A DNA stretch of 64,000 bases from NCBI GenBank assembly GCA_028289425.1, contig JANQPL010000009.1, positions 1-64,000 of the forward strand, read 5' to 3'. The notes beneath the pieces were generated by a model, which was not told the origin of the DNA, made no database searches, and worked only from the letters and a program-made list of their open reading frames with translations. Made by a program: the position numbers and the translations under genes. The DNA is from Alphaproteobacteria bacterium. GTDB taxonomy: Bacteria > Pseudomonadota > Alphaproteobacteria > JANQMY01. Within the stretch, counting starts at the first letter, position 1; the number at the start of each line of letters is the position of its first letter. Below, piece after piece: positions 1 to 64,000 of this stretch.

Positions 1-267
1 GAATCAATTCTGTTTGCGGTCCGGCGGCCGATCCGCCAGGAGAACGGCGAAGAGCGATGTGGGGCATCGGTCGAGCCGTTCGACGCAGCGGGCGGCCGCC
101 GGGCGCAAACCCGAAGGGCCGGGCCGTCTTGCGCCATGACCGGCGCCGTCCGGCTTGACCGTACCCCCAGTATGGCCTGCGCCGGACAGCTTGGTCCTGA
201 CGCAAAACGACCTCGGCAGAATGGTTCCATTTCACCGTCCGACGCTCTAATCCCGGAATTCATCATT
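1..267. other. left-edge region, no gene called
   Basis: I see no recognisable gene here. The frame that runs into the SDR gene is open from base 1, but its translation is rich in Arg, Gly and Pro and looks like GC-rich non-coding sequence. A small hairpin (GGCGG / CCGCC, about 23-37) and a GAATC site at bases 1-5 are the only structures seen. The end of a gene lying mostly left of the window cannot be excluded. Confidence 0.4.
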
Positions 268-1089
268 ATGCAGAAGAAAAGTATCTTCATTACCGGTGCG
301 GCAAGCGGCATCGGCCGCGCCACCGCGCTTCATTTTGCGAAAGAAGGATGGTTTATCGGCCTGGCGGATGTGGACCGGACAGGATCTGAAAAACTGTTGG
401 GCGAGATTGGCGCGCAAAACGGCGTGGTTCTGGATCTGGATGTCACTGACCGCCATCAATGGGAAGAGGCGATTTCCCAATTCGGCCAAGCCACCGGCGG
501 CGGAATGGACATTCTGTTTAACAATGCGGGAATCGCGCGCGGTGGTTGGTTTGAAGACATATCGATCGACGATGCACACAAAGTGCTCGACATCAATTTG
601 GGCGGCGTCGTCAACGGCGTTTATACAAGTCTTGAGCTTTTGAAAAAGTCCGCACACGACAAAGGCGTTGCGCGCATCATCAACACGGCGTCAGTCGCCG
701 GGCTGGTCGGCGGACCGAAGATGGCCGTCTACAGCGCCACGAAGTTCGGCGTGCGTGGGTTGACGGAAGCGCTTAACTATGAATTTGCGCGCCATAATAT
801 TGCCGTTACCGACATTATGCCCTGGTTCATCAGTACACCCCTGCTCGAACGCAATTTGGAAGGATCAAACGAGTCGATCAATGAATCGCTCGAGAGTTCC
901 AAGGTGAAGGTGTACCCGGTGGAAGATGTGGTGGCCAAAGTCTGGCAACTTGCGTCCCAGCCAGCAGGCAGCGGCGGAATCCATCACCCAGTGGGCGGAT
1001 ACGCCAAAGCCGCGCGTTTCGTATCACATCAGTTTTCGGGAATACTCCGGCGCATCATCCGCAGCCGGTCGGACAAGGAGTTTGTCTAG
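268..1089 (+). CDS. short-chain dehydrogenase/reductase (SDR), classical type
   Basis: NAD(P)-dependent oxidoreductase of 273 residues, the usual length for classical SDRs. The Rossmann glycine motif TGAASGIG lies at residues 9-16, the NNAG motif at 85-88, and the catalytic triad is Ser142, Tyr155 and Lys159 (YSATK). The ATG at 268 was chosen because it places TGxxxGxG at the normal distance from the N-terminus; the frame stays open upstream to the window edge without conserved-looking sequence. The substrate cannot be told from sequence. The last 4 bp overlap the convergent cell-wall hydrolase gene. Confidence 0.9.
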   Translation: MQKKSIFITGAASGIGRATALHFAKEGWFIGLADVDRTGSEKLLGEIGAQNGVVLDLDVTDRHQWEEAISQFGQATGGGMDILFNNAGIARGGWFEDISIDDAHKVLDINLGGVVNGVYTSLELLKKSAHDKGVARIINTASVAGLVGGPKMAVYSATKFGVRGLTEALNYEFARHNIAVTDIMPWFISTPLLERNLEGSNESINESLESSKVKVYPVEDVVAKVWQLASQPAGSGGIHHPVGGYAKAARFVSHQFSGILRRIIRSRSDKEFV

Positions 1090-1775
1090 CCGCTCTCACG
1101 CGCGGCGGAGCGGACGTGTGGGCGATAGAAGATGTGCTGGCCAATCTTGACGGTGCGGACCAAGCGTTTCGCCCAAATCGGCTTCACATAAACCGCGTGA
1201 TAATGGGTTGCGGAATCACTGACGTTCTCATTCAGGCCGAACATCACTTTCCAGGCAAGCTTCTGGGATTGTGCCCAAGGCAATCCACGCTCACCGCCCT
1301 TCAGCGATCCGTCGCAAGTGAACGTAAACTGACAGCCCGTGCGCCGCTTGTGCCCTTGGAAGACCACGCCGCACACGCTGTTGGGATAGCGCCGGCTGGC
1401 AACCCGGTTCATGACCACTTCAGCAACCGCCAACTGGCCCGCATAGGTTTCGCTGCGCGCTTCGTGATAGATCGCTTGCGCCAAGCAATGGGCTTCGCTT
1501 TTGAGTTCTGCGGCTGCTTCCGAGAAAGATGTTTCAATTTCGGCGTTTTGATCTTCCGCTGCGGCACCATAGACTGCCGGAGCATCCGCCGTCTGATCAT
1601 ATCGCGCATATTCGGTGGGAGCATCGCGCCCACCGGAGGTGACATCGGCCATCACGACAAGCCCGGCCACCGCCCAAGCGGCAGCCCCTACTGCATAAGC
1701 CAGCTTTTTATTTGCCGTGTGTACCAAAGCCAGTCGCCTCACACTTTCAGTGCGCCTTTTCAAGCGCGTCCACAT
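1086..1775 (-). CDS. SleB-family cell wall hydrolase, membrane anchored
   Basis: Predicted peptidoglycan hydrolase of the SleB / Hydrolase_2 family (229 aa). A basic N-terminus is followed by one membrane segment at about 24-43, then an acidic, Ala-rich linker and the catalytic domain. That domain contains YHEARSE (103-109), whose Glu105 is the likely catalytic acid, followed by an AEVVMNRV stretch and a Cys-rich QFTFTCDG segment typical of the family. It should act in the periplasm on the glycan strand. The ATG at 1775 is preferred over a TTG at 1826 in the same frame, which would add 17 residues. The region in front holds a perfect dyad over the start codon, a TTAACCAT motif and two GANTC sites, so cell-cycle-type control is plausible (inference). 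Confidence 0.85.
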   Translation of the reverse strand: MWTRLKRRTESVRRLALVHTANKKLAYAVGAAAWAVAGLVVMADVTSGGRDAPTEYARYDQTADAPAVYGAAAEDQNAEIETSFSEAAAELKSEAHCLAQAIYHEARSETYAGQLAVAEVVMNRVASRRYPNSVCGVVFQGHKRRTGCQFTFTCDGSLKGGERGLPWAQSQKLAWKVMFGLNENVSDSATHYHAVYVKPIWAKRLVRTVKIGQHIFYRPHVRSAARESG

Positions 1776-1796
1776 TTTACCGCGATCAGGTAAAAT
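1774..1796 (-). promoter_or_regulatory. 8-bp perfect dyad overlapping the SleB-hydrolase start codon
   Basis: ATTTTACC (1774-1781), a 7-nt spacer and GGTAAAAT (1789-1796) form a perfect inverted repeat. On the minus strand the ATG at 1775-1773 sits at the downstream edge of the dyad, so the arms cover the ribosome-binding region. It could be an operator or a hairpin that hides the start codon. Confidence 0.45.
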
Positions 1797-1885
1797 TTTG
1801 TAGCTACGCAAATGAAAATTAGACAAACGCGGTAATTAGCACTTATTCGAGCAATTTCCAGACCGCGCGCGACAAATTGGCGTGA

Positions 1886-1908
1886 TTAACCATGTGACTC
1901 GTTGATTC
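1886..1908 (-). promoter_or_regulatory. CtrA-like half-site plus two GANTC sites upstream of SleB hydrolase
   Basis: TTAACCAT at 1886-1893 matches the half-site recognised by CtrA in Caulobacter-type bacteria. GACTC at 1896-1900 and GATTC at 1904-1908 are CcrM methylation targets (GANTC). They fall in the short gap between the ppdK stop codon and the SleB-type hydrolase, about 110-130 bp before its start. The motifs are seen; regulation by CtrA or CcrM is inferred. Confidence 0.4.
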
Positions 1909-4571
1909 TACTGGGCTTTTAATTTTGCCTGCGCAGCGGCCAAGCGTGCAATGGGCACGCGGTAGGGCGAACATGAGACATAGTCTAGTCCCATATTCTG
2001 ACAAAACTGTATCGAATCGGGATCGCCCCCGTGTTCCCCACAGATGCCGAGCTTAATGTCTGCGCGGGTTTGGCGCCCACGCTCCGCCCCAAATGCAATA
2101 AGCTCGCCAACCCCATCCGCATCAATCGACACGAACGGATCGCGTTCAATGATTCGTTTTTCGAGATAATCGTTGATAAATCGAGTCGAATCATCACGGC
2201 TGATGCCGAATGTGGTTTGGGTTAAATCATTCGTACCGAAACTAAAGAACTGGGCTGATTCGGCAATCTCTTTGGCACGCAGTGCCGCGCGCGGCAATTC
2301 GATCATTGTACCGATCAGATAACTGAGTCGCTCGCCCGTCTCTTTTTCGATTTGTTGCGCGGTTTGTTCGATGTGGTCTTTCAGCACATCGAGTTCCGCT
2401 TTCATGCCCACCAGCGGGATCATGATCTCCGGCGTGACGGGGCTGCCGGTCGCCTTACCGGCGGCCAGCGCTGCTTCAAAAATAGCACGGGCCTGCATTT
2501 CGTAGATTTCCGGGTAGGAAATGCCCAGCCGACAGCCGCGATGGCCCAGCATGGGGTTGAATTCGTGCAATTCCGTCACCCGCCGGCGCAGGCGGTCCAA
2601 ATCCATGCCGGAGGCTTGCGCCACCTCTTCGATCTCGTCCTTTGTTTTTGGCAAGAATTCGTGAAGTGGCGGATCCAGCAGTCGGATGGTGACCGGCATG
2701 CCCGCCATGATTTTGAAGATCGATTCGAAATCAGAGCGCTGCATGGGCAAAATCTTGGCGAGCGCATCGCGACGCCCGGTTTCGTCCTTGGCCAGAATCA
2801 TTTCGCGCACGGCAAGAATTCGGTCCGCATCGAAGAACATATGCTCCGTTCGGCACAGGCCAATGCCTTCGGCGCCGAACTCTTTTGCCACTTCCACATC
2901 TGCCGGTGTTTCCGCATTTGTACGGATCTTCATGGTACGGACGTCATCCGCCCATTCCATCACGGTGGCAAAATCGCCGGACAGCTCCGGTTTGATGGTG
3001 GCAACGGCGCCCCACATGACCTGTCCGGTGGAGCCGTCAACGGTGATGAGGTCGCCCCTATTTACCGTGCGTCCAAGACAGGTGAACGTGCCCGCCACTT
3101 CATCGATGCGCAAGCCCCCTGCCCCGGACACACACGGCCGCCCCATGCCACGGGCCACTACGGCCGCGTGACTGGTCATGCCGCCGCGCGCCGTCAAAAT
3201 GCCGACGGCAGCATGCATACCGTGAATGTCTTCGGGGCTGGTTTCGATCCGTACAAGGATCACATCCTTGTTTTGCGCACGCATCTCCTCCGCTTCATCG
3301 GCGGTGAACACCACATAGCCGCTTGCCGCGCCGGGTGACGCCGGCAGGCCTGTCGTAATTACGTCGCGTTCGGCGTCCGGGTCCAAGGTGGGGTGCAGCA
3401 ATTGATCAAGCGATTCAGGGTCGATGCGCTCCACCGCCTGTTCTTTTGTGATCAACCCTTCGCGCGCCATGTCGACGGCGATTTTAAGCGCTGCCTTCGC
3501 CGTCCGTTTGCCCGACCGGGTTTGCAGCATCCACAACTTGCCGCGCTGGATGGTGAATTCGATATCCTGCATATCGAAGTAATGGCTTTCGAGCTTCTGG
3601 AAGACCTCCGTCAGTTCCGCAAAGGCTTCGGGCATTTGCTCTTCCATGGACGGCGCCTTGGCACCCGCCTCTTCTCGGGCTTTTTTGGTCAGGTTTTGCG
3701 GTGTGCGAATGCCGGCCACCACATCTTCGCCCTGAGCATTCTCCAGATATTCGCCGTAATAGGCCTTTTCGCCCGTGGACGGATTGCGGGTGAAGGCAAC
3801 GCCGGTGGCGCTGTCAGATCCCATATTGCCGAAGACCATGGCCTGCACATTGACCGCGGTGCCCCAGGAATCGGGAATATTGTGCAAGCGGCGATAGGTG
3901 ACGGCCCGGGCGTTCTGCCAGGAGCCAAAGACCGCCGTGATCGCTCCCCACAATTGTTCGTCGGCGTTTTGCGGGAACGGCCGGTTCAGATGCTCCGTCA
4001 CCTTGGCCTTGTACTGATCGACAACCGCTTCCCAATCTTCGTTGTCAAGCTCCGTATCCAGAATATATCCGTTCTCTTCCTTGAAGATTTCCAGTATCTC
4101 TTCGAAATTGTGGTGTTCGATGCCCAGCACCACGTCGGAATACATTTGAATAAAACGGCGATAGGAATCGAATGCGAAACGCGGATCGCCTGAGAGCTCG
4201 ATCAGTCCTTTGACCGTTTCGTCATTGAGCCCCAGATTGAGAACCGTATCCATCATGCCGGGCATAGACGCCCGCCCGCCCGAGCGCACCGAGACCAGCA
4301 GCGGGTTCTTCGCATCACCAAAGGCACGGCCCACGCCGGCACCGATTTGGTCGATCGCCGATTGCACCTGCTCGCGCAGATCCGCCGGATAGGATTGATC
4401 ATTGTCGTAGAAATAGGTGCAGACGTCCGTTGTAATGGTAAGCCCCGGCGGCACGGGCAAGCCGAGATTACTCATCTCGGCAAGGTTGGCGCCTTTGCCG
4501 CCCAAAAGATTACGCATTGTGGCGTCACCATCGGCGCCGTCTTGGCCGAACCGATAGACCCATTTGCTCAT
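1908..4571 (-). CDS. ppdK: pyruvate, phosphate dikinase
   Basis: Interconverts pyruvate + ATP + Pi and PEP + AMP + PPi in the cytosol. The 887-residue length is standard. The N-terminal ATP-grasp domain covers about 1-350 (GGKGANLAEM near 24-33). The swivelling phosphohistidine domain has GGMTSHAAVVARG with His468. The C-terminal PEP/pyruvate barrel contains SFGTNDLTQTT and the active-site Cys844 in GICGEHGG. A good Shine-Dalgarno (AAGGGA) lies about 10 nt before the ATG. It follows glyS by a 93-bp gap on the same strand, so it may be read with it or from its own promoter. Confidence 0.97.
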   Translation of the reverse strand: MSKWVYRFGQDGADGDATMRNLLGGKGANLAEMSNLGLPVPPGLTITTDVCTYFYDNDQSYPADLREQVQSAIDQIGAGVGRAFGDAKNPLLVSVRSGGRASMPGMMDTVLNLGLNDETVKGLIELSGDPRFAFDSYRRFIQMYSDVVLGIEHHNFEEILEIFKEENGYILDTELDNEDWEAVVDQYKAKVTEHLNRPFPQNADEQLWGAITAVFGSWQNARAVTYRRLHNIPDSWGTAVNVQAMVFGNMGSDSATGVAFTRNPSTGEKAYYGEYLENAQGEDVVAGIRTPQNLTKKAREEAGAKAPSMEEQMPEAFAELTEVFQKLESHYFDMQDIEFTIQRGKLWMLQTRSGKRTAKAALKIAVDMAREGLITKEQAVERIDPESLDQLLHPTLDPDAERDVITTGLPASPGAASGYVVFTADEAEEMRAQNKDVILVRIETSPEDIHGMHAAVGILTARGGMTSHAAVVARGMGRPCVSGAGGLRIDEVAGTFTCLGRTVNRGDLITVDGSTGQVMWGAVATIKPELSGDFATVMEWADDVRTMKIRTNAETPADVEVAKEFGAEGIGLCRTEHMFFDADRILAVREMILAKDETGRRDALAKILPMQRSDFESIFKIMAGMPVTIRLLDPPLHEFLPKTKDEIEEVAQASGMDLDRLRRRVTELHEFNPMLGHRGCRLGISYPEIYEMQARAIFEAALAAGKATGSPVTPEIMIPLVGMKAELDVLKDHIEQTAQQIEKETGERLSYLIGTMIELPRAALRAKEIAESAQFFSFGTNDLTQTTFGISRDDSTRFINDYLEKRIIERDPFVSIDADGVGELIAFGAERGRQTRADIKLGICGEHGGDPDSIQFCQNMGLDYVSCSPYRVPIARLAAAQAKLKAQ

Positions 4572-4630
4572 GATGGTCAGATCCCTTTCGTAACAGGCTG
4601 GGAATGCTTACGGCGCGGAGACCCGCCGGC

Positions 4631-4647
4631 GCCCCCGCACGGGGGTC
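4631..4647 (-). terminator. GC hairpin between glyS and ppdK
   Basis: CCCCC-GCAC-GGGGG makes a strong short stem about 20 bp after the glyS stop codon on the minus strand. There is no T-run after it, so an attenuating or transcript-protecting hairpin is as likely as a terminator. Confidence 0.3.
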
Positions 4648-4664
4648 ATATACGACGCCGCGCC

Positions 4665-6716
4665 CTATCCTTCAATCTTCGAAAAATCGGCGATCCGCCC
4701 CAATGCGCTCCTGATCTGGGAGAGCATCTTGAGTCGGTTCTCCCGGATTGCAGGGTCATCGTCGTTCACTTTCACCTGATCGAAGAAGGCATCCACCGGA
4801 TCTTTGAGCTTGGAGACCGCATCCATGGCGCCTGCAAAGTCTTCCTGTTCGGCCTTCGCCTCCAGGTCGACGACGGCCCGGGCAATGGCCTCATTTAGGG
4901 CCTCTTCCTCCGCCTGATTGAACAGTTTGGCCTCAGGCGCGCCCTCGAACGACTTTTTGTCCTTCTTTTCTTCGATGCGCAGAATATTGGTGGCGCGTTT
5001 GAAGCCTGCCAACAGGTTTTCGCCGCTGGGCGTGGCGAGGAACGCCGCCAAGGCCTCCACCCGCCGAACCAGCAAGACAAGGTCATCTTGATTTGGCAGG
5101 GCAAAGACCGCATCGATCAGATCGTGACGGACACCCAGCTCGCGCTGCTGAACCTTCAAGCGGTCCGCAAAGAAGGCGGGCAAGTCGGCCCATTCTTTTG
5201 CCAGCACTGCGAAGGCGTCGGTCAGGCGGTAGCGCAGATTGTTCTCAAGCGTAATCCGGATGACGCCCAATGCCGCCCGACGCAAGGCGTAAGGGTCCTT
5301 CGAGCCGGTGGGCGGCTGGCCGATTTTGAAGAACTGGACCAGCGTGTCGATTTTATCCGCCAGCGCCACCGCGACCGCCACCGGGTCCTGCGGACAGTCA
5401 TCGCTGGGACCGACCGGCTGATAATGCTGCTCGACGGCAGCGCACACGGCCCCGTCTTCGCCGTCATGGGCAGCGTAGTAGCGCCCCATCAGCCCCTGCA
5501 ATTCCGGAAACTCATAGACCATGTCGGTCGTCAGATCCGCTTTCGCCAAGCGGGCGGCGCGCTTGACCTGTGCGATGTCGCCGCCCAGCTTATCGGCAAA
5601 CCAAACCGCCAAGGTCTCTATGCGATCTACCTTATCGAACACCGAGCCGATATCCGCGTGGAACACAATGTTGTTTAGAGCTTCGGTGCGGGTATGCAAC
5701 GGCACTTTGCGGTCCTGGTCCCAAAAGAATTCCGCATCCGCAAGGCGCGCTTGCAGCACCTTCTCATTACCGGCGACAATCGCCTTGCCGCCATCGGGCG
5801 CTACCATGTTGGACACCACGGCGAAAGTGGGTGCCAATAAATCCGTCTGCGGATCTTCGAGGGAAAAATATTTTTGATGGACGCGCATGGCGGTCTGCAG
5901 AACTTCGGGCGGCAATCCGCCTTCACCAATCGGGCGCACGAGTTTTTCCGGAATGGCCCCGGTCAGCACGGTGGGCCATTCCACCAGGCCCGCTACTTCG
6001 TCCAGCAAGCGGGCATCTTCCACCAATTGATAGCCGTTGGATTCCGCAAGTTTTGTTGCTTGCGTGGCGATGCTTTGCTTGCGCTCTGCCGGATCGAGCA
6101 ACACATGCGCATCTTTCAATTGAGAAAGATAATCATTCCAGCCGGACACGGTGATGTCGCCCGGCGCCAGAAAGCGGTGACCTTTGGTGGTGTTGCCGGA
6201 GGCAATGCCGTCCACATCCAAAGAAACGACCTTGCCGTCAAACAGACACAGGATCGAATGAAGTGGCCGCACCCATTTCAGCGCACCGCTGCCCCAGCGC
6301 ATGGATTTAGGCCAGGGAAAACTGGAGACCGCCTCGACGACGGTTTCGCCGATAATGTCGGCCGCCGGACGGCCCTTTTGCTCGATGCGGGCCACATAGA
6401 ATTGGCCCTTCTTGTCATCGCGGGTTTCCAATTGGTCGAGGGTCATGTTGACCGAGCGCAAAAAACCCTCGATGGCTTTATCGGGGGCGCCCACTTTGGG
6501 GCCCTTGCGCTCCTCGCTGCGGTCCGCTTGCTGCGTCGGCAGTCCGACCGCGTGCAGCACCAGCCGCCGCGGTGTGGAAAACGTTTCCACCCGCTCCGCC
6601 TTGAGCCCCGCCTCGTCGAGCTTGCCCATGACCAGCCGCTCTAGATCGCGCTCGGCTTGCGCCTGCATGCGTGCCGGAATCTCTTCGGAGAAGAGTTCGA
6701 GGATCAGTTCCGTCAT
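4665..6716 (-). CDS. glyS: glycine--tRNA ligase beta subunit
   Basis: Beta chain of the bacterial alpha2beta2 glycyl-tRNA synthetase; charges tRNA-Gly together with GlyQ. At 683 residues it matches the family (E. coli 689). The N-terminus [17 protein letters not shown] is diagnostic, followed by a central HD-like region ([12 protein letters not shown]) and the C-terminal DALR-type anticodon region with the PVDAFFDQV motif. The start codon overlaps the glyQ stop by 4 bp, giving translational coupling and matched subunit output. Confidence 0.97.
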
Positions 6717-7618
6717 GGGGCGGCCCCGGTATGGGGATAGGCCCCTTGGGGCGATTTAAGCCAGGCTTCGGCGCAGCCCCGCGCCAGCGCGCGGACGCGG
6801 CCGATATAGCTTGCCCGTTCGGTCACGCTGATCACGCCGCGCGCATCCAGCAGATTGAACAGGTGGCTTGCCTTCACGCAATGATCATAGGCCGGCAGCG
6901 CCAAATCCTCTTTCAAGAGGTTGTCGCAAATCGCTTCACTGTCCGCAAACTGACGAAACAGCACATCCGTATCGGCATGTTCGAAATTGTAGGCGGAGAA
7001 TTCGCGCTCGGACTGATGGTATACTTCGCCATATTTGACACCGGCGCCGTTGAAATCCAGATCGTACACATTGTCCACGCCCTGCACATACATGGCGAGC
7101 CGCTCCAGGCCATAGGTCAATTCGCCCGCCACCGGATTGCAGTCGAAACCGCCCACCTGCTGAAAGTACGTAAACTGACTAACTTCCATGCCGTCGCACC
7201 AGACTTCCCAGCCAAGCCCCCAGGCGCCAAGGGTCGGGCTTTCCCAATCGTCTTCCACAAACCGAATGTCATGGAGCCCCATATCGATGCCAAGCTCCGC
7301 CAAACTGCCCAGATACAGATCCTGTATGTCGATGGGAGACGGCTTCAGAATGACTTGGAATTGATAGTAATGCTGCAGCCGGTTGGGGTTCTCCCCGTAA
7401 CGCCCATCGGTCGGCCGGCGCGACGGCTGCACATAGGCCGCCTTCCAAGGGTTGGGCCCCAGCGCCCGCAAAACGGTCGCCGGATGAAACGTGCCCGCCC
7501 CCATTTCCAGATCATAAGGCTGCAGGATCACACAGCCCCGATCCGCCCAATAATGCTGCAGGGTTAGAATCAAATCTTGAAAGGAACGTGCGCCCTCGGA
7601 TGCGTTTGGGCCGGTCAT
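6713..7618 (-). CDS. glyQ: glycine--tRNA ligase alpha subunit
   Basis: Catalytic class II synthetase chain (301 aa, E. coli 303). Diagnostic stretches are [28 protein letters not shown] and [20 protein letters not shown], which make up the class II core that binds ATP and glycine. It lies 91 bp after the S49 peptidase gene and is coupled to glyS by a 4-bp overlap, so sohB-like, glyQ and glyS probably form one transcript. Confidence 0.97.
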
Positions 7619-7709
7619 CTAACGTGCTTTCGAAGGGTTCAAAGAATCAGGCGGCGGCTGGAAATGCGCGGCGAAACCTAACGGCGGGACTGGGAAGGGT
7701 CAAGCAGCG

Positions 7710-8591
7710 CTACAAGCCGAAACGCGACCAGAAGGCCCGCACTTCCAAGGCCGCCAGCATGTCGTCGGCCCAGCCATTGGGAAAGCTGAAACCGCCGCCA
7801 GCGCCGCGCCGTCCGCCCGACGAGTGAGCCGCCATGCGGTTACGCCACCACGACCGCTCGCTGGAAATCACCTTTAAGCGCACATCGTCGCCATAGCGTT
7901 TGCGCATCTCCGTACGCAGATCGCTCAGCCCATCGATCAGGCCCAGCTTCTCTGCTTGGATGCCGCTCCAAAACTCTCCCGAAAACAGCCGCTTCTCCGC
8001 CCCATGAAGTTTTCCTTCGCGGCGCGTTTTCACCAAACCCCGAAACGCCCCGTGCACTTCCTTCTGCAGCACCATCAGCCGCTTGACGTCTTCCTCGTCC
8101 ACCGGCTGGAACGGGTCGAGCATGGATTTCTTTTCGCCGGACGTGTAGACGCGGCGGTCGACACCGACCTTCTTCATCAGCTCGGTGAAGCCAAAGCCTG
8201 CGGACACCACACCGATAGAGCCCACGATCGAACTTTCATCCGCGAAGATCTGGTCGCCGGCGCAGGCCAGCATGTAGCCGCCTGACGCCGCCACATCTTC
8301 GGCAAAGGCAAAGACCGGCACGTTCTTTTCTTCGGCCAACTGACGAATCCGGTTGTGGATAAGCGTCGCCTGCACGGGCGACCCGCCCGGCGAATTGATC
8401 GACAGCGCCACGGCTTTCACGCCATGCTCTGAAAAGGCGGACTCAATGGCACTCGCAAGCCCGGCCAAATTGAGCCCTTGGCCGAACCGGGCCGCGGGCC
8501 CGATAACCCCGTTCAAGGGCAGCACCGTCACCACCGCCGGCGACTTGCCCAACAAGCCGAACGGCACCCATCTGCGAAGTCTTCTGATCAT
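7710..8591 (-). CDS. S49 family peptidase (SppA/SohB-like)
   Basis: Serine peptidase of family S49 (293 aa), expected to cut signal peptides or membrane protein fragments. The short single-domain form fits SohB/SppA-type enzymes in alphaproteobacteria. Motifs seen are the oxyanion region INSPGGSPVQA (about 65-75), catalytic Ser103 in AASGGYML, GSIGV (125-129), and the partner lysine around 155 in YTSGEKKS. There is no clear signal peptide, only a basic, weakly hydrophobic N-terminus. It lies 69 bp after the TrmN6-like gene, on the same strand. Confidence 0.9.
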   Translation of the reverse strand: MIRRLRRWVPFGLLGKSPAVVTVLPLNGVIGPAARFGQGLNLAGLASAIESAFSEHGVKAVALSINSPGGSPVQATLIHNRIRQLAEEKNVPVFAFAEDVAASGGYMLACAGDQIFADESSIVGSIGVVSAGFGFTELMKKVGVDRRVYTSGEKKSMLDPFQPVDEEDVKRLMVLQKEVHGAFRGLVKTRREGKLHGAEKRLFSGEFWSGIQAEKLGLIDGLSDLRTEMRKRYGDDVRLKVISSERSWWRNRMAAHSSGGRRGAGGGFSFPNGWADDMLAALEVRAFWSRFGL

Positions 8592-8660
8592 ACCCTTACT
8601 ATGTAGACGCGCGCCTGCGCGGCCTCAAGGGCCGTGGCGGCAATGAATGGCTTTATTCTG

Positions 8661-9413
8661 TCAGCTTAGAGTTAAGGATTTGCCGTGCCTTAAGACATCT
8701 TCGGCCCGCTTGCTGAAGCCGCCATCCTCTGCGTGAAGAACGAGCCCGGCCTCCAGCACCGTCGGGCCGCGGGCGCCCTTTTTGCCTTGCACAATAAAGC
8801 GCTTCGCCCGCTGACTCTGATGGGGCCACAGCGGAAAAATAACAATGTCACCCAAATGGCCCTCCAGATGGGCCAGCACGGTTGTGAGATTGGCCGTCGG
8901 ATAGACCATCGTGAACAATCCGCCCGGCCGCAGCATACGGATGCTTCGCGAGAGCCAGTCCCCTAGAAATCCATCAGGCCCCGCATGAGCCGCCGCCTTG
9001 TCGTGGTTGGATGACATTTGGACCGCCCCGTCCTGATAGAAGGGGGGGTTGGTGACCACATGATCGAAACTGTTGGGCTCCGGCGATAGGGCGGCCTCGA
9101 ACAGGTCGATCTGAACCGGTTCAACGCTTTCCACGAGACCATTCCGGTCAATGTTCTTCACCAAGAGCTCAAAGTGCTCGTTGATCTTCTCAAGCGCGGT
9201 CACGCGAACGCCCGCGACCCGTTTGGCCAGCAGAAGGGAAATCACCCCGACCCCAGCTCCCACATCCAACACGGTCGCGTCAGGCAGCGCCGGCACCGCG
9301 GCCGCGGCCATCACCGAATCCACACCCGCCCGAAAACCTTTGGCCGGCTGTAAAAGCCGTACCTGTCCGCCAATGAACTCGTCGTCGGTTGTATCAGTCA
9401 CGAGTAAAGCCAC
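8661..9413 (-). CDS. tRNA1(Val) adenine-N6 methyltransferase-like protein
   Basis: Class I SAM-dependent methyltransferase of the COG4123/TrmN6 group (250 aa). Motif I is VLDVGAGVGVISLLLA (about 50-65), and the N6-adenine motif IV is TNPPFYQDG (about 125-133). The family methylates A37 of tRNA-Val; that exact substrate is inferred from the family. The N-terminus DEFIGGQVRLLQPAKGFRAG is typical. It follows the DUF2007 gene by 42 bp, a pairing common in alphaproteobacteria. Confidence 0.87.
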   Translation of the reverse strand: MALLVTDTTDDEFIGGQVRLLQPAKGFRAGVDSVMAAAAVPALPDATVLDVGAGVGVISLLLAKRVAGVRVTALEKINEHFELLVKNIDRNGLVESVEPVQIDLFEAALSPEPNSFDHVVTNPPFYQDGAVQMSSNHDKAAAHAGPDGFLGDWLSRSIRMLRPGGLFTMVYPTANLTTVLAHLEGHLGDIVIFPLWPHQSQRAKRFIVQGKKGARGPTVLEAGLVLHAEDGGFSKRAEDVLRHGKSLTLS

Positions 9414-9455
9414 TCATGCGTTGAGGACGGGTGTTGGGGGGGCGGACGTTCATCA

Positions 9456-9671
9456 TCACGTGCTTGTGCCAATCTGGGAATCGTTCAGCAAAACCTTGGC
9501 CCGCTCATAGTCCGTGTCCGGCACCATGAGCCGCCGTTGGATCGCGTTCACGCTTCCTTCGACCATGCTTGTGTGCGCATCGAGCACGACGGAGTCGATG
9601 CCTGCGTCGCTCAACAAAGCTTCCGCAAACGAAATCAACACCAGATCGTTGGTCCTGACGACCTCCCGCAT
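9456..9671 (-). CDS. DUF2007 domain protein
   Basis: Small 71-residue protein matching the DUF2007 (putative signal-transducing) family: MREVVRTNDLVLISFAEALL, then a short beta-strand region and VPDTDYERAKVLL. No catalytic residues are evident and the function is unknown. It is the first gene of the leftward series into the TrmN6-like gene and S49 peptidase, and is divergent from the polyprenyl synthase gene. Confidence 0.85.
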   Translation of the reverse strand: MREVVRTNDLVLISFAEALLSDAGIDSVVLDAHTSMVEGSVNAIQRRLMVPDTDYERAKVLLNDSQIGTST

Positions 9672-9763
9672 AAGCCCCTATATGTGCGATGCCGCCCCTC
9701 TCTCGCCCCGCCGACAATTTTGCGTTACTGTACCAAAAACCGAGGCAAATAAGGGATAAGCGG

Positions 9764-9793
9764 CACTGGGTCGCACTTGACCCAAAAACAGTG
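9764..9793. repeat. nested inverted repeat in the DUF2007 / polyprenyl synthase divergent promoter
   Basis: TGGGTC (9767-9772) pairs with GACCCA (9779-9784), and an outer CACTG (9764) pairs with CAGTG (9789-9793). It lies about 50-75 bp before the polyprenyl synthase start. It may be a 5' hairpin or an operator. Confidence 0.35.
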
Positions 9794-9840
9794 GCGCCCC
9801 TACTTTCCTTCACGGACATACGACATAAAGGGCTTAAAAC

Positions 9841-10860
9841 GTGGGCGCCGTTATTTCATTTAACCAGGAAACAAGCCCATTTGGAAATTCGGTCGAGCGT
9901 CTTGTGAATTTGGTGTCCGGTGATCTGGACGCCGTAAACACTGTCATCCTCGATCGCATGAAAAGCCCCGTGGAGATGATCCCCACTTTGGCGGGTCATT
10001 TGATTTCCTCCGGCGGCAAACGATTACGGCCATTGCTCACCCTGTCCACCGCACGCATGCTTGACGTGGAAAACGATCATCACATCAAGCTGGCCGCCGC
10101 CGTGGAGTTTATTCATACCGCCACGCTGCTCCACGACGATGTGATTGACGAAAGCGTGTTGCGCCGCGGTCAGGCCAGCGCGAATGTGCTGTGGGGAAAC
10201 AAATCAAGCGTTCTTGTGGGCGACTTTTTGTTCAGCCGTTCTTTCCGGCTGATGGTGGAAGTGGGCTCCTTCAAAGTATTGGATATTTTGTCGAACGCTG
10301 CGGCCGTCATCGCCGAAGGCGAAGTGATGCAGCTTTCGACCGCGAAAGACACGGCGACCTCTGAAGAAGACTACATGGCCGTCATCGAAGCCAAGACGGC
10401 TGCTTTGTTTGCCGCCGCTGCACGCTCTGGCGGCATCGCCGCGGGCGCAAGCCCCGACCAAGAAGAAGCGCTTGATCAGTTTGGCCGGAATTTGGGCATC
10501 GCGTTTCAGCTTGTGGACGATGCGCTCGACTATTCCGGACGGCAAGCGACCCTTGGCAAAACGGTGGGCGATGATTTCCGGGACGGCAAGATCACCTTGC
10601 CCGTCGTGCTCGCCTATCGTCGGGGTACGGATGAAGAACGCGTGTTCTGGCAACGCACTTTGGAAGAAGGCCGCCAGGATGAAGGCGATTTGCGCCAGGC
10701 AACGCGCCTCATGGAGAAATACAACACCATTTCCGACACGATCGACCGGGCAAGCAATTTCGGTCAGCAGGCGCGGGACGCATTGACCAAACTGCCGGAA
10801 GGGCCGATCAACAAAACCCTGAGCGAAGTGATCGACTTCTGCATCAGCCGGGCGTATTAG
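9841..10860 (+). CDS. ispB: polyprenyl (octa/decaprenyl) diphosphate synthase
   Basis: Long-chain trans-prenyltransferase (339 aa) that makes the side chain of ubiquinone from farnesyl/geranylgeranyl-PP and IPP. The first aspartate-rich motif is LLHDDVIDE (Asp99, Asp100, Asp103) and the second LVDDALDY (Asp226, Asp227, Asp230). GGKRLRPLL near 58-66 binds IPP. The start is GTG at 9841 with AAAGGG seven bases upstream. Product chain length cannot be read from sequence; a C50 (Q-10) chain would be usual for the class. The symbol is given by family; it could equally be named ddsA/sdsA. Confidence 0.92.
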   Translation: MGAVISFNQETSPFGNSVERLVNLVSGDLDAVNTVILDRMKSPVEMIPTLAGHLISSGGKRLRPLLTLSTARMLDVENDHHIKLAAAVEFIHTATLLHDDVIDESVLRRGQASANVLWGNKSSVLVGDFLFSRSFRLMVEVGSFKVLDILSNAAAVIAEGEVMQLSTAKDTATSEEDYMAVIEAKTAALFAAAARSGGIAAGASPDQEEALDQFGRNLGIAFQLVDDALDYSGRQATLGKTVGDDFRDGKITLPVVLAYRRGTDEERVFWQRTLEEGRQDEGDLRQATRLMEKYNTISDTIDRASNFGQQARDALTKLPEGPINKTLSEVIDFCISRAY

Positions 10861-10895
10861 CCCCTCCAGAACACCCGATGTGGTGACGGGACGAA

Positions 10896-10948
10896 GATCA
10901 AAAGGGTCAGACCCTATTGAAATTCAATAGGGTCTGACCCTTTTGATC
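10896..10948. repeat. perfect 26-bp inverted repeat (REP/MITE-like) between convergent genes
   Basis: Two 26-bp arms (10896-10921 and 10923-10948) are exact reverse complements around one A at 10922. The core is GGGTCAGACCC on each side. This type of GGGTCAGACCC palindrome is known from repeats linked to REP-associated Y1 transposases. It lies between the ends of the polyprenyl synthase and glycosyltransferase genes and contains the latter's last ten codons and stop. It may also work as a two-way terminator. Confidence 0.75.
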
Positions 10949-11996
10949 GGGCCGCTGCCGACAAGGACCGCATGCGCTGATGCACAAACAGCGCGTGACC
11001 CAGCATGGCGATGATCACAGCACCCACCAACAGGACACGCATGAGCGGGGTTGAGGCCTGAATAGCAAATGCCGCGACTCCGCACGCGATGAAGTAAGCA
11101 AAATACAGCTTGCTCACTTGGGCGTGGGTCCAGCCGCTTTGATGCAGCAGCTGGTAGAGATGCTCCCGATGCGCTTGGCTTAGATTCTTGCCCCGCCACG
11201 CCCGGCGCGCGAGCGTGTACAGCACATCGAAAATGAACGGCAGGAACAAGATCGGCACCACAAAAATCGAAACGCCGCCAAATCCGTCAGTGGACGCCAG
11301 CACGGCAAGCGAGGCGAACGAAAAGCCCAAAAACTGGCTGCCCGTATCCCCCATGAAGATCCGCCCGCTTGGAAAGTTGAAATAGAAGAAGCCGCCTGTG
11401 GCACAGACCAGCACAACGCTCGACAAGTAAACGAAGGGGGCGTTCGCAAAGAACGATATGGCGCCCAGGAATACGCCGCTGATCATCGCAGCGCCCGCCG
11501 CAATGCCGTTGATACCATCCATGAAGTTGAACGCATTCATAAAAAACACGATCCACAAAACGGTCAGCAACGCGCCCAGCGGACCCAACTCGACAGTGCC
11601 GACGAAAGGTATCCAGATCTTGTGAATGCTCGCCACAAAACTTGCGAACAGCACGGCCGCAATGAACTGGGCGACAAACTTTTGCAAAGGGCTGATGTCG
11701 TAGAGATCGTCGATGAACGACGAGACAAGCAAGGCGAAGACAATCAGTACAAAGACAAGGAATTGGAACTCCGGCAGTCTGACCACATCGGCGAACAGAT
11801 AAAGTATGCCGATCCCCAACGTGAAAGAGACGGCAATTGCGATGCCGCCGCTTTTCGGCGTTTCTTTCTCATGGCTCGACCGGTCATTGGGGACATCCTT
11901 GATATTGAGATCCATGATCCAGCGCGTGAGCCCCGCCGACAGCAGCAACACCAGCAGCCCAAAGCTCACATGCTGTAGAGCGGCAAAGCTGTTCAT
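10914..11996 (-). CDS. WecA/MraY-family undecaprenyl-phosphate sugar-1-phosphate transferase
   Basis: Integral membrane enzyme (360 aa, about ten hydrophobic segments) that moves a sugar-1-phosphate from a UDP-sugar, often GlcNAc, to undecaprenyl phosphate for surface polysaccharides. Family signs are DVPNDRSSHEKETPKSGG (about 34-51), the Asp pair in SFIDDLYDIS, NFMDGINGIAAG, FMGDTGSQFLGF and a cytoplasmic HREHLYQLL loop. The ATG at 11996 overlaps the ispE stop as ATGA, so it is translationally coupled to ispE; a longer frame upstream lies inside ispE. The final residues SKGSDPIEFQ and the stop codon come from the palindromic repeat at 10896-10948, so the native C-terminus was probably replaced or extended by that insertion. 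Confidence 0.88.
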   Translation of the reverse strand: MNSFAALQHVSFGLLVLLLSAGLTRWIMDLNIKDVPNDRSSHEKETPKSGGIAIAVSFTLGIGILYLFADVVRLPEFQFLVFVLIVFALLVSSFIDDLYDISPLQKFVAQFIAAVLFASFVASIHKIWIPFVGTVELGPLGALLTVLWIVFFMNAFNFMDGINGIAAGAAMISGVFLGAISFFANAPFVYLSSVVLVCATGGFFYFNFPSGRIFMGDTGSQFLGFSFASLAVLASTDGFGGVSIFVVPILFLPFIFDVLYTLARRAWRGKNLSQAHREHLYQLLHQSGWTHAQVSKLYFAYFIACGVAAFAIQASTPLMRVLLVGAVIIAMLGHALFVHQRMRSLSAAARSKGSDPIEFQ

Positions 11997-12922
11997 GGCG
12001 CACCGGGCTCCAAAGGCAGCGGTGAGATCTCCGGCGGCTCCTTGAGCACACGACCGTTGGCAATCCACCAGGCCGGATGCTGGGAGCGCAATTGCTCTGC
12101 TGCGGCGGCTGCATCGCTTTGAGTCAGGAAGAGGCCGAAACAGGTTGCCCCACTTCCGGACATGCGGGCCAGCGCACAGCTGGGTAATGCCCCCATCGCC
12201 GTGATCACGTCTTGAATGATGGGCTCGCAGTCGATCGCCGGCGCCTCCAGGCTGTTGCCGTAACGCTCAAGCATCCCAATCAAGACATCGAAGGAACGGA
12301 CGGCACCAATCGTTTCCACCGGCGGCGCAAAACCGGCAAGCCGCTTGAAGATCGGACCCGTGGCAACACCAATCCCCGGATTAGCCAAGACCAGCGCCAT
12401 ATCGGGCAGCGTGTCGATGGGTGTGAGCACCTCGCCAATGCCTCGCGCAAGGGCCGGCCGCGCCCCGTAGCACATGGGCACGTCCGCCCCTAAGTCCACA
12501 AGCAGCGCATCCCGTTCTTCTAGGGTGTAACCTACTGTCCAGATCTCTTCCAAAAGCCGGATGGCGCTCGCCGCGTCCGACGACCCGCCCCCAATCCCGG
12601 AGGCCACAGGTAATTCCTTCGTTAGGTGAAATTCTGCACCGGATGCCGAGCCCGAATGGGCTTGCACCGCGCGCGCGGCACGAATGATCAGATTCTCGGC
12701 CGTATCGGTATTCAGGATCTGCGACTGGGGCCCGTCGATGTGGAGGCTCAGCCCCTCCCCCGGTCGAACGGCCAGCCGGTCTCCAATGTCGGCGAAGACA
12801 ATCAGACTGTCGAGGGTATGGTACCCGTCGTCTCGCTTTCCCGTCACATGAAGGAAGAGATTGATTTTAGCGGGCGCCAGAAGACCAAACGATCCGTTGC
12901 CCCCCTGTGACACGTCTTGCAT
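11993..12922 (-). CDS. ispE: 4-diphosphocytidyl-2-C-methyl-D-erythritol kinase
   Basis: GHMP kinase of the MEP isoprenoid pathway (309 aa), acting in the cytosol. Motifs are APAKINLFLHV with GKRDDGYH at the N-terminus, the ATP-binding PVASGIGGGSSDAAS (family P-x3-GLGGGSSDAA), and the C-terminal MSGSGATCFGLF. It lies 15 bp after the TPR lipoprotein gene and overlaps the sugar-phosphate transferase by 4 bp. IspH of the same pathway is encoded at about 40 kb in this window. Confidence 0.95.
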   Translation of the reverse strand: MQDVSQGGNGSFGLLAPAKINLFLHVTGKRDDGYHTLDSLIVFADIGDRLAVRPGEGLSLHIDGPQSQILNTDTAENLIIRAARAVQAHSGSASGAEFHLTKELPVASGIGGGSSDAASAIRLLEEIWTVGYTLEERDALLVDLGADVPMCYGARPALARGIGEVLTPIDTLPDMALVLANPGIGVATGPIFKRLAGFAPPVETIGAVRSFDVLIGMLERYGNSLEAPAIDCEPIIQDVITAMGALPSCALARMSGSGATCFGLFLTQSDAAAAAEQLRSQHPAWWIANGRVLKEPPEISPLPLEPGAP

Positions 12923-12937
12923 GTATCCGTTTCGCGT

Positions 12938-14755
12938 TCAGAGAACGGGTGCCGGCGGACGTTCGGCCTTTTGCATGTGACGGCTGTGCGATCCCCGCAT
13001 ACCCCGATCAAGCTTGTTCTCGATGAGCGGTACCTGATCGTCTTCCGGATCAAGGCCCAAGGCCCGCTGCCATTGGAAGCGCGCCTCTATCTCGCGCCCA
13101 ACCTTCCAATACGCATCACCCAAATGGTCATTGATGACCGGATCTTCAGGCCGCAAGCTCACCGCCTGTTCCAGATGCTCCACGGCAAGCTCGTATTGAC
13201 CCAGCTGGTAATGGGCCCAGCCCAAACTGTCGACGATGTAGCCGTCATTGGGCCGCAATTCCACAGCCAGCCGGATCATCTCCAGCGCTTCATCCAAGTT
13301 TTGACGCTGCTCGACCCAGGAATAGCCCAGATAGTTCAAGACCAACGGCTGATCGGGCTCCAGCTCCAGCGCGAATTTGAAATCCCGTTCCGCATCCTCC
13401 CACCGGCCGGACCGCTCATAGGCGATGCCGCGGGCATAGAACAGCGACCAATGGCGCCGCTGCGGGTCGCCCGCGAGATTGATCGCCTGCGCATACACCT
13501 CGGCGGATTCGTCATAATCCTTCCGGCTGCGGAGCAAATCACCCAACGCCACCACCGCGTCCATATCGTTGGGGCGGCGCTGCGTGACCTTGCGCAGGAA
13601 CCGAACCGCGTCATCGCCGCGCTCCAGACGCTCAAGATTAAACGCGATCTGCAGCTGGGCATGGCTGTAGATTCCCGAATCCGAGGGCACACGGGCATAC
13701 ACATCCGCTGCCTCTTCCCAGCGGCCAACCGCTTCCATCAAGTCGGCCAGCAGCAGCAAGGCCACGTCGAAATCGTCCCGCATATAAAGGGTAAGCTGCA
13801 AATAGACGAAGGGCAGATCGATGCTGCGGTCTCGGGCAAGGGCGCTTGCAAGACCGTACAAGACTTCCGCCGCCCCGTAATTCGCATCCGGCACCATCAA
13901 GCCGGGCATGACGTTTTCGTCAATACGGCGCAGCGCCACTTCGACCAGCGGATGATTGGGGGCGGCCCGCGCAAAGTCTGCATAAAGAGCAATGGCGTCG
14001 TCTTTCCGCCCCTGTCGCTCGAGGAATTGCCCATAGGCCTGCACGGCACGGATCGAATTGGACCCGCCTGAGTCAAGCGTCGCTTGAAAATCGCGATCCG
14101 CCGCCTCGACCCGGCCGGCCTGTTCATTGATCAGCGCACGGTGATAAAACCGGAAAATATCGAAGGCGGGGTTTGAATTGAAATTGTCGATGAGCTCCAA
14201 CGCCACATCCACATCGCCTTCGGCGCGGTGCGCCCAGGCGGTCAGCAAGGTCGACGCCAAGCTGCTGAACGGACCGTCGGCAGAACGTTCAAAATTATAC
14301 CGTGCACGGGCATAATCACCGTCCCGGTACTCGGACAACCCGATAATCAGATGCGGGAAGTTCTTGTCCGGCGTCCGGCGAATAATCTCGCGGGCGCGAC
14401 CCGTCGCCTCTTCCACCTGGCCGTCGGCCAATTGCAGAAGAAAGGCCCGGTCCAAAATGACTTCATTGTCGGGATCGCGCGCAAGGGCGCTTGCATAGTA
14501 ATCCGCGGCACTTGCCGTGTCGCGCACGGCCCCCGCATGGCGCGCGGCTAGATAATTGCCGAAAAGGGAATTCTTCGACCGGGTGCGTTCTTGCCCCGTG
14601 AGACCTTCGAACGTCCGTGTCAAATCGCCCGCCGACGAGCATGCCGCCAATACCGCAACACACGCTAATACGCCGGCTTTACGAATTGTCTTAATCACTC
14701 GAAACCGTTCTATGTCGCCAAAAAACCGCAGGAATTGCGAACCCCACAGGGCCAT
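12938..14755 (-). CDS. TPR-repeat lipoprotein
   Basis: 605 residues: a signal peptide ending in the lipobox VLAAC (Cys about 39), then tetratricopeptide helices across nearly the whole protein. The C-terminal part contains clear TPR units (DAERDFKFALELEPDQPLVL, then LNYLGYSW and YELAVEHLEQAVSLRP). It is probably an outer- or inner-membrane-anchored scaffold in the periplasm; no partner is evident. The start is uncertain: the ATG at 14755 leaves a long n-region, while a GTG at 14698 gives a tidy VIKTIRKAGVLACVAVLAAC signal. It sits between ETF-QO and ispE on the same strand, a gene order often kept in alphaproteobacteria. Confidence 0.85.
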   Translation of the reverse strand: MALWGSQFLRFFGDIERFRVIKTIRKAGVLACVAVLAACSSAGDLTRTFEGLTGQERTRSKNSLFGNYLAARHAGAVRDTASAADYYASALARDPDNEVILDRAFLLQLADGQVEEATGRAREIIRRTPDKNFPHLIIGLSEYRDGDYARARYNFERSADGPFSSLASTLLTAWAHRAEGDVDVALELIDNFNSNPAFDIFRFYHRALINEQAGRVEAADRDFQATLDSGGSNSIRAVQAYGQFLERQGRKDDAIALYADFARAAPNHPLVEVALRRIDENVMPGLMVPDANYGAAEVLYGLASALARDRSIDLPFVYLQLTLYMRDDFDVALLLLADLMEAVGRWEEAADVYARVPSDSGIYSHAQLQIAFNLERLERGDDAVRFLRKVTQRRPNDMDAVVALGDLLRSRKDYDESAEVYAQAINLAGDPQRRHWSLFYARGIAYERSGRWEDAERDFKFALELEPDQPLVLNYLGYSWVEQRQNLDEALEMIRLAVELRPNDGYIVDSLGWAHYQLGQYELAVEHLEQAVSLRPEDPVINDHLGDAYWKVGREIEARFQWQRALGLDPEDDQVPLIENKLDRGMRGSHSRHMQKAERPPAPVL

Positions 14756-14794
14756 ACGCTACTCGATCACAATGAGTTTAAGAACTTCTTCATA

Positions 14795-16465
14795 TCACAT
14801 ATTCGGGTAATTGGGGCCGCCGCCCCCTTCAGGAACGGTCCAGTTGATGTTCTGCGTGGGATCTTTGATGTCGCAGGTTTTGCAGTGGACGCAGTTTTGC
14901 GCATTGATGACGAATTTCGGTCCGCCGCCATTCTCGTCCTCGACAACTTCGTAAACGCCGGCCGGGCAGTATCTTTGGGCGGGCTCGTCAAAGGATGGCA
15001 GATTGTACTGGATGGGAACCGACTCATCCGACAACCGCAAATGGATGGGCTGATCCTCTTCGTGGTTCGTGTTCGACAAAAACACGGAAGAGAGTTTGTC
15101 GAACGAGATCTTCCCGTCAGGCTTGGGATAGTCGATGGGCTTTACGTTCGACGCTTTGACCAGAGTTTCATGATCGGCCTTGCCGTGTTTCATAGTCACC
15201 GGCAGCCCGATGCCCAAATTGTTCATCCAGAGATCGATGCCGCCCAATCCAAAGCCCAGCATGGTGCCGAACTTGCTCCACAAGGGCTTCATGTTCCGAA
15301 CCCGCTTCAGGTCGGTGAAAATGCTGGAGCCGCGATACCCTTCTTCATAGGCGGTGATTTCGTCGTAGGCACGGCCCGCGGCGATGGCATCGCACACGGC
15401 GTCCGCCGCCAGCATGCCCGACTTCATGGCGTTATGACTGCCCTTGATGCGCGGCAGGTTGACGAATCCGGCCGAACACCCGATCAGCGCACCGCCCGGG
15501 AACGTCAGTTTCGGAACGGACTGAAAGCCGCCTTCGGTGATGGCCCGAGCGCCATAGGAAATCCGTTTGCCCCCTTCGAAATAGTGCCGGACAGACGGAT
15601 GTGTCTTGAAACGCTGGAATTCATCGAAGGGCGACACGTAAGGGTTTTTGTAGTTCAGGTGAACCACGAAACCCACCGCCACCATATTGTCTTCCAGGTG
15701 ATACATGAATGACCCGCCGCCGGTGCTGTTGGCGAGCGGCCATCCCATGGTGTGCACCACCAGGCCGGGCTTGTGCTGGGCGGGATCGATCTCCCATAAT
15801 TCCTTCAAACCAATGCCGTATTTTTGCGGCTCGCTTTTGGCGTCGAGCGAAAACTTCGAAACGAGCGTTTTGGTCAGCGATCCACGCGCCCCTTCCGCAA
15901 TCAGCGTGTATTTGGCGTGCAACTCCATGCCGGGCGTGTACGTATCTTTTTGCTGGCCGTCGCGACCGATGCCCAGATCGCCGGTGGCGACACCTTTCAC
16001 GCTGCCGTCGTCATTGTAGACGATCTCCGACACCGCAAAACCGGGATAGACCTCCACCCCCAGCTCTTCGGCCTGTGTGGACAGCCAGCGGCAAACATTC
16101 CCCAGGCTGACGATATAGTTGCCGTGATTGTTCATGAGCGGCGGTATGATGAAATTCGGGATACGGATCGAACCGGCCGCCCCTAAGAACAAAAACCGGT
16201 CATCGGTCACCGCTGTGTTGAGCGGCGCGCCTTTTTCTTTCCAATCGGGAATGAGTTCATTAAGCGCGATGGGGTCGATCACGGCGCCGGATAAAATGTG
16301 GGCGCCCACTTCGGATCCCTTTTCCAGCACGGCGACATTCAGCTCGGTGCCTGCTTCGGCTGCGCGCTGCTTCAGCCGGATCGCTGCCGACAAGCCCGCC
16401 GGTCCTGCACCAACGATGACGACGTCATACTCCATCGACTCGCGTTCAACTGTTGCCTCAGACAT
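14795..16465 (-). CDS. electron-transfer flavoprotein-ubiquinone oxidoreductase
   Basis: Passes electrons from ETF (fatty-acid and amino-acid dehydrogenases) to ubiquinone at the inner membrane. The 556-residue length is standard. The N-terminus has the FAD-binding VIVGAGPAGLSAAIRL (about 16-31). The C-terminus has the 4Fe-4S set in RYCPAGVYE and NAQNCVHCKTCDIKDP, followed by the conserved TQNINWTVPEGGGGP. The quinone-binding membrane region around PGGALIGCSAGFVN is intact. It is the first gene of a leftward run (ETF-QO, TPR, ispE, glycosyltransferase), divergent from the uracil-DNA glycosylase. Confidence 0.97.
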   Translation of the reverse strand: MSEATVERESMEYDVVIVGAGPAGLSAAIRLKQRAAEAGTELNVAVLEKGSEVGAHILSGAVIDPIALNELIPDWKEKGAPLNTAVTDDRFLFLGAAGSIRIPNFIIPPLMNNHGNYIVSLGNVCRWLSTQAEELGVEVYPGFAVSEIVYNDDGSVKGVATGDLGIGRDGQQKDTYTPGMELHAKYTLIAEGARGSLTKTLVSKFSLDAKSEPQKYGIGLKELWEIDPAQHKPGLVVHTMGWPLANSTGGGSFMYHLEDNMVAVGFVVHLNYKNPYVSPFDEFQRFKTHPSVRHYFEGGKRISYGARAITEGGFQSVPKLTFPGGALIGCSAGFVNLPRIKGSHNAMKSGMLAADAVCDAIAAGRAYDEITAYEEGYRGSSIFTDLKRVRNMKPLWSKFGTMLGFGLGGIDLWMNNLGIGLPVTMKHGKADHETLVKASNVKPIDYPKPDGKISFDKLSSVFLSNTNHEEDQPIHLRLSDESVPIQYNLPSFDEPAQRYCPAGVYEVVEDENGGGPKFVINAQNCVHCKTCDIKDPTQNINWTVPEGGGGPNYPNM

Positions 16466-16553
16466 AATTTATCCTTCGTGCCCTTTACTTTTTTTGATGT
16501 GTGCGGTCCGCCTTCGCAGCGGCTGTAGCTATCCAATTAAAGCCGACTGACCG

Positions 16554-16578
16554 TGGGTCAACGCAACCCTTTGACCCA
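16554..16578. promoter_or_regulatory. 8-bp dyad TGGGTCAA-N9-TTGACCCA in the ETF-QO / UDG divergent region
   Basis: Perfect inverted repeat with a 9-nt spacer, about 90 bp before ETF-QO and 125 bp before the glycosylase. The geometry fits an operator for a dimeric regulator. The regulator is unknown. Confidence 0.4.
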
Positions 16579-16701
16579 TCACCAAAACGCAGGTGACGGT
16601 GGTACGGAACGCATAATAGAATATGGTTTGCCGTGTTACATACCTCAATTCCAGGAGAATGCGAGCGCTAATTCCGGCGCCTCCCCTACGTCACCCCGCC
16701 T

Positions 16702-17511
16702 ATGACCCAAGAGCAAAAAGCCGCAGTTTCGCTCCTGCGTTGGTATGTGGAGCATGGCGTGACCGACTCGATCGGCGATATGCCGGTCGATCGGCGCAAG
16801 GCTGAAGTACCCCACCAGCAGGATCAAACGCCAGCGAGAGCGGCCCCAGCAGCATCTCCCCCACCCTCAACCAAACCTGCCCCAGCAGCGTCGGCAGACG
16901 ACTTGGTGAGCAATGCCCGGCGCGTCGCCGGGGCGGCATCGACCCTGGACGAACTTCGCCAGGCGCTCGAGACATTTGACGAATGCCCGCTGAAGAAGAC
17001 GGCCAAGAACTTAGTGTTTGCGGACGGCAATCCGGAAGCCGACATTGTCTTTGTCGGCGAAGCACCCGGACGGGATGAGGACATACAGGGGCTGCCCTTT
17101 GTAGGGCGCAGCGGGCAGTTGCTCGACCGCATGTTGGCCGCAATCGGTCTCGACAGGACGCGCGCCTACATCACCAATATTTTGCCGTGGCGGCCACCCG
17201 GCAATCGAAACCCGACAGCGGAAGAGACGGCGTTGTGCATTCCGTTTCTGGAACGGCACCTCGAGCTAATAGGCCCCAAAGTCGTCGTGGCCCTGGGCGG
17301 GGTATCCGCAAAGCAGTTGCTCGACACCACAGAGGGAATCATGCGCCTGCGCGGTAAGTGGCGCACCATGAACATCGCAAATGTGATGGATGTGCCCTTG
17401 CTGCCGATGTTCCATCCGGCCTATCTGCTGCGGCAACCGGCACAAAAGCGCTTGGCTTGGCAGGATTTACTTTCGCTTAAGGATAAATTGGACCTGATCG
17501 ATGAGGGCTGA
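16702..17511 (+). CDS. uracil-DNA glycosylase, type 4-like
   Basis: Base-excision repair enzyme that removes uracil from DNA (269 aa). The core begins near residue 90. [12 protein letters not shown] (119-130) is the catalytic water motif, followed by [29 protein letters not shown] and the late HPAYLLR. The first 85 residues are a variable, Ala/Pro-rich tail. Only two of the four cysteines that bind the 4Fe-4S cluster in classical type 4 enzymes are present: Cys95 and the Cys in [12 protein letters not shown]. The first position of CxxC is Phe, and the Cys before RPPGNR is Trp. It may therefore fold without a cluster. Confidence 0.88.
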
Positions 17512-17625
17512 CTAATTTTCGCCCTCATTTATCAAGCATAAAGTCCTGGCGGGTAGGTTGTCTCTTGCAGGGTGACGGCGATGAACACTATTGTCGCGCC
17601 TTGGTGAGGCTCAAAGGGTGCGAAT

Positions 17626-19434
17626 ATGGGTCAGTGTGTAGCTGCCTTACGGCGGCCGAGTATGCGTTTTTGTTTTTTCTTGATGGCTGCGGTTGCCGCG
17701 GCCCTATTTCCCGCAGCGTCGTTTGCAACGGAAGCAGAGGTTATTGAGACCTCATCCGGCGACGTTGCCGCCCCGATTGCCGATGTCTCGCCAAAAGTTC
17801 TCAGCAACAATGATGTTGCGCTTTACCGCAAGATCTTTGCCGCCCAGGAAAAAGGCCGCTGGAACACCGCCGACAAACACATCAAGAAACTCGATGACCG
17901 GGTCTTGATGGGCCATGTGCTCTATCAACGCTATTTGCACCCCACCGCCTACCGGTCGCGTTATTCCGAATTGAAGCGCTGGATGGGCAAATATGCAGAT
18001 CACCCCGGCGCATCGCGCATCTTTCGCCTTGCCATGAAGCGGCGTCCGTCCGGCGCCTCCCGTCCCCAGCGCCCGGAGCGCCGGGCCTACCGGGAACAGC
18101 AAGTGCAAAAAACGTCCGCCACCTCGCCGCGCCGAAACACGCGCCGCATCAGGGCGATCAACCGGCACATCAAAACACTGAACCGGCGTGGGCGTCCGAC
18201 CGCCGCCTATAACTATCTGCACGAAAAGCGCACCAGCCGAGATTTGCGCCGCAATGAATTCGATGATGCCCTGTCTTGGATCGCGGCATCCTATTATCGC
18301 GAAGGGGTCGACCGGAAAGCCGCTCCCATTGCGCAAAAGATTGCCGACCGAAACCGCGGCGAGGTTCCGCTCGCCGACTGGACGGCGGGTCTCGCCAATT
18401 GGCGCATGGGCAATTATGCGCTCTCGGCTACCCATTTCGAGCACCTGGCCAACTCGCGCGTGGTCTCGCAAGCGACCCGGGCAGCCGGCGCGTTTTGGGC
18501 CGCTCGCGCCCTGGTCATAGAAGGGCGGCCGCACGAAGCGATCCACATGCTGGAAATAGCGGCGGAAGATCCGCGTTCGTTTTACGGCGTGCTGGCCACA
18601 CGGCAACTGGGGCGGCCGCTCGCACTCAACTGGAGCCATCCCACCCTTGACCGGAAATCGCTCGATGCGCTGATGCAATACCCTGCCATCAAACGCGCCG
18701 TCGCGCTGGCGGAAGTGGGCCAGACCCACATGGCGGATCAGGAGATTCTGAGATCCTATGGCCGTATGCCGGCGTCCTATGACAGACCGCTGATTGCGTT
18801 GGCCGCCAAAGTGGATTTGCCCGCCGCTCAAGTGCAGATCGCCGAGGGCGTGAAGGATGAGGCCTTCGATCTCGCCCGCTATCCGGTCCCCCAATACGAA
18901 CCCACCGGCGGCTACACGGTGGACAAAGCGCTTATCTATGCGCTGATGCGCCAGGAAAGCCGTTTTAAGGCCAAAGCCAAAAGCCGCGCCGGTGCCCGGG
19001 GGCTGATGCAGATCATGCCGCGCACCGCAAGCTATGTGGCGCGCGACCGGTCCCTGGCACGGTCCAAGCGGGACCGTTTGCTTGACCCCTCTTTCAACAT
19101 TGCGCTTGGGCAAAAATATATTCGCCAGCTCATGTCGCAGCTCGGACCCGACAATAATCTTTACATGCTGATGGTGGCCTACAATGCGGGGCCCGGGAAC
19201 TTGAAAAAGTGGAAGCGCAAGACCGACTTCCAGGGCGATCCGCTGCTGTTTATCGAAAGCATCCCGGCCAGGGAAACACGCGGTTACATAGAACATGTGC
19301 TGACCAATTTCTGGATCTACCGCGAACGCTTCAAACAAGAAACACCGTCGCTTGATGCGGCCGCGGCAAACGTCTGGCCTTCCTATGTGCCCCTTGATAG
19401 GGTTGAAGTTCCCGTCGCTTCCGCGAACCAATAG
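17626..19434 (+). CDS. soluble lytic murein transglycosylase (Slt70-like)
   Basis: Periplasmic enzyme that cleaves the MurNAc-GlcNAc bond with 1,6-anhydro formation. 602 residues: a signal peptide (hydrophobic stretch about 15-33, cut after ASFA), a basic linker rich in Arg at about 130-185, an alpha-helical superhelix region, and a C-terminal SLT domain. Catalytic Glu444 lies in LMRQESRFKAKAKSRAG, followed by GLMQIMP and the VAYNAGPGN motif. The ATG at 17626 has an AAAGGG site six bases upstream; an ATG at 17662 would give a shorter signal peptide. Confidence 0.93.
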   Translation: MGQCVAALRRPSMRFCFFLMAAVAAALFPAASFATEAEVIETSSGDVAAPIADVSPKVLSNNDVALYRKIFAAQEKGRWNTADKHIKKLDDRVLMGHVLYQRYLHPTAYRSRYSELKRWMGKYADHPGASRIFRLAMKRRPSGASRPQRPERRAYREQQVQKTSATSPRRNTRRIRAINRHIKTLNRRGRPTAAYNYLHEKRTSRDLRRNEFDDALSWIAASYYREGVDRKAAPIAQKIADRNRGEVPLADWTAGLANWRMGNYALSATHFEHLANSRVVSQATRAAGAFWAARALVIEGRPHEAIHMLEIAAEDPRSFYGVLATRQLGRPLALNWSHPTLDRKSLDALMQYPAIKRAVALAEVGQTHMADQEILRSYGRMPASYDRPLIALAAKVDLPAAQVQIAEGVKDEAFDLARYPVPQYEPTGGYTVDKALIYALMRQESRFKAKAKSRAGARGLMQIMPRTASYVARDRSLARSKRDRLLDPSFNIALGQKYIRQLMSQLGPDNNLYMLMVAYNAGPGNLKKWKRKTDFQGDPLLFIESIPARETRGYIEHVLTNFWIYRERFKQETPSLDAAAANVWPSYVPLDRVEVPVASANQ

Positions 19435-19448
19435 AACTTCAGGCGCCC

Positions 19449-19988
19449 ATGGCCGGTATTGACGAAAGCCGAGACTTCAAACCGATCCGCATTGCCGTTA
19501 TGACCGTTTCCGACTCGCGTCATGCGGCGGATGATGAATCGGGATCGCTGCTGGTGGACCGGCTGCAGTCGGCGGGCCACACGCTGGCGGACCGGGCGAT
19601 CGTCAAAGACGAAGTGGCCGACATTGTCGCCAAGCTCAAAGATTGGATCGCAAGCTCCGATGTGGACGCGGTGATCTCCACCGGCGGCACGGGCCTTACC
19701 GGCCGGGACGTAACGCCGGAGGCCTTTCAGTCGGTCTTCGAAAAGGAAATCGACGGATTTTCCGCTGTCTTCCACATGGTCAGTTTTAAGACGGTGGCCA
19801 CTTCCACCATGCAGTCCCGCGCCTGTGCGGGCATTGCGGGCGGCACGCTGCTCTTCGCGGTGCCCGGCTCGCCCGGTGCCTGCAAAGACGCATGGGACGG
19901 CATCTTCCAATACCAGCTCGATTCCCGGCACCGCCCGTGCAATTTCGTGGAGATCATCCCGCGCCTCGAGGAGCACAAGACGGGCTAG
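19449..19988 (+). CDS. moaB: molybdenum cofactor biosynthesis protein B
   Basis: MoaB/Mog-fold protein of 179 residues. It carries the molybdopterin-binding signature VISTGGTGLTGRDVTPEA (about 76-93) and LFAVPGSPGACKDAW near the C-terminus. The family adenylylates molybdopterin or is a structural paralogue of Mog; which applies cannot be settled from sequence. It starts 14 bp after the transglycosylase stop codon, so it is probably read from the same message. No other moa or moe genes are in the window. Confidence 0.92.
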   Translation: MAGIDESRDFKPIRIAVMTVSDSRHAADDESGSLLVDRLQSAGHTLADRAIVKDEVADIVAKLKDWIASSDVDAVISTGGTGLTGRDVTPEAFQSVFEKEIDGFSAVFHMVSFKTVATSTMQSRACAGIAGGTLLFAVPGSPGACKDAWDGIFQYQLDSRHRPCNFVEIIPRLEEHKTG

Positions 19989-20033
19989 CCGCGCGGCTTA
20001 GCCGATTCTGCATTACTCACAAGAGCTACCCCA

Positions 20034-20150
20034 CCTCGTCATCGCGAGCCGCCGGAACGGCGGCGTGGCGATCCAGGGGCCCCACGCACCGAGCAAGCAG
20101 CCCTGGATCACGTCGTCGCGCGTTCGCGCTCCTCGTGATGACGGATGAGG
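20034..20150. repeat. dispersed palindromic repeat, copy 1
   Basis: An imperfect large inverted repeat: the left arm begins CCTCGTCATCGCGAGC, an inner GCGATCCAGG is answered by CCTGGATCAC, and the right arm ends CTCGTGATGACGGATGAGG. It abuts the stop codon of the leftward glycosyltransferase gene and fills the convergent gap after moaB. A related copy is at 22737-22841. Confidence 0.7.
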
Positions 20151-20774
20151 TTAGCCGAGTTTGGCAGTGCTATTGCGACGCCAGGCGTCTAAGTCTTCTT
20201 TGGTATCGATGTCCGCAAGCTGATCCGTCAGCATGCCGATCTTTTTATCGGGTCCCAGTGCTGCGATCGTATCTTCAAGCGCGTGTTCGGTGGACCAACG
20301 CACATTTTCCAATGAAACGCATTTGCGGCAGCGGTTCGAAACCCCGATCAGCCAATAACCGCCATCGTCAGCCGGCCCGAACACAGCGTCATGGACGCGC
20401 AGGCGATCGAACGCCTGAGCCACGTGGCGGCATTCAAGGTCGGGAATATCGCTGCCGACAATGACGGCAGGCCCCGGCGGCAAACACCGGAAGCACCGGC
20501 TCATGCGGGCCCCCAAATCGCCCGGCCCTTGGGGCAAGCGGACCATGTCCGAAGGCCAAACATTGGGCCAGCTTCCGGTCTGAAACGCTTGGGCGTCCGG
20601 CGACACCGCAAGAAAGGTGCGCCATCGGGCATCGCCCCCAATCTGCCGGATGAGGGCGCGGCTCCAATTGCGGTAAAGGGCGCAGGCCGCCACATCGCCG
20701 ATGCCCGCGGCCAGCCGCGTTTTCACGGTGCCCAGCGCAGGCGCCTTGGCGAATATGACAACATGTCCGTACAC
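20151..20774 (-). CDS. TIGR04282-family glycosyltransferase (DUF2064)
   Basis: 207-residue GT-A-like nucleotidyl/glycosyl transferase of the TIGR04282 (arsenosugar biosynthesis-associated) family. Signs are VVIFAKAPALGTVKTRLA at the N-terminus, VIVGSDIPDL in the middle and FGPADDGGYWLIGV near 150. It is paired with a TIGR04283 protein 13 bp upstream. The two names come from co-occurrence with arsenosugar loci in other genomes; no arsenic genes are seen here, so the product is unknown. Confidence 0.88.
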   Translation of the reverse strand: MYGHVVIFAKAPALGTVKTRLAAGIGDVAACALYRNWSRALIRQIGGDARWRTFLAVSPDAQAFQTGSWPNVWPSDMVRLPQGPGDLGARMSRCFRCLPPGPAVIVGSDIPDLECRHVAQAFDRLRVHDAVFGPADDGGYWLIGVSNRCRKCVSLENVRWSTEHALEDTIAALGPDKKIGMLTDQLADIDTKEDLDAWRRNSTAKLG

Positions 20775-20787
20775 GAACGAAATAAGG

Positions 20788-21492
20788 TCAGCCGTAGAGC
20801 CGCGAAATCAACCGGGTCGGCACCCCAAGATAATAAAGGGTCAGGCACGCCAGATTGCGCATGGGGCGCAACACATAACCGTCTTTGCGGTACCGTTCGG
20901 CGCTGGTGAGCGCTTCCGACCGGAAGAACAAAAGCCGCCGCCGGCCGATGCGGCGCACGATGTCCACATCTTCCATCAGCGGCATTTCGGAGAAGCCGCC
21001 AATGCGGTCGTAAAACTCTTTCGAAATCAGCAGGCCCTGGTCACCATATGGCAGCCCGGCCAATTTGCAGCGCAAGGCCACCCACCATTCAAGGCGCCGC
21101 GCCGCCGGCCGGAAATCATCCAGCGAAAACTTGAACACCCCGGCCACTTCCCCGGATTCCCGCGTGCCGTCATAGGCGCGCTCGACACGTTCCACAAAAG
21201 CCTCCACCTCTTCGCTCCATTCGGGTGACAAAACCGTGTCGGCATGCAGGAAGAGCAACCATTCGCTTTTCGCCATTTGGCCGCCCACGCGCATCTGGTG
21301 ACCGCGGCCGCGTGGGGCGGTCACGAATTTTGCGCCGGTGATTTCGGCAACCGATGCCGTCCCGTCAACGGAGCCCCCGTCCACGATAATGACCTCTCGC
21401 ACAATGCCCCGAACCGTCGGCGGAATGAGGCACGCAAGGGTCCTGGGCAGCGAGTGCTCAGAGTTTAGCGTTGGTATGACGACGCTGATCAT
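20788..21492 (-). CDS. TIGR04283-family glycosyltransferase (GT2)
   Basis: Family 2 glycosyltransferase of 234 residues. The N-terminus MISVVIPTLNSEHSLPRTL and VIIVDGGSVDGTASVAE form the nucleotide-binding half. LLFLHADTVLSP carries the metal-binding acid, and the later GDQGLLISKEFYDRIGGFSEMPLMEDVD is characteristic (given here as residues about 170-200). The ATG at 21492 was chosen; the open frame extends a further 91 codons but that part runs antisense to the radical SAM gene. It forms a two-gene unit with the TIGR04282 protein. Confidence 0.88.
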   Translation of the reverse strand: MISVVIPTLNSEHSLPRTLACLIPPTVRGIVREVIIVDGGSVDGTASVAEITGAKFVTAPRGRGHQMRVGGQMAKSEWLLFLHADTVLSPEWSEEVEAFVERVERAYDGTRESGEVAGVFKFSLDDFRPAARRLEWWVALRCKLAGLPYGDQGLLISKEFYDRIGGFSEMPLMEDVDIVRRIGRRRLLFFRSEALTSAERYRKDGYVLRPMRNLACLTLYYLGVPTRLISRLYG

Positions 21493-21581
21493 GCACCGCA
21501 ATATAATCCAAGTGCAGCGCACATATAGCGCCTGCGACGAATGTTCTTGTTTTGTTCTATCCGGAACGCTACGCTTGCGGC

Positions 21582-22703
21582 ATGAAAGACACATTTTCCG
21601 GGGACAAGCCGGCGCCAGGTGCGCCCATACGTCCCATGGGCGTGCAGCAAGAGGCGCGGCGCGGCAGAGGCGCCGTTTCGAACCCGGCGGGCCGCTACGA
21701 GGCATCGGAGACCGTTTCAGTGGATGACGGCTGGCATCCGCAAGAGACTGAGCCTTTGCGCACACAAGTCACCATAGATGCCACGCGGACCATCATTGCC
21801 CGTAATCAATCGCCGGACATTCCCTTCGACCGCTCCATCAATCCCTATCGCGGCTGCGAACATGGCTGCATTTACTGCTTTGCCCGCCCTACCCACGCCT
21901 ATTTGGGGCTTTCGCCCGGTCTTGATTTTGAGAGTCGGCTGTTTGCTAAGCCGAACGCGGCAGAGCTCCTGGAGAAGGAGCTGCGCAAGCCCCGCTACAA
22001 GCCGCAAGTGATTGCCATGGGCACCAATACGGATCCGTACCAGCCGCTCGAAAAACGCATGCGCATCACGCGCAGCGTTCTTGAGGTGATGGACCGCTTT
22101 AGTCATCCTGTTTCCATCGTCACCAAATCGGATCTCATTCTTCAGGATACGGACGTTCTCGCCCGGCTTGCGGAAAGGAGCCTAACCAAAGTGATCATTT
22201 CGGTGACCACGCTGGACCGAAAGATTGCGCGCAAAATGGAACCGCGCGCGCCCACCCCCGGCAAACGGCTTGAGGCCATTCGCAGATTAAATGCAGCGGG
22301 CGTGCCCACCGGGGTGATGGTCGCGCCCGTCGTCCCCGCCATCAACGATCACGAGATCGAGACCATTCTGAAAGAAGCGCGCGACCGGGGCGCCGTCGAC
22401 GCCGCCTATGTGGTTCTTCGGCTCCCTTTAGAAATCAAAGACCTCATCCGCGAATGGCTGGAGGAACAATTTCCCGATCGCGCCCGGCACGTGATTTCGG
22501 TTTTGCGGAACATGCGCGGCGGCCAGGATTACGATGCCCAATGGTTCAAGCGCATGCGGGGCGACGGCGCCTATGCGGAGCTCCTGTCCAAGCGCTTTCA
22601 TCTGGCGAAACGCAAGCTGGGCTATGGGGCGGAACCGTTTGAACTCGACACCACCCGCTTCGAGCGGCCACCCGCCGACGACAAACAGTTGCGATTGCTT
22701 TGA
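21582..22703 (+). CDS. PA0069-family radical SAM protein
   Basis: Radical SAM enzyme of about 373 residues, related to spore-photoproduct-lyase-like Rv2578c/PA0069 proteins. The 4Fe-4S motif is CEHGCIYCF (C-x3-C-x2-C), preceded by SINPYRG, and followed by AMGTNTDPYQPLEK and ITRSVLEVM. The substrate is unknown. The ATG at 21582 is chosen; a TTG at 21552 is in frame but would lie in the promoter gap. It is divergent from the glycosyltransferase pair. Confidence 0.88.
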   Translation: MKDTFSGDKPAPGAPIRPMGVQQEARRGRGAVSNPAGRYEASETVSVDDGWHPQETEPLRTQVTIDATRTIIARNQSPDIPFDRSINPYRGCEHGCIYCFARPTHAYLGLSPGLDFESRLFAKPNAAELLEKELRKPRYKPQVIAMGTNTDPYQPLEKRMRITRSVLEVMDRFSHPVSIVTKSDLILQDTDVLARLAERSLTKVIISVTTLDRKIARKMEPRAPTPGKRLEAIRRLNAAGVPTGVMVAPVVPAINDHEIETILKEARDRGAVDAAYVVLRLPLEIKDLIREWLEEQFPDRARHVISVLRNMRGGQDYDAQWFKRMRGDGAYAELLSKRFHLAKRKLGYGAEPFELDTTRFERPPADDKQLRLL

Positions 22704-22736
22704 TTAACTTCACTCATCGACAGGCACGTTTTGAAC

Positions 22737-22841
22737 CCGTCATTGCGAGGGCGCGTTAGCGCCCGCGGCAATCCAGAGCAGCAGATTCTGAGCAAGCGTC
22801 TCTGGATCGCCGCGCATTCCTAAGGAATGCTCGCGATGACG
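22737..22841. repeat. dispersed palindromic repeat, copy 2
   Basis: Begins CCGTCATTGCGAGGGCGC and ends CTCGCGATGACGA, with inner GCAATCCAGAG answered by CTCTGGATCGC. It shares the outer GTCAT(T/C)GCGAG...CGATGAC framework with the copy at 20034-20150. It lies between the radical SAM gene and rnhB. Confidence 0.7.
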
Positions 22842-22910
22842 AATTCGTTTTGAGAAAGCTCAAGACGCTTCATCGAAGGACACCGTTCGAGAATCGACTA
22901 TCTTCATCTC

Positions 22911-24741
<1,831 letters not shown>

Positions 24742-25277
24742 CCCCACCCATTTTTACAGTCATTGCCAAGCGCCGGATATAGGCTTATCCTATCGCCCGC
24801 GAGGGCGCTCTTTGACAGGTGAATAGGCAATTGTGGGTGCCGCTGCCCCTCTCAACCTCCCCCTTGTGGGGTGGTTGATTTGTGGATGGGGCGCTACCGA
24901 AATTTGGATGAACCCCATGCGCCCATCTTCGCAGCGTATGGGGTGGTTGATGAGAGACATTCTTCTTTTGTCCTAACCGCATAACTTCTCTGATGGCCGG
25001 AACACCCCCTCCCAACCCTCCCCCGCAAGCGGGAGAGGGCTTCTTCCTCCGACGGTGCCGCGCATGCTTCCTCCCACCGCTTGCGGGGGGAGGATAGGAG
25101 GGGGGCATCAAAACCTGGATGAACCCCATGCACCCATCTTTTCAGCTCAAGTATTGCTTGATGAGGGGCCTTCTTCTTAAGTGTCGTCCCAGCGCCCGTG
25201 TCTGGCCTTCGGCCAGCACGAGCATAAACTCCAGCTGGGACCCATACTCCCCAGAGCTAGAACCGAGAAATCAGTGG
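24742..25277. repeat. 536-bp gene-free stretch made of repeats
   Basis: No gene is seen. Contents from left to right: a 25-nt direct repeat beginning TGGATGAACCCCATGC at 24905-24929 and again at 25116-25140 (one mismatch); GGGGTGGTTGAT twice (about 24868 and 24940); a large palindrome with arms at about 25005-25031 and 25077-25105 built on CCCTCCCCCGCAAGCGG; and a hairpin nest at 25186-25241 (outer GTCCCAGC / GCTGGGAC, inner CTGGCC-TTC-GGCCAG). It lies between the convergent ends of ccrM and mutY, so it is probably a landing zone for small mobile repeats. Confidence 0.7.
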
Positions 25278-26429
25278 CTATGGGCCCCTGCCTGCGCAGG
25301 GGCGACGGTCGAAAAGCGGACCGGGATCGGACGTAACCAACTGCACCACCTTCTTCATCACCGTGGGCAAGGCATATTGGTCCAACTGGTCGATCCGCAC
25401 CCAGGTGCCTTTGGGCTTCCGCTTCGCTGCGCGCACCCCATGGCACACCTCCAGCTCCAGATGAAAATGGGTGAAGGTGTGGCGCACGGTCTTCGGCAAC
25501 CGGCGCCAAGAGATTGACGTGGCCGCGGCAAACCCCAAAGCCTGTTCGGGCCCTTGGATGTCGGCATCAAGCGCCGTCCACTCAGTCGACGGGAGCTCCC
25601 ACAGGCCGCCCAGCAGCCCTTGCTCCGGACGGCGGCGGATCAGCACTTCGCCCTCAGGCCATTCAAGCCAATAGATGGTGCCCCGGCGAATGGGTTTTTC
25701 AGGCTTGGCGCGTTTCTTCGGAAGACTTTGAGGATCGCCCTCAGCAAAGGCGGGGCAAACATCCTTACACGGACAAATTGGGCAATCCGGCGCGCGGGGC
25801 GTGCAGACCGTCGCCCCCAAATCCATAAGCGCTTGGGCGTAATCACCGCTTCGGGTCTGTGGCGTGTGGCCCGCCGCCAGCCGCGCAAGCTCTGGCTTTG
25901 CGTCCGGCAACGGCGTTTCGACCCGGTGAAGGCGCGCCATGACCCGTTCGATATTGCCGTCCACCGGCGTTGCCGGGCGATCGAAGGCAATCGACGCAAT
26001 GGCGGCCGCGGTGTAATGCCCAATGCCGGGGAGCTGCTTCAGCGCGGCCTCGTCGGACGGAAATACGCCGCCAAACTGCTCGGTGATGGTTCCGGCGCAT
26101 TTGTGAAGGTTCCGCGCCCGCGCGTAGTAGCCAAGGCCCGCCCACGCCAGAAGCACATCATCCAGGGGCGCTGCCGCCAAATCTCCCACCGTCGGCCATT
26201 GGGTTGTAAACTTCTCAAAATAGGGGATGACGGTGGCCACCGTGGTCTGCTGCAGCATGATTTCAGACAGCCAAACCCGGTACGGATCCGGCGTCACGCC
26301 AGGGTCATAGCGCCAGGGTAGCTTGCGGCGATGGGCGTCGTACCAATCGAGCAACAGGGCGCTCAGGTCTGCCGGCTTGCGGGCCTTTCTTCGACTGGCC
26401 GTTTTAGGGGCCGGTGCTGATTTCTTCAT
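25278..26429 (-). CDS. mutY: A/G-specific adenine glycosylase
   Basis: Removes adenine mispaired with 8-oxoguanine (383 aa). The helix-hairpin-helix region LPGIGHYTAAA is at 133-143. Catalytic Glu56 is in SEIMLQQTT and Asp157 in PVDGNIERV. The 4Fe-4S ligands are Cys209, Cys216, Cys219 and Cys225 (C-x6-C-x2-C-x5-C). A NUDIX-like 8-oxoG recognition domain fills the C-terminal third. The start is ATG at 26429; the open frame continues 80 codons upstream across the dciA promoter. The last residues (FDRRPCAGRGP) are coded by a GC hairpin repeat and look like a recent tail. Confidence 0.94.
   Translation of the reverse strand: MKKSAPAPKTASRRKARKPADLSALLLDWYDAHRRKLPWRYDPGVTPDPYRVWLSEIMLQQTTVATVIPYFEKFTTQWPTVGDLAAAPLDDVLLAWAGLGYYARARNLHKCAGTITEQFGGVFPSDEAALKQLPGIGHYTAAAIASIAFDRPATPVDGNIERVMARLHRVETPLPDAKPELARLAAGHTPQTRSGDYAQALMDLGATVCTPRAPDCPICPCKDVCPAFAEGDPQSLPKKRAKPEKPIRRGTIYWLEWPEGEVLIRRRPEQGLLGGLWELPSTEWTALDADIQGPEQALGFAAATSISWRRLPKTVRHTFTHFHLELEVCHGVRAAKRKPKGTWVRIDQLDQYALPTVMKKVVQLVTSDPGPLFDRRPCAGRGP
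25285..25302. repeat. hairpin repeat coding the MutY tail
   Basis: CCCCTGC-CTGC-GCAGGGG (7-bp stem, 4-nt loop) followed by GCGACGG. The mutY frame runs through it and stops at 25278-25280, just beyond. This CCTGCGCAGGGGCGACG type of sequence recurs as a short palindromic repeat in many alphaproteobacterial genomes (recalled from general knowledge, not checked). Confidence 0.5.
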
Positions 26430-26503
26430 ATTTGGTTGACCAAGATCGCCATGCGTTGGGGTCGCCCAATGGACAGAACGCCGTAAGACTTTTAAGAGGA
26501 CAT

Positions 26504-27013
26504 ATGTCCAAGCGCCTCTACAAGGCAAGCAAAGCTCAGAAGAAGCTCGGGCCGATGCGGCTCGATCGTATGGTCCGGCCCATCGCAAAGCCCATGCTGA
26601 AGAAGTTCGGCTTCCAAGAACTCCACCTTTTCGAACATTGGCAAGAGATCGTGGGCACGGACCTTTCAAGCGATTGCGTGCCCCTGAAATACGCCCGAGG
26701 GACGGCGCGGCAACCCGGGGGCACCTTGCTGATGCGCGTCTCGGGCCACAGGGCGCTGGAGGTGCAACATTCGCTGCCTCAGATTATCGACCGCATCAAT
26801 CGGTTCCTTGGCGGCGCGGCGGTCAATCGAATTCGGTTGGTTCAGGGGCCTGTGGACCAAGAATCACGCCACCGTCCCCATCGCTTGCAGCCGTTGACGC
26901 CGCATCAAAAGCAAGCCGTTATTGATCAGACGAAAGACATCGAGAATGACGGCCTGCAACGCGCAATGCAGCGCTTTGGCGAAAGGGTCCGTCAGAAACA
27001 GGGAGCCGAGTGA
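26504..27013 (+). CDS. DciA-like protein (DUF721)
   Basis: 169-residue member of the DUF721 family, whose better-studied members (DciA) load the replicative helicase DnaB in bacteria without DnaC. The N-terminal half LEHWQEIVG-like core (FEHWQEIVGTDLSSDCVPLK) and the compact KH-like fold pattern with VSGHRALEVQHSLPQIIDRI are seen; the C-terminal 45 residues are polar and probably disordered. The ATG at 26504 has a strong GAGGA site five bases upstream. It is divergent from mutY and followed by the DsbA-like lipoprotein and smc, a widely kept order. Confidence 0.85.
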   Translation: MSKRLYKASKAQKKLGPMRLDRMVRPIAKPMLKKFGFQELHLFEHWQEIVGTDLSSDCVPLKYARGTARQPGGTLLMRVSGHRALEVQHSLPQIIDRINRFLGGAAVNRIRLVQGPVDQESRHRPHRLQPLTPHQKQAVIDQTKDIENDGLQRAMQRFGERVRQKQGAE

Positions 27014-27086
27014 GACGATCGTTGAGGCCCCGCTTGCGTGCGCTTATACTGCGGCGCCATTTGCTGGATCATGGAGAAACTGTTCG

Positions 27087-27752
27087 GTGACTAGAAACGT
27101 TTTCACGCTCAACCCGATCGCCCTGTTCATGTCGGTGGTCGCGGCTTTGTTCATCGCAGGATGCGGCGACAATACGGAAGTGGCGGATGCCGCACCGGGC
27201 GAACAAGAAATCGCCCTGCTCGACACGGACATCATTCTCGGCAGCGCGGACGCGCCGGTGACCATCATCGAATACGCGTCCATGACCTGCAGTCACTGCG
27301 CCACATTTCACGCAGAGACCTATCCGCAATTGAAGGAGAATTACATCGACACGGGCAAAGTCCGGTACGTCTTGCGAGAGTTTCCGTTGGACCAATATGC
27401 AGCCGCCGCCTTCGTGACAGCCCATTGCCTGGGGGATGACAACTATTACGCTGCCGTCGACTTGCTGTTCGAGGAACAAAGCACCTGGATCGTGGCGCGG
27501 CCGGAGAATCGAAAAGACGCATTGGCCGCCATCGCCCGAAAAGCCGGGGTCGGCCGCTCGCAATTCGACTCCTGTATGGAAGACGAATCGTTATATGAAC
27601 GCATCAGAACAGCGCAGGAGAGCGGAAAAAACCTCGGGATCAGGTCAACCCCAACGTTTTTCGTGAATGGGAGCAAGCACAGCGGTGCGCTTTCCTTCGA
27701 AACATTTGAAGAAATCCTGACCCCACTTTTTCCCGCAGAATCCGCCGGATAG
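27087..27752 (+). CDS. DsbA-family thioredoxin-fold lipoprotein
   Basis: Predicted periplasmic disulfide-exchange protein of 221 residues. The start is GTG at 27087 with GGAG about ten bases upstream; upstream codons in the same frame overlap dciA. The signal peptide ends in the lipobox FIAGC (Cys26 lipidated). The redox motif is CSHC (Cys68, Cys71) after IEYASMT, and the cis-proline loop is RSTPTFFVNG. DsbA-type helices lie between. Membrane tethering by a lipid is a variation on the usual soluble form. Confidence 0.88.
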   Translation: MTRNVFTLNPIALFMSVVAALFIAGCGDNTEVADAAPGEQEIALLDTDIILGSADAPVTIIEYASMTCSHCATFHAETYPQLKENYIDTGKVRYVLREFPLDQYAAAAFVTAHCLGDDNYYAAVDLLFEEQSTWIVARPENRKDALAAIARKAGVGRSQFDSCMEDESLYERIRTAQESGKNLGIRSTPTFFVNGSKHSGALSFETFEEILTPLFPAESAG

Positions 27753-27791
27753 ATCGCCCCACCCCCCGGGGTCAAAAACAAAGGTACCCGT

Positions 27792-30700
27792 GTGAAGATC
27801 ACTCGACTTCGGCTTTCAGGCTTTAAGTCTTTTGTCGAACCCGTTGAATTTATGATCGAATCTGGCCTCAGTGGCGTGGTCGGTCCGAACGGCTGCGGGA
27901 AGTCGAACATCCTGGAAGCCATGCGTTGGGTGATGGGCGAGAACTCGCCCAAGAGCATGCGCGGCACCGGCATGGAAGACGTGATCTTCGCCGGCACCAG
28001 CGGCCGCCCCGCGCGCAACATGGCCGAAGTGGTTCTTGTGATCGACAATAGCGAGCGCAAGGCCCCGTCGGCTTACAACGACGCGGACACGATCGAAGTC
28101 AGCCGCCGGATCGAGCGGGACGCCGGCTCGGCCTATCGGATCAATGGGCGCGACGTGCGGGCCCGGGACGTGCAGACGTTTTTCGCCGATGCCGCCACCG
28201 GGGCCCATTCCACGGCCTTGGTGCGCCAAGGTCAGATTGGCGAATTGATCAACGCCAAGCCGAAGAACCGCCGCAAGATTTTGGAAGAGGCCGCGGGCAT
28301 TTCCGGCCTTCATTCCCGGCGTCATGAGGCGGAACTGCGCTTGCGAGCAGCGGAAACCAACCTCACCCGTCTCGACGATGTGGTGCAGCAAATCGAAAGT
28401 CAGCTTGCCAATCTGAAACGGCAGGCGCGCCAGGCCCGGCGCTACCGCAATCTGTCCGGACTAATCCGGAAGGCGGAAGCGACCAATCTGCAATTACGCT
28501 GGTCGGCCGCCCAGGACCACCTGACCGAGACCAAGGAAAAAGCCACGGCCGCGGAACAATTGGTGGCCGAAACCACCCAGAAAGCCTCCGAAGCCAATCG
28601 TCTGCAATTGGCCGCTAACGACGAGCTGCCGCCCCTGCGCGAAGAGGAAGCGAAGGCGGCCGCCGCCTATCACCGTCTCACCGTCGAGCGGGATGGGCTT
28701 GACGCGGAAGAAGAACGCGCGCGGCGCGAAGCTGAAGAGCTGGAAGCGCGCCTTGAGCAAACCGTGTCGGATCTCCAGCGCGAAAACGCTATGATCCGCG
28801 ATGCGCAGCAGGTGCTGGATCGTCTGACGGCGGAAGAAAATGAAATCACGGAAAAGACGACCCAAGAAGAAGAAACGCTAAGGACGCTTCAACAGCAAGC
28901 CGACGGCGCATCGGCTCGGTTGGCGGAAAAGGAAAAAGAACTCGAAGCGATGACCGCGCGCATCGCGGCGCTAACTGCGTCCCGGCATGCGCTCACAAAA
29001 TCCGTTGACGAAGCGGAAGCGCGCCTGACCTCGCTGGAACAGCAAAAAGCAGGTGCCGTCCAAGAGCAAGACGCCATCCGCGCCGCAGGCTTTGACAGCG
29101 AGAAGATTGGCCGCGCCGCAGATGCCGTGGAACAGGCCAAGGCATCCGTCGAGCGGGCGCGGCACGCTTTCGATGAAGCCGAGCACAGTCGCAGCGAACG
29201 GCAAGCAGCCGAAAAATCCGCCCTCGAACCATTGCAGGAAGCAGACCGGTCTCTCGGGAAGCTCAAGGCGGAAGCCAAAGCCTTGTCCGACATGCTGGGC
29301 GTTACCGAATCGGACCTCTGGCAGCCGCTGATCGACACTATCCGCGTGGAACCGGGATATGAGAAAGCGCTGGGGGCCGCCCTTGGCAGCGATCTTGACG
29401 CAACCGACGATACGGCCGCGCCCGTGCACTGGGAAAATCTTGGGCCACTCTACGACCCCGATGGTGCCCATGGACTCCCGGGGGGTGCAACGCCCCTGTC
29501 GCGTTTTGTGTGGGGGCCTGCCGCGTTCGAACGCCGGCTCTCGCAGATCGGCGTTGTCGAACAAAGCATGGGACCAAGCCTGCAGCGGCAATTGAAACCT
29601 GGGCAGCGCCTGGTATCGAAAGAAGGTGATTTCTGGCGTTGGGATGGCTTCCTGGCCGCCGCCGACGCGCCGACCCACGCGGCAACGAAGCTCGCTCAGC
29701 GCAACCGGTTGCAAGACATCCAAATGCAGATCGTAGAGGCGGAACGGCACGCCTCGAGCTTGCGGCAAACCTACCATGAGGCGCGCGCCGCGGCAGAGCA
29801 GGCTGTCGCCCTTGAAGCATCGGAACGGAAGAATTGGCGGGAACGTCAAAGCGCCCTGTCGACAGCACAAGAAGAACTCTTGGCCGCCGAAAAAGAAGCT
29901 GCCGCCCATAGCTCCAAAATGACATCGTTGGAGGAAGCAAAAGAGCGCGCGGTTGCCGAGATCACGACAACGACTCAAAAACGCGACACGGCACGCCAAG
30001 AGCTTTCGGCGCTCGAGGACGAAGAAACGCTTCGCCAACAGATATCCACCGCAAGAGAAGCCGTTTCGGAACACCGGGCCCAGGCCGCCAACACGCGAGC
30101 GGAACTTGAAAGCGCCGGCCGCGAAGCAGCGCAGCGGCAACAACGCCTATCGCAGATCAAAACGGAACGTGACGAATGGGAGCGCCGGACGGAAAAGGCC
30201 CGCACCCAGGTTGAAACCCTGACGGAGCGGCGGTCCGAGCTCAAACGATTGCTCGACGAAAAACGCGCCTTTCCTGAAACGCTGCAGGAAAAGCGTAGTG
30301 CGCTGCTTACCGCCATGACGGAAGCCGAAGGGGTCCGCAATCGGGCGGCTGATGCGCTCAGCATTGGCGAAGCTGCCCTTACACGGTGCAACAATACGCT
30401 CAAGGAAGCCCAACAGGCCCAAAGCGACGCGCGGGAGGAACGCGCGCGCATGGAAGCCCTGCTGGAAGGCGCTCATGAGCGTCAGGAAGAAATCGCCGAA
30501 CGGGTGCGCGAGACGCTCGATTGTCAGCCGGATCAGATCATGGAAGCAGGTGAGATCACCGAAAAGGATCTCAATGTGGACATGGAATCGATCGAAAAGC
30601 GGCTGGAGCGCCTTAAGCGCGAGCGCGAGAATCTGGGCGGGGTCAATCTGCGGGCCGAAGAGGAATCAGCAGAACTGGAAGAGCAACTGCAGGGTATGCT

Positions 30701-31259
30701 GACCGAGCGGGAAGATCTGGAAGGCGCCATTGCCAAGCTGCGCCAGGGCATCTCGAAGCTCAACAGCGAAGGCCGGGAACGCCTGCTCAAGGCCTTTGAT
30801 GAGGTCAATGCGAATTTTGAGAAGCTCTTTACCTTGCTGTTCAGTGGCGGCACGGCCGCGTTGGAACTGGTCGAATCGGACGACCCGCTGGAAGCCGGCC
30901 TTGAAATCAACGCGCGGCCCCCGGGCAAGAAGACTCAGACCATGTCCTTGCTGTCCGGTGGGGAGCAGGCGCTCACCGCGATCGCGCTGATTTTTGCCGT
31001 GTTTTTGTGCAATCCGGCCCCCATCTGCGTCATGGATGAGGTGGACGCGCCCCTTGACGACACCAATGTGGACCGTTTCTGCAATCTTTTGGATGAAATG
31101 CGCCGTCTGACCGACACGCGGTTCATTGTCATCACCCACCACGCGCTTTCCATGTCGCGCATGGACCGGCTGTTCGGCGTGACCATGGCGGAGCGGGGTG
31201 TCAGCCAACTCGTCTCCCTCGATCTGGAGGCCGCCGAGGAAGTGCGTGCGGCGGGTTGA
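27792..31259 (+). CDS. smc: chromosome segregation protein SMC
   Basis: Chromosome-condensing ATPase of 1155 residues. Walker A GPNGCGKSN is at 31-39, and the head continues to about 170. Two long coiled coils (about 170-500 and 690-1000) flank a hinge at about 510-640. The C-terminal head has the signature LLSGGEQAL (near 1055) and Walker B ICVMDEVDAPLDD (near 1078-1090). The start is GTG at 27792. The hinge lacks the usual long canonical sequence and contains WENLGPLYDPDGAHGLPGG, as in alphaproteobacterial SMCs. ScpA and ScpB are not in the window. Confidence 0.96.
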   Translation: MKITRLRLSGFKSFVEPVEFMIESGLSGVVGPNGCGKSNILEAMRWVMGENSPKSMRGTGMEDVIFAGTSGRPARNMAEVVLVIDNSERKAPSAYNDADTIEVSRRIERDAGSAYRINGRDVRARDVQTFFADAATGAHSTALVRQGQIGELINAKPKNRRKILEEAAGISGLHSRRHEAELRLRAAETNLTRLDDVVQQIESQLANLKRQARQARRYRNLSGLIRKAEATNLQLRWSAAQDHLTETKEKATAAEQLVAETTQKASEANRLQLAANDELPPLREEEAKAAAAYHRLTVERDGLDAEEERARREAEELEARLEQTVSDLQRENAMIRDAQQVLDRLTAEENEITEKTTQEEETLRTLQQQADGASARLAEKEKELEAMTARIAALTASRHALTKSVDEAEARLTSLEQQKAGAVQEQDAIRAAGFDSEKIGRAADAVEQAKASVERARHAFDEAEHSRSERQAAEKSALEPLQEADRSLGKLKAEAKALSDMLGVTESDLWQPLIDTIRVEPGYEKALGAALGSDLDATDDTAAPVHWENLGPLYDPDGAHGLPGGATPLSRFVWGPAAFERRLSQIGVVEQSMGPSLQRQLKPGQRLVSKEGDFWRWDGFLAAADAPTHAATKLAQRNRLQDIQMQIVEAERHASSLRQTYHEARAAAEQAVALEASERKNWRERQSALSTAQEELLAAEKEAAAHSSKMTSLEEAKERAVAEITTTTQKRDTARQELSALEDEETLRQQISTAREAVSEHRAQAANTRAELESAGREAAQRQQRLSQIKTERDEWERRTEKARTQVETLTERRSELKRLLDEKRAFPETLQEKRSALLTAMTEAEGVRNRAADALSIGEAALTRCNNTLKEAQQAQSDAREERARMEALLEGAHERQEEIAERVRETLDCQPDQIMEAGEITEKDLNVDMESIEKRLERLKRERENLGGVNLRAEEESAELEEQLQGMLTEREDLEGAIAKLRQGISKLNSEGRERLLKAFDEVNANFEKLFTLLFSGGTAALELVESDDPLEAGLEINARPPGKKTQTMSLLSGGEQALTAIALIFAVFLCNPAPICVMDEVDAPLDDTNVDRFCNLLDEMRRLTDTRFIVITHHALSMSRMDRLFGVTMAERGVSQLVSLDLEAAEEVRAAG

Positions 31260-31333
31260 CGCATAATTGTGCATTGCCGAAATAGATGACATTTTCTTAA
31301 CAGTTACAAAGGCTTAGGGCCGCCTTCGTAAAC

Positions 31334-31363
31334 TTGACAGTGTTGCCCTGCGAAACATATGTT
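31334..31363 (+). promoter_or_regulatory. sigma70-type promoter for the F0 ATP synthase operon
   Basis: A consensus TTGACA (31334-31339) and TATGTT (31358-31363) are 18 bp apart, about 80 bp before atpI in the smc-atpI gap. Confidence 0.6.
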
Positions 31364-31440
31364 GCGCCCGTCTCGCGGACGCGTTGCGCGTGGTTTTAAC
31401 AAGGCCGACCCATGCAAACCGCCCCTCATGGAAACCGAAA

Positions 31441-31785
31441 ATGGCGTCTATGACCCAAGGGGACGACTTTGACGAACGGCTACGCAAAGCACAGCGCACA
31501 CGATCGCGGTCAGAAGAAAATGAGGGCAGAAGCTCAGCGATCGGCAAAGCGTTCAGACTTTCGACCGAATTGGTGGTGGGTCTGGTTGTCGGGGTCGCAT
31601 TGGGGTGGTTCCTGGACGAATGGCTTGGCACCAGCCCATGGTTGTTGATCATTTTCTTCTTCCTAGGCATGGCCGCCGGTGTTCTGAACGTGATCCGAAC
31701 GGCGACGGCGATGAATGCGGCGAACAGCACTGACCTATCGGCGGGTCAGGCTGACGGCAGCCGAGATGACGCCGATAAAAAGTAA
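31441..31785 (+). CDS. atpI: F0F1 ATP synthase assembly protein I
   Basis: AtpI/gene 1 protein of 114 residues, helping c-ring assembly. A charged N-terminal third (FDERLRKAQRTRSRSEEN) is followed by two membrane helices (about 45-66 and 72-93) with the conserved GWFLDEWLGTSPW turn between. The ATG at 31441 is chosen; another ATG at 31450 is possible, and a TTG at 31384 would lie in the leader. It is the first gene of the operon, 35 bp before atpB. Confidence 0.9.
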   Translation: MASMTQGDDFDERLRKAQRTRSRSEENEGRSSAIGKAFRLSTELVVGLVVGVALGWFLDEWLGTSPWLLIIFFFLGMAAGVLNVIRTATAMNAANSTDLSAGQADGSRDDADKK

Positions 31786-31820
31786 CGAAGCGCAATCGCG
31801 CGGAACCGGGGACCAAAAAC

Positions 31821-32576
31821 GTGGCGTCAAAAGGATCTGAAGGCGGCCTTGGCATCGATCCGATGCACCAATTCGTCATTGAACGGATTATTCCTTTGGA
31901 GTTCGCCGGTATCGACGTTTCGTTCACGAACTCTTCCTTGTTCATGGTCATCGCCGTCATTCTGATCACGCTGTTTACCACCGTGACCATGAGCGGCCGC
32001 GCGATGGTTCCGGGGCGCTGGCAGTCCCTTGCCGAGCTGTCCTACGAGTTTATTGCCAACATGATCCGGGACAATGTGGGGACGGAAGGGCAACGCTACT
32101 TCCCGTTCATCTTCACCCTGTTCATGTTCGTGCTGTTCTGCAACCTGTTGGGGATGATCCCCTACTCTTTCACCGTGACGAGCCACATCATCGTCACCTT
32201 CGCCTTGGCGATTGTGATTTTCATCGGCGTGACGATCATCGGGTTTGTGACCCACGGTATTAAATTTCTGAAGTTCTTTGTCCCATCGGGCATTCCCGTG
32301 GCGTTGATGCCGCTGTTGGTGGTGATCGAAGTCATTTCCTATCTGACGCGGCCGATCAGTCTTTCCGTCCGTTTGTTCGCCAACATGATGGCAGGCCACA
32401 CCATGCTGAAAGTGTTTGCTGGTTTCGTGGTAGGACTGGGTGCGATCGGCGGCTGGGCACCCCTTGCGTTCATGGTCGCGTTCACCGGTCTTGAAGTTCT
32501 GATCGCGTTCTTGCAGGCCTACGTCTTTGCGATTCTCACCTGCATTTATCTCAACGACGCCCTGCACATGCACTAA
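31821..32576 (+). CDS. atpB: ATP synthase F0 subunit a
   Basis: Proton-channel subunit of 251 residues with five to six membrane helices. The essential arginine is in LSVRLFANMMAGH near residue 184, and the late helix carries GLEVLIAFLQAYVFAILTCI. The N-terminus DPMHQFVIERIIPLEFAG is typical of alphaproteobacteria. It starts at GTG 31821. Confidence 0.97.
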   Translation: MASKGSEGGLGIDPMHQFVIERIIPLEFAGIDVSFTNSSLFMVIAVILITLFTTVTMSGRAMVPGRWQSLAELSYEFIANMIRDNVGTEGQRYFPFIFTLFMFVLFCNLLGMIPYSFTVTSHIIVTFALAIVIFIGVTIIGFVTHGIKFLKFFVPSGIPVALMPLLVVIEVISYLTRPISLSVRLFANMMAGHTMLKVFAGFVVGLGAIGGWAPLAFMVAFTGLEVLIAFLQAYVFAILTCIYLNDALHMH

Positions 32577-32660
32577 TCAAAGAAGGTTTTCCAAAGCGGA
32601 CATACCACCGCGGTTCACTCAACATCCAAACAACTATTCATCCACAAGGAGACATTCGTC

Positions 32661-32888
32661 ATGGAGCCAGAAGCGGCAAAACTCATCGGTGCGGGTATCG
32701 CAACGATTTCTCTTGCAGGTGCCGGGGTCGGCATCGGTACCATCTTCGGCAACTACCTGGCCGGCGCGCTGCGCAACCCGGGTGCGGCTCAAGGCCAATT
32801 CGCGAACCTGCTGCTGGGCTTTGCGCTGGCGGAAGCGACAGGTCTGTTCGGTCTGGTTGTTGCTCTGATCCTGCTGTTCGTTATCTAA
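32661..32888 (+). CDS. atpE: ATP synthase F0 subunit c
   Basis: 75-residue hairpin of two membrane helices that forms the rotor ring. The polar loop is R38-N39-P40 and the proton-carrying acid is Glu58 in FALAEATGLFG. Glycine packing motif GAGVGIG is present in helix 1. It lies 84 bp after atpB with a clear AAGGAG site. Confidence 0.98.
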   Translation: MEPEAAKLIGAGIATISLAGAGVGIGTIFGNYLAGALRNPGAAQGQFANLLLGFALAEATGLFGLVVALILLFVI

Positions 32889-32937
32889 CGCGCTGATTGG
32901 TTCTTCGGGACCAATGCACAGATAGGAATGCGCAATA

Positions 32938-33492
32938 ATGGCTGATACGAGTACCGGCGAACTGCACTCGGAAGTGGGGCACGGGGACGATCATGGATCG
33001 TCCGGCATGCCGCAGCTGAATGCCGCCGACTGGGCGCCGCAAATTGTCTGGCTGACGATCACGTTCGTCTTCCTCTATGTGATGATGGCGCGCATCGCCT
33101 TGCCGCGCATCGCCACTGTGCTTGAGGAACGGCGCGACAAAATCGCAAACGATCTCGACAAAGCCGCCGACCTTAAGAAGGAAACCGACGCCGCCATCGA
33201 AGCCTATGAGGCGGCGTTGGCGGAAGCTCGGGCGAAAGCCACAGCCATTGCGGCGGACAACCGAACCAAGCTCAACCAGGAAATTGAGCAAATGCGCAGC
33301 GACATGGAAGCGGAACTGTCGGCCAAGGCCTCGGAGGCTGAAAAGCAAATCAGCGCCGCCAAATCAGCCGCCCTGGGCAATGTTCGCGGCGTGGCAATCG
33401 ATGTGACCGAGCAGATCGTGCAGCAACTCATCGGCGACGATGTGGGCGAAGCCGCTCTTGCCCAATCCGTCGACACAGAATTGAACAGGTAG
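32938..33492 (+). CDS. atpF': ATP synthase F0 subunit b'
   Basis: 184-residue b' stator subunit. A His/Asp-rich N-terminus is followed by one membrane helix (about 35-55, QIVWLTITFVFLYVMM) and a long amphipathic, Ala/Glu/Lys-rich coiled coil. Pairs with subunit b in a heterodimeric stalk, typical of alphaproteobacteria and phototrophs. It is 8 bp from atpF. Confidence 0.95.
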   Translation: MADTSTGELHSEVGHGDDHGSSGMPQLNAADWAPQIVWLTITFVFLYVMMARIALPRIATVLEERRDKIANDLDKAADLKKETDAAIEAYEAALAEARAKATAIAADNRTKLNQEIEQMRSDMEAELSAKASEAEKQISAAKSAALGNVRGVAIDVTEQIVQQLIGDDVGEAALAQSVDTELNR

Positions 33493-33500
33493 GCGCGGAC

Positions 33501-33992
33501 ATGGAAATCTTCTCCGATTCAAGCTTCTGGGTGGCTGTTGCCTTTGTTCTATTCGTGTTGGCCCTGATCTATTTCAGGGTACCTGGGCGTGTGACCGAGG
33601 CGCTGGACGCGCGTTCGGCTCAAATCGCCCAAGAGCTGGAAGAAGCCCGAAAGCTGAGGGAAGAAGCCCAGGCGTTGCTCGCGAACTATCAGCGCAAACA
33701 ACGGGACGCGGAACAAGAAGCGGAAGACATTGTCACCCAAGCGCGCGCCGAAGCGGAGCGGCTTGCCGCAGAGACGCGGGAAAACCTTGCAGCGCAGCTC
33801 GAGCGCCGCACCAAACAGGCCGAGGACAAAATCGCTCAGGCCGAAGCCCAAGCGCTAAAGGAAGTGAAAGACGCGGCCGCCACCGTGGCCGCGTCGGCCG
33901 CCCGGCGCATCATTTCAGAGCGGATCGACCAGGGGCGCGACGCGCAGCTGATCGATCAGGACATTCGCAATTTGGGCTCGAAGCTCAACTAA
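33501..33992 (+). CDS. atpF: ATP synthase F0 subunit b
   Basis: 163-residue stator subunit: an N-terminal membrane helix (about 6-26, FWVAVAFVLFVLALIYF) and a long charged coiled coil, ending with ARRIISERIDQGRDAQLID. Last gene of the F0 operon; the F1 genes are elsewhere in the genome. It ends 12 bp before the convergent gcvPB stop codon. Confidence 0.95.
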   Translation: MEIFSDSSFWVAVAFVLFVLALIYFRVPGRVTEALDARSAQIAQELEEARKLREEAQALLANYQRKQRDAEQEAEDIVTQARAEAERLAAETRENLAAQLERRTKQAEDKIAQAEAQALKEVKDAAATVAASAARRIISERIDQGRDAQLIDQDIRNLGSKLN

Positions 33993-34004
33993 GATCTGTA
34001 AAAT

Positions 34005-35531
34005 CTATTTGTGCGGCTGCCAGCGCAGAACCGGTTTGCGCGCCGCGGTCGTTTCATCAAGGCGCCGCCGTGGTGCATGGACCGGGGCCGCTTTGAAACG
34101 CTCCACCTCGCCCGACTTTGCCGCTTCGGCCAATGACCGGAGCGTTCCGACGAAGCGGTCCAAGCTTTCTTTAGATTCCGTCTCCGTCGGCTCAATCAGC
34201 ATCGCCCCCTGAACCACCAGCGGGAAATACATGGTCATCGGATGATAGCCCTCGTCGATCATCGCCTTCGCAAAGTCGAGGGTTTCAACACCGGTGCCAT
34301 TTAGGAACCGGTCATCGAACAAAGCTTCATGCATACACCGCCCTACAAACGCCGGCGTCATCACATCGCGCAATTGCTCAAGCACGTAATTGGCGTTGAG
34401 GACCGCGTCTTCCGCCACTTGCCGAAGCCCGTCGGCGCCATGGCTTAGCATGTAGGTAAGTGCCCTAACGAACATGCCCATTTGTCCGTGATACGCGGTC
34501 ATGCGCCCGAACGACTCATTCCCATTGTTCTCAACAATGCGCCAGGCGCCATCCTGCAGCACCACATAGGGCATGGGCGCAAACGGCGCCAGTGCATCGG
34601 ATAGAACCACCGGACCTGCCCCCGGACCGCCCCCGCCATGGGGCGTTGAGAACGTTTTGTGGAGATTGATGTGCATGGCATCAATCCCCAAATCGCCCGG
34701 CCGCACGCGCCCGACAATGGCATTGAAATTGGCGCCATCGCAGTAGAAATAGCCACCAGCGTCGTGCACCGCATCAGCGATCTCGATGATGTCACGCTCG
34801 AACAATCCACAAGTGTTGGGATTAGTCAGCATGATGCCTGCCACGTCCGGTCCCAGCGCCTCTATGAAGGCGGCAGTGTCCACATGGCCGTCATCGGTCG
34901 CCGGGATCGGGCTTACCGAAAAGCCGCACAGGGACGCGGTGGCGGGGTTTGTGCCATGGGCCGACTCCGGCACCAATATTTTGGTGCGATGCTCTCCACG
35001 CGCCTCTAAGGCCGCGCGCATGGCCATCACGCCGCAAAGCTCTCCATGGGCGCCCGCCTTGGGCGACAGCGCAATCGCCGGCATGCCTGTAAGCTTCATG
35101 AGCCAATCGGCCAATTCACCGATCATCTCCAGGGCGCCCTGCACGGTGGATTGGGGCTGGAGTGGGTGAATGTCGGCAAATCCCGGCAGCCGCGCCATTT
35201 TTTCATTGAGGCGCGGATTGTGCTTCATCGTGCACGATCCCAGAGGGTAGAGCCCGGCATCGATGGAATAGTTCTTCTGGCTGAGCCGCACATAGTGACG
35301 AACCACTTCAGGCTCCGACAGATTCGGCAAACCGATCTCGTCCTTGCGGGCAAGTCCGCCAAGACGGTCCTTGGTCAACGCAACATCCGGCAAATCGACG
35401 CCGGTTTTGCCGGTGCGGCCGATCTCGAAAATGAGCGGCTCTTCCTGGTGCAACCCTTTGCTTCCGTCAGCCATATCAAGGTGCTCCACTGCCTGGCTTT
35501 CGTCGGTCGGTATCTTTTGTTGGACGTTCAT
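34005..35531 (-). CDS. gcvPB: glycine dehydrogenase (aminomethyl-transferring) subunit 2
   Basis: PLP-bearing half of the split P-protein (508 aa), which decarboxylates glycine and passes the aminomethyl group to lipoylated GcvH. PLP lysine lies in INLHKTFSTPHGGGGPG near residue 290. GSCTMKHNPRLNE near 98 and EPTETESKESLD near the C-terminus are conserved. The start codon directly follows the gcvPA stop. It is the last gene of the gcv operon. Confidence 0.97.
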   Translation of the reverse strand: MNVQQKIPTDESQAVEHLDMADGSKGLHQEEPLIFEIGRTGKTGVDLPDVALTKDRLGGLARKDEIGLPNLSEPEVVRHYVRLSQKNYSIDAGLYPLGSCTMKHNPRLNEKMARLPGFADIHPLQPQSTVQGALEMIGELADWLMKLTGMPAIALSPKAGAHGELCGVMAMRAALEARGEHRTKILVPESAHGTNPATASLCGFSVSPIPATDDGHVDTAAFIEALGPDVAGIMLTNPNTCGLFERDIIEIADAVHDAGGYFYCDGANFNAIVGRVRPGDLGIDAMHINLHKTFSTPHGGGGPGAGPVVLSDALAPFAPMPYVVLQDGAWRIVENNGNESFGRMTAYHGQMGMFVRALTYMLSHGADGLRQVAEDAVLNANYVLEQLRDVMTPAFVGRCMHEALFDDRFLNGTGVETLDFAKAMIDEGYHPMTMYFPLVVQGAMLIEPTETESKESLDRFVGTLRSLAEAAKSGEVERFKAAPVHAPRRRLDETTAARKPVLRWQPHK

Positions 35532-36884
35532 TTACACGACCTCCGTCAGCGCATCTCTCAAGGCCGCCAGATCGTCCGGCGTGTTCATCTCGGTCGCCGC
35601 TACGATGAGCAAGTCCTCAACGGTTGCATCGCCCGGATAGAGGCGCGAGGCCGGAATGCCGCCCAGTACCTTCCGATCCACCAACGCATCGACCACGTCC
35701 GCCGCCGGCTTTCTGAGCCTCAACGTAAACTCGTTGAAGAAGGATGATGTTACGCATTCGACGCCGTCTATGCCGTCGAGCATCTCCGACAACTCAACCG
35801 CCGTTTGATGATTGAGTTTGGCAAGCTTTACCAAGCCGGCTTCACCCAAAAGCGAGAGGTGGATGGTGAAGGCCAGCGAACACAGACCCGAATTGGTGCA
35901 GATGTTGCTGGTCGCCTTCTCGCGCCGAATATGTTGTTCGCGTGTGGACAAGGTCAGCACATAGCCGCGACGACCGTCTGCATCGGTGGTTTCGCCGCAC
36001 AAGCGTCCCGGCATTTGCCGAATGTATTTTTGCCTGGTTGCAAACAGCCCCACATAAGGGCCGCCGAAGTTAAGTGCATTGCCGATCGACTGCCCTTCAG
36101 CCACCACAATGTCCGCACCCATTTCGCCTGGTGATTTCAGCAAGCCAAGCGAGATGATCTCGGTGACCACGACGATGAGCAGAGCGCCTTTTTCATGGGC
36201 GGCATCAGACAAGGCCGTCACGTCGTGCAGATTGCCGAAAAAGCTTGGTGTTTGAACGACCACGCAGGACGTCTCTTCATCGATAAGATCGACGAGATTT
36301 TCTTGACCTTCCGGCGCGGGCGCCTTTCGGACGATCGTATCGCCGGTGAAACGGGCCGTCGTTTCCGCCACCTCGGCATAATGCGGGTGCAAGCCGCCCG
36401 ACAAAATGGCCTTGGAGCGCTTGGTAATTCGATTGGCCATGAGGATCGCTTCGATACAAGCGGTCGACCCGTCATACATGGAGGCGTTGGCCACATCCAT
36501 ACCGGTGAGCATGGCCACCTGAGTCTGAAACTCGAACAAATACTGCAGTGTTCCTTGCGAAATCTCCGGCTGATAGGGCGTGTAAGAAGTGAGAAACTCC
36601 GACCGCTGTATGAGGTGATCCACCGCCGCCGGAACGTGATGGCGATAGGCGCCGCCTCCCACAAAGAAAGGCCCATTGCAGGCAGCGACATTCCGGCAAG
36701 CGAGCTCCGTCATTTTTCGCTCGACTTCCATTTCGCCTAAGTGATCCGGCAGGTCCACACCAGCCTCAAGGCGAGCGGCCGGCGGCACATCTTCGAACAG
36801 ATCATCGATGCTTTTTGCACCGATGGCATTCAGCATGTCGCGGCGGTCGTTTGTGGTGAGAGGAAGGTAACGCATATTAGCCAA
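35532..36884 (-). CDS. gcvPA: glycine dehydrogenase (aminomethyl-transferring) subunit 1
   Basis: Non-PLP half of the split P-protein (450 aa), forming a heterotetramer with GcvPB. Typical stretches are [33 protein letters not shown], and GGPYVGLFA (about 262-270). Its start overlaps the end of gcvH by 8 bp and its stop touches the gcvPB start, so all are tightly coupled. Confidence 0.97.
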
Positions 36885-37254
36885 GCTCCTTCACGTAGTC
36901 TTTGTACTGATCTTCGGTGAGGAGCTTTTCGAGTTCGGACGGCGCATTGATTTTCATCTTGATGAACCAGCCCTCGCCCATGGCGTCGGAATTTACAAGC
37001 GCGGGCTCGTCCGTGAGTTTCTCATTCACTTCAACGACTTCGCCGGATGCCGGCGCATAGATCTCACTGGCGGCCTTTACCGATTCGACAACGGCCGCTT
37101 CGGCGAATTGGGCCACTTCCTTGCCAAGCTCGGGAAACTCAACAAAAACAACGTCCCCCAATTGATCTTGCGCAAAGTCGGTGATGCCGATCGTGGCCAT
37201 GTCGCCCTCCACGCGGATCCATTCATGCTGTTCGGTGTATCGTATGTCGCCCAT
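36877..37254 (-). CDS. gcvH: glycine cleavage system H protein
   Basis: Lipoate-carrying shuttle protein (125 aa). The lipoyl lysine is Lys60 in [19 protein letters not shown], and [17 protein letters not shown] (about 23-39) and [12 protein letters not shown] complete the barrel. It lies 13 bp after gcvT and overlaps gcvPA by 8 bp. Confidence 0.98.
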
Positions 37255-37267
37255 TAATTACGCCTCG

Positions 37268-38464
37268 CTAACCATTCCGATTTTGTTTTCTGACATAGCG
37301 GTGCGGAACGAAGGGCATGTCCGCAACCACCGCAGCATGCGCTTTGTCCCGCACCACAATTTCCAATTCTTGACCGATCTGCGCGTGCGATCGGTCCACA
37401 TAGCCCATGGCAACGGGACCGCCGACCGTGGGCCCAAACCCCCCGCTGGTGATCACGCCAATCGATTGCCCTTCTTTCGAGCGGATGTCGCATCCTTCGC
37501 GCACCGGCACTCGTCCGGCGGGCCGGATACCAACCCGGATCCGCTCTGCCCCATCTTCCATCTGGGCCGCAATTCTTGCGGCACCTGGAAAGTTCAGTTC
37601 ACGAAGGCGACGCTTGGCCACGGTCCAACCCAACGATGCCTCGACCGGCGTCGTCTCGGCGGACATGTCATGACCATAAAGGCACAGCCCCGCCTCGAGA
37701 CGCAGGGAATCGCGCGCGCCCAATCCAATCGGCGCGACTTCGGGGTGCGCGAGAAGCTTTCTTGCAAAGTCGCTGGCCGCTTCCGCGGGAAGTGAGATTT
37801 CGAACCCATCTTCGCCGGTATAGCCGGACCGCGAAACGATGTAATCGGTCGCAGCGGTCTCGATGCGCCGGGCATTCATGAAGGTAAGATCGCCTATCCC
37901 GTCAATTTCGCGGGCCAGCACGTCGGCCGCCTTCGGTCCCTGAAGGGCAAGCAGTGCGCGCTCATCGGCAATCTCCAGTTCGACGGATGCGCCTAGCTTT
38001 TCCTCCAGATAGGCAAAGTCTTGCGTTTTTGTGGCCGCATTGACCACCAGAAAAAGATAGCCCTGATGTTCCGCGCCGCCCGCGCGGGTTACCATCAGAT
38101 CGTCCAAAATGCCGCCATTGTCGTTGAGCAGCAGCGTCAGCCGCATGGCCCCGGGCTTAAGGCCTTTGATGTTTCCCGGCACGACTTGTTCGAGCGCGGA
38201 TGCGACCGCCTCATGGCTTTCGTCACCCTTGCCGGTATCCGGCGCCACCAGAAAAGCCTGGCCCATATGCGACACGTCAAAGAGACCGGCGGATGTTCTG
38301 GTGTGGACGTGTTCTTTCAAGATACCCGGCTTATATTGAAGCGGCATCTCATAACCGGCGAAAGGCACCATGCGCGCGCCCAGTTCGCGGTGAAGCGCCG
38401 CCAGCGGCGTTTGCTTTAAATCATCAGCAGACGGAGTTTCTGCTTTGATTTCGGCTTGAGACAT
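37268..38464 (-). CDS. gcvT: glycine cleavage system T protein (aminomethyltransferase)
   Basis: Transfers the methylene group from aminomethyl-GcvH to tetrahydrofolate (398 aa). Signs are VPFAGYEMPLQY near 34-45, TRTSAGLFDVSHMGQ, LGARDSLRLEAGLCLYGHD (the catalytic/folate region) and GFGPTVGGPVAMGYV near the C-terminus. It is the first gene of the operon, directly downstream of the glycine riboswitch. No Shine-Dalgarno is visible because a run of seven T lies immediately before the ATG. Confidence 0.96.
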   Translation of the reverse strand: MSQAEIKAETPSADDLKQTPLAALHRELGARMVPFAGYEMPLQYKPGILKEHVHTRTSAGLFDVSHMGQAFLVAPDTGKGDESHEAVASALEQVVPGNIKGLKPGAMRLTLLLNDNGGILDDLMVTRAGGAEHQGYLFLVVNAATKTQDFAYLEEKLGASVELEIADERALLALQGPKAADVLAREIDGIGDLTFMNARRIETAATDYIVSRSGYTGEDGFEISLPAEAASDFARKLLAHPEVAPIGLGARDSLRLEAGLCLYGHDMSAETTPVEASLGWTVAKRRLRELNFPGAARIAAQMEDGAERIRVGIRPAGRVPVREGCDIRSKEGQSIGVITSGGFGPTVGGPVAMGYVDRSHAQIGQELEIVVRDKAHAAVVADMPFVPHRYVRKQNRNG

Positions 38465-38518
38465 AAAAAAAGCCCAACAACATCGGTTAACGGCGCCTTG
38501 GCGTTTGTGCCAAAGCGC
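38465..38518 (-). terminator. expression platform hairpins and T-tract before gcvT
   Basis: On the minus strand a TTGGC-ACAAAC-GCCAA hairpin is followed by a weaker GCC...GGGC stem and TTTTTTT that ends at the gcvT ATG. This looks like an intrinsic terminator switched by the upstream aptamers, though the T-run being at the start codon could also tie it to translation. Confidence 0.5.
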
Positions 38519-38712
38519 GCCCCTCTGTCATCGGACCTGAGAGATTTACCCCCCGCACTTTGCGTGGGAAGGCATTACCCCTTCGGTGGAACGAGCGTCG
38601 TGTGACGCCCCTTCGCTTTCCAGATTATCATCCCTTTGCGGTCCAAAAGCCTGAGAGTTTCCGGGGCGGTTGCTCCTTCGGCGCCGACCCTATAGGCCGG
38701 TCTCTCCCGCAA
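38519..38712 (-). ncRNA. tandem glycine riboswitch
   Basis: Two glycine aptamers in series on the minus strand. Aptamer 1 (about 38710-38646) starts GCGGGAGAGACC, contains CGCCGAAGGAGCAACCGCC and ends AACTCTCAGGC. Aptamer 2 (about 38625-38519) contains CACCGAAGGGGTAATGCC, then AATCTCTCAGGTCCGATG and GACAGAGGGG. These are the hallmark conserved stretches of the family. It should turn on the gcv operon when glycine is high. Confidence 0.95.
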
Positions 38713-38768
38713 AGATCATCTGAATGGCCAACACAGGTCGTTTCGCAACGGCTCGCGCTGTCGAATTC

Positions 38769-38796
38769 ACAATAGCCCGTAAGTGAAGCGAGTCAA
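38769..38796 (-). promoter_or_regulatory. sigma70-type promoter for the gcv operon
   Basis: On the minus strand TTGACT (38796-38791), 16 bp, TATTGT (38774-38769). Transcription would start near 38762, about 50 nt before the first aptamer. Confidence 0.55.
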
Positions 38797-38803
38797 CGGG
38801 CCC

Positions 38804-38824
38804 ATTGGCCGCTGGCGGCCCAAT
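38804..38824 (-). terminator. GC-rich hairpin after the lipoprotein gene
   Basis: ATTGGCCGC-TG-GCGGCCCAAT pairs with one bulged base, 20 bp downstream of the lipoprotein stop codon and just before the gcv promoter. It has no T-run, so it is a candidate terminator only. Confidence 0.35.
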
Positions 38825-38844
38825 TATCGAAAAGCCCAGAAACC

Positions 38845-39366
38845 TTAGTTTCCGCTGCGCCGATTATAGTTAAGCTGATTTGGCGTTAACTGAAATCCGA
38901 CCACAACCACATACTCTTCCCGCACGAATCTCCCCACGCCGGGCATTGGGAAGGTGTCCACTTCAACCTTGGAACGCACGGCTCGGTCTTCATCGTCGAA
39001 CTGGACGGTGAACCGTGCGGGCTCCTTCGTAAGGACTTGCTGGTCCGCATCGGTGACCGCGACGAAATAAGGCAGGACCAGTGGCTGTGTCGGCGTGGTG
39101 GGGCCAAGCGCCGCCGCCAGCCCTATCTCCAACGTAACGTAGATCTGCCCATCGTCATTGACCTCACATGAAGAGGACAATCCTTCGATCTTTCCCGTGC
39201 CGACAACATCTGTGATGTCCTGACCGCCCGTTTGATTGAAAACGGTGATTCGTTCCGCATCAGGTAGCAAGCCGATGCGGGGGCACTCGCTGTCTTCCAG
39301 TGAACCGGAACAGCCCGCCAAAAGAATGAAAAGTGCGGTGGCGGAGAGACGTTTTGAAATGTTCAT
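38845..39366 (-). CDS. hypothetical lipoprotein
   Basis: 173-residue protein with a clean lipoprotein signal (MNISKRLSATALFILLAGC, Cys19). The rest is beta-rich and has no motif I recognise; conserved-looking parts are ECPRIGLLPDAERITVF and the C-terminal YVVVVGFQLTPNQLNYNR. It is probably on the periplasmic face of a membrane. It lies 16 bp after the CDGSH gene, so the two may share a transcript. The ATG at 39366 is set by the signal peptide. Confidence 0.75.
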   Translation of the reverse strand: MNISKRLSATALFILLAGCSGSLEDSECPRIGLLPDAERITVFNQTGGQDITDVVGTGKIEGLSSSCEVNDDGQIYVTLEIGLAAALGPTTPTQPLVLPYFVAVTDADQQVLTKEPARFTVQFDDEDRAVRSKVEVDTFPMPGVGRFVREEYVVVVGFQLTPNQLNYNRRSGN

Positions 39367-39382
39367 CTTGCCGACTGCGCGC

Positions 39383-39622
39383 TCAAAGCTTGGCGTGGGT
39401 GCCGTCGCACAAAGGGCTGTTGTCGGTGCGCTTACAACCACAGAAGAACGCCTTCCCATCCTTTTCCGCCTTGAATTCCATGGGCACAAAATCCGACCCC
39501 TTGTGGCTACCGTCGCAGAATGGCTGGTTTTTGGATTGGCCGCAGGCGCACCACCAATAGGACTTCCCCGCCTCCACTTCGATGGCGATGGGCTCTTTCT
39601 GCGCGATCACCGGGTCGGACAT
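39383..39622 (-). CDS. CDGSH iron-sulfur protein with two CDGSH motifs
   Basis: 79-residue protein with two C-x-C-x8-C-x3-H motifs: Cys25, Cys27, Cys36, His40 (FCDGSH) and Cys61, Cys63, Cys72, His76 (LCDGTH). Each should bind a 2Fe-2S cluster through three Cys and one His, as in MitoNEET-like proteins. The role in bacteria is uncertain (redox or cluster transfer). The ATG at 39622 has GGAGAG upstream; the open frame runs 46 codons further without support. Confidence 0.9.
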   Translation of the reverse strand: MSDPVIAQKEPIAIEVEAGKSYWWCACGQSKNQPFCDGSHKGSDFVPMEFKAEKDGKAFFCGCKRTDNSPLCDGTHAKL

Positions 39623-39659
39623 CCGAACTCTCCTTGCCTTAATTTTGCTGCATACCACC

Positions 39660-39745
39660 GATTCTATCCGGGGCAGAATCGCGGCCGTAGATGGATCGCG
39701 GGACTTTATCCAAGCGGGTCCCGCCCAGCAAGGTCCCAGCAAGGT
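39660..39745. repeat. small repeats and GANTC pair between CDGSH gene and ispH
   Basis: Seen in this divergent gap: CGATTC (39659-39664) and GAATCG (39676-39681), an inverted pair of GANTC sites; GCGGGAC (39698-39704) with GTCCCGC (39718-39724); and an 11-nt tandem duplication CCCAGCAAGGT at 39724-39745. No function is proven. Confidence 0.4.
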
Positions 39746-39855
39746 CAATGAGAAATCCACGGGCGGTTATCCGGTTGGAAACCCCTTGATTACTTCCTTG
39801 CGACATAATGCCCAGAGGGCTTGATTGGAAGGTTGTTGGAGCCCAGAAACATATC

Positions 39856-40809
39856 ATGGCATCAGATCGTCCCTCACTACGATTGCTCCTGGCCGCGCCG
39901 CGCGGTTTCTGTGCCGGCGTGGAGCGCGCCATACAAATCGTGGAACTCGCCATCGCCAAATATGGTGCCCCGGTCTATGTGCGCCACGAGATCGTCCACA
40001 ACCGGTTTGTGGTCGAACAATTGGAGGAGAAAGGTGCCATTTTCGTCGAGGAAGTCGACGAAGTTCCGCAAGGCCGTCCGGTAATCTTCTCCGCCCATGG
40101 CGTTCCCAAATCCGTTCCTGAAGATGCCCGGGCGCGCGATTTGTTTTATCTCGACGCAACCTGTCCGTTGGTGTCGAAAGTTCATGTGGAGGCGGAGCGC
40201 CACCACCGGGAAGGCTTCGAGATCGTGATGATCGGACACGAAGGCCATCCGGAAGTTATCGGCACGCTTGGTCAACTTCCCGCGGGTTCGATCTCGCTGA
40301 TCGAAACCACGGACGACGTGGCCGCCTTTGCCCCCCAAGACCCCAACCGGCTCGCCTACATTACGCAGACCACATTGTCGGTGGACGATACGGCGGAAAT
40401 CGTCGACGCATTGATTCGCCGGTTCCCCAATATAAAAGGTCCGCATAAGGAAGATATCTGCTATGCCACGACCAACCGTCAGGAAGCGGTCAAGGCGATC
40501 GCAAGGCAATGCGATGCGATGCTGGTGATCGGGGCGCCGAATTCGTCCAACTCTCAGCGGCTCGTCGAAGTGGCCATGCGCCAAGGCTGCCCGGCCGCCT
40601 ATCTGGTGCCGCGGGCGGATCATATCGACTGGGCTTGGTTGGACGGTGTTGCCAGTTTGGGCATAACGGCCGGCGCGTCTGCTCCGGAAATTCTGGTGGA
40701 CGAAGTATTGCGCGCAGTGAAAGAGCGTTACACGGTGAGCGTTGAAGAAGTCACCATTCGACAAGAAGATGTGCAGTTCAAGCTGCCCCGCATTCTGACA
40801 GCCGCCTAG
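39856..40809 (+). CDS. ispH: 4-hydroxy-3-methylbut-2-enyl diphosphate reductase
   Basis: Last enzyme of the MEP pathway (317 aa, E. coli 316), making IPP and DMAPP. The three cluster cysteines are Cys19 ([11 protein letters not shown]), Cys103 (DATCPLV) and Cys202 ([10 protein letters not shown]). The HGVPKSV and NSSNSQRL substrate motifs are present. The ATG at 39856 gives the normal length. It is followed after 7 bp by thrB. Confidence 0.97.
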
Positions 40810-40816
40810 TCCGCGC

Positions 40817-41779
40817 ATGGCGGTCTACACAGAAGTTACGGACGAAGACCTAGACGCATTCATTGCGACCTATGACATTGGACATGTGGTCTCCTGCAAG
40901 GGGATTGCCGAAGGCGTCGAAAACACCAACTATCTTCTGCAGACAAGCGAAGGTCGGTTCATACTCACGCTTTACGAAAAGCGCGTGTCCGAGAAGGATC
41001 TGCCCTTTTTTCTGGGCTTGTTGGATCACTTGGCCACCAAAGATTTTCCAAGCCCGACTCCCATTCACGACAAGAACAAAGATGCGCTTCGCAAGCTTAA
41101 CCAAAGGCCTGCCGCAATCGTCTCTTTCCTGGACGGCATTTCAGTCCACCGGCCCACGCCAAAGCATTGCCAGTTACTCGGGGAAATGATCGCCCAATTG
41201 CATCTGGACACAGTCGACTTCCCCCTCCACCGCGCAAATGCGTTGAATACGGACGGATGGGAGAAATTGTTCGGCGATTGCCGCAAACATGCGGATGATT
41301 TTCAAACGGGCCTTGAGGAAGAAATCGCCGCCGACTTGGATGACATCGTTTCCCATTGGCCAACGCAACTGCCCAAAGGGGTCATTCACGCAGATCTTTT
41401 TCCCGACAATGTGTTCTTCTTGGACAATCAGGTTTCCGGCTTCATCGACTTTTACTTCGCCTGCGACGACCTTCTCGCCTACGATTTGGCCATTTGCCTC
41501 AATGCCTGGTGCTTTGAACCGGACGGACAATTCAACATCACAAAGGCCCGCGCGCTGACCAATAGCTATCAGAAACGGCGTAAACTCGGCGCTAATGAAA
41601 TCAATGCCTTGCCCATTCTTTGCCGCGGCGCGGCCATGCGTTTCTTCCTGACGCGGTTGGCGGACTGGTTCTCACCTGTGGACGGCGCCCTGGTAAAACC
41701 AAAAGATCCGAATGAATATCTCCGCAAACTGAGGTTTCATCGCGACTTAAGAGGTCCGGACTCCTATGGCGTCGACTAA
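40817..41779 (+). CDS. thrB: homoserine kinase (ThrB, APH-fold type)
   Basis: Phosphorylates homoserine in threonine synthesis (320 aa); this is the choline-kinase-like form used by alphaproteobacteria, not the GHMP form. Signs are [15 protein letters not shown] near 33-47, catalytic [13 protein letters not shown], and the metal-binding [19 protein letters not shown]. It overlaps rnhA by 14 bp. ThrC is at about 52 kb. Confidence 0.95.
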
Positions 41780-42224
41780 AGGGGGGCGTGTCACGATTTA
41801 CACGGATGGCGCTTGCTCGGGAAACCCAGGTCCGGGCGGTTGGGGCGCGCTGCTTATTTTCGGCGGCAAACGAAAAGAGATCAGCGGCGGTGCTGCGGAG
41901 ACCACAAACAATCGGATGGAGCTGACGGCCGCCATTGAGGCCCTCAACGCCCTCACCCGCCCCTGCCAGGTGGATCTCTTCACCGATTCTTCCTACGTTA
42001 AGGACGGCATCACAAAATGGATCGAGCGTTGGAAGAAAAATGGGTGGCGCACAGCGAATAAGAAGCCCGTCAAAAACGAAGAGTTGTGGCAGGCCCTCGA
42101 TGGCGCCCTTGGGCGCCATGAGGTTACCTGGCATTGGGTCAAGGGACACGCGGGCGATCCGGGAAACGAAAAAGCAGATGAACTCGCCAGACATGGCATG
42201 GCGTCGTTTCAAGGAAATGGCTGA
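41766..42224 (+). CDS. rnhA: ribonuclease HI
   Basis: Degrades RNA in RNA-DNA hybrids (152 aa). Active-site acids are Asp14 ([17 protein letters not shown]), Glu52 ([13 protein letters not shown]) and Asp74 ([11 protein letters not shown]), with a final Asp in GNEKADELA. The basic handle [16 protein letters not shown] is present. Its start lies inside the thrB end, so it is translationally coupled. Confidence 0.97.
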
Positions 42225-42246
42225 CATGCCACGCGTCGGATGAACC

Positions 42247-44136
42247 ATGTGCGGCATTGCTGGCATCCTTCATCCTGACACGGAGCGATACGCACCAACG
42301 GTTCGACGCATGATTGACGCGTTGGCACACCGCGGGCCCGACGACCAAGGCATCTGGACCGGCGAGCACATCGTTTTGGGGCACCGCCGGCTTTCCATTA
42401 TCGATCTTAGCGAAACCGGCCACCAGCCCATGACGACCCCATCGGGCCGAAGTTGGGTGATCCAAAACGGTGAAATCTACAATTACAAAGAGCTGCGCGG
42501 CGAGTTGCGGGCAAAAGGCCACCAGTTTGCCGGCGAATCCGACACGGAAGTCATTCCCCATCTTTATGAAAGCGATCCCGACGGATTTGTCGATGCGCTT
42601 CGAGGTATGTTCGCGTTTGCCCTGTGGGATACAGAGCAAAAACGCCTCATTCTCGGTCGTGACCGGGCCGGGAAAAAGCCGTTGTTTTACGCGCCCATCC
42701 AAGGCGGTTTTGCCTTTGCCTCCGAGATTAAGGCGCTGCACCAGGTTCCGGAAATCGACGCGAGCCTGCGCGATCAAGGCCTGCACGACTATTTGTCCTT
42801 CGGCGTGGTGCCGGGCCCTGAAACCATTTTTGCCGGAATTAGGCGCGTGCCGCCTGCGCATACAATTCAACTGACCACCGACCCCACAGAACACTCGCGC
42901 AGATATTGGCAACTCTCCTTCGACAAAAAAACGCCGTGTTCGGAGGCGGAAGCCGTCGAAGAAATCGACCGTTTGCTCCAAGAGTCGGTGAGGCTTCGGC
43001 TGCGCAGCGACGTGCCCGTTGGATGCTTTCTGTCGGGCGGGATTGATAGCGGGCTGGTCACCGCAATCGCGGCTCAGTCGCTTGACACACCGATTAAGAC
43101 GTTTTGTGTCGGTTTCGATGACGACGCCTATGACGAGCGGCCGCTGGCCCAGCTGGTTGCGGAACGCTACGCGACAGATCACGAAGACACTTTGCTCCAC
43201 TCCATGGGTGAAGACCGGATTGATTCCATAATCGGCCACTACGACGAACCCTTTGCCGATCAATCCGCCCTGCCCTCTTATTTGGTTTCCGAGATTGCAG
43301 GACGGCAGATCAAGGTCGTTCTTAACGGCGATGGCAGTGATGAAATCTTTGCGGGTTATCGCCACTATGTGGCCTTCAGTTTTCAGCGCCGGCTGGACGC
43401 CATGGGCGGGTTGCCTAAGTTGGCAAGCCGACAGGCATTGCCCCTGTTGCCCCTTCCGAGAGGGAACCGCAGCCCCTACCAATTTTCTCACAGGTTTCTG
43501 CGTGTCCTGGCGGCGACGGAAACCGAACGCTACTTGGTGCTGACCAAGGACCTTCTTTCGGAAAATGAAAAGGCGTCCCTCTATGCCGCGTCAGGCCGGT
43601 CCGATTTGCATTCTTCTTTAAGGCTGTTGGATCAATTGCATCAAACCTATGGAAGGCTGGATGCGGTGGACCAGATGAGTGGCTATAATTTTGAGCGACT
43701 GCTGTCCGACACCCTATTGATAAAGATGGATATCGCCAGCATGGCCCATGGGCTGGAGGCGCGTTCGCCGTTCCTGGACCACAAGCTCATCGAATTTGCG
43801 GCCCGTTTACCCTCGAAAATGAAACTGCCGGGCCGGCAAACAAAACCGTTGCTTCGTCAGCTTGCGGAGAAATATTTGCCGTCAGAGGTGGTTCATGCCC
43901 CCAAGAAAGGGTTCGAGGTGCCGCTGCAAAACTGGATGACCGGCAGCTTGAATGCCATGCTTAAGGAACGCCTCACCGACAAGGCATCGCTTGCGCAGCA
44001 GCGGTTCGACCCTCAGGCAATTGACCGCTTTCTGACCACACAGGGGTGGGATCTAAAGCGATGGTCCTCGGTGGCCTGGGCGCTTTTCTGTTTGGAAGTC
44101 TGGTGGTCGCACTACAATAGAGCGACCATCCATTGA
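42247..44136 (+). CDS. asnB: asparagine synthase (glutamine-hydrolysing)
   Basis: 629 residues. The N-terminal class II glutaminase domain has catalytic Cys2 (MCGIAGI), then NGEIYNYKEL and the C-terminal synthetase domain with the PP-loop LSGGIDSGLVTAIAA (near 260). LNGDGSDEIFAGY follows. At this length it is closer to the polysaccharide-associated and general asnB relatives than to the 554-aa E. coli enzyme, so the amidated product might not be aspartate. It lies 22 bp after rnhA. Confidence 0.92.
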   Translation: MCGIAGILHPDTERYAPTVRRMIDALAHRGPDDQGIWTGEHIVLGHRRLSIIDLSETGHQPMTTPSGRSWVIQNGEIYNYKELRGELRAKGHQFAGESDTEVIPHLYESDPDGFVDALRGMFAFALWDTEQKRLILGRDRAGKKPLFYAPIQGGFAFASEIKALHQVPEIDASLRDQGLHDYLSFGVVPGPETIFAGIRRVPPAHTIQLTTDPTEHSRRYWQLSFDKKTPCSEAEAVEEIDRLLQESVRLRLRSDVPVGCFLSGGIDSGLVTAIAAQSLDTPIKTFCVGFDDDAYDERPLAQLVAERYATDHEDTLLHSMGEDRIDSIIGHYDEPFADQSALPSYLVSEIAGRQIKVVLNGDGSDEIFAGYRHYVAFSFQRRLDAMGGLPKLASRQALPLLPLPRGNRSPYQFSHRFLRVLAATETERYLVLTKDLLSENEKASLYAASGRSDLHSSLRLLDQLHQTYGRLDAVDQMSGYNFERLLSDTLLIKMDIASMAHGLEARSPFLDHKLIEFAARLPSKMKLPGRQTKPLLRQLAEKYLPSEVVHAPKKGFEVPLQNWMTGSLNAMLKERLTDKASLAQQRFDPQAIDRFLTTQGWDLKRWSSVAWALFCLEVWWSHYNRATIH

Positions 44137-44157
44137 CCTGGCTTGGCGGTGCGCCGC

Positions 44158-44643
44158 TTAAATCTGCTCTAGGATGCGCTCTGCACCACTGTCGACCGCC
44201 TCTCCCGGATTACCCTCAAGATTGAGCTTCTTGAGAACGCCGTCCTCCACGATCATCGAATAGCGTGTCGAGCGCGTGCCCATGCCGAAGCCGCTGCCGT
44301 CCATTTCCAGGCCAAGCTTGCCGGTCAGCTCACCGTTGCCGTCCGCCAGCATGAGCACCTTGTCGCCCACGTTCTGGTTTTCACCCCAAGCACCCATCAC
44401 AAACGCATCGTTGACCGACAAGCAGGCAATCGCGTCAACACCTTTTGCCTTTATGTCGTCGGCAAGCCGGACGAAGCCGGGCAGATGCTGATTGGAGCAG
44501 GTCGGTGTGAACGCGCCTGGGAGCGCAAACACGACAACCTTTTTGCCGCCGAACAATTCGGACGTCTTAAGGGGCGCCGGGCCCTTTTCCGTCATGTGCA
44601 TGAGCGTGGCTTCGGGGATTTTGTCGCCTTCACTGATCGTCAT
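44158..44643 (-). CDS. peroxiredoxin (Prx5-like)
   Basis: Thiol peroxidase of 161 residues. The peroxidatic cysteine is Cys49 in LPGAFTPTCSNQHLPGF, the classic Prx5 motif, with another Cys at 74 in IACLSVND. It reduces H2O2 and organic peroxides, usually with glutaredoxin or glutathione. The ATG at 44643 gives the family's normal length; another ATG at 44652 has GAGAGG three bases upstream. It is convergent with asnB. Confidence 0.92.
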   Translation of the reverse strand: MTISEGDKIPEATLMHMTEKGPAPLKTSELFGGKKVVVFALPGAFTPTCSNQHLPGFVRLADDIKAKGVDAIACLSVNDAFVMGAWGENQNVGDKVLMLADGNGELTGKLGLEMDGSGFGMGTRSTRYSMIVEDGVLKKLNLEGNPGEAVDSGAERILEQI

Positions 44644-44753
44644 TCTCGTCATTCGCCTCTCTGTTTGCCAGCTTGCTGGCATTGGTTAATTCGCGCGCAT
44701 TAAAGCCCGGGCGTGACCAAAAAATAAAGTGGGGATCGGCAAATATTTGCGCT

Positions 44754-45704
44754 TTATTGTGCGACGGCCGTTTGCGGTGACATGCTCTGGGGCAGACCCT
44801 GGGGCGGCGCGCCGACAAGTGTCGTGGTCTCAAAGATGCCTTCGTCGGTCACAAGGACCACCGACAAATCCTTACCTCCCAGCGTTGCCCTTGAATCGGG
44901 CAGATAAACCGGAAAGGAATAATGGACTTCCGCGTTGCTGCTGGCGCGGTAGGCGTTGGGTGTGCCAAAGCGGATCGCCATGGGCCCGGAGACGTACATT
45001 TCTGGCACATCGGTGCGTTTGCCCTTGGTGCGGCCTGTGATCACTACGTCAAGGCGGTGCCCTTGTCCGTCGGGCAGGACGGTTGCGGATTGCACCTCGA
45101 AATTCTCGCCCAGGATGCCGCGCTCTTCTGACTTCGTGGGAACTCTCCCCCTGGCCTGCCTGATTGTGGGCAAATCTGCCGTCGCAGACGCCGATGCCCC
45201 TTCCGGCGTTGGGGGAATGGCAAGGACAAACTCTTCTTCGAGCAGGACGCAAATATCTTCACACACAGCGATCTGCCAATCGACGGACATGTGGGCCGCA
45301 ACGGCCGCGTCCTTGACGCTTACGTCAATAGGAACAAATACGTGACCTGAATATCCTACTGCGTCGGAATAGGTCAGCGTGTGTCGCTGAGGCGCTGGCC
45401 ACATCACCTCGAATTGGTCCACATTCTCCAATTCCTGCGCGGTGATTTTCGGGGGGAAGCCCGATATGCCCGGCATGACCCAATAGGTCACCCATCCTTC
45501 TTTCAACTTGATTTCGAGGGCAAGGTCGATGTCGCCGTCGCGAGGGAGCGTCGTGTAGGAAGACACAAGTCTCATATCGACATAATCGTTGCCGACCCAT
45601 TCCGACCTTAACGTTTCGCCGGATTCGCTGACCACCGACGTGGAAGCGAGCGCTGCCAAGGCCAAAACCAAGAATGCGACCATGCCTGTTCTATTGGTAA
45701 ACAT
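44754..45704 (-). CDS. DsbD N-terminal-domain-like periplasmic protein
   Basis: 316 residues. A signal peptide (VAFLVLALAALASTSVV) is followed by an immunoglobulin-like DsbD-alpha/DsbC-type domain with the HTLTYSDAVGYSGHVFVPI segment and a CEDICVLLEEE Cys pair. The transmembrane and C-terminal thioredoxin domains of real DsbD are absent. It may interact with periplasmic redox partners; no electron source is visible. It sits divergent to yqgE, an arrangement seen in other alphaproteobacteria, and 110 bp from the peroxiredoxin gene. Confidence 0.8.
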   Translation of the reverse strand: MFTNRTGMVAFLVLALAALASTSVVSESGETLRSEWVGNDYVDMRLVSSYTTLPRDGDIDLALEIKLKEGWVTYWVMPGISGFPPKITAQELENVDQFEVMWPAPQRHTLTYSDAVGYSGHVFVPIDVSVKDAAVAAHMSVDWQIAVCEDICVLLEEEFVLAIPPTPEGASASATADLPTIRQARGRVPTKSEERGILGENFEVQSATVLPDGQGHRLDVVITGRTKGKRTDVPEMYVSGPMAIRFGTPNAYRASSNAEVHYSFPVYLPDSRATLGGKDLSVVLVTDEGIFETTTLVGAPPQGLPQSMSPQTAVAQ

Positions 45705-45928
45705 TGTCCCTAAACAATACTGAAAATGCGGCCTAATTCTTGCTAAAATCTTTCCGCACGATACCTAAGCTGCCTGAACGCCACATCAGGTAGATGGGGT
45801 TATGCCATAGGGATTATTGGTTTGGGGTAATGACACTTGGCTCAAATTGACGTGAGCAGGTCGGAAGGGGCGCCAAAACGCCAATAATCAGCACCATTTT
45901 TAGTGATAAGCGTACAAGAAAGAACAAT

Positions 45929-46516
45929 ATGTCGGCGGACTCAGAAAACAAAAATCAGGATTGTCTTGAGGGGCAGTTTCTTATCGCAATGCCGGGAATG
46001 GCAGATTCGCGATTCGAGCGAAGCGTCGTTTATTTGTGTGCCCACACGGCACAGGGCGGAGCGATGGGATTAGTGGTTAACAAGACCGCTGAAAATATTA
46101 CGTTTGGTGAGCTGCTCGAGCAGCTCGACATCGCGACCAGCAACCCCGCTCAGTCCATCGACGTGCATTTCGGCGGTCCGGTCGATACAGGCCGGGGTTT
46201 CGTTCTTCACAGTACGGATTATTCGAAAGAAGATTCGACCATCCAAATTGGCGACGGCGTGGGTCTGACCGCCACCACCGACATTTTGAAGGCAATCGTT
46301 GGTGGCGACGGTCCGAAACAGTCCCTGGTTGCCTTGGGCTATGCGGGGTGGGCGCCCGGTCAACTTGAGTCCGAGATCCGTGCGAATGGTTGGCTTCATT
46401 GCCCGGCAGACACCAATTTGCTTTTCGATGCAGCGATTGAAAACCGCTGGGAATCCGCAATGGCAAAATTGGGGATCGACCTGTCACTGCTTTCAGGCAC
46501 GGCGGGTAACGCCTAA
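45929..46516 (+). CDS. YqgE/AlgH family protein
   Basis: 195-residue member of the UPF0301/AlgH family. Typical stretches are LEGQFLIAMPGMADSRFERSV (about 12-32), YLCAHTAQGGAMGLVVNK, HFGGPVDTGRGFVLHS and LVALGYAGWAPGQLESEI. The role is unsettled; the Pseudomonas homologue was linked to alginate regulation. It has its own 224-bp upstream gap. Confidence 0.93.
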   Translation: MSADSENKNQDCLEGQFLIAMPGMADSRFERSVVYLCAHTAQGGAMGLVVNKTAENITFGELLEQLDIATSNPAQSIDVHFGGPVDTGRGFVLHSTDYSKEDSTIQIGDGVGLTATTDILKAIVGGDGPKQSLVALGYAGWAPGQLESEIRANGWLHCPADTNLLFDAAIENRWESAMAKLGIDLSLLSGTAGNA

Positions 46517-46533
46517 GCGCCCTGGCTATTGCG

Positions 46534-49173
46534 TTAGTTTGCCCAGTGGAGCGCAATAAACTTTTGCGCATCCTCCGCTGTCATTGCCGCGCCAAAATGG
46601 AAACCTTGACCGTAGTCGCAGCCCATTTCCCGAAGCAACTCCACATGGGCCTCGATTTCCACGCCTTCCGCGATCACATCCATACCCAATTCGTGAGCGA
46701 GGTCGACGATCGTCTTGGTAATGACAGGTGCTTGTTCTTCCGTATCGATGGCGGATATGAATGAGCGGTCTACTTTCAGCGTATTGAACTGGTATTTCTT
46801 CAAGCGGCTAAGCGCCGAATACCCCGTACCGAAATCGTCAAGCGCCAACCCGGCGCCCAGCGCACGCAATTTCTCCAGCACGGTGGAGGCGATTTCCTCG
46901 TCGTGCAGCACCTGAGATTCAGTTAGCTCCACTTTCAAAGTGCCCGGTGCAACCGTTACGGCGCCGGTAATTTCTTCGAATTCGCTCACCAGATCGGGGC
47001 GCAATAGTTCCCGGCTTGACATGTTCACACTTACAAAGAGCGGGTCCGTAAGGGGGAAGAAGGCCTGCCATTGGTACAGCTGAACACTGGCCAGGCTCAA
47101 AGCAAAACGCCCCAGATCGACGATGATCCCTGTTTCCTCCGCGATCGGAATAAATTGATCTGCACCCAAAACGCCCCGCTTCGGATGACGCCATCGAAGC
47201 AAGGCTTCAAATCCGGCGATGCGCCGCCCTTCAAGCGCGAATATGGGCTGATAATGAAGCTCAATCTCCTCCCGTTCCAATGCTCTTCTGAGTTCTGCGT
47301 GGACGGAAACGGACGAATCCGTGCCATCTGATTTGCCGCGCATGGTCGGCACATATTCGCGCCATTGTCCGCCGCCCGCACGCTTTGCTTCTTGAGCCGC
47401 CAATTCTGCACTTTGCAACGCCTCGCCAGCGGATTGATAGGACTGGTTCAACAAAACGAAGCCGATACTTGCGCTTAGAAACACCTCGCGATTCCCGATT
47501 TCGAACGGGCGCGACAACAGATCCAGAATGAGGTCAGCAATCCCCTCCGTATTGGCGTTGCCCCCTTGACGATTGAGCAGGATGGCAAATTCATCGCCCG
47601 CCAGACGCCCCACAATGTCGGACTCGCCGGAGAAAGCGCTTAGCCGTTCGGCAACACCCGCCAACAGTTGGTCGCCCCCGGCATGGCCCACGCCTTCGTT
47701 AACCACTTTGAACCGGTCAAGATCGATGATGAACAGCTCACTGTGCACGTCTTGCTGTTGGTCGCGATCTTTGAGGTGCTCCTCAAGCTGGGTCATGAAC
47801 GCCGAGCGCGTCAGAACATTCGTCAACACATCGACTAAACCATTGTCGATCGGCCGATACTCAACCGCCGCACGCTCATCAATGTTTCGCAGCATGCCGA
47901 CGCATCGGGATATGCTGCCGTCTTCCTCTCTCAAATAGGAGGCTTGCAGCTCAAGGAGGCGTTCTTGTTCCGAGCCGCCCAGAACGCGAAAACTTTTCAC
48001 GAAGGTGCTCTGGGTTTGCGCATCCCCATAAAACATCAGGTCCCGGAAGTCCGCCACGTCGCGTTCGGACATCAGAGAAAGCCACGTGTCGCTGCTGCCG
48101 TCGAAAGACCCGGGTTCAATTCCGACCAACTGCTCCGCTTCAGCCGACAGGAACAGTGTTTCGTTTAGCACGTCCCAGTCCCAGATCCCTTCGCCCGTAG
48201 CGGCAAGCGCAAGCGCCACACGGCCGGCCATTTGGTCTTCGCCCGAATTATCCGATTCAAGAACCGCTTGTTGCGCCCAATTGTTCGGGGTGGGCAAGGT
48301 GGGGGAAGCAGTCGGCGATGGCAGCGCCGTCATGGCTTCGCCGGCCGCCGTGTCGGCTTCGCTGAGTACGGCATAAGAAAGAAGCAAAAGCCCAATCACG
48401 AATAGGAGGTGGATCATCACCGACCACATTTCGATGGTCTGCAAGCCGAACAATTGAAGAAGGCCTTGCCCAAGAAATGCGAGCGCCAACAACAGCACGC
48501 CGGGGCTTCCCATTTGCGCCGATGCATGGCCTTCCTGAGACAGCAAGGCAACCACCACACTGATGCCGACCACGCCAACGAACAAGGTCAACTGCACCAT
48601 CAGCAGCGCGATCGCCGCATTAAACGGCGCAACGGCCAGGGCAAACAGCGATCCGTAAAACAGGATCCTCAAAAACAGATCGTAATTGGGATGACTGTCG
48701 GCAATTGCCAAAAATCGTCTCAAGAAATGGAACGCAACGACCGCCAACGCGGCGGCAGCCCCCGCCCGGATGGCGCCGGACAATTCCGGCCGCTCCCCCG
48801 AAAACGCTTCGTGATAGCCAAAGATCGTGTATTCAAAGAAAAATGCCGCCAGCAACAAAGCAAACGTTGCCAAGGAAATGCGAATATCTGCATAGATGAA
48901 TCGTGCCAGATGAAATGCGGCAAGACCCAGCAGCAAGCCAAGCAACATGCCGTGCAACAGCACGCGCGCGGTGGCAAACTGGTCCACTTCGGTACGGAAC
49001 AGGTCCTCAGGAATATCCGCCGCTGATGGGTCGGACTCGGCGCTCGATTCTGACGGTATTGAAACCGTTTGCGCGAGAGCATCGCCATTGCCGGCGACAA
49101 ACCAAACCGACCCGGCAATTGCAAAGGCAAGGAAGAGGATGAGTTTTCCGCTGCGCCATTTATTTTTCGGCAT
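46534..49173 (-). CDS. membrane sensor with PAS, GGDEF and EAL domains (cyclic-di-GMP turnover)
   Basis: 879 residues. An N-terminal hydrophobic segment (about 10-27), a short periplasmic part, then seven membrane helices (about 75-275) resembling a 7TMR-DISM-type sensor. A PAS-like domain (about 310-430) and a GGDEF domain follow, the latter with the motif written AGDEF (near 524), a common active variant. The EAL domain has EALLRW (near 656), the ELTES glutamate, DDFGTGYS, KVDRSFI and EGVE with QGF, so the phosphodiesterase looks intact. It may make and/or break cyclic-di-GMP in response to an external signal. The ATG at 49173 is chosen; the open frame runs into the GNAT gene otherwise. Confidence 0.92.
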   Translation of the reverse strand: MPKNKWRSGKLILFLAFAIAGSVWFVAGNGDALAQTVSIPSESSAESDPSAADIPEDLFRTEVDQFATARVLLHGMLLGLLLGLAAFHLARFIYADIRISLATFALLLAAFFFEYTIFGYHEAFSGERPELSGAIRAGAAAALAVVAFHFLRRFLAIADSHPNYDLFLRILFYGSLFALAVAPFNAAIALLMVQLTLFVGVVGISVVVALLSQEGHASAQMGSPGVLLLALAFLGQGLLQLFGLQTIEMWSVMIHLLFVIGLLLLSYAVLSEADTAAGEAMTALPSPTASPTLPTPNNWAQQAVLESDNSGEDQMAGRVALALAATGEGIWDWDVLNETLFLSAEAEQLVGIEPGSFDGSSDTWLSLMSERDVADFRDLMFYGDAQTQSTFVKSFRVLGGSEQERLLELQASYLREEDGSISRCVGMLRNIDERAAVEYRPIDNGLVDVLTNVLTRSAFMTQLEEHLKDRDQQQDVHSELFIIDLDRFKVVNEGVGHAGGDQLLAGVAERLSAFSGESDIVGRLAGDEFAILLNRQGGNANTEGIADLILDLLSRPFEIGNREVFLSASIGFVLLNQSYQSAGEALQSAELAAQEAKRAGGGQWREYVPTMRGKSDGTDSSVSVHAELRRALEREEIELHYQPIFALEGRRIAGFEALLRWRHPKRGVLGADQFIPIAEETGIIVDLGRFALSLASVQLYQWQAFFPLTDPLFVSVNMSSRELLRPDLVSEFEEITGAVTVAPGTLKVELTESQVLHDEEIASTVLEKLRALGAGLALDDFGTGYSALSRLKKYQFNTLKVDRSFISAIDTEEQAPVITKTIVDLAHELGMDVIAEGVEIEAHVELLREMGCDYGQGFHFGAAMTAEDAQKFIALHWAN

Positions 49174-49235
49174 ATGGCTCTGTAGTCTGAGAATAATTTT
49201 GTTTGACGCCTTGGGCCGCGCAAAGCGGTCGGCCG

Positions 49236-49826
49236 TTAGGAATGCCAGTCTTCCTCGACCATGGCGAACAACAGATGATCGCGCCATGCGCCGTTTATCC
49301 TGAGGTACCGCCGCGCATACCCCTCTTCATGAAATCCGACTCGTTGCAACAGACGCCGCGACGGCTCGTTGCTGGGCAAACAGGCCGCCTCAAGTCGATG
49401 AAGCGACAATTGGTTAAACACGAAAGGCAGAGCCGCTTTGACGGCCCGGGTCATGAGGCCCTTACGCGAGTGCCGCTTTCCCACCCAGTACCCCAATGAA
49501 CACGACTGAGTGACCCCCCGCCGCACATTGCTGAGGGTCAGGCCCCCCACCAAGGCGCCATTGCTATTGTCGAACACAAAAAAAGGATAGGCCTGATCCT
49601 CCCGCAATTCCCGCGCATAGTATCTGAGCCGCCGGCGAAAAGCAGGCCGCGTAAGGTCATCGCGCGGCCAAGTCGGTTCCCAGGGGGCCAAAAACTCCCG
49701 GCTTTCCTCCCTTAGAGGCGCCCATTGGGTGTAATCCGACGGTTGAGGATAGCGCAAGGTCACGCCATCGCCTTCCACGGTCGGCGCCAGATCATTCCTC
49801 GAAATTGTTCTAATGAGCGCCATCAA
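49236..49826 (-). CDS. GNAT-family N-acetyltransferase (RimJ/RimL-like)
   Basis: 196-residue acetyl-CoA-dependent transferase. The N-terminus TLRYPQPSDYTQWAPLR and SLGYWVGKRHSRKGLMTRA (the acetyl-CoA loop, near 130-148) are typical of ribosomal-protein acetylation relatives, along with RLEAACLPSNEPSRRLLQRVGF. The substrate is not known. It lies 26 bp after the M16 peptidase gene. Confidence 0.9.
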   Translation of the reverse strand: MMALIRTISRNDLAPTVEGDGVTLRYPQPSDYTQWAPLREESREFLAPWEPTWPRDDLTRPAFRRRLRYYARELREDQAYPFFVFDNSNGALVGGLTLSNVRRGVTQSCSLGYWVGKRHSRKGLMTRAVKAALPFVFNQLSLHRLEAACLPSNEPSRRLLQRVGFHEEGYARRYLRINGAWRDHLLFAMVEEDWHS

Positions 49827-49852
49827 TCACCCAAGATGTGTCCCACCGCCAT

Positions 49853-51118
49853 TTAGCCAAATTTTGCCGCGATTTGCGCGTGTGTTTCAAGCTGATTGAT
49901 CGGCCCCACCGCGGCCAGAGCCAGCTTTGGGCTTTCTATGAGCGCACCGGCGAGCCGCTTGACCTGCTCCAGATCCACCTTCGCGATGTTTTCACGCAGG
50001 TTTTCAGGCGGAATCGGCTTTCCAAAGATCAACACATGGCGCCCCAACTGCTCGCACCAGGATGACGGCGATTCCAGCCCCATCATGAGCCCCGAATTCA
50101 TCTGGGTCTTGGCGCGCTCTACCTCTTCGCCGGTCAGCGACGGACCGGTCCCGGTCATCACATCGGCGATCACAGAAGTCAATTCCTGTATTTGATCCGC
50201 ACCGGTGCCCGCATAAATCCCAAGCATCCCGGCATCGTCATAGGACGCGCCATAGGCATAAATGGAGTAACAAAGGCCCCTTTTTTCACGAACTTCTTGG
50301 AAAAGACGCGAAGACATGCCACCGCCCAACACGCTGATCAGCACCTGAAGGGCATAGTAGTCTTCATGACGGTACGACAGACCATCAAGAGCAAGCGTCA
50401 GATGCGCCTGCTCCAGCTCTTTGTTGTCGCGGCGCTCGCCCCCGACAAAGACCGCCGGCTCCATTTTGGGACTGACCTGTTTGTCGTGTTCCCCCAGCCG
50501 GTCTTCGACCAGCGCAACAAGCTCGGCATGCTTTAAGTTGCCCGCCGCTGATACCACCATGCGATTGGCGCCGTATTGGTCCGACATGTAGGTCCGGAGA
50601 ATTTCCTGATCGAAACCGTTGACCGATTCCTCCGTCCCCAGAATAGTGCGCCCCATCGCCTGCCGGGTGTACACGGCATCTTGCAGATAGTCGAAGACAA
50701 TGTCGTCCGGCGTGTCATGGGACTGACCGATTTCTTGGACAACAACGCCCCGCTCCCGCGCGATTTCTTCCGGCGCAAAAGTGGAATTGAGCAGAATGTC
50801 AGACAAAATGTCGACGGCCAAAGACAGATCGTCTTTGAGAATTCGGATGTAATAGGCCGTTTGTTCCCGGCTGGTATAGGCGTTCATGAACCCGCCGACG
50901 TCTTCGATTTGCTGGGCGATTTGCAGGGCCGTTCGTGTCTCCGTTCCCTTGAACGCCATATGTTCCAACATGTGCGAGATGCCATGCCGGTCGATCGTCT
51001 CGTGCCGCGCGCCCACATCCACCCACACGCCGATGGCAAGGGTTTGGAGCTGTGGCATTTCCTGAGACACGACCCGCAGTCCGTTCGGCAGAACCGTCAA
51101 TTGAGAAGGCTGCGTCAT
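49853..51118 (-). CDS. M16 family zinc peptidase (mitochondrial processing peptidase-like)
   Basis: 421 residues. The zinc motif HxxEH is at 49-53 (GISHMLEHMAFKGT), with a downstream acid in the RGVVVQEIG region (about 125-133). The closest relatives are alphaproteobacterial peptidases ancestral to mitochondrial MPP. It overlaps thrC by 4 bp. Confidence 0.95.
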   Translation of the reverse strand: MTQPSQLTVLPNGLRVVSQEMPQLQTLAIGVWVDVGARHETIDRHGISHMLEHMAFKGTETRTALQIAQQIEDVGGFMNAYTSREQTAYYIRILKDDLSLAVDILSDILLNSTFAPEEIARERGVVVQEIGQSHDTPDDIVFDYLQDAVYTRQAMGRTILGTEESVNGFDQEILRTYMSDQYGANRMVVSAAGNLKHAELVALVEDRLGEHDKQVSPKMEPAVFVGGERRDNKELEQAHLTLALDGLSYRHEDYYALQVLISVLGGGMSSRLFQEVREKRGLCYSIYAYGASYDDAGMLGIYAGTGADQIQELTSVIADVMTGTGPSLTGEEVERAKTQMNSGLMMGLESPSSWCEQLGRHVLIFGKPIPPENLRENIAKVDLEQVKRLAGALIESPKLALAAVGPINQLETHAQIAAKFG

Positions 51119-52512
51119 AAAGCGGTATGCTCACGGATGTAGGTCTTAACCGCCGCCAGATCGTTCGGCAGCTCGTCGTATCGTTCTTCCCTTTCGAAGA
51201 GGTCCGATAAATGGTCGGGCAACTGCGGCTCAATGCCCGTCGCTTCTTGGACGGCTGCGGGAAATTTGGCGGGATGAGCTGTAGCGAGCGTGACGGTCGG
51301 CCCGCTTAAGTCATCTGACCGTTCATGCGCAGCCGCTACACCAACGGCCGTATGCGGATCGATAAGGTTGCCATTCTCAGACCAAAGCCGACCAATGGTT
51401 TGGGAGGTGGTTGCTTCGTCTACGCGCGATGCCAGGAAGTCCTTTCGAATCTCGCTCAAACCAAGATTGTCCACGACGAATGACCCCGTCCCCCTTAGTT
51501 GGTCCATTTGCGACACGACTTTTGCCGCGTCTCTTCCACCAGCAGTGTAAAGCAGCCGTTCGAAGTTTGAGGACACTTGAATATCCATGCTTGGGCTGAT
51601 GGTCGGGATGACGGAATGTGTTTCGTAGCGGCCGGTCGTAAGGCAGCGCACCAAGATGTCATTTACGTTGGTGGCAATGAGCAGGTCTCCAACATGCGCG
51701 CCCATTTGTTTTGCCGCATAGCCTGCGAATATGTCGCCAAAATTGCCCGTAGGAACAGAGAAATTCACCCGCCGGTCTGAATGCGCTCCAAGGGCAATGG
51801 TCGACGAAAAATAGTAGACGCATTGGGCCATCACACGCGCCCAGTTGATCGAGTTGACGCCGGACAGGTTTCGCTCATCGCGAAACGCGCTGTCATTGAA
51901 GAGGCCTTTCACGATGGCCTGAGCGTCATCGAATGTGCCGTCAATGGCGATGTTGTGGATGTTGTCGTCCAATACGGTCGTCATCTGGCGACGCTGCACG
52001 TCCGACACGCGCCCCTTCGGGTGAAAGATGAAGACTTCCAAACCCTCGCGCCCCCGCAGGGCTTCTATGGCCGCAGATCCGGTGTCTCCAGACGTGGCAC
52101 CGATGACCGTGGCATGCTGATTTCTTTCAGTGAGCAAATGGCTCAGCAGCGGACCGATAAACTGCATGGCCACATCTTTGAATGCCAATGTGGGCCCGTG
52201 AAAAAGTTCAGCCACCCATTGATTTGGGCCGATTTGGCGAAGCGGTGCAATAAGCTTGTGGTGAAATCCTCTGTAGGCGTCGCGAACGATCTTCCGCAGG
52301 GTGTCACGCTCGATGTCTTCACCAACAAATGGGATCAGTACACGGACAGCCAATTCCGGATACGGCAATCCGGCAAACGACGCCAGATCTTCTTCGGAAA
52401 ATCGAGGCCAGTGTTCCGGCACATATAGGCCGCCATCCCGCGCAAGCCCGGTCATCACCACATCCGAGAATGTGAGGTCCGGCGCGCTCCCACGGGTACT
52501 GACATATTTCAC
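51115..52512 (-). CDS. thrC: threonine synthase
   Basis: PLP enzyme that turns O-phosphohomoserine into threonine (465 aa). The PLP lysine is Lys112 in FHGPTLAFKDVAMQF; ATSGDTGSAAIEALRG and SVPTGNFGDIFAGY are present. It belongs to the long, fungal/proteobacterial type. It is coupled to the M16 peptidase by overlap, and lies 69 bp after SURF1. Confidence 0.97.
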   Translation of the reverse strand: MKYVSTRGSAPDLTFSDVVMTGLARDGGLYVPEHWPRFSEEDLASFAGLPYPELAVRVLIPFVGEDIERDTLRKIVRDAYRGFHHKLIAPLRQIGPNQWVAELFHGPTLAFKDVAMQFIGPLLSHLLTERNQHATVIGATSGDTGSAAIEALRGREGLEVFIFHPKGRVSDVQRRQMTTVLDDNIHNIAIDGTFDDAQAIVKGLFNDSAFRDERNLSGVNSINWARVMAQCVYYFSSTIALGAHSDRRVNFSVPTGNFGDIFAGYAAKQMGAHVGDLLIATNVNDILVRCLTTGRYETHSVIPTISPSMDIQVSSNFERLLYTAGGRDAAKVVSQMDQLRGTGSFVVDNLGLSEIRKDFLASRVDEATTSQTIGRLWSENGNLIDPHTAVGVAAAHERSDDLSGPTVTLATAHPAKFPAAVQEATGIEPQLPDHLSDLFEREERYDELPNDLAAVKTYIREHTAL

Positions 52513-52581
52513 GATGGCGTCACATAATTTAGTTCGAAAGGCGCTGCAACCTAACCACCCGCTCGGTGAAGCGCAACAAAT

Positions 52582-53319
52582 CTACTGTTCCTTGCGTGAG
52601 GAAATCGCTAACCGGCCAACCGTTGCTTGATGTGCCAGATAGACACCGACCAGAACCACCGCCAGACCGAACCATGTCAGGGCATAGCCCAAATGATCAT
52701 TCTTGAAGGCAATCCTGGTTTGGCCGCCCTGGGGCAAACCGCCGGGATTGGCAGTATCGTCCAAATCCAGGAAGATGGGGGCGACTTCCGAAAGGCGGAC
52801 AGCGGCCGCCATTTCCTTGTGATCTCGGTAGAACCACTCCCCTTTTTCAGGATTATTCGGCGGCACAAACATGCCTGGCGTTCCGTCGGTTCTGATGAGC
52901 CCCGTAACTTCCGTCAATCCTTCAATCTGTCCTTCCGTCCGGGTGTCCGCTTCCTTCTTGCCGGGTGGAACGTATCCGCGGTTCACGAAAATTGCAGGGC
53001 CCTCTTGAGGCTGAAAAGGCGTGAAGATGTGATAACCCCCAGCCCCCTCCACGCTTTGCCGAAACAAGTGTATCTCCCGTTCGTGAAGGAAGGTTCCCCG
53101 GGCGGTAGCAGGCACATATTCCACTGGCTCGCCTTCTCTAAAGCGGGTTATGGCGCTTTGCAGGCTGACGGGAGGGGCATCGACGCGGCTCTCAACGTCT
53201 GCAATCAACGAAAGCTTCCAAGCCCGGCGTTCAAGCTGCCAGTTGCCAAGTCCGATCAGGATCATCAGCGCGATCAGCATCAGCACCGTTGGCCATAATT
53301 GGGGCTTGAAGTAGATCAT
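52582..53319 (-). CDS. SURF1 family cytochrome oxidase assembly protein
   Basis: 245 residues with one membrane helix at each end (about 10-27 and 212-230) and a periplasmic middle. GNWQLERRAWK, FVNRGYVP and GYALTWFGLAVVLVGVYL are the family marks. It is linked to heme a insertion in oxidase subunit I. It overlaps DUF983 by 4 bp. Confidence 0.93.
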   Translation of the reverse strand: MIYFKPQLWPTVLMLIALMILIGLGNWQLERRAWKLSLIADVESRVDAPPVSLQSAITRFREGEPVEYVPATARGTFLHEREIHLFRQSVEGAGGYHIFTPFQPQEGPAIFVNRGYVPPGKKEADTRTEGQIEGLTEVTGLIRTDGTPGMFVPPNNPEKGEWFYRDHKEMAAAVRLSEVAPIFLDLDDTANPGGLPQGGQTRIAFKNDHLGYALTWFGLAVVLVGVYLAHQATVGRLAISSRKEQ

Positions 53320-53759
53320 GGATCAACGCGTCGTTCTGATGACCGTTCCATCCGCCCTTCACGGGCTTCATGGACGAATTGCAACGAGATGAACAGCGCT
53401 TTGAGAGGCCTTAGCATACCCAGACAGAGTACCAGGCCAGTAGGCCCCCAAATGAGAAGCTGAAGCCAAGGCGGCGGCGAAAAGGCAAGTTCCGTTGCCA
53501 GGACACCCCCCACCAAAATGAATCCAGCGAACATCATGACAAACACCGCCGGTCCGTCAGCAGAAGCATCGCTTGGAAAGGCAGCGCCACAAGTCTCGCA
53601 CCGCGGCACTGCACGCAGGAAACCGTCAAACAGGGAACCGGTGCCGCAATTCGGGCACCGACCCCTCATGACATTTGCAAGAAAACTTATGCGGTCTGCT
53701 GCCGGTGTCTCTGGCAATGCGAGCCCGCTTAATGTGCGGCCGGCGTTCCCGCCCCCCAC
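53316..53759 (-). CDS. DUF983 zinc-ribbon membrane protein
   Basis: 147 residues. A zinc ribbon (RGRCPNCGTGSLF, then CETCGAAF) is followed by two membrane helices. The function is unknown, but it is a constant neighbour of oxidase assembly genes. The start is doubtful: an ATG at 53759 overlaps coxC by 31 bp, while one at 53669 would drop 30 residues. Confidence 0.87.
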   Translation of the reverse strand: MGGGNAGRTLSGLALPETPAADRISFLANVMRGRCPNCGTGSLFDGFLRAVPRCETCGAAFPSDASADGPAVFVMMFAGFILVGGVLATELAFSPPPWLQLLIWGPTGLVLCLGMLRPLKALFISLQFVHEAREGRMERSSERRVDP

Positions 53760-54589
53760 ACATAGATGCAGGCAAACAAGAACAACCAGACAACGTCAAC
53801 GAAGTGCCAATACCAGGCAGCAGCCTCAAAGCCGAAATGGTGATCTTCTTTGAAGTGCCCGGCAATCGCTCTGCCCAGGCACACCATCAAAAAGATCGTG
53901 CCGACAATCACATGAAATCCATGGAAGCCTGTTGCCATGTAGAAAGTGGCGCCATAGATGCTTCCCGAGAACCCGAAAGCTGCGTGGGAATACTCATATG
54001 CCTGAACCGCGGTGAAGATGATGCCCAATATCACCGTGATGGTGAGCCCCAGGATCAATCCGCGCCGGTCACCGTGCTGAAGCGCGTGGTGCGCCCAGGT
54101 TACCGTCGTGCCGGACGTGAGCAGGATGAGCGTGTTGATAAAGGGCAAGTCCCAGGGATCGAAGGTCTTAATGTCGGATGGGGGCCAGTGTTCATACCCG
54201 AAATCGGTCGGGAAAAAGGCCACGTTGAAATAGGCCCAGAACCAGGCCACGAAGAACATGACCTCGGACGCGATGAATAAGACCATGCCATAGCGCATGC
54301 CGATCTGGACGATCGTGGTGTGATGGCCTTGGAATTCCGCTTCTTGGATCACATCGCGCCACCACCCAAACATGGTGATGATGACGACGGCGGTACCCGC
54401 CAGCAAGACCCAAGGGCCAAGCGGCACTTCTTCTGTTTGGCCGCCCACTTCGCGCGTCATATAGGCCCATTCCGGATGCATGTAGATGACCGCACCGACG
54501 GCCATCAGAAAGGCCCCGACAGAGCCAACGAGTGGCCACGGACTTGGATCAACCAAGTGATAGTCGTGTTTAATCTCTCCGGCAGCCAT
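53729..54589 (-). CDS. coxC: cytochrome c oxidase subunit III
   Basis: 286 residues with seven membrane helices. The HDYHLVDPSPWPLVGS N-terminus, EVMFFVAWFWAYF and GFHGFHVIVGTIFL are hallmarks. It stabilises the aa3-type oxidase and helps proton uptake. It is the sixth gene of the leftward cox cluster. Confidence 0.97.
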   Translation of the reverse strand: MAAGEIKHDYHLVDPSPWPLVGSVGAFLMAVGAVIYMHPEWAYMTREVGGQTEEVPLGPWVLLAGTAVVIITMFGWWRDVIQEAEFQGHHTTIVQIGMRYGMVLFIASEVMFFVAWFWAYFNVAFFPTDFGYEHWPPSDIKTFDPWDLPFINTLILLTSGTTVTWAHHALQHGDRRGLILGLTITVILGIIFTAVQAYEYSHAAFGFSGSIYGATFYMATGFHGFHVIVGTIFLMVCLGRAIAGHFKEDHHFGFEAAAWYWHFVDVVWLFLFACIYVWGAGTPAAH

Positions 54590-54637
54590 ACCTAAATCTC
54601 CTCAGCTTCTCGCTGTCCTTATCCCGCATGCGCGCCG

Positions 54638-55222
54638 CTATTCCATGCGCAGCGCTGTTTCCTTTGGCTCTTCTTCTGCTTCGGTTTCGAAGAAGGTATA
54701 TGACAAAGTAATCGTTTTAATTTCGTCTAGATTTCTATCTTCATTGATTTCCGGATCAACGAAAAAGCTCACGGGCATGATCGCTTTTTCGCCCGGATCG
54801 AGCGTTTGCTTCTGAAAACAAAAACAGTCGATCTTGCTGAAATAAAGTCCGGCCTTCATGGGCGTGACGTTAAATGTGGCCGTTCCCGTGACGGGTCGAT
54901 CCGAGTCGTTCACGGCCGTATAGAATGCCAGCGCCGACTCGCCGACCTTCACGGATACCGTTTTCTGGTCCGGCCGGAACGTCCAGGGAATACCATTGGA
55001 CGTGTTGCTGTCGAAGCGGATCGTCATCTGCCGGTCCGTCGTTTCGGCGGGAGCCGATTCCGCGCGTTGGGTCGTGCCGCCGTAGCCGGTCACCCGGCAA
55101 AACGCATCGTAAAGCGGCACCGCCGCATAGGACATGATGCCCATGCCGACCACAATGCCCAAGCAACTGAGGACGATGCGGTTGTTGCGCCGCGCGATGC
55201 TGTCGTCAGGGAGTCGTGCCAT
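54638..55222 (-). CDS. ctaG: cytochrome c oxidase assembly protein CtaG (Cox11)
   Basis: Copper chaperone for CuB of subunit I (194 aa). One membrane helix (about 16-34) and a periplasmic beta domain with the copper motif IDCFCFQKQTL (Cys133, Cys135). The ATG at 55222 overlaps the coxF-like gene by 17 bp; a longer frame (to 55264) is less likely. Confidence 0.94.
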   Translation of the reverse strand: MARLPDDSIARRNNRIVLSCLGIVVGMGIMSYAAVPLYDAFCRVTGYGGTTQRAESAPAETTDRQMTIRFDSNTSNGIPWTFRPDQKTVSVKVGESALAFYTAVNDSDRPVTGTATFNVTPMKAGLYFSKIDCFCFQKQTLDPGEKAIMPVSFFVDPEINEDRNLDEIKTITLSYTFFETEAEEEPKETALRME

Positions 55223-55391
55223 GCGGCTGCCTTTCAAGAACCGGAAACGACTGACGCTCGGCAACGTTGCCGCCGAGCTTAACGATTGTCAGCGCAAAGA
55301 ACAAAACCACCAGACCCAGCAGCAAGAACGCGATGGCCCTATTGCGCTGGCGCCGGCGTTCCAGTTCGTCAGATGTAAGCTTGACCATCAT
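55206..55391 (-). CDS. small single-helix CoxF-like protein
   Basis: 61 residues: a charged N-terminus (LTSDELERRRQRNR) and one membrane helix (about 19-40). It sits between ctaB and ctaG, as the CoxF-type protein does in other alphaproteobacteria. The role is unknown. Start could be the first or second Met. Confidence 0.75.
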   Translation of the reverse strand: MMVKLTSDELERRRQRNRAIAFLLLGLVVLFFALTIVKLGGNVAERQSFPVLERQPHGTTP

Positions 55392-55394
55392 ACG

Positions 55395-56360
55395 TTACCA
55401 AACACCGGCGTAAGAGATCAGACGCTCCACCAAAAGCGCTGCAAACAACAAGAACAGATAGGCAATAGAAAAAGCGAACAAGCGCATTTCCTCTTGGCCG
55501 GGCGCACCGAGCGACTTGCGCTGACTGGGCAAGAGACGCCATGCCCTGTGCACAAAAACTGCACCCGAGGCGACAGCACAAATTGCGTAGATGACGCCGG
55601 CAAATCCGAACACAACCGGCAATCCAGACGATGCTACAAGAAGCAATGTGTAGAAAAAGACCTGACGGCGGGTGGCGGCTTGACCCGCGGTTACCGGCAT
55701 CATGGGCACGCCAACATTCTCATAATCGCTGGAGCGCACGAGGGCCAAAGCCCAAAAATGAGGTGGCGTCCAAAGAAAAATGATGAGGAACAGGATCAGC
55801 GGCTCTATGGCGATGGAGCCGGTGACGGCCGCCCATCCGATCACCGGCGGCAACGCCCCTGCGGCACCGCCGATGACGATGTTCTGCTGCGTGCGCCGTT
55901 TGAGCCACATGGTGTAGACCAGCACGTAAAAGCCGATGGTAAAGGCGAGCAAACCGGCGGCAAAGTAGTTGGCGGCAAACGCCAATATCATGACCGACAG
56001 CAGACTGAGCGTGATGCCAAAGGCCAGCGCCTCGTCTTTATTGACACGTCCCAGAGGAATCGGACGTTGAGCCGTGCGCGCCATCCGGCCATCGATATCC
56101 GCGTCGAACCACATGTTCAGGGCTCCGGACGCGCCCGCGCCCACCGCAATGCAGAGCAAGGCAGTCACGGCCAGAATCGGGTGCACGCTGCCCGGCGCAA
56201 TCATCATGCCTACCAGCGACGTAAAGATCACGAGCGACATGACACGGGGCTTCAACAGCTCCACATAGTCACCGACTGTCGCCAAAGACGAAGAAGAGCC
56301 GGCCGTTGACCGGCTCTTGTCCGTTACTTCAATACCGATTGCAGCGTCTGTCACGCTCAA
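55395..56360 (-). CDS. ctaB: protoheme IX farnesyltransferase (heme O synthase)
   Basis: UbiA-fold membrane enzyme (321 aa, about nine helices) that adds a farnesyl group to heme B. The metal/diphosphate motif is NMWFDADID (Asn82, Asp86, Asp90), followed by [25 protein letters not shown] is the second conserved loop. It lies 15 bp after coxA. Confidence 0.96.
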
Positions 56361-56375
56361 AACCCCAAACTCTGC

Positions 56376-58016
<1,641 letters not shown>

Positions 58017-58023
58017 TTAAAAT

Positions 58024-58854
58024 CTAGTCAGCGCGCTGCGCAATCTCGGTTGTATTTGGAGCAGTATCGTTCGCGGCCGTCTGTGTCTTGACCCATTCGT
58101 CAAACTTCTCTTGGGAAACGACTTCGACGGCAATCGGCATGTACGCATGGTCCTTGCCGCACAATTCCGAGCATTGACCGTAAAACATGCCCTCTCGCTC
58201 AGCTTTAAACCAAGTTTCGTTTAGGCGCCCAGGCACCGCGTCCATCTTTATGCCAAAGGCAGGGATCGTCCACGCATGTATGACGTCCGTCGAGGTGACT
58301 TGAACACGAACGGTAGCGTTCACGGGCACAACAACGTTCTCGTCCGTCGCCAACAATCGCGGCTGGCCCTCTTTCAACTCGTCCTCTGGCACCATCAGCG
58401 CAGTGATCGAAATATCGTCATGGTCCGGATATTCATAGGACCAATACCAGCTGCTGCCGATCGCTTTGATTGTCATGTCCGCTTCGGGAATGCGGTCCTG
58501 TTTGTACAAGAGCGGGAAGGAATAGAGCGAGATCACGACAAGAATGGCAACAGGGATCAACGTCCATGCCACCTCTATCGCGAAGTTATGTGTAAACTTA
58601 GACGGCGTCGGATTACGGCCCGCATTGTACTGGATCATCACCCAGAGCAATAAACCCAGCACGAACAAAGTGATGATGGTGATGATGGGCATCAAAATCC
58701 AATCATGCATAAACACTAAGTCAGTCATCACCGGCGTGGCCGATTCCTGTAGGCCCAATTGCCAGTCTTCGGCCTGCGACGCCACCGCCGCCGACGTAAA
58801 CGATACGAGGGCCAAGCCTGCCAGTCCCAGACCCGCCAGAAATTTGTTCGTCAT
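58024..58854 (-). CDS. coxB: cytochrome c oxidase subunit II
   Basis: 276 residues. A signal peptide (to about 25), two membrane helices, and a cupredoxin domain with the CuA set in FYGQCSELCGKDHAYMP plus an earlier His in DVIHAWTIPAFGIKMDA. The ATG at 58854 has GGGAACC upstream; the open frame continues into the leader without support. It is the first gene of the leftward cox cluster. Confidence 0.97.
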   Translation of the reverse strand: MTNKFLAGLGLAGLALVSFTSAAVASQAEDWQLGLQESATPVMTDLVFMHDWILMPIITIITLFVLGLLLWVMIQYNAGRNPTPSKFTHNFAIEVAWTLIPVAILVVISLYSFPLLYKQDRIPEADMTIKAIGSSWYWSYEYPDHDDISITALMVPEDELKEGQPRLLATDENVVVPVNATVRVQVTSTDVIHAWTIPAFGIKMDAVPGRLNETWFKAEREGMFYGQCSELCGKDHAYMPIAVEVVSQEKFDEWVKTQTAANDTAPNTTEIAQRAD

Positions 58855-59181
58855 ATGGTTCCCGCTTTCGCCCGATTGCTGCCCAAACTTACCTGCGATG
58901 CCATAATCGCATTCGGGTTTGCGCTGAAGGGATGCCCATCCGCACCCTTGCAGATGCCAAATTACATCTTTGCCGGTTTTACTGGGGAGCGGGCACAGCG
59001 TCATTGCGACCTTATGCCACAATATTGATTCCATTACGTTTTTCGCGATTTGGAACAGATAGACGAGGGGCCGCCGAAGGACCAATTTTTGATCGGTTCG
59101 GCGCGAATCATTGCTAGCGCGTTAATGCGCGCCCATATATTGTAACGTTGCGCGTCGGGGCATGGGGCACGGCCTTAACAT
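58855..59181. other. 327-bp divergent control region between coxB and nfeD
   Basis: No gene is seen. It should hold promoters for both directions. Visible items are two GANTC sites (GATTC near 59027 and GAATC near 59104), a GCGCG-TTAATG-CGCGC dyad (59117-59132), and AT-rich TATATTGTAACG before nfeD. I could not assign a confident -35/-10 pair for either gene. Confidence 0.4.
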
Positions 59182-60705
59182 ATGCAGTTCTTAATTCCTT
59201 ATCAGATCCTGCAGCTGACACGGGGCAGCGCGGCCCGCCTTTTCCTATCTATCACATTGTTGTTGTTGGGTTTTTTTGGGCTGGTGTTCAACGGCATCGC
59301 TCAGGAAACCGACAGCCAGGATGCGGATGCACCCAAGAAGGCGGTTGTCGTCACGATTGATGGGGCGATCGGCCCCCCAATCGCGGATTACCTGGCAAAG
59401 ACATTCGAAGACGCGGCGCTACAAGAAGCCGGCATTGTGGTGGTTGAACTCGACACGCCGGGCGGTTTGGTCACAAGTACCCGCAAGATTGTCGAAGAGA
59501 TCCTGAAATCCGAAGTTCCAGTTGCCGTCTATGTGGCACCGGCCGGCGCCCATGCCGCTAGCGCCGGCACTTACATCCTGTACGGCGCCCACATCGCCGC
59601 CATGGCCCCCGGCACCAATATGGGGGCCGCGACTCCCGTCGAGCTTGGAGGATCGCCGGCGCAGAACCCGCCGCGTTCGCCTCTGGCACCGCCTGAAAAC
59701 AATGAAGACGGCGGGAGCAATTCGGAAGAAAACGAAAGTGACGGCGATGCGCAAACCGACGAACAAAATGAGGCCGCCAAGCCTGCCGCCCCGGAGGGTG
59801 CTGCCGGCCTGAAAGCCGTCAACGACTTAGTAGCATGGATCAAGAGCCTTGCAGAGTTGCGCGGGCGCAATGCGGAATGGGCCGAACAATCGGTGCGGGA
59901 GGCCTCCAGCCTGCCCTATTCGGAAGCATTGGAGCTCAATGTGATCGACGTGGTCGCCACGTCGGTAGATGACCTTCTGGAACAGATCGACGGCAGAACG
60001 GTCCAAGTTCAACAAGACGATGTGGTTTTGGTCACGGCCGGCGCGCCTGTCGAGCGTTGGGAAATCGATTGGGTCACCAACCTGCTGATCCTGATTACCA
60101 ATCCAAACATCGCCTTCATCTTCATGACGCTGGGCACGTACGGCCTATTTTTCGAGCTGGCAAATCCCGGCTCCATCTTCCCGGGCGTGATTGGCGCCAT
60201 CTGCCTTATTCTCGGTCTTTATTCTCTGAGTGTGCTGCCGGTGAATGCCGCCGGCGTGGCCTTCTTGGTGCTGGGCGTTGCGCTGTTGGTCGCGGAAGCC
60301 TTTTCGCCGTCATTTGGAATAATGGGCGTGGGCGGACTATTTGCGTTTGCAGCCGGCGCCACATTACTCTTCGATACGGACTCGCCGGAATTCGAGATTT
60401 CGTGGCAGGTCATTGCCGGGACGACCGCTGCGACGGGCATGTTCTTCTTCATCGTCACCGTATTCGTTATCGGTGCCATGCGCCGTCGTGTGGTAACGGG
60501 TGTCGAGGACTTAATCGGCCAAGTGGGAATTGTTATCGAATGGAACGGCACGCGAGGATATGTTCAGGTTGACGGCGAACGGTGGCAGGCTATATGCGAC
60601 GAAGGCGTATCAGTCGGTGACGAAATTGTCGTTCAGTCCGTAGACGGGTTGGTCCTCCGTGTGCGGCCAAATACCGGAAAAAGATCGAGAAGGAAACGCA
60701 GATGA
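59182..60705 (+). CDS. NfeD-family membrane serine protease (ClpP-class)
   Basis: 507 residues. A signal/membrane segment, then a ClpP-like protease domain with the nucleophile in AHAASAGTYI (near 130) and its lysine in GLKAVNDLVAW (near 211), then about four membrane helices (285-430) and a C-terminal OB-like NfeD domain. An Asp/Glu/Ser-rich insert at about 165-200 sits inside the protease domain. It overlaps the slipin gene by 4 bp; the pair acts on membrane proteins or lipid microdomains. Confidence 0.92.
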   Translation: MQFLIPYQILQLTRGSAARLFLSITLLLLGFFGLVFNGIAQETDSQDADAPKKAVVVTIDGAIGPPIADYLAKTFEDAALQEAGIVVVELDTPGGLVTSTRKIVEEILKSEVPVAVYVAPAGAHAASAGTYILYGAHIAAMAPGTNMGAATPVELGGSPAQNPPRSPLAPPENNEDGGSNSEENESDGDAQTDEQNEAAKPAAPEGAAGLKAVNDLVAWIKSLAELRGRNAEWAEQSVREASSLPYSEALELNVIDVVATSVDDLLEQIDGRTVQVQQDDVVLVTAGAPVERWEIDWVTNLLILITNPNIAFIFMTLGTYGLFFELANPGSIFPGVIGAICLILGLYSLSVLPVNAAGVAFLVLGVALLVAEAFSPSFGIMGVGGLFAFAAGATLLFDTDSPEFEISWQVIAGTTAATGMFFFIVTVFVIGAMRRRVVTGVEDLIGQVGIVIEWNGTRGYVQVDGERWQAICDEGVSVGDEIVVQSVDGLVLRVRPNTGKRSRRKRR

Positions 60706-61457
60706 GTCCTGATCTATTGGGTGTCTATTTTGTTCTTGCGGTATTCCTGATCGTCTTCCTGAGTGCGGCGATCAAGATCCTGCGCGAGTATGAACGGGCT
60801 GTTGTGTTTACGCTCGGGCGGTTTACCGGCGTCAGGGGACCGGGCCTCATCATCTTGATCCCCTACATCCAGCAGATGGTCCGGGTCGACATGCGCACAT
60901 TGGTGCATGACGTGCCGACCCAAGACGTCATCTCGCAAGACAACGTATCGGTTCGCGTGAATGCGGTGATCTATTATCGCGTGATCGACGCCAACCGCGC
61001 CATCAACAAAGTGGAAAACTATATCGAGGCAACCAGCCAGCTTGCCCAAACGACGCTGCGTTCCGTGCTCGGCAAACATGAGCTGGACGACATGCTTTCG
61101 GAACGGGACAAGCTTAACAGCGACATCCAAACCATTTTGGATACCCAGACCGACGCCTGGGGCATCAAAGTTGCCAATGTGGAAATCAAACATGTGGACA
61201 TTGATGAAAGCATGGTGCGGGCGATTGCCAAGCAGGCCGAGGCGGAACGGGAGCGGCGCGCGAAGATCATTAACGCTGAAGGCGAACTTCAGGCCGCCGA
61301 AAAGCTGCTCCAAGCCGCCCAGATCATTTCACAACAAGGGGAAGCGGTTCAGTTGCGCTATCTCGCGACGTTGCAGGAAATTGCGAATAACCGGACCAAC
61401 ACTGTGGTGTTCCCGTTCCCGCTCGAGCGCCTGGGTGGCCTTTTCGAACAAAAATAA
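60702..61457 (+). CDS. slipin (SPFH/stomatin-like membrane protein)
   Basis: 251 residues. One N-terminal membrane segment (about 5-24) and an SPFH domain starting AIKILREYERAVVFTLGRFTG, then QDNVSVRVNAVIYYRV and a C-terminal coiled coil (AKQAEAERERRAKII). Partner of the NfeD protease just upstream. Confidence 0.94.
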   Translation: MSPDLLGVYFVLAVFLIVFLSAAIKILREYERAVVFTLGRFTGVRGPGLIILIPYIQQMVRVDMRTLVHDVPTQDVISQDNVSVRVNAVIYYRVIDANRAINKVENYIEATSQLAQTTLRSVLGKHELDDMLSERDKLNSDIQTILDTQTDAWGIKVANVEIKHVDIDESMVRAIAKQAEAERERRAKIINAEGELQAAEKLLQAAQIISQQGEAVQLRYLATLQEIANNRTNTVVFPFPLERLGGLFEQK

Positions 61458-61505
61458 GCGGGCCATATCCTCGTTTTTGCCTGAATCTGTAGTATATCTT
61501 CGTCT

Positions 61506-61898
61506 ATGAGAGACGAAGCGCTCATCCATTTTCATCGCGGACCGCATATCTCAGCCGGGATCCATTTGGGAAGTCACGGCGGCGCCGTGCCGGCCCTGCT
61601 TGCGTCTGCAGCGCCGCGACTGAATGCCAATAGCCCAGGAAAATCCGTGGCCGGATTTTGCGCGTGCTTTTTCGATTTGATCGAAGATGTTCGAACCGCC
61701 CCTCCCCAGGGTTGGGAGAACTGGACATTTGCCCAGTGGGACGACTGGTTTGGGCGGATCAACGGCACATATCTCGTCGATCTCGAAAGATTCCGTGTGA
61801 TCCAATATCCCATGTACCAAACGCACGGACGCCTCGTTAAATGCGACTTGAGTGATATGCCGGGACGGCTAAGCCTGGTTCACTCGCGTGTTGCCTAA
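61506..61898 (+). CDS. hypothetical protein, orphan
   Basis: 130 residues, no family recognised. It has no signal peptide or membrane helix. Features are a His/Gly-rich start (HFHRGPHISAGIHLGSHGG), a CACFFDLIEDV centre, and a Trp-rich stretch GWENWTFAQWDDWFGRING. Codon use is like its neighbours, and its end lies 16 bp before the next gene, so it is probably expressed. No strong ribosome-binding site is visible. Confidence 0.6.
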   Translation: MRDEALIHFHRGPHISAGIHLGSHGGAVPALLASAAPRLNANSPGKSVAGFCACFFDLIEDVRTAPPQGWENWTFAQWDDWFGRINGTYLVDLERFRVIQYPMYQTHGRLVKCDLSDMPGRLSLVHSRVA

Positions 61899-61914
61899 AT
61901 CAAGGGTGACAAAA

Positions 61915-62466
61915 ATGAAGAAGATCGTTCTCACTTGCGCCTTTTCCCTTTTGTTGGTGTCGCAAACGCACGCGGCCGTCACGGTCCTTGGAAGCGCCGA
62001 AGGCCAAGAGTGCTATTTCTCGGCAAGCAATGATTTCAGTACCAGCGGAATCAGCGCGTGCAATCAAGCGCTTCGGAGCGGCAATCTTGATCGGCAAGAG
62101 ACCGCCGGCACATACATCAATCGCGGCATCTTGTATTTACGGATGCGCGAATTCGACAAAGCCTTTGATGACTTTCAATCGGCGCTGGAAATCGTTCCGG
62201 ACATGCCGGAAGCCTTTGTCAACCGCGGCAATGTTTACTTTCATCGGGGCAACTACAACGCCGCTCTCAGGGACTATACGGCAGCGATCGACGGCGGCAC
62301 GAAGCAACCCTATGCGGCTCATTACAATCGCGGTTTGGTATACGAACGCCTCGGTCAAACGGACAAGGCCATTGAGGATTTCCAGGCAGCCGTTGCCTTG
62401 AGGCCCAACTGGGATCAGCCGCTACAGAAACTTGTCAAATATGGGGTCGCCCCAGCCACCAATTAA
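61915..62466 (+). CDS. exported TPR-repeat protein
   Basis: 183 residues. A signal peptide (MKKIVLTCAFSLLLVSQTHA) is followed by three tetratricopeptide units (for example YINRGILYLRMREFDKAFDDF and HYNRGLVYERLGQTDKAIEDF parts). Probably periplasmic; the partner is unknown. The ATG at 61915 is fixed by the signal peptide and AAGGG upstream. Confidence 0.87.
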   Translation: MKKIVLTCAFSLLLVSQTHAAVTVLGSAEGQECYFSASNDFSTSGISACNQALRSGNLDRQETAGTYINRGILYLRMREFDKAFDDFQSALEIVPDMPEAFVNRGNVYFHRGNYNAALRDYTAAIDGGTKQPYAAHYNRGLVYERLGQTDKAIEDFQAAVALRPNWDQPLQKLVKYGVAPATN

Positions 62467-62520
62467 ACGGCATGGTACGAAACGCGGCCATGCCAGGCTT
62501 AAGAGTTTTAGGAGTTCTAA

Positions 62521-63954
62521 ATGACCAATCCGTCTGCCACGACAGATCTTTTCTTCCAGCAAGCGGGCCTTGACCGGCGCAAAGTTCAATCGATCGTAGA
62601 TGACACATTGACTGGCGCCGATGACGGAGAACTCTATCTTGAATATCAGCAGTCGGAAGGGTTTGTGTTCGACGATGGCCGGCTGAAGAATGCCAGCTTC
62701 GACACAACGCAGGGCTTCGGGCTTCGCGCTATTGCCGATGAGGCAACGGGCTATGCGCACGCTTCAGAGCTTTCGGAAGACGCCATCAAACGGGCCTCCG
62801 CGGCCGTTCAAGTCGTCAAGCAAAATCATTCAGGCACGGCGGCTCAAGGGCCGTCGAAAACCAACGCCAAGCTTTACGCGGAAGATAATCCGCTTAATGA
62901 TCATCCCTTCGATCAGAAGGTGCGCATACTGCAAGACATCGACGCCTATGCACGTTCGAAAGATAGCCGCGTCAAGCAGGTTTCCTGTTCTCTGCTGGGG
63001 TCGTGGCAAGCGGTGGAAATCGTCCGCCGCGACGGCGAGACCTTGCGCGATATTCGCCCGCTGGTCCGGCTGAACGTGTCGGTCGTTGTGGAAGACGGCG
63101 ACAAACAGGAATCCGGTAGCTATGGCGCGGGCGGGCGCACGAGCTATGACCACTATATCGATCCTACAAACTGGCAGTCTTACGTGGATGACGCTCTTCG
63201 CCAGGCACTGCTGAACCTTGACGCGGTTCCGGCGCCCGCCGGCGAGATGCCGGTGGTACTGGGTCCCGGATGGCCGGGGATTTTGCTGCACGAGGCCATC
63301 GGCCATGGGCTTGAGGGTGACTTTAACCGAAAAAAGACGTCGGCGTTTGCGGGCTTGATGAACGAACGGGTTGCGGCACCCGGCGTGACCGTTGTGGATG
63401 ACGGCACGCTGAGCGATCGGCGCGGTTCGCTCACGATTGACGACGAAGGAACGCCGACAAGCAAGACTGTTCTCATCGAAGATGGCATTCTGAAAGGCTA
63501 CATGCATGACCGGATGAACGCGCGGCTCATGGGCATGGCGCCGACGGGCAACGGGCGGCGCGAATCATTTGCGTGCATGCCCATGCCCCGCATGACCAAT
63601 ACCTATATGGTATCGGGCGATGCAGATCCGGAAGAGATCCTCCGTTCCGTGAAAAAAGGTATGTACGCTGTTTCGTTCGGCGGGGGTCAAGTGGACATTA
63701 CCAATGGCAAGTTCGTGTTTTCATGCACCGAAGCCTACATGATCGAAGATGGTAAAGTCGGCGCTCCAGTCAAAGACGCGACCCTTATCGGCAACGGACC
63801 GGATGTTCTGACGAAGGTCTCCAAAATCGGCAACGACATGGAACTCGATCCGGGCATCGGCACCTGTGGCAAGAACGGCCAAGGGGTTCCCGTGGGGGTC
63901 GGTCAACCGACCCTGCTGATCGACGAACTCACGGTGGGCGGCACCGGCGGATAA
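62521..63954 (+). CDS. tldD: metalloprotease TldD
   Basis: 477 residues, the normal length. The zinc motif HEAIGHGLEGD has His257, Glu258 and His262 (HExxxH). With TldE/PmbA, which is not in the window, it forms a protease that degrades small peptides such as microcins or antitoxins. SGDADPEEILRSVKKGMYAV and TPTLL-type C-terminal VGQPTLLIDELTVGGTGG are typical. It starts 54 bp after the TPR gene. Confidence 0.96.
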   Translation: MTNPSATTDLFFQQAGLDRRKVQSIVDDTLTGADDGELYLEYQQSEGFVFDDGRLKNASFDTTQGFGLRAIADEATGYAHASELSEDAIKRASAAVQVVKQNHSGTAAQGPSKTNAKLYAEDNPLNDHPFDQKVRILQDIDAYARSKDSRVKQVSCSLLGSWQAVEIVRRDGETLRDIRPLVRLNVSVVVEDGDKQESGSYGAGGRTSYDHYIDPTNWQSYVDDALRQALLNLDAVPAPAGEMPVVLGPGWPGILLHEAIGHGLEGDFNRKKTSAFAGLMNERVAAPGVTVVDDGTLSDRRGSLTIDDEGTPTSKTVLIEDGILKGYMHDRMNARLMGMAPTGNGRRESFACMPMPRMTNTYMVSGDADPEEILRSVKKGMYAVSFGGGQVDITNGKFVFSCTEAYMIEDGKVGAPVKDATLIGNGPDVLTKVSKIGNDMELDPGIGTCGKNGQGVPVGVGQPTLLIDELTVGGTGG

Positions 63955-63959
63955 AACCC

Positions 63960-64000
63960 ATGCGGGCCTGGCTTCTCCGGTGCGCTGTGGCCTTGTGCCT
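63960..64000 (+). CDS. start of an exported protein (cut by the window edge)
   Basis: Thirteen codons from an ATG six bases after tldD: MRAWLLRCAVALC. The basic start and hydrophobic run look like a signal peptide. In many alphaproteobacteria an invasion-associated-locus-B-type protein sits here, but nothing in the visible part proves it. Confidence 0.4.
   Translation, partial: MRAWLLRCAVALC

Follow-up and report, generated by a model that had tools for sequence, protein, structure and literature searches.

A perfect hairpin that ends a transferase gene at a convergent junction is probably a dimer of a TIR-type mobile repeat

We analyzed a 64-kb stretch of an alphaproteobacterial genome (64,000 nucleotides, here called the window). 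Between two convergent genes it contains a 53-bp hairpin that appears to be a lineage-specific mobile repeat, because copies of its unit are dispersed, units flank a Y1 transposase gene in a sister species, and the corresponding locus of that species is without the unit. We consider it very probable that the hairpin is a non-autonomous TIR-type inverted dimer, placed by a TIRYT-type Y1 transposase lineage, that rewrote the end of a WecA/MraY-type transferase gene. The event is real but largely of a known kind, in which a mobile repeat lands at a gene end and makes a new protein tail. The features are as follows.

9841..10860, plus strand: polyprenyl (octaprenyl-type) diphosphate synthase, the convergent neighbor (polyprenyl_synt, 263 bits)
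10857..10859, minus strand: TAA, probable former stop of the transferase (read by eye)
10861..10895, no strand: 35-bp spacer between the synthase stop and the hairpin, probably the former 3' end of the transferase gene, now displaced
10896..10948, no strand: 53-bp perfect inverted repeat, a putative inverted dimer of a TIR-type mobile repeat (inverted-repeat scan)
10898..10920, plus strand: unit 1, TCAAAAGGGTCAGACCCTATTGA (0 mismatches to the unit pattern)
10914..12002, minus strand: WecA/MraY-type phospho-glycosyltransferase (Pfam Glycos_transf_4, 120 bits; ORF; the sister orthologue is 74% identical and has another tail)
10924..10946, minus strand: unit 2, unit 1 repeated in inverted orientation (0 mismatches to the unit pattern)

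The hairpin arms (10896-10921 and 10923-10948) are complementary at 26 of 26 positions around a 1-nt spacer, exactly as an earlier note on this DNA had described. No other perfect inverted repeat in the window has arms of at least 10 and a loop of at most 5, and an iid model puts the chance count of perfect 26-bp arms in 64 kb at about 3e-11. The hairpin consists of two inverted copies of a near-palindromic 23-bp unit, TCAAWAGGGTCWGACCCTWTTGA. It includes the last 10 codons and the stop of the transferase gene (SKGSDPIEFQ-stop, stop codon at 10914-10916), and the Arg codon just ahead of them straddles the hairpin edge. The minus-strand ORF thus agrees with the tail that the earlier note had read from the repeat, and the convergent position it reported holds as well, with the synthase ending at 10860 on the plus strand. 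The best model for the synthase is octaprenyl diphosphate synthase, with a score under the cut-off of that model. An Rfam search of positions 10500-11400 at the gathering score returned no match.

We searched for the unit with the pattern TCAAWAGGGTCWGACCCTWTTGA at up to 3 mismatches, alongside a control pattern. There are 7 places in the window's own genome (G000), two of which are the window dimer, and 9 in the sister species (G001), the only genome of the same genus that we met; the control had 0 in both. Among 39 further members of the class, 38 have no match and one has a single 3-mismatch match; the control had one match, in G005. A search of 385 class genomes with an R/Y pattern and 1 mismatch found the unit in three: G000, G001, and G384, a member of another family, which has a related dimer. 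G000 has 7 places with the shorter core GGGTCWGACCC, 2 of them in the window; those at C3:188127 and C5:4990 show nothing more of the unit and appear to be chance matches, and at C3:308770 half a unit is present. The copy survey shows the unit dispersed both as singles and as dimers, and several other copies lie near gene 3' ends, judged by eye.

An exact-pattern scan of a contig collection found 10 stretches, including two from the sister species, two from Bacillus taeanensis, and one each from a Rhodospirillales MAG, ANGP1 (locus L094), Lentisphaerae, Kiritimatiellae, Ruminococcus, and Faecalicatena. Within the retrieved DNA, tblastn located a relative of the transposase only at the sister loci and L094, so the remaining stretches may be convergent or unrelated. 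The 53-bp dimer had no match in plasmid and phage collections at E<=1. The unit pattern is present in two viral contigs, and no relatives of the sister transposase were found in viral contigs. The Bacillus taeanensis stretches (L091 and L092) have two core copies, and perfect palindromes extend 18-19 bp past the core on each side; their outer arms differ, and they look like terminators or element ends.

One copy in the sister species (G001:C448) ends a small ArsR-family protein (FKRVRPF-stop). In the same contig two units bracket a divergent pair of AHSA1-type and ArsR-type genes (L115:5122-6036), each unit lying at the 3' end of a gene. The syntenic site in the window's genome (C17:106408) has one decayed unit and is without the AHSA1-type and ArsR-type genes. 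The two-unit segment is possibly a cargo segment, or there may have been a deletion between units.

The sister species genome encodes a candidate enzyme. In contig C572 (L027/L032) units flank a gene for a 235 amino acid Y1_Tnp protein (44 bits against a Pfam cut-off of 23) that scores 71.4 bits with the NCBIfam RAYT model, under its cut-off of 80. Y1_Tnp is the only Pfam match of the L027 protein at E<=10, and its C-terminal part has no Pfam match. Ahead of the ATG is CTTTCAAAAGGGTCAGACCCTATTGA-spacer-TCAATAGGGTCTGACCCTTTTGAAAG, an inverted pair oriented as in the window but with a longer spacer, and after the gene is a 41-nt perfect palindrome that takes in the last codons. The C572 sequence is also present in the Alphaproteobacteria MAG PL25b_bin.64.

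Related transposase genes tend to have similar surroundings. Of 32 related loci, four were without an ORF by motif and two had cut flanks; 18 of the 26 examined have an inverted match of at least 12 nt between upstream and downstream flanks, and eight fall below 12 nt (L094 scored 0). Sixteen of these 18 have GG(G)(G)WSAS, which is looser than the published pattern, and nine have the strict GGGGWSAS. In a transposase tree of 32 rows, the motif GGGTCAGA was sought within 250 bp of each gene. The clade of 12 with the sister enzyme (97/97) has it on at least one side in 9 members and on both sides in 7, whereas the clade of 17 with the own-genome homologue (100/99) has it on at least one side in one member and on both sides in none, with the flanks of three members partly cut. 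Because of this contrast (9/12 versus 1/17), repeat type appears to track enzyme lineage broadly. Two members of the clade of 17 have GGGACAGA on one side. L094 has a unit near a 40% identical enzyme, with GGGTCAGA on one side, and lies on a long branch outside both clades.

In its own genome the repeat is an orphan. We found no close homologue of the sister enzyme, as a cognate for the unit, in G000, which is 99.75% complete. The sole homologue there at E<=1e-30 is 34% identical and is bracketed by a different repeat, GGTGACAGTGCAC. The two Y1_Tnp genes that Pfam predicts in G000 were considered as cognates and rejected, as they are flanked by GGTGACAGTGCAC (L008/L041) and by GGACGGGGTT...AACCCCGTCC (L009), neither of which matches the unit. 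Looking through the genome for other copies and a Y1 (RAYT) transposase, as the earlier note had proposed, thus yielded the seven places and two Y1 genes but no cognate of the unit among them. At L008 (G000:C19:351463) the GGTGACAGTGCAC repeats flank the transposase gene, with an inverted pair after it, and a repeat of this type is also found beside homologues in other families (L047, L057). At L009 (G000:C19:127516) a Y1 transposase above the RAYT-model cut-off lies between the GGACGGGGTT...AACCCCGTCC palindromes, and part of its 5' end is duplicated upstream.

By enzyme clade and motif, the window repeat appears to fit the TIRYT/TIRtron kind. Di Nocera et al. (2013, PMC3733652) described TIRtrons/TIRYTs as RAYT-like genes between TIRs, many of which carry GGGGWSAS; TIR families occur singly and as dimers, and some are self-complementary. 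Most of the TIRYT examples of Di Nocera et al. are placed in subclass 2.1 by Quentin et al. (2018), and transposases of this subclass have a C-terminal HTH-like domain (PMC6006769). The unit has AGGGTCAG, which agrees with GGGGWSAS at 7 of 8 positions, and relatives on plasmids and in other genomes show GGGGTCAG. As in the self-complementary Stenotrophomonas maltophilia TIR family of ORF 1152 (PMC3733652), the window family includes a TIR-flanked Y1 gene and dispersed singles and dimers. It differs in that the cognate enzyme was not found in the window's genome and in having copy-specific complementary flanks; the unit sequence TCAAWAGGGTCWGACCCTWTTGA was also not met in the passages of PMC3733652 compared here. 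Among papers whose text holds GGGTCAGACCC or similar strings, no title concerns such repeats.

The earlier note had likened the repeat to REP-associated Y1 elements. This held insofar as the family is dispersed and tied to a Y1 (RAYT-like) transposase, but the repeat appears to be of the TIRYT/TIRtron type with a GGGGWSAS-like motif and not a GTAG REP. REPIN/BIME dimers of GTAG REPs are similar in that an inverted dimer forms one long hairpin, in the Y1 link, and in often lying between convergent genes (in part PMC3733652); the window repeat is without the GTAG foot, its unit is itself a near-perfect palindrome, and there are only about 7-9 copies. A canonical GTAG-type REP/REPIN mobilized by a classical RAYT would account for the Y1 association, the REPIN-like dimer, and the Y1 genes present in G000. 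We regard it as very improbable, given the GGGGWSAS-like motif, the low copy number (7 places in G000), and the stem foot, which has neither GTAG nor GTGG (the window flanks are GACGAAGATC / GATCGGGCC). Two other known elements also contribute protein sequence. Coxiella QMITE1/2 (PMC5896051) are short mobile elements that likewise supply C-terminal residues at gene 3' ends but are a different element family, and the portion of that report drawn on here has no TIRYT link. Rickettsia palindromic elements (PMC3733652) are likewise palindromic repeats read as protein, but they lie in frame inside genes, whereas the window repeat ends the gene.

The sister locus suggests what the junction was like before the repeat. 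Window positions 6825-10859 and 10978-15888 (about 4.0 and 4.9 kb) align with one G001 contig at 72-73% identity, and the junction between the two alignments is 118 bp in the window versus 40 bp in G001. The 9 kb of G001 syntenic to the window has no unit at up to 3 mismatches. The sister transferase, 74% identical, ends ...VHHTVRFHNRLSETPL-stop, and its stop overlaps the synthase stop. The minus-strand TAA at 10857-10859, beyond the repeat, is in the same place as the sister's transferase stop; read by eye, it is in the transferase frame only if, for example, 51 or 54 bp are absent. We infer that an old tail of about a dozen codons gave way to the repeat, which brought ten codons of its own. 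The tail differs between the two species, in keeping with tolerance at this end of the transferase. G001 is a single sister genome with a fragmented assembly and 10% estimated contamination; the C572 contig probably belongs to it, as the gene beside the transposase aligns to G000 at 83%.

This comparison bears on the age of the repeat and on whether it is mobile DNA at all. The earlier note's recent arrival fits the absence at the syntenic site, but there is one outgroup only, and the repeat may have been lost in G001 rather than gained in the window lineage. The contrary pattern it had named, a single copy with a tail conserved in relatives, is not what we see: other copies exist, and the sister tail is different, shorter, and without the repeat. 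If the repeat were unrelated to mobile DNA, it might be a palindrome bound by a regulator or encode a conserved protein tail; this would be in keeping with the perfect dyad but is hardly credible. The sister tail differs and has no such site, which refutes the conserved tail, and unit copies flank a transposase gene.

We therefore favor a mobile repeat, a dimer of TIR-type units that would be recognized by a TIRYT-type Y1 HUH tyrosine transposase (a RAYT relative). An enzyme of the lineage now in the sister species probably mobilized the dimer and placed it, presumably through single-stranded hairpin DNA, where two convergent genes met with overlapping or nearly overlapping stops. The insertion would have swapped the last transferase codons for SKGSDPIEFQ-stop and set the two stops 53 nt apart, and the new tail was probably neutral. 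Several points count against this reading: no transposase closely matching the sister enzyme was found in G000, the copy number is low with no movement observed, the comparison has a single sister genome, the sister enzyme scores under the RAYT cut-off, eight of the 26 examined transposase genes fall below 12 nt, and L094 lies outside both clades. The sister locus and the window form a before/after pair with a likely transposase lineage, illustrating how a TIRYT-linked repeat may enter a convergent-gene junction and rewrite a protein end. A small TIRYT-type family whose enzyme sits in a sister species makes a useful test case.

The dimer could also have formed in place, if a single unit arrived and replication template switching made the second, inverted unit. 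The one-base spacer of the window dimer and the copy-specific complementary flanks at other copies would suit this, and template switching can create perfect hairpins (PMC8794818). We think it somewhat unlikely, since a pair of these units, inverted in the same orientation and more widely spaced, already stands at the sister transposase gene, and G384 has one like it; dimers thus pre-exist as a form.

The earlier note had also suggested that a terminator would be useful here. The site is convergent and the hairpin is very stable, with an RNA fold of -55.8 kcal/mol (z -8.8) and a single-stranded DNA fold of -28.9 (z -12.6). After the large hairpin comes GGGCC or TTCGTCC rather than a T-run. A loose terminator scan gave three sites versus 0.5 in shuffles; two are mini-hairpins inside the repeat on the minus strand, each with 5 pairs, a 3-nt loop, and a short tail of mixed T/A. 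An intrinsic terminator role is therefore weakly supported at best. The hairpin may block 3' exonucleases. Whatever its origin, selection may have kept it as a bidirectional terminator or mRNA 3'-end stabilizer, in line with its stability, the convergent position, the scan, and the several copies that appear by eye to be near gene 3' ends. We find this unlikely: the sister is without such a hairpin and its two genes overlap at their stops, the scan matches within the repeat are small and on the minus strand only, and the same picture would result from any hairpin repeat that entered a gene end.

Outside TCAA...TTGA, copies differ in their flanks, yet the two flanks of one copy tend to be complementary to each other (such as TCTCACTAA/TTAGTGAGA, GCCTT/AAGGC, and AGTT/AACT). 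Merging three dimers to one row each and dropping two Bacillus rows and one duplicate (L096 of L090) reduced 29 copies to 23. Contiguous complementary extension sums to 66 in these 23, a set that keeps some possibly convergent or unrelated stretches, versus 19.7 with right flanks shuffled among copies (0 of 100,000 shuffles reach it, P<=1e-5). In the 13 copies of G000 and G001 alone it is 38 versus 12.8 (P<=1e-5); counting matches within the first five bases instead gives a weaker signal in this set (36 versus 21.9, P 4e-4). Arm complementarity is weak at the window copy because its extension is just GA/TC, which is common in the family (GATC). Other copies also have little or no extension (0 at G000 C20, G000 C3, and ANGP1 2861; 1 at G001 C186; G384 C455 copies 1-2). 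At three other insertions (G000 C5 and C7, G001 C572) we saw no ancestral arms, as synteny or alignment breaks at the unit.

Either the units prefer palindromic targets or the palindromes grow by template switching. Some REP dimers sit inside palindromes (Di Nocera et al. 2013, PMC3733652), and template switching is a described mechanism for perfect hairpins (PMC8794818). A doubtful idea is that palindromic TIR units seed hairpin growth, with one flank reverse-copied across during or after insertion through transposase-coupled or replication template switching. Each copy would then gain its own arms, and gene ends would acquire custom long hairpins and sometimes new protein tails; if the arms are real growth, the family offers a way to study how perfect hairpins arise.

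The sister species has further repeat structures. In contig C28 (L101 / L118:8594) there is an array of GATCAAAAGG / CCATTGATC whose pieces mirror over about 38 nt on both sides of one unit as a nested palindrome, by eye. Window positions 214-249 are 36 bp that are 97% identical to G001:C572 (L116:6787-6822), and may be one more short dispersed repeat. A further repeat, dispersed and about 63-125 bp long, is present at L121 (about 8949-9022) and in G001; 39 of the 42 matches listed for it lie in G001, from 40 of 111 candidates scored.
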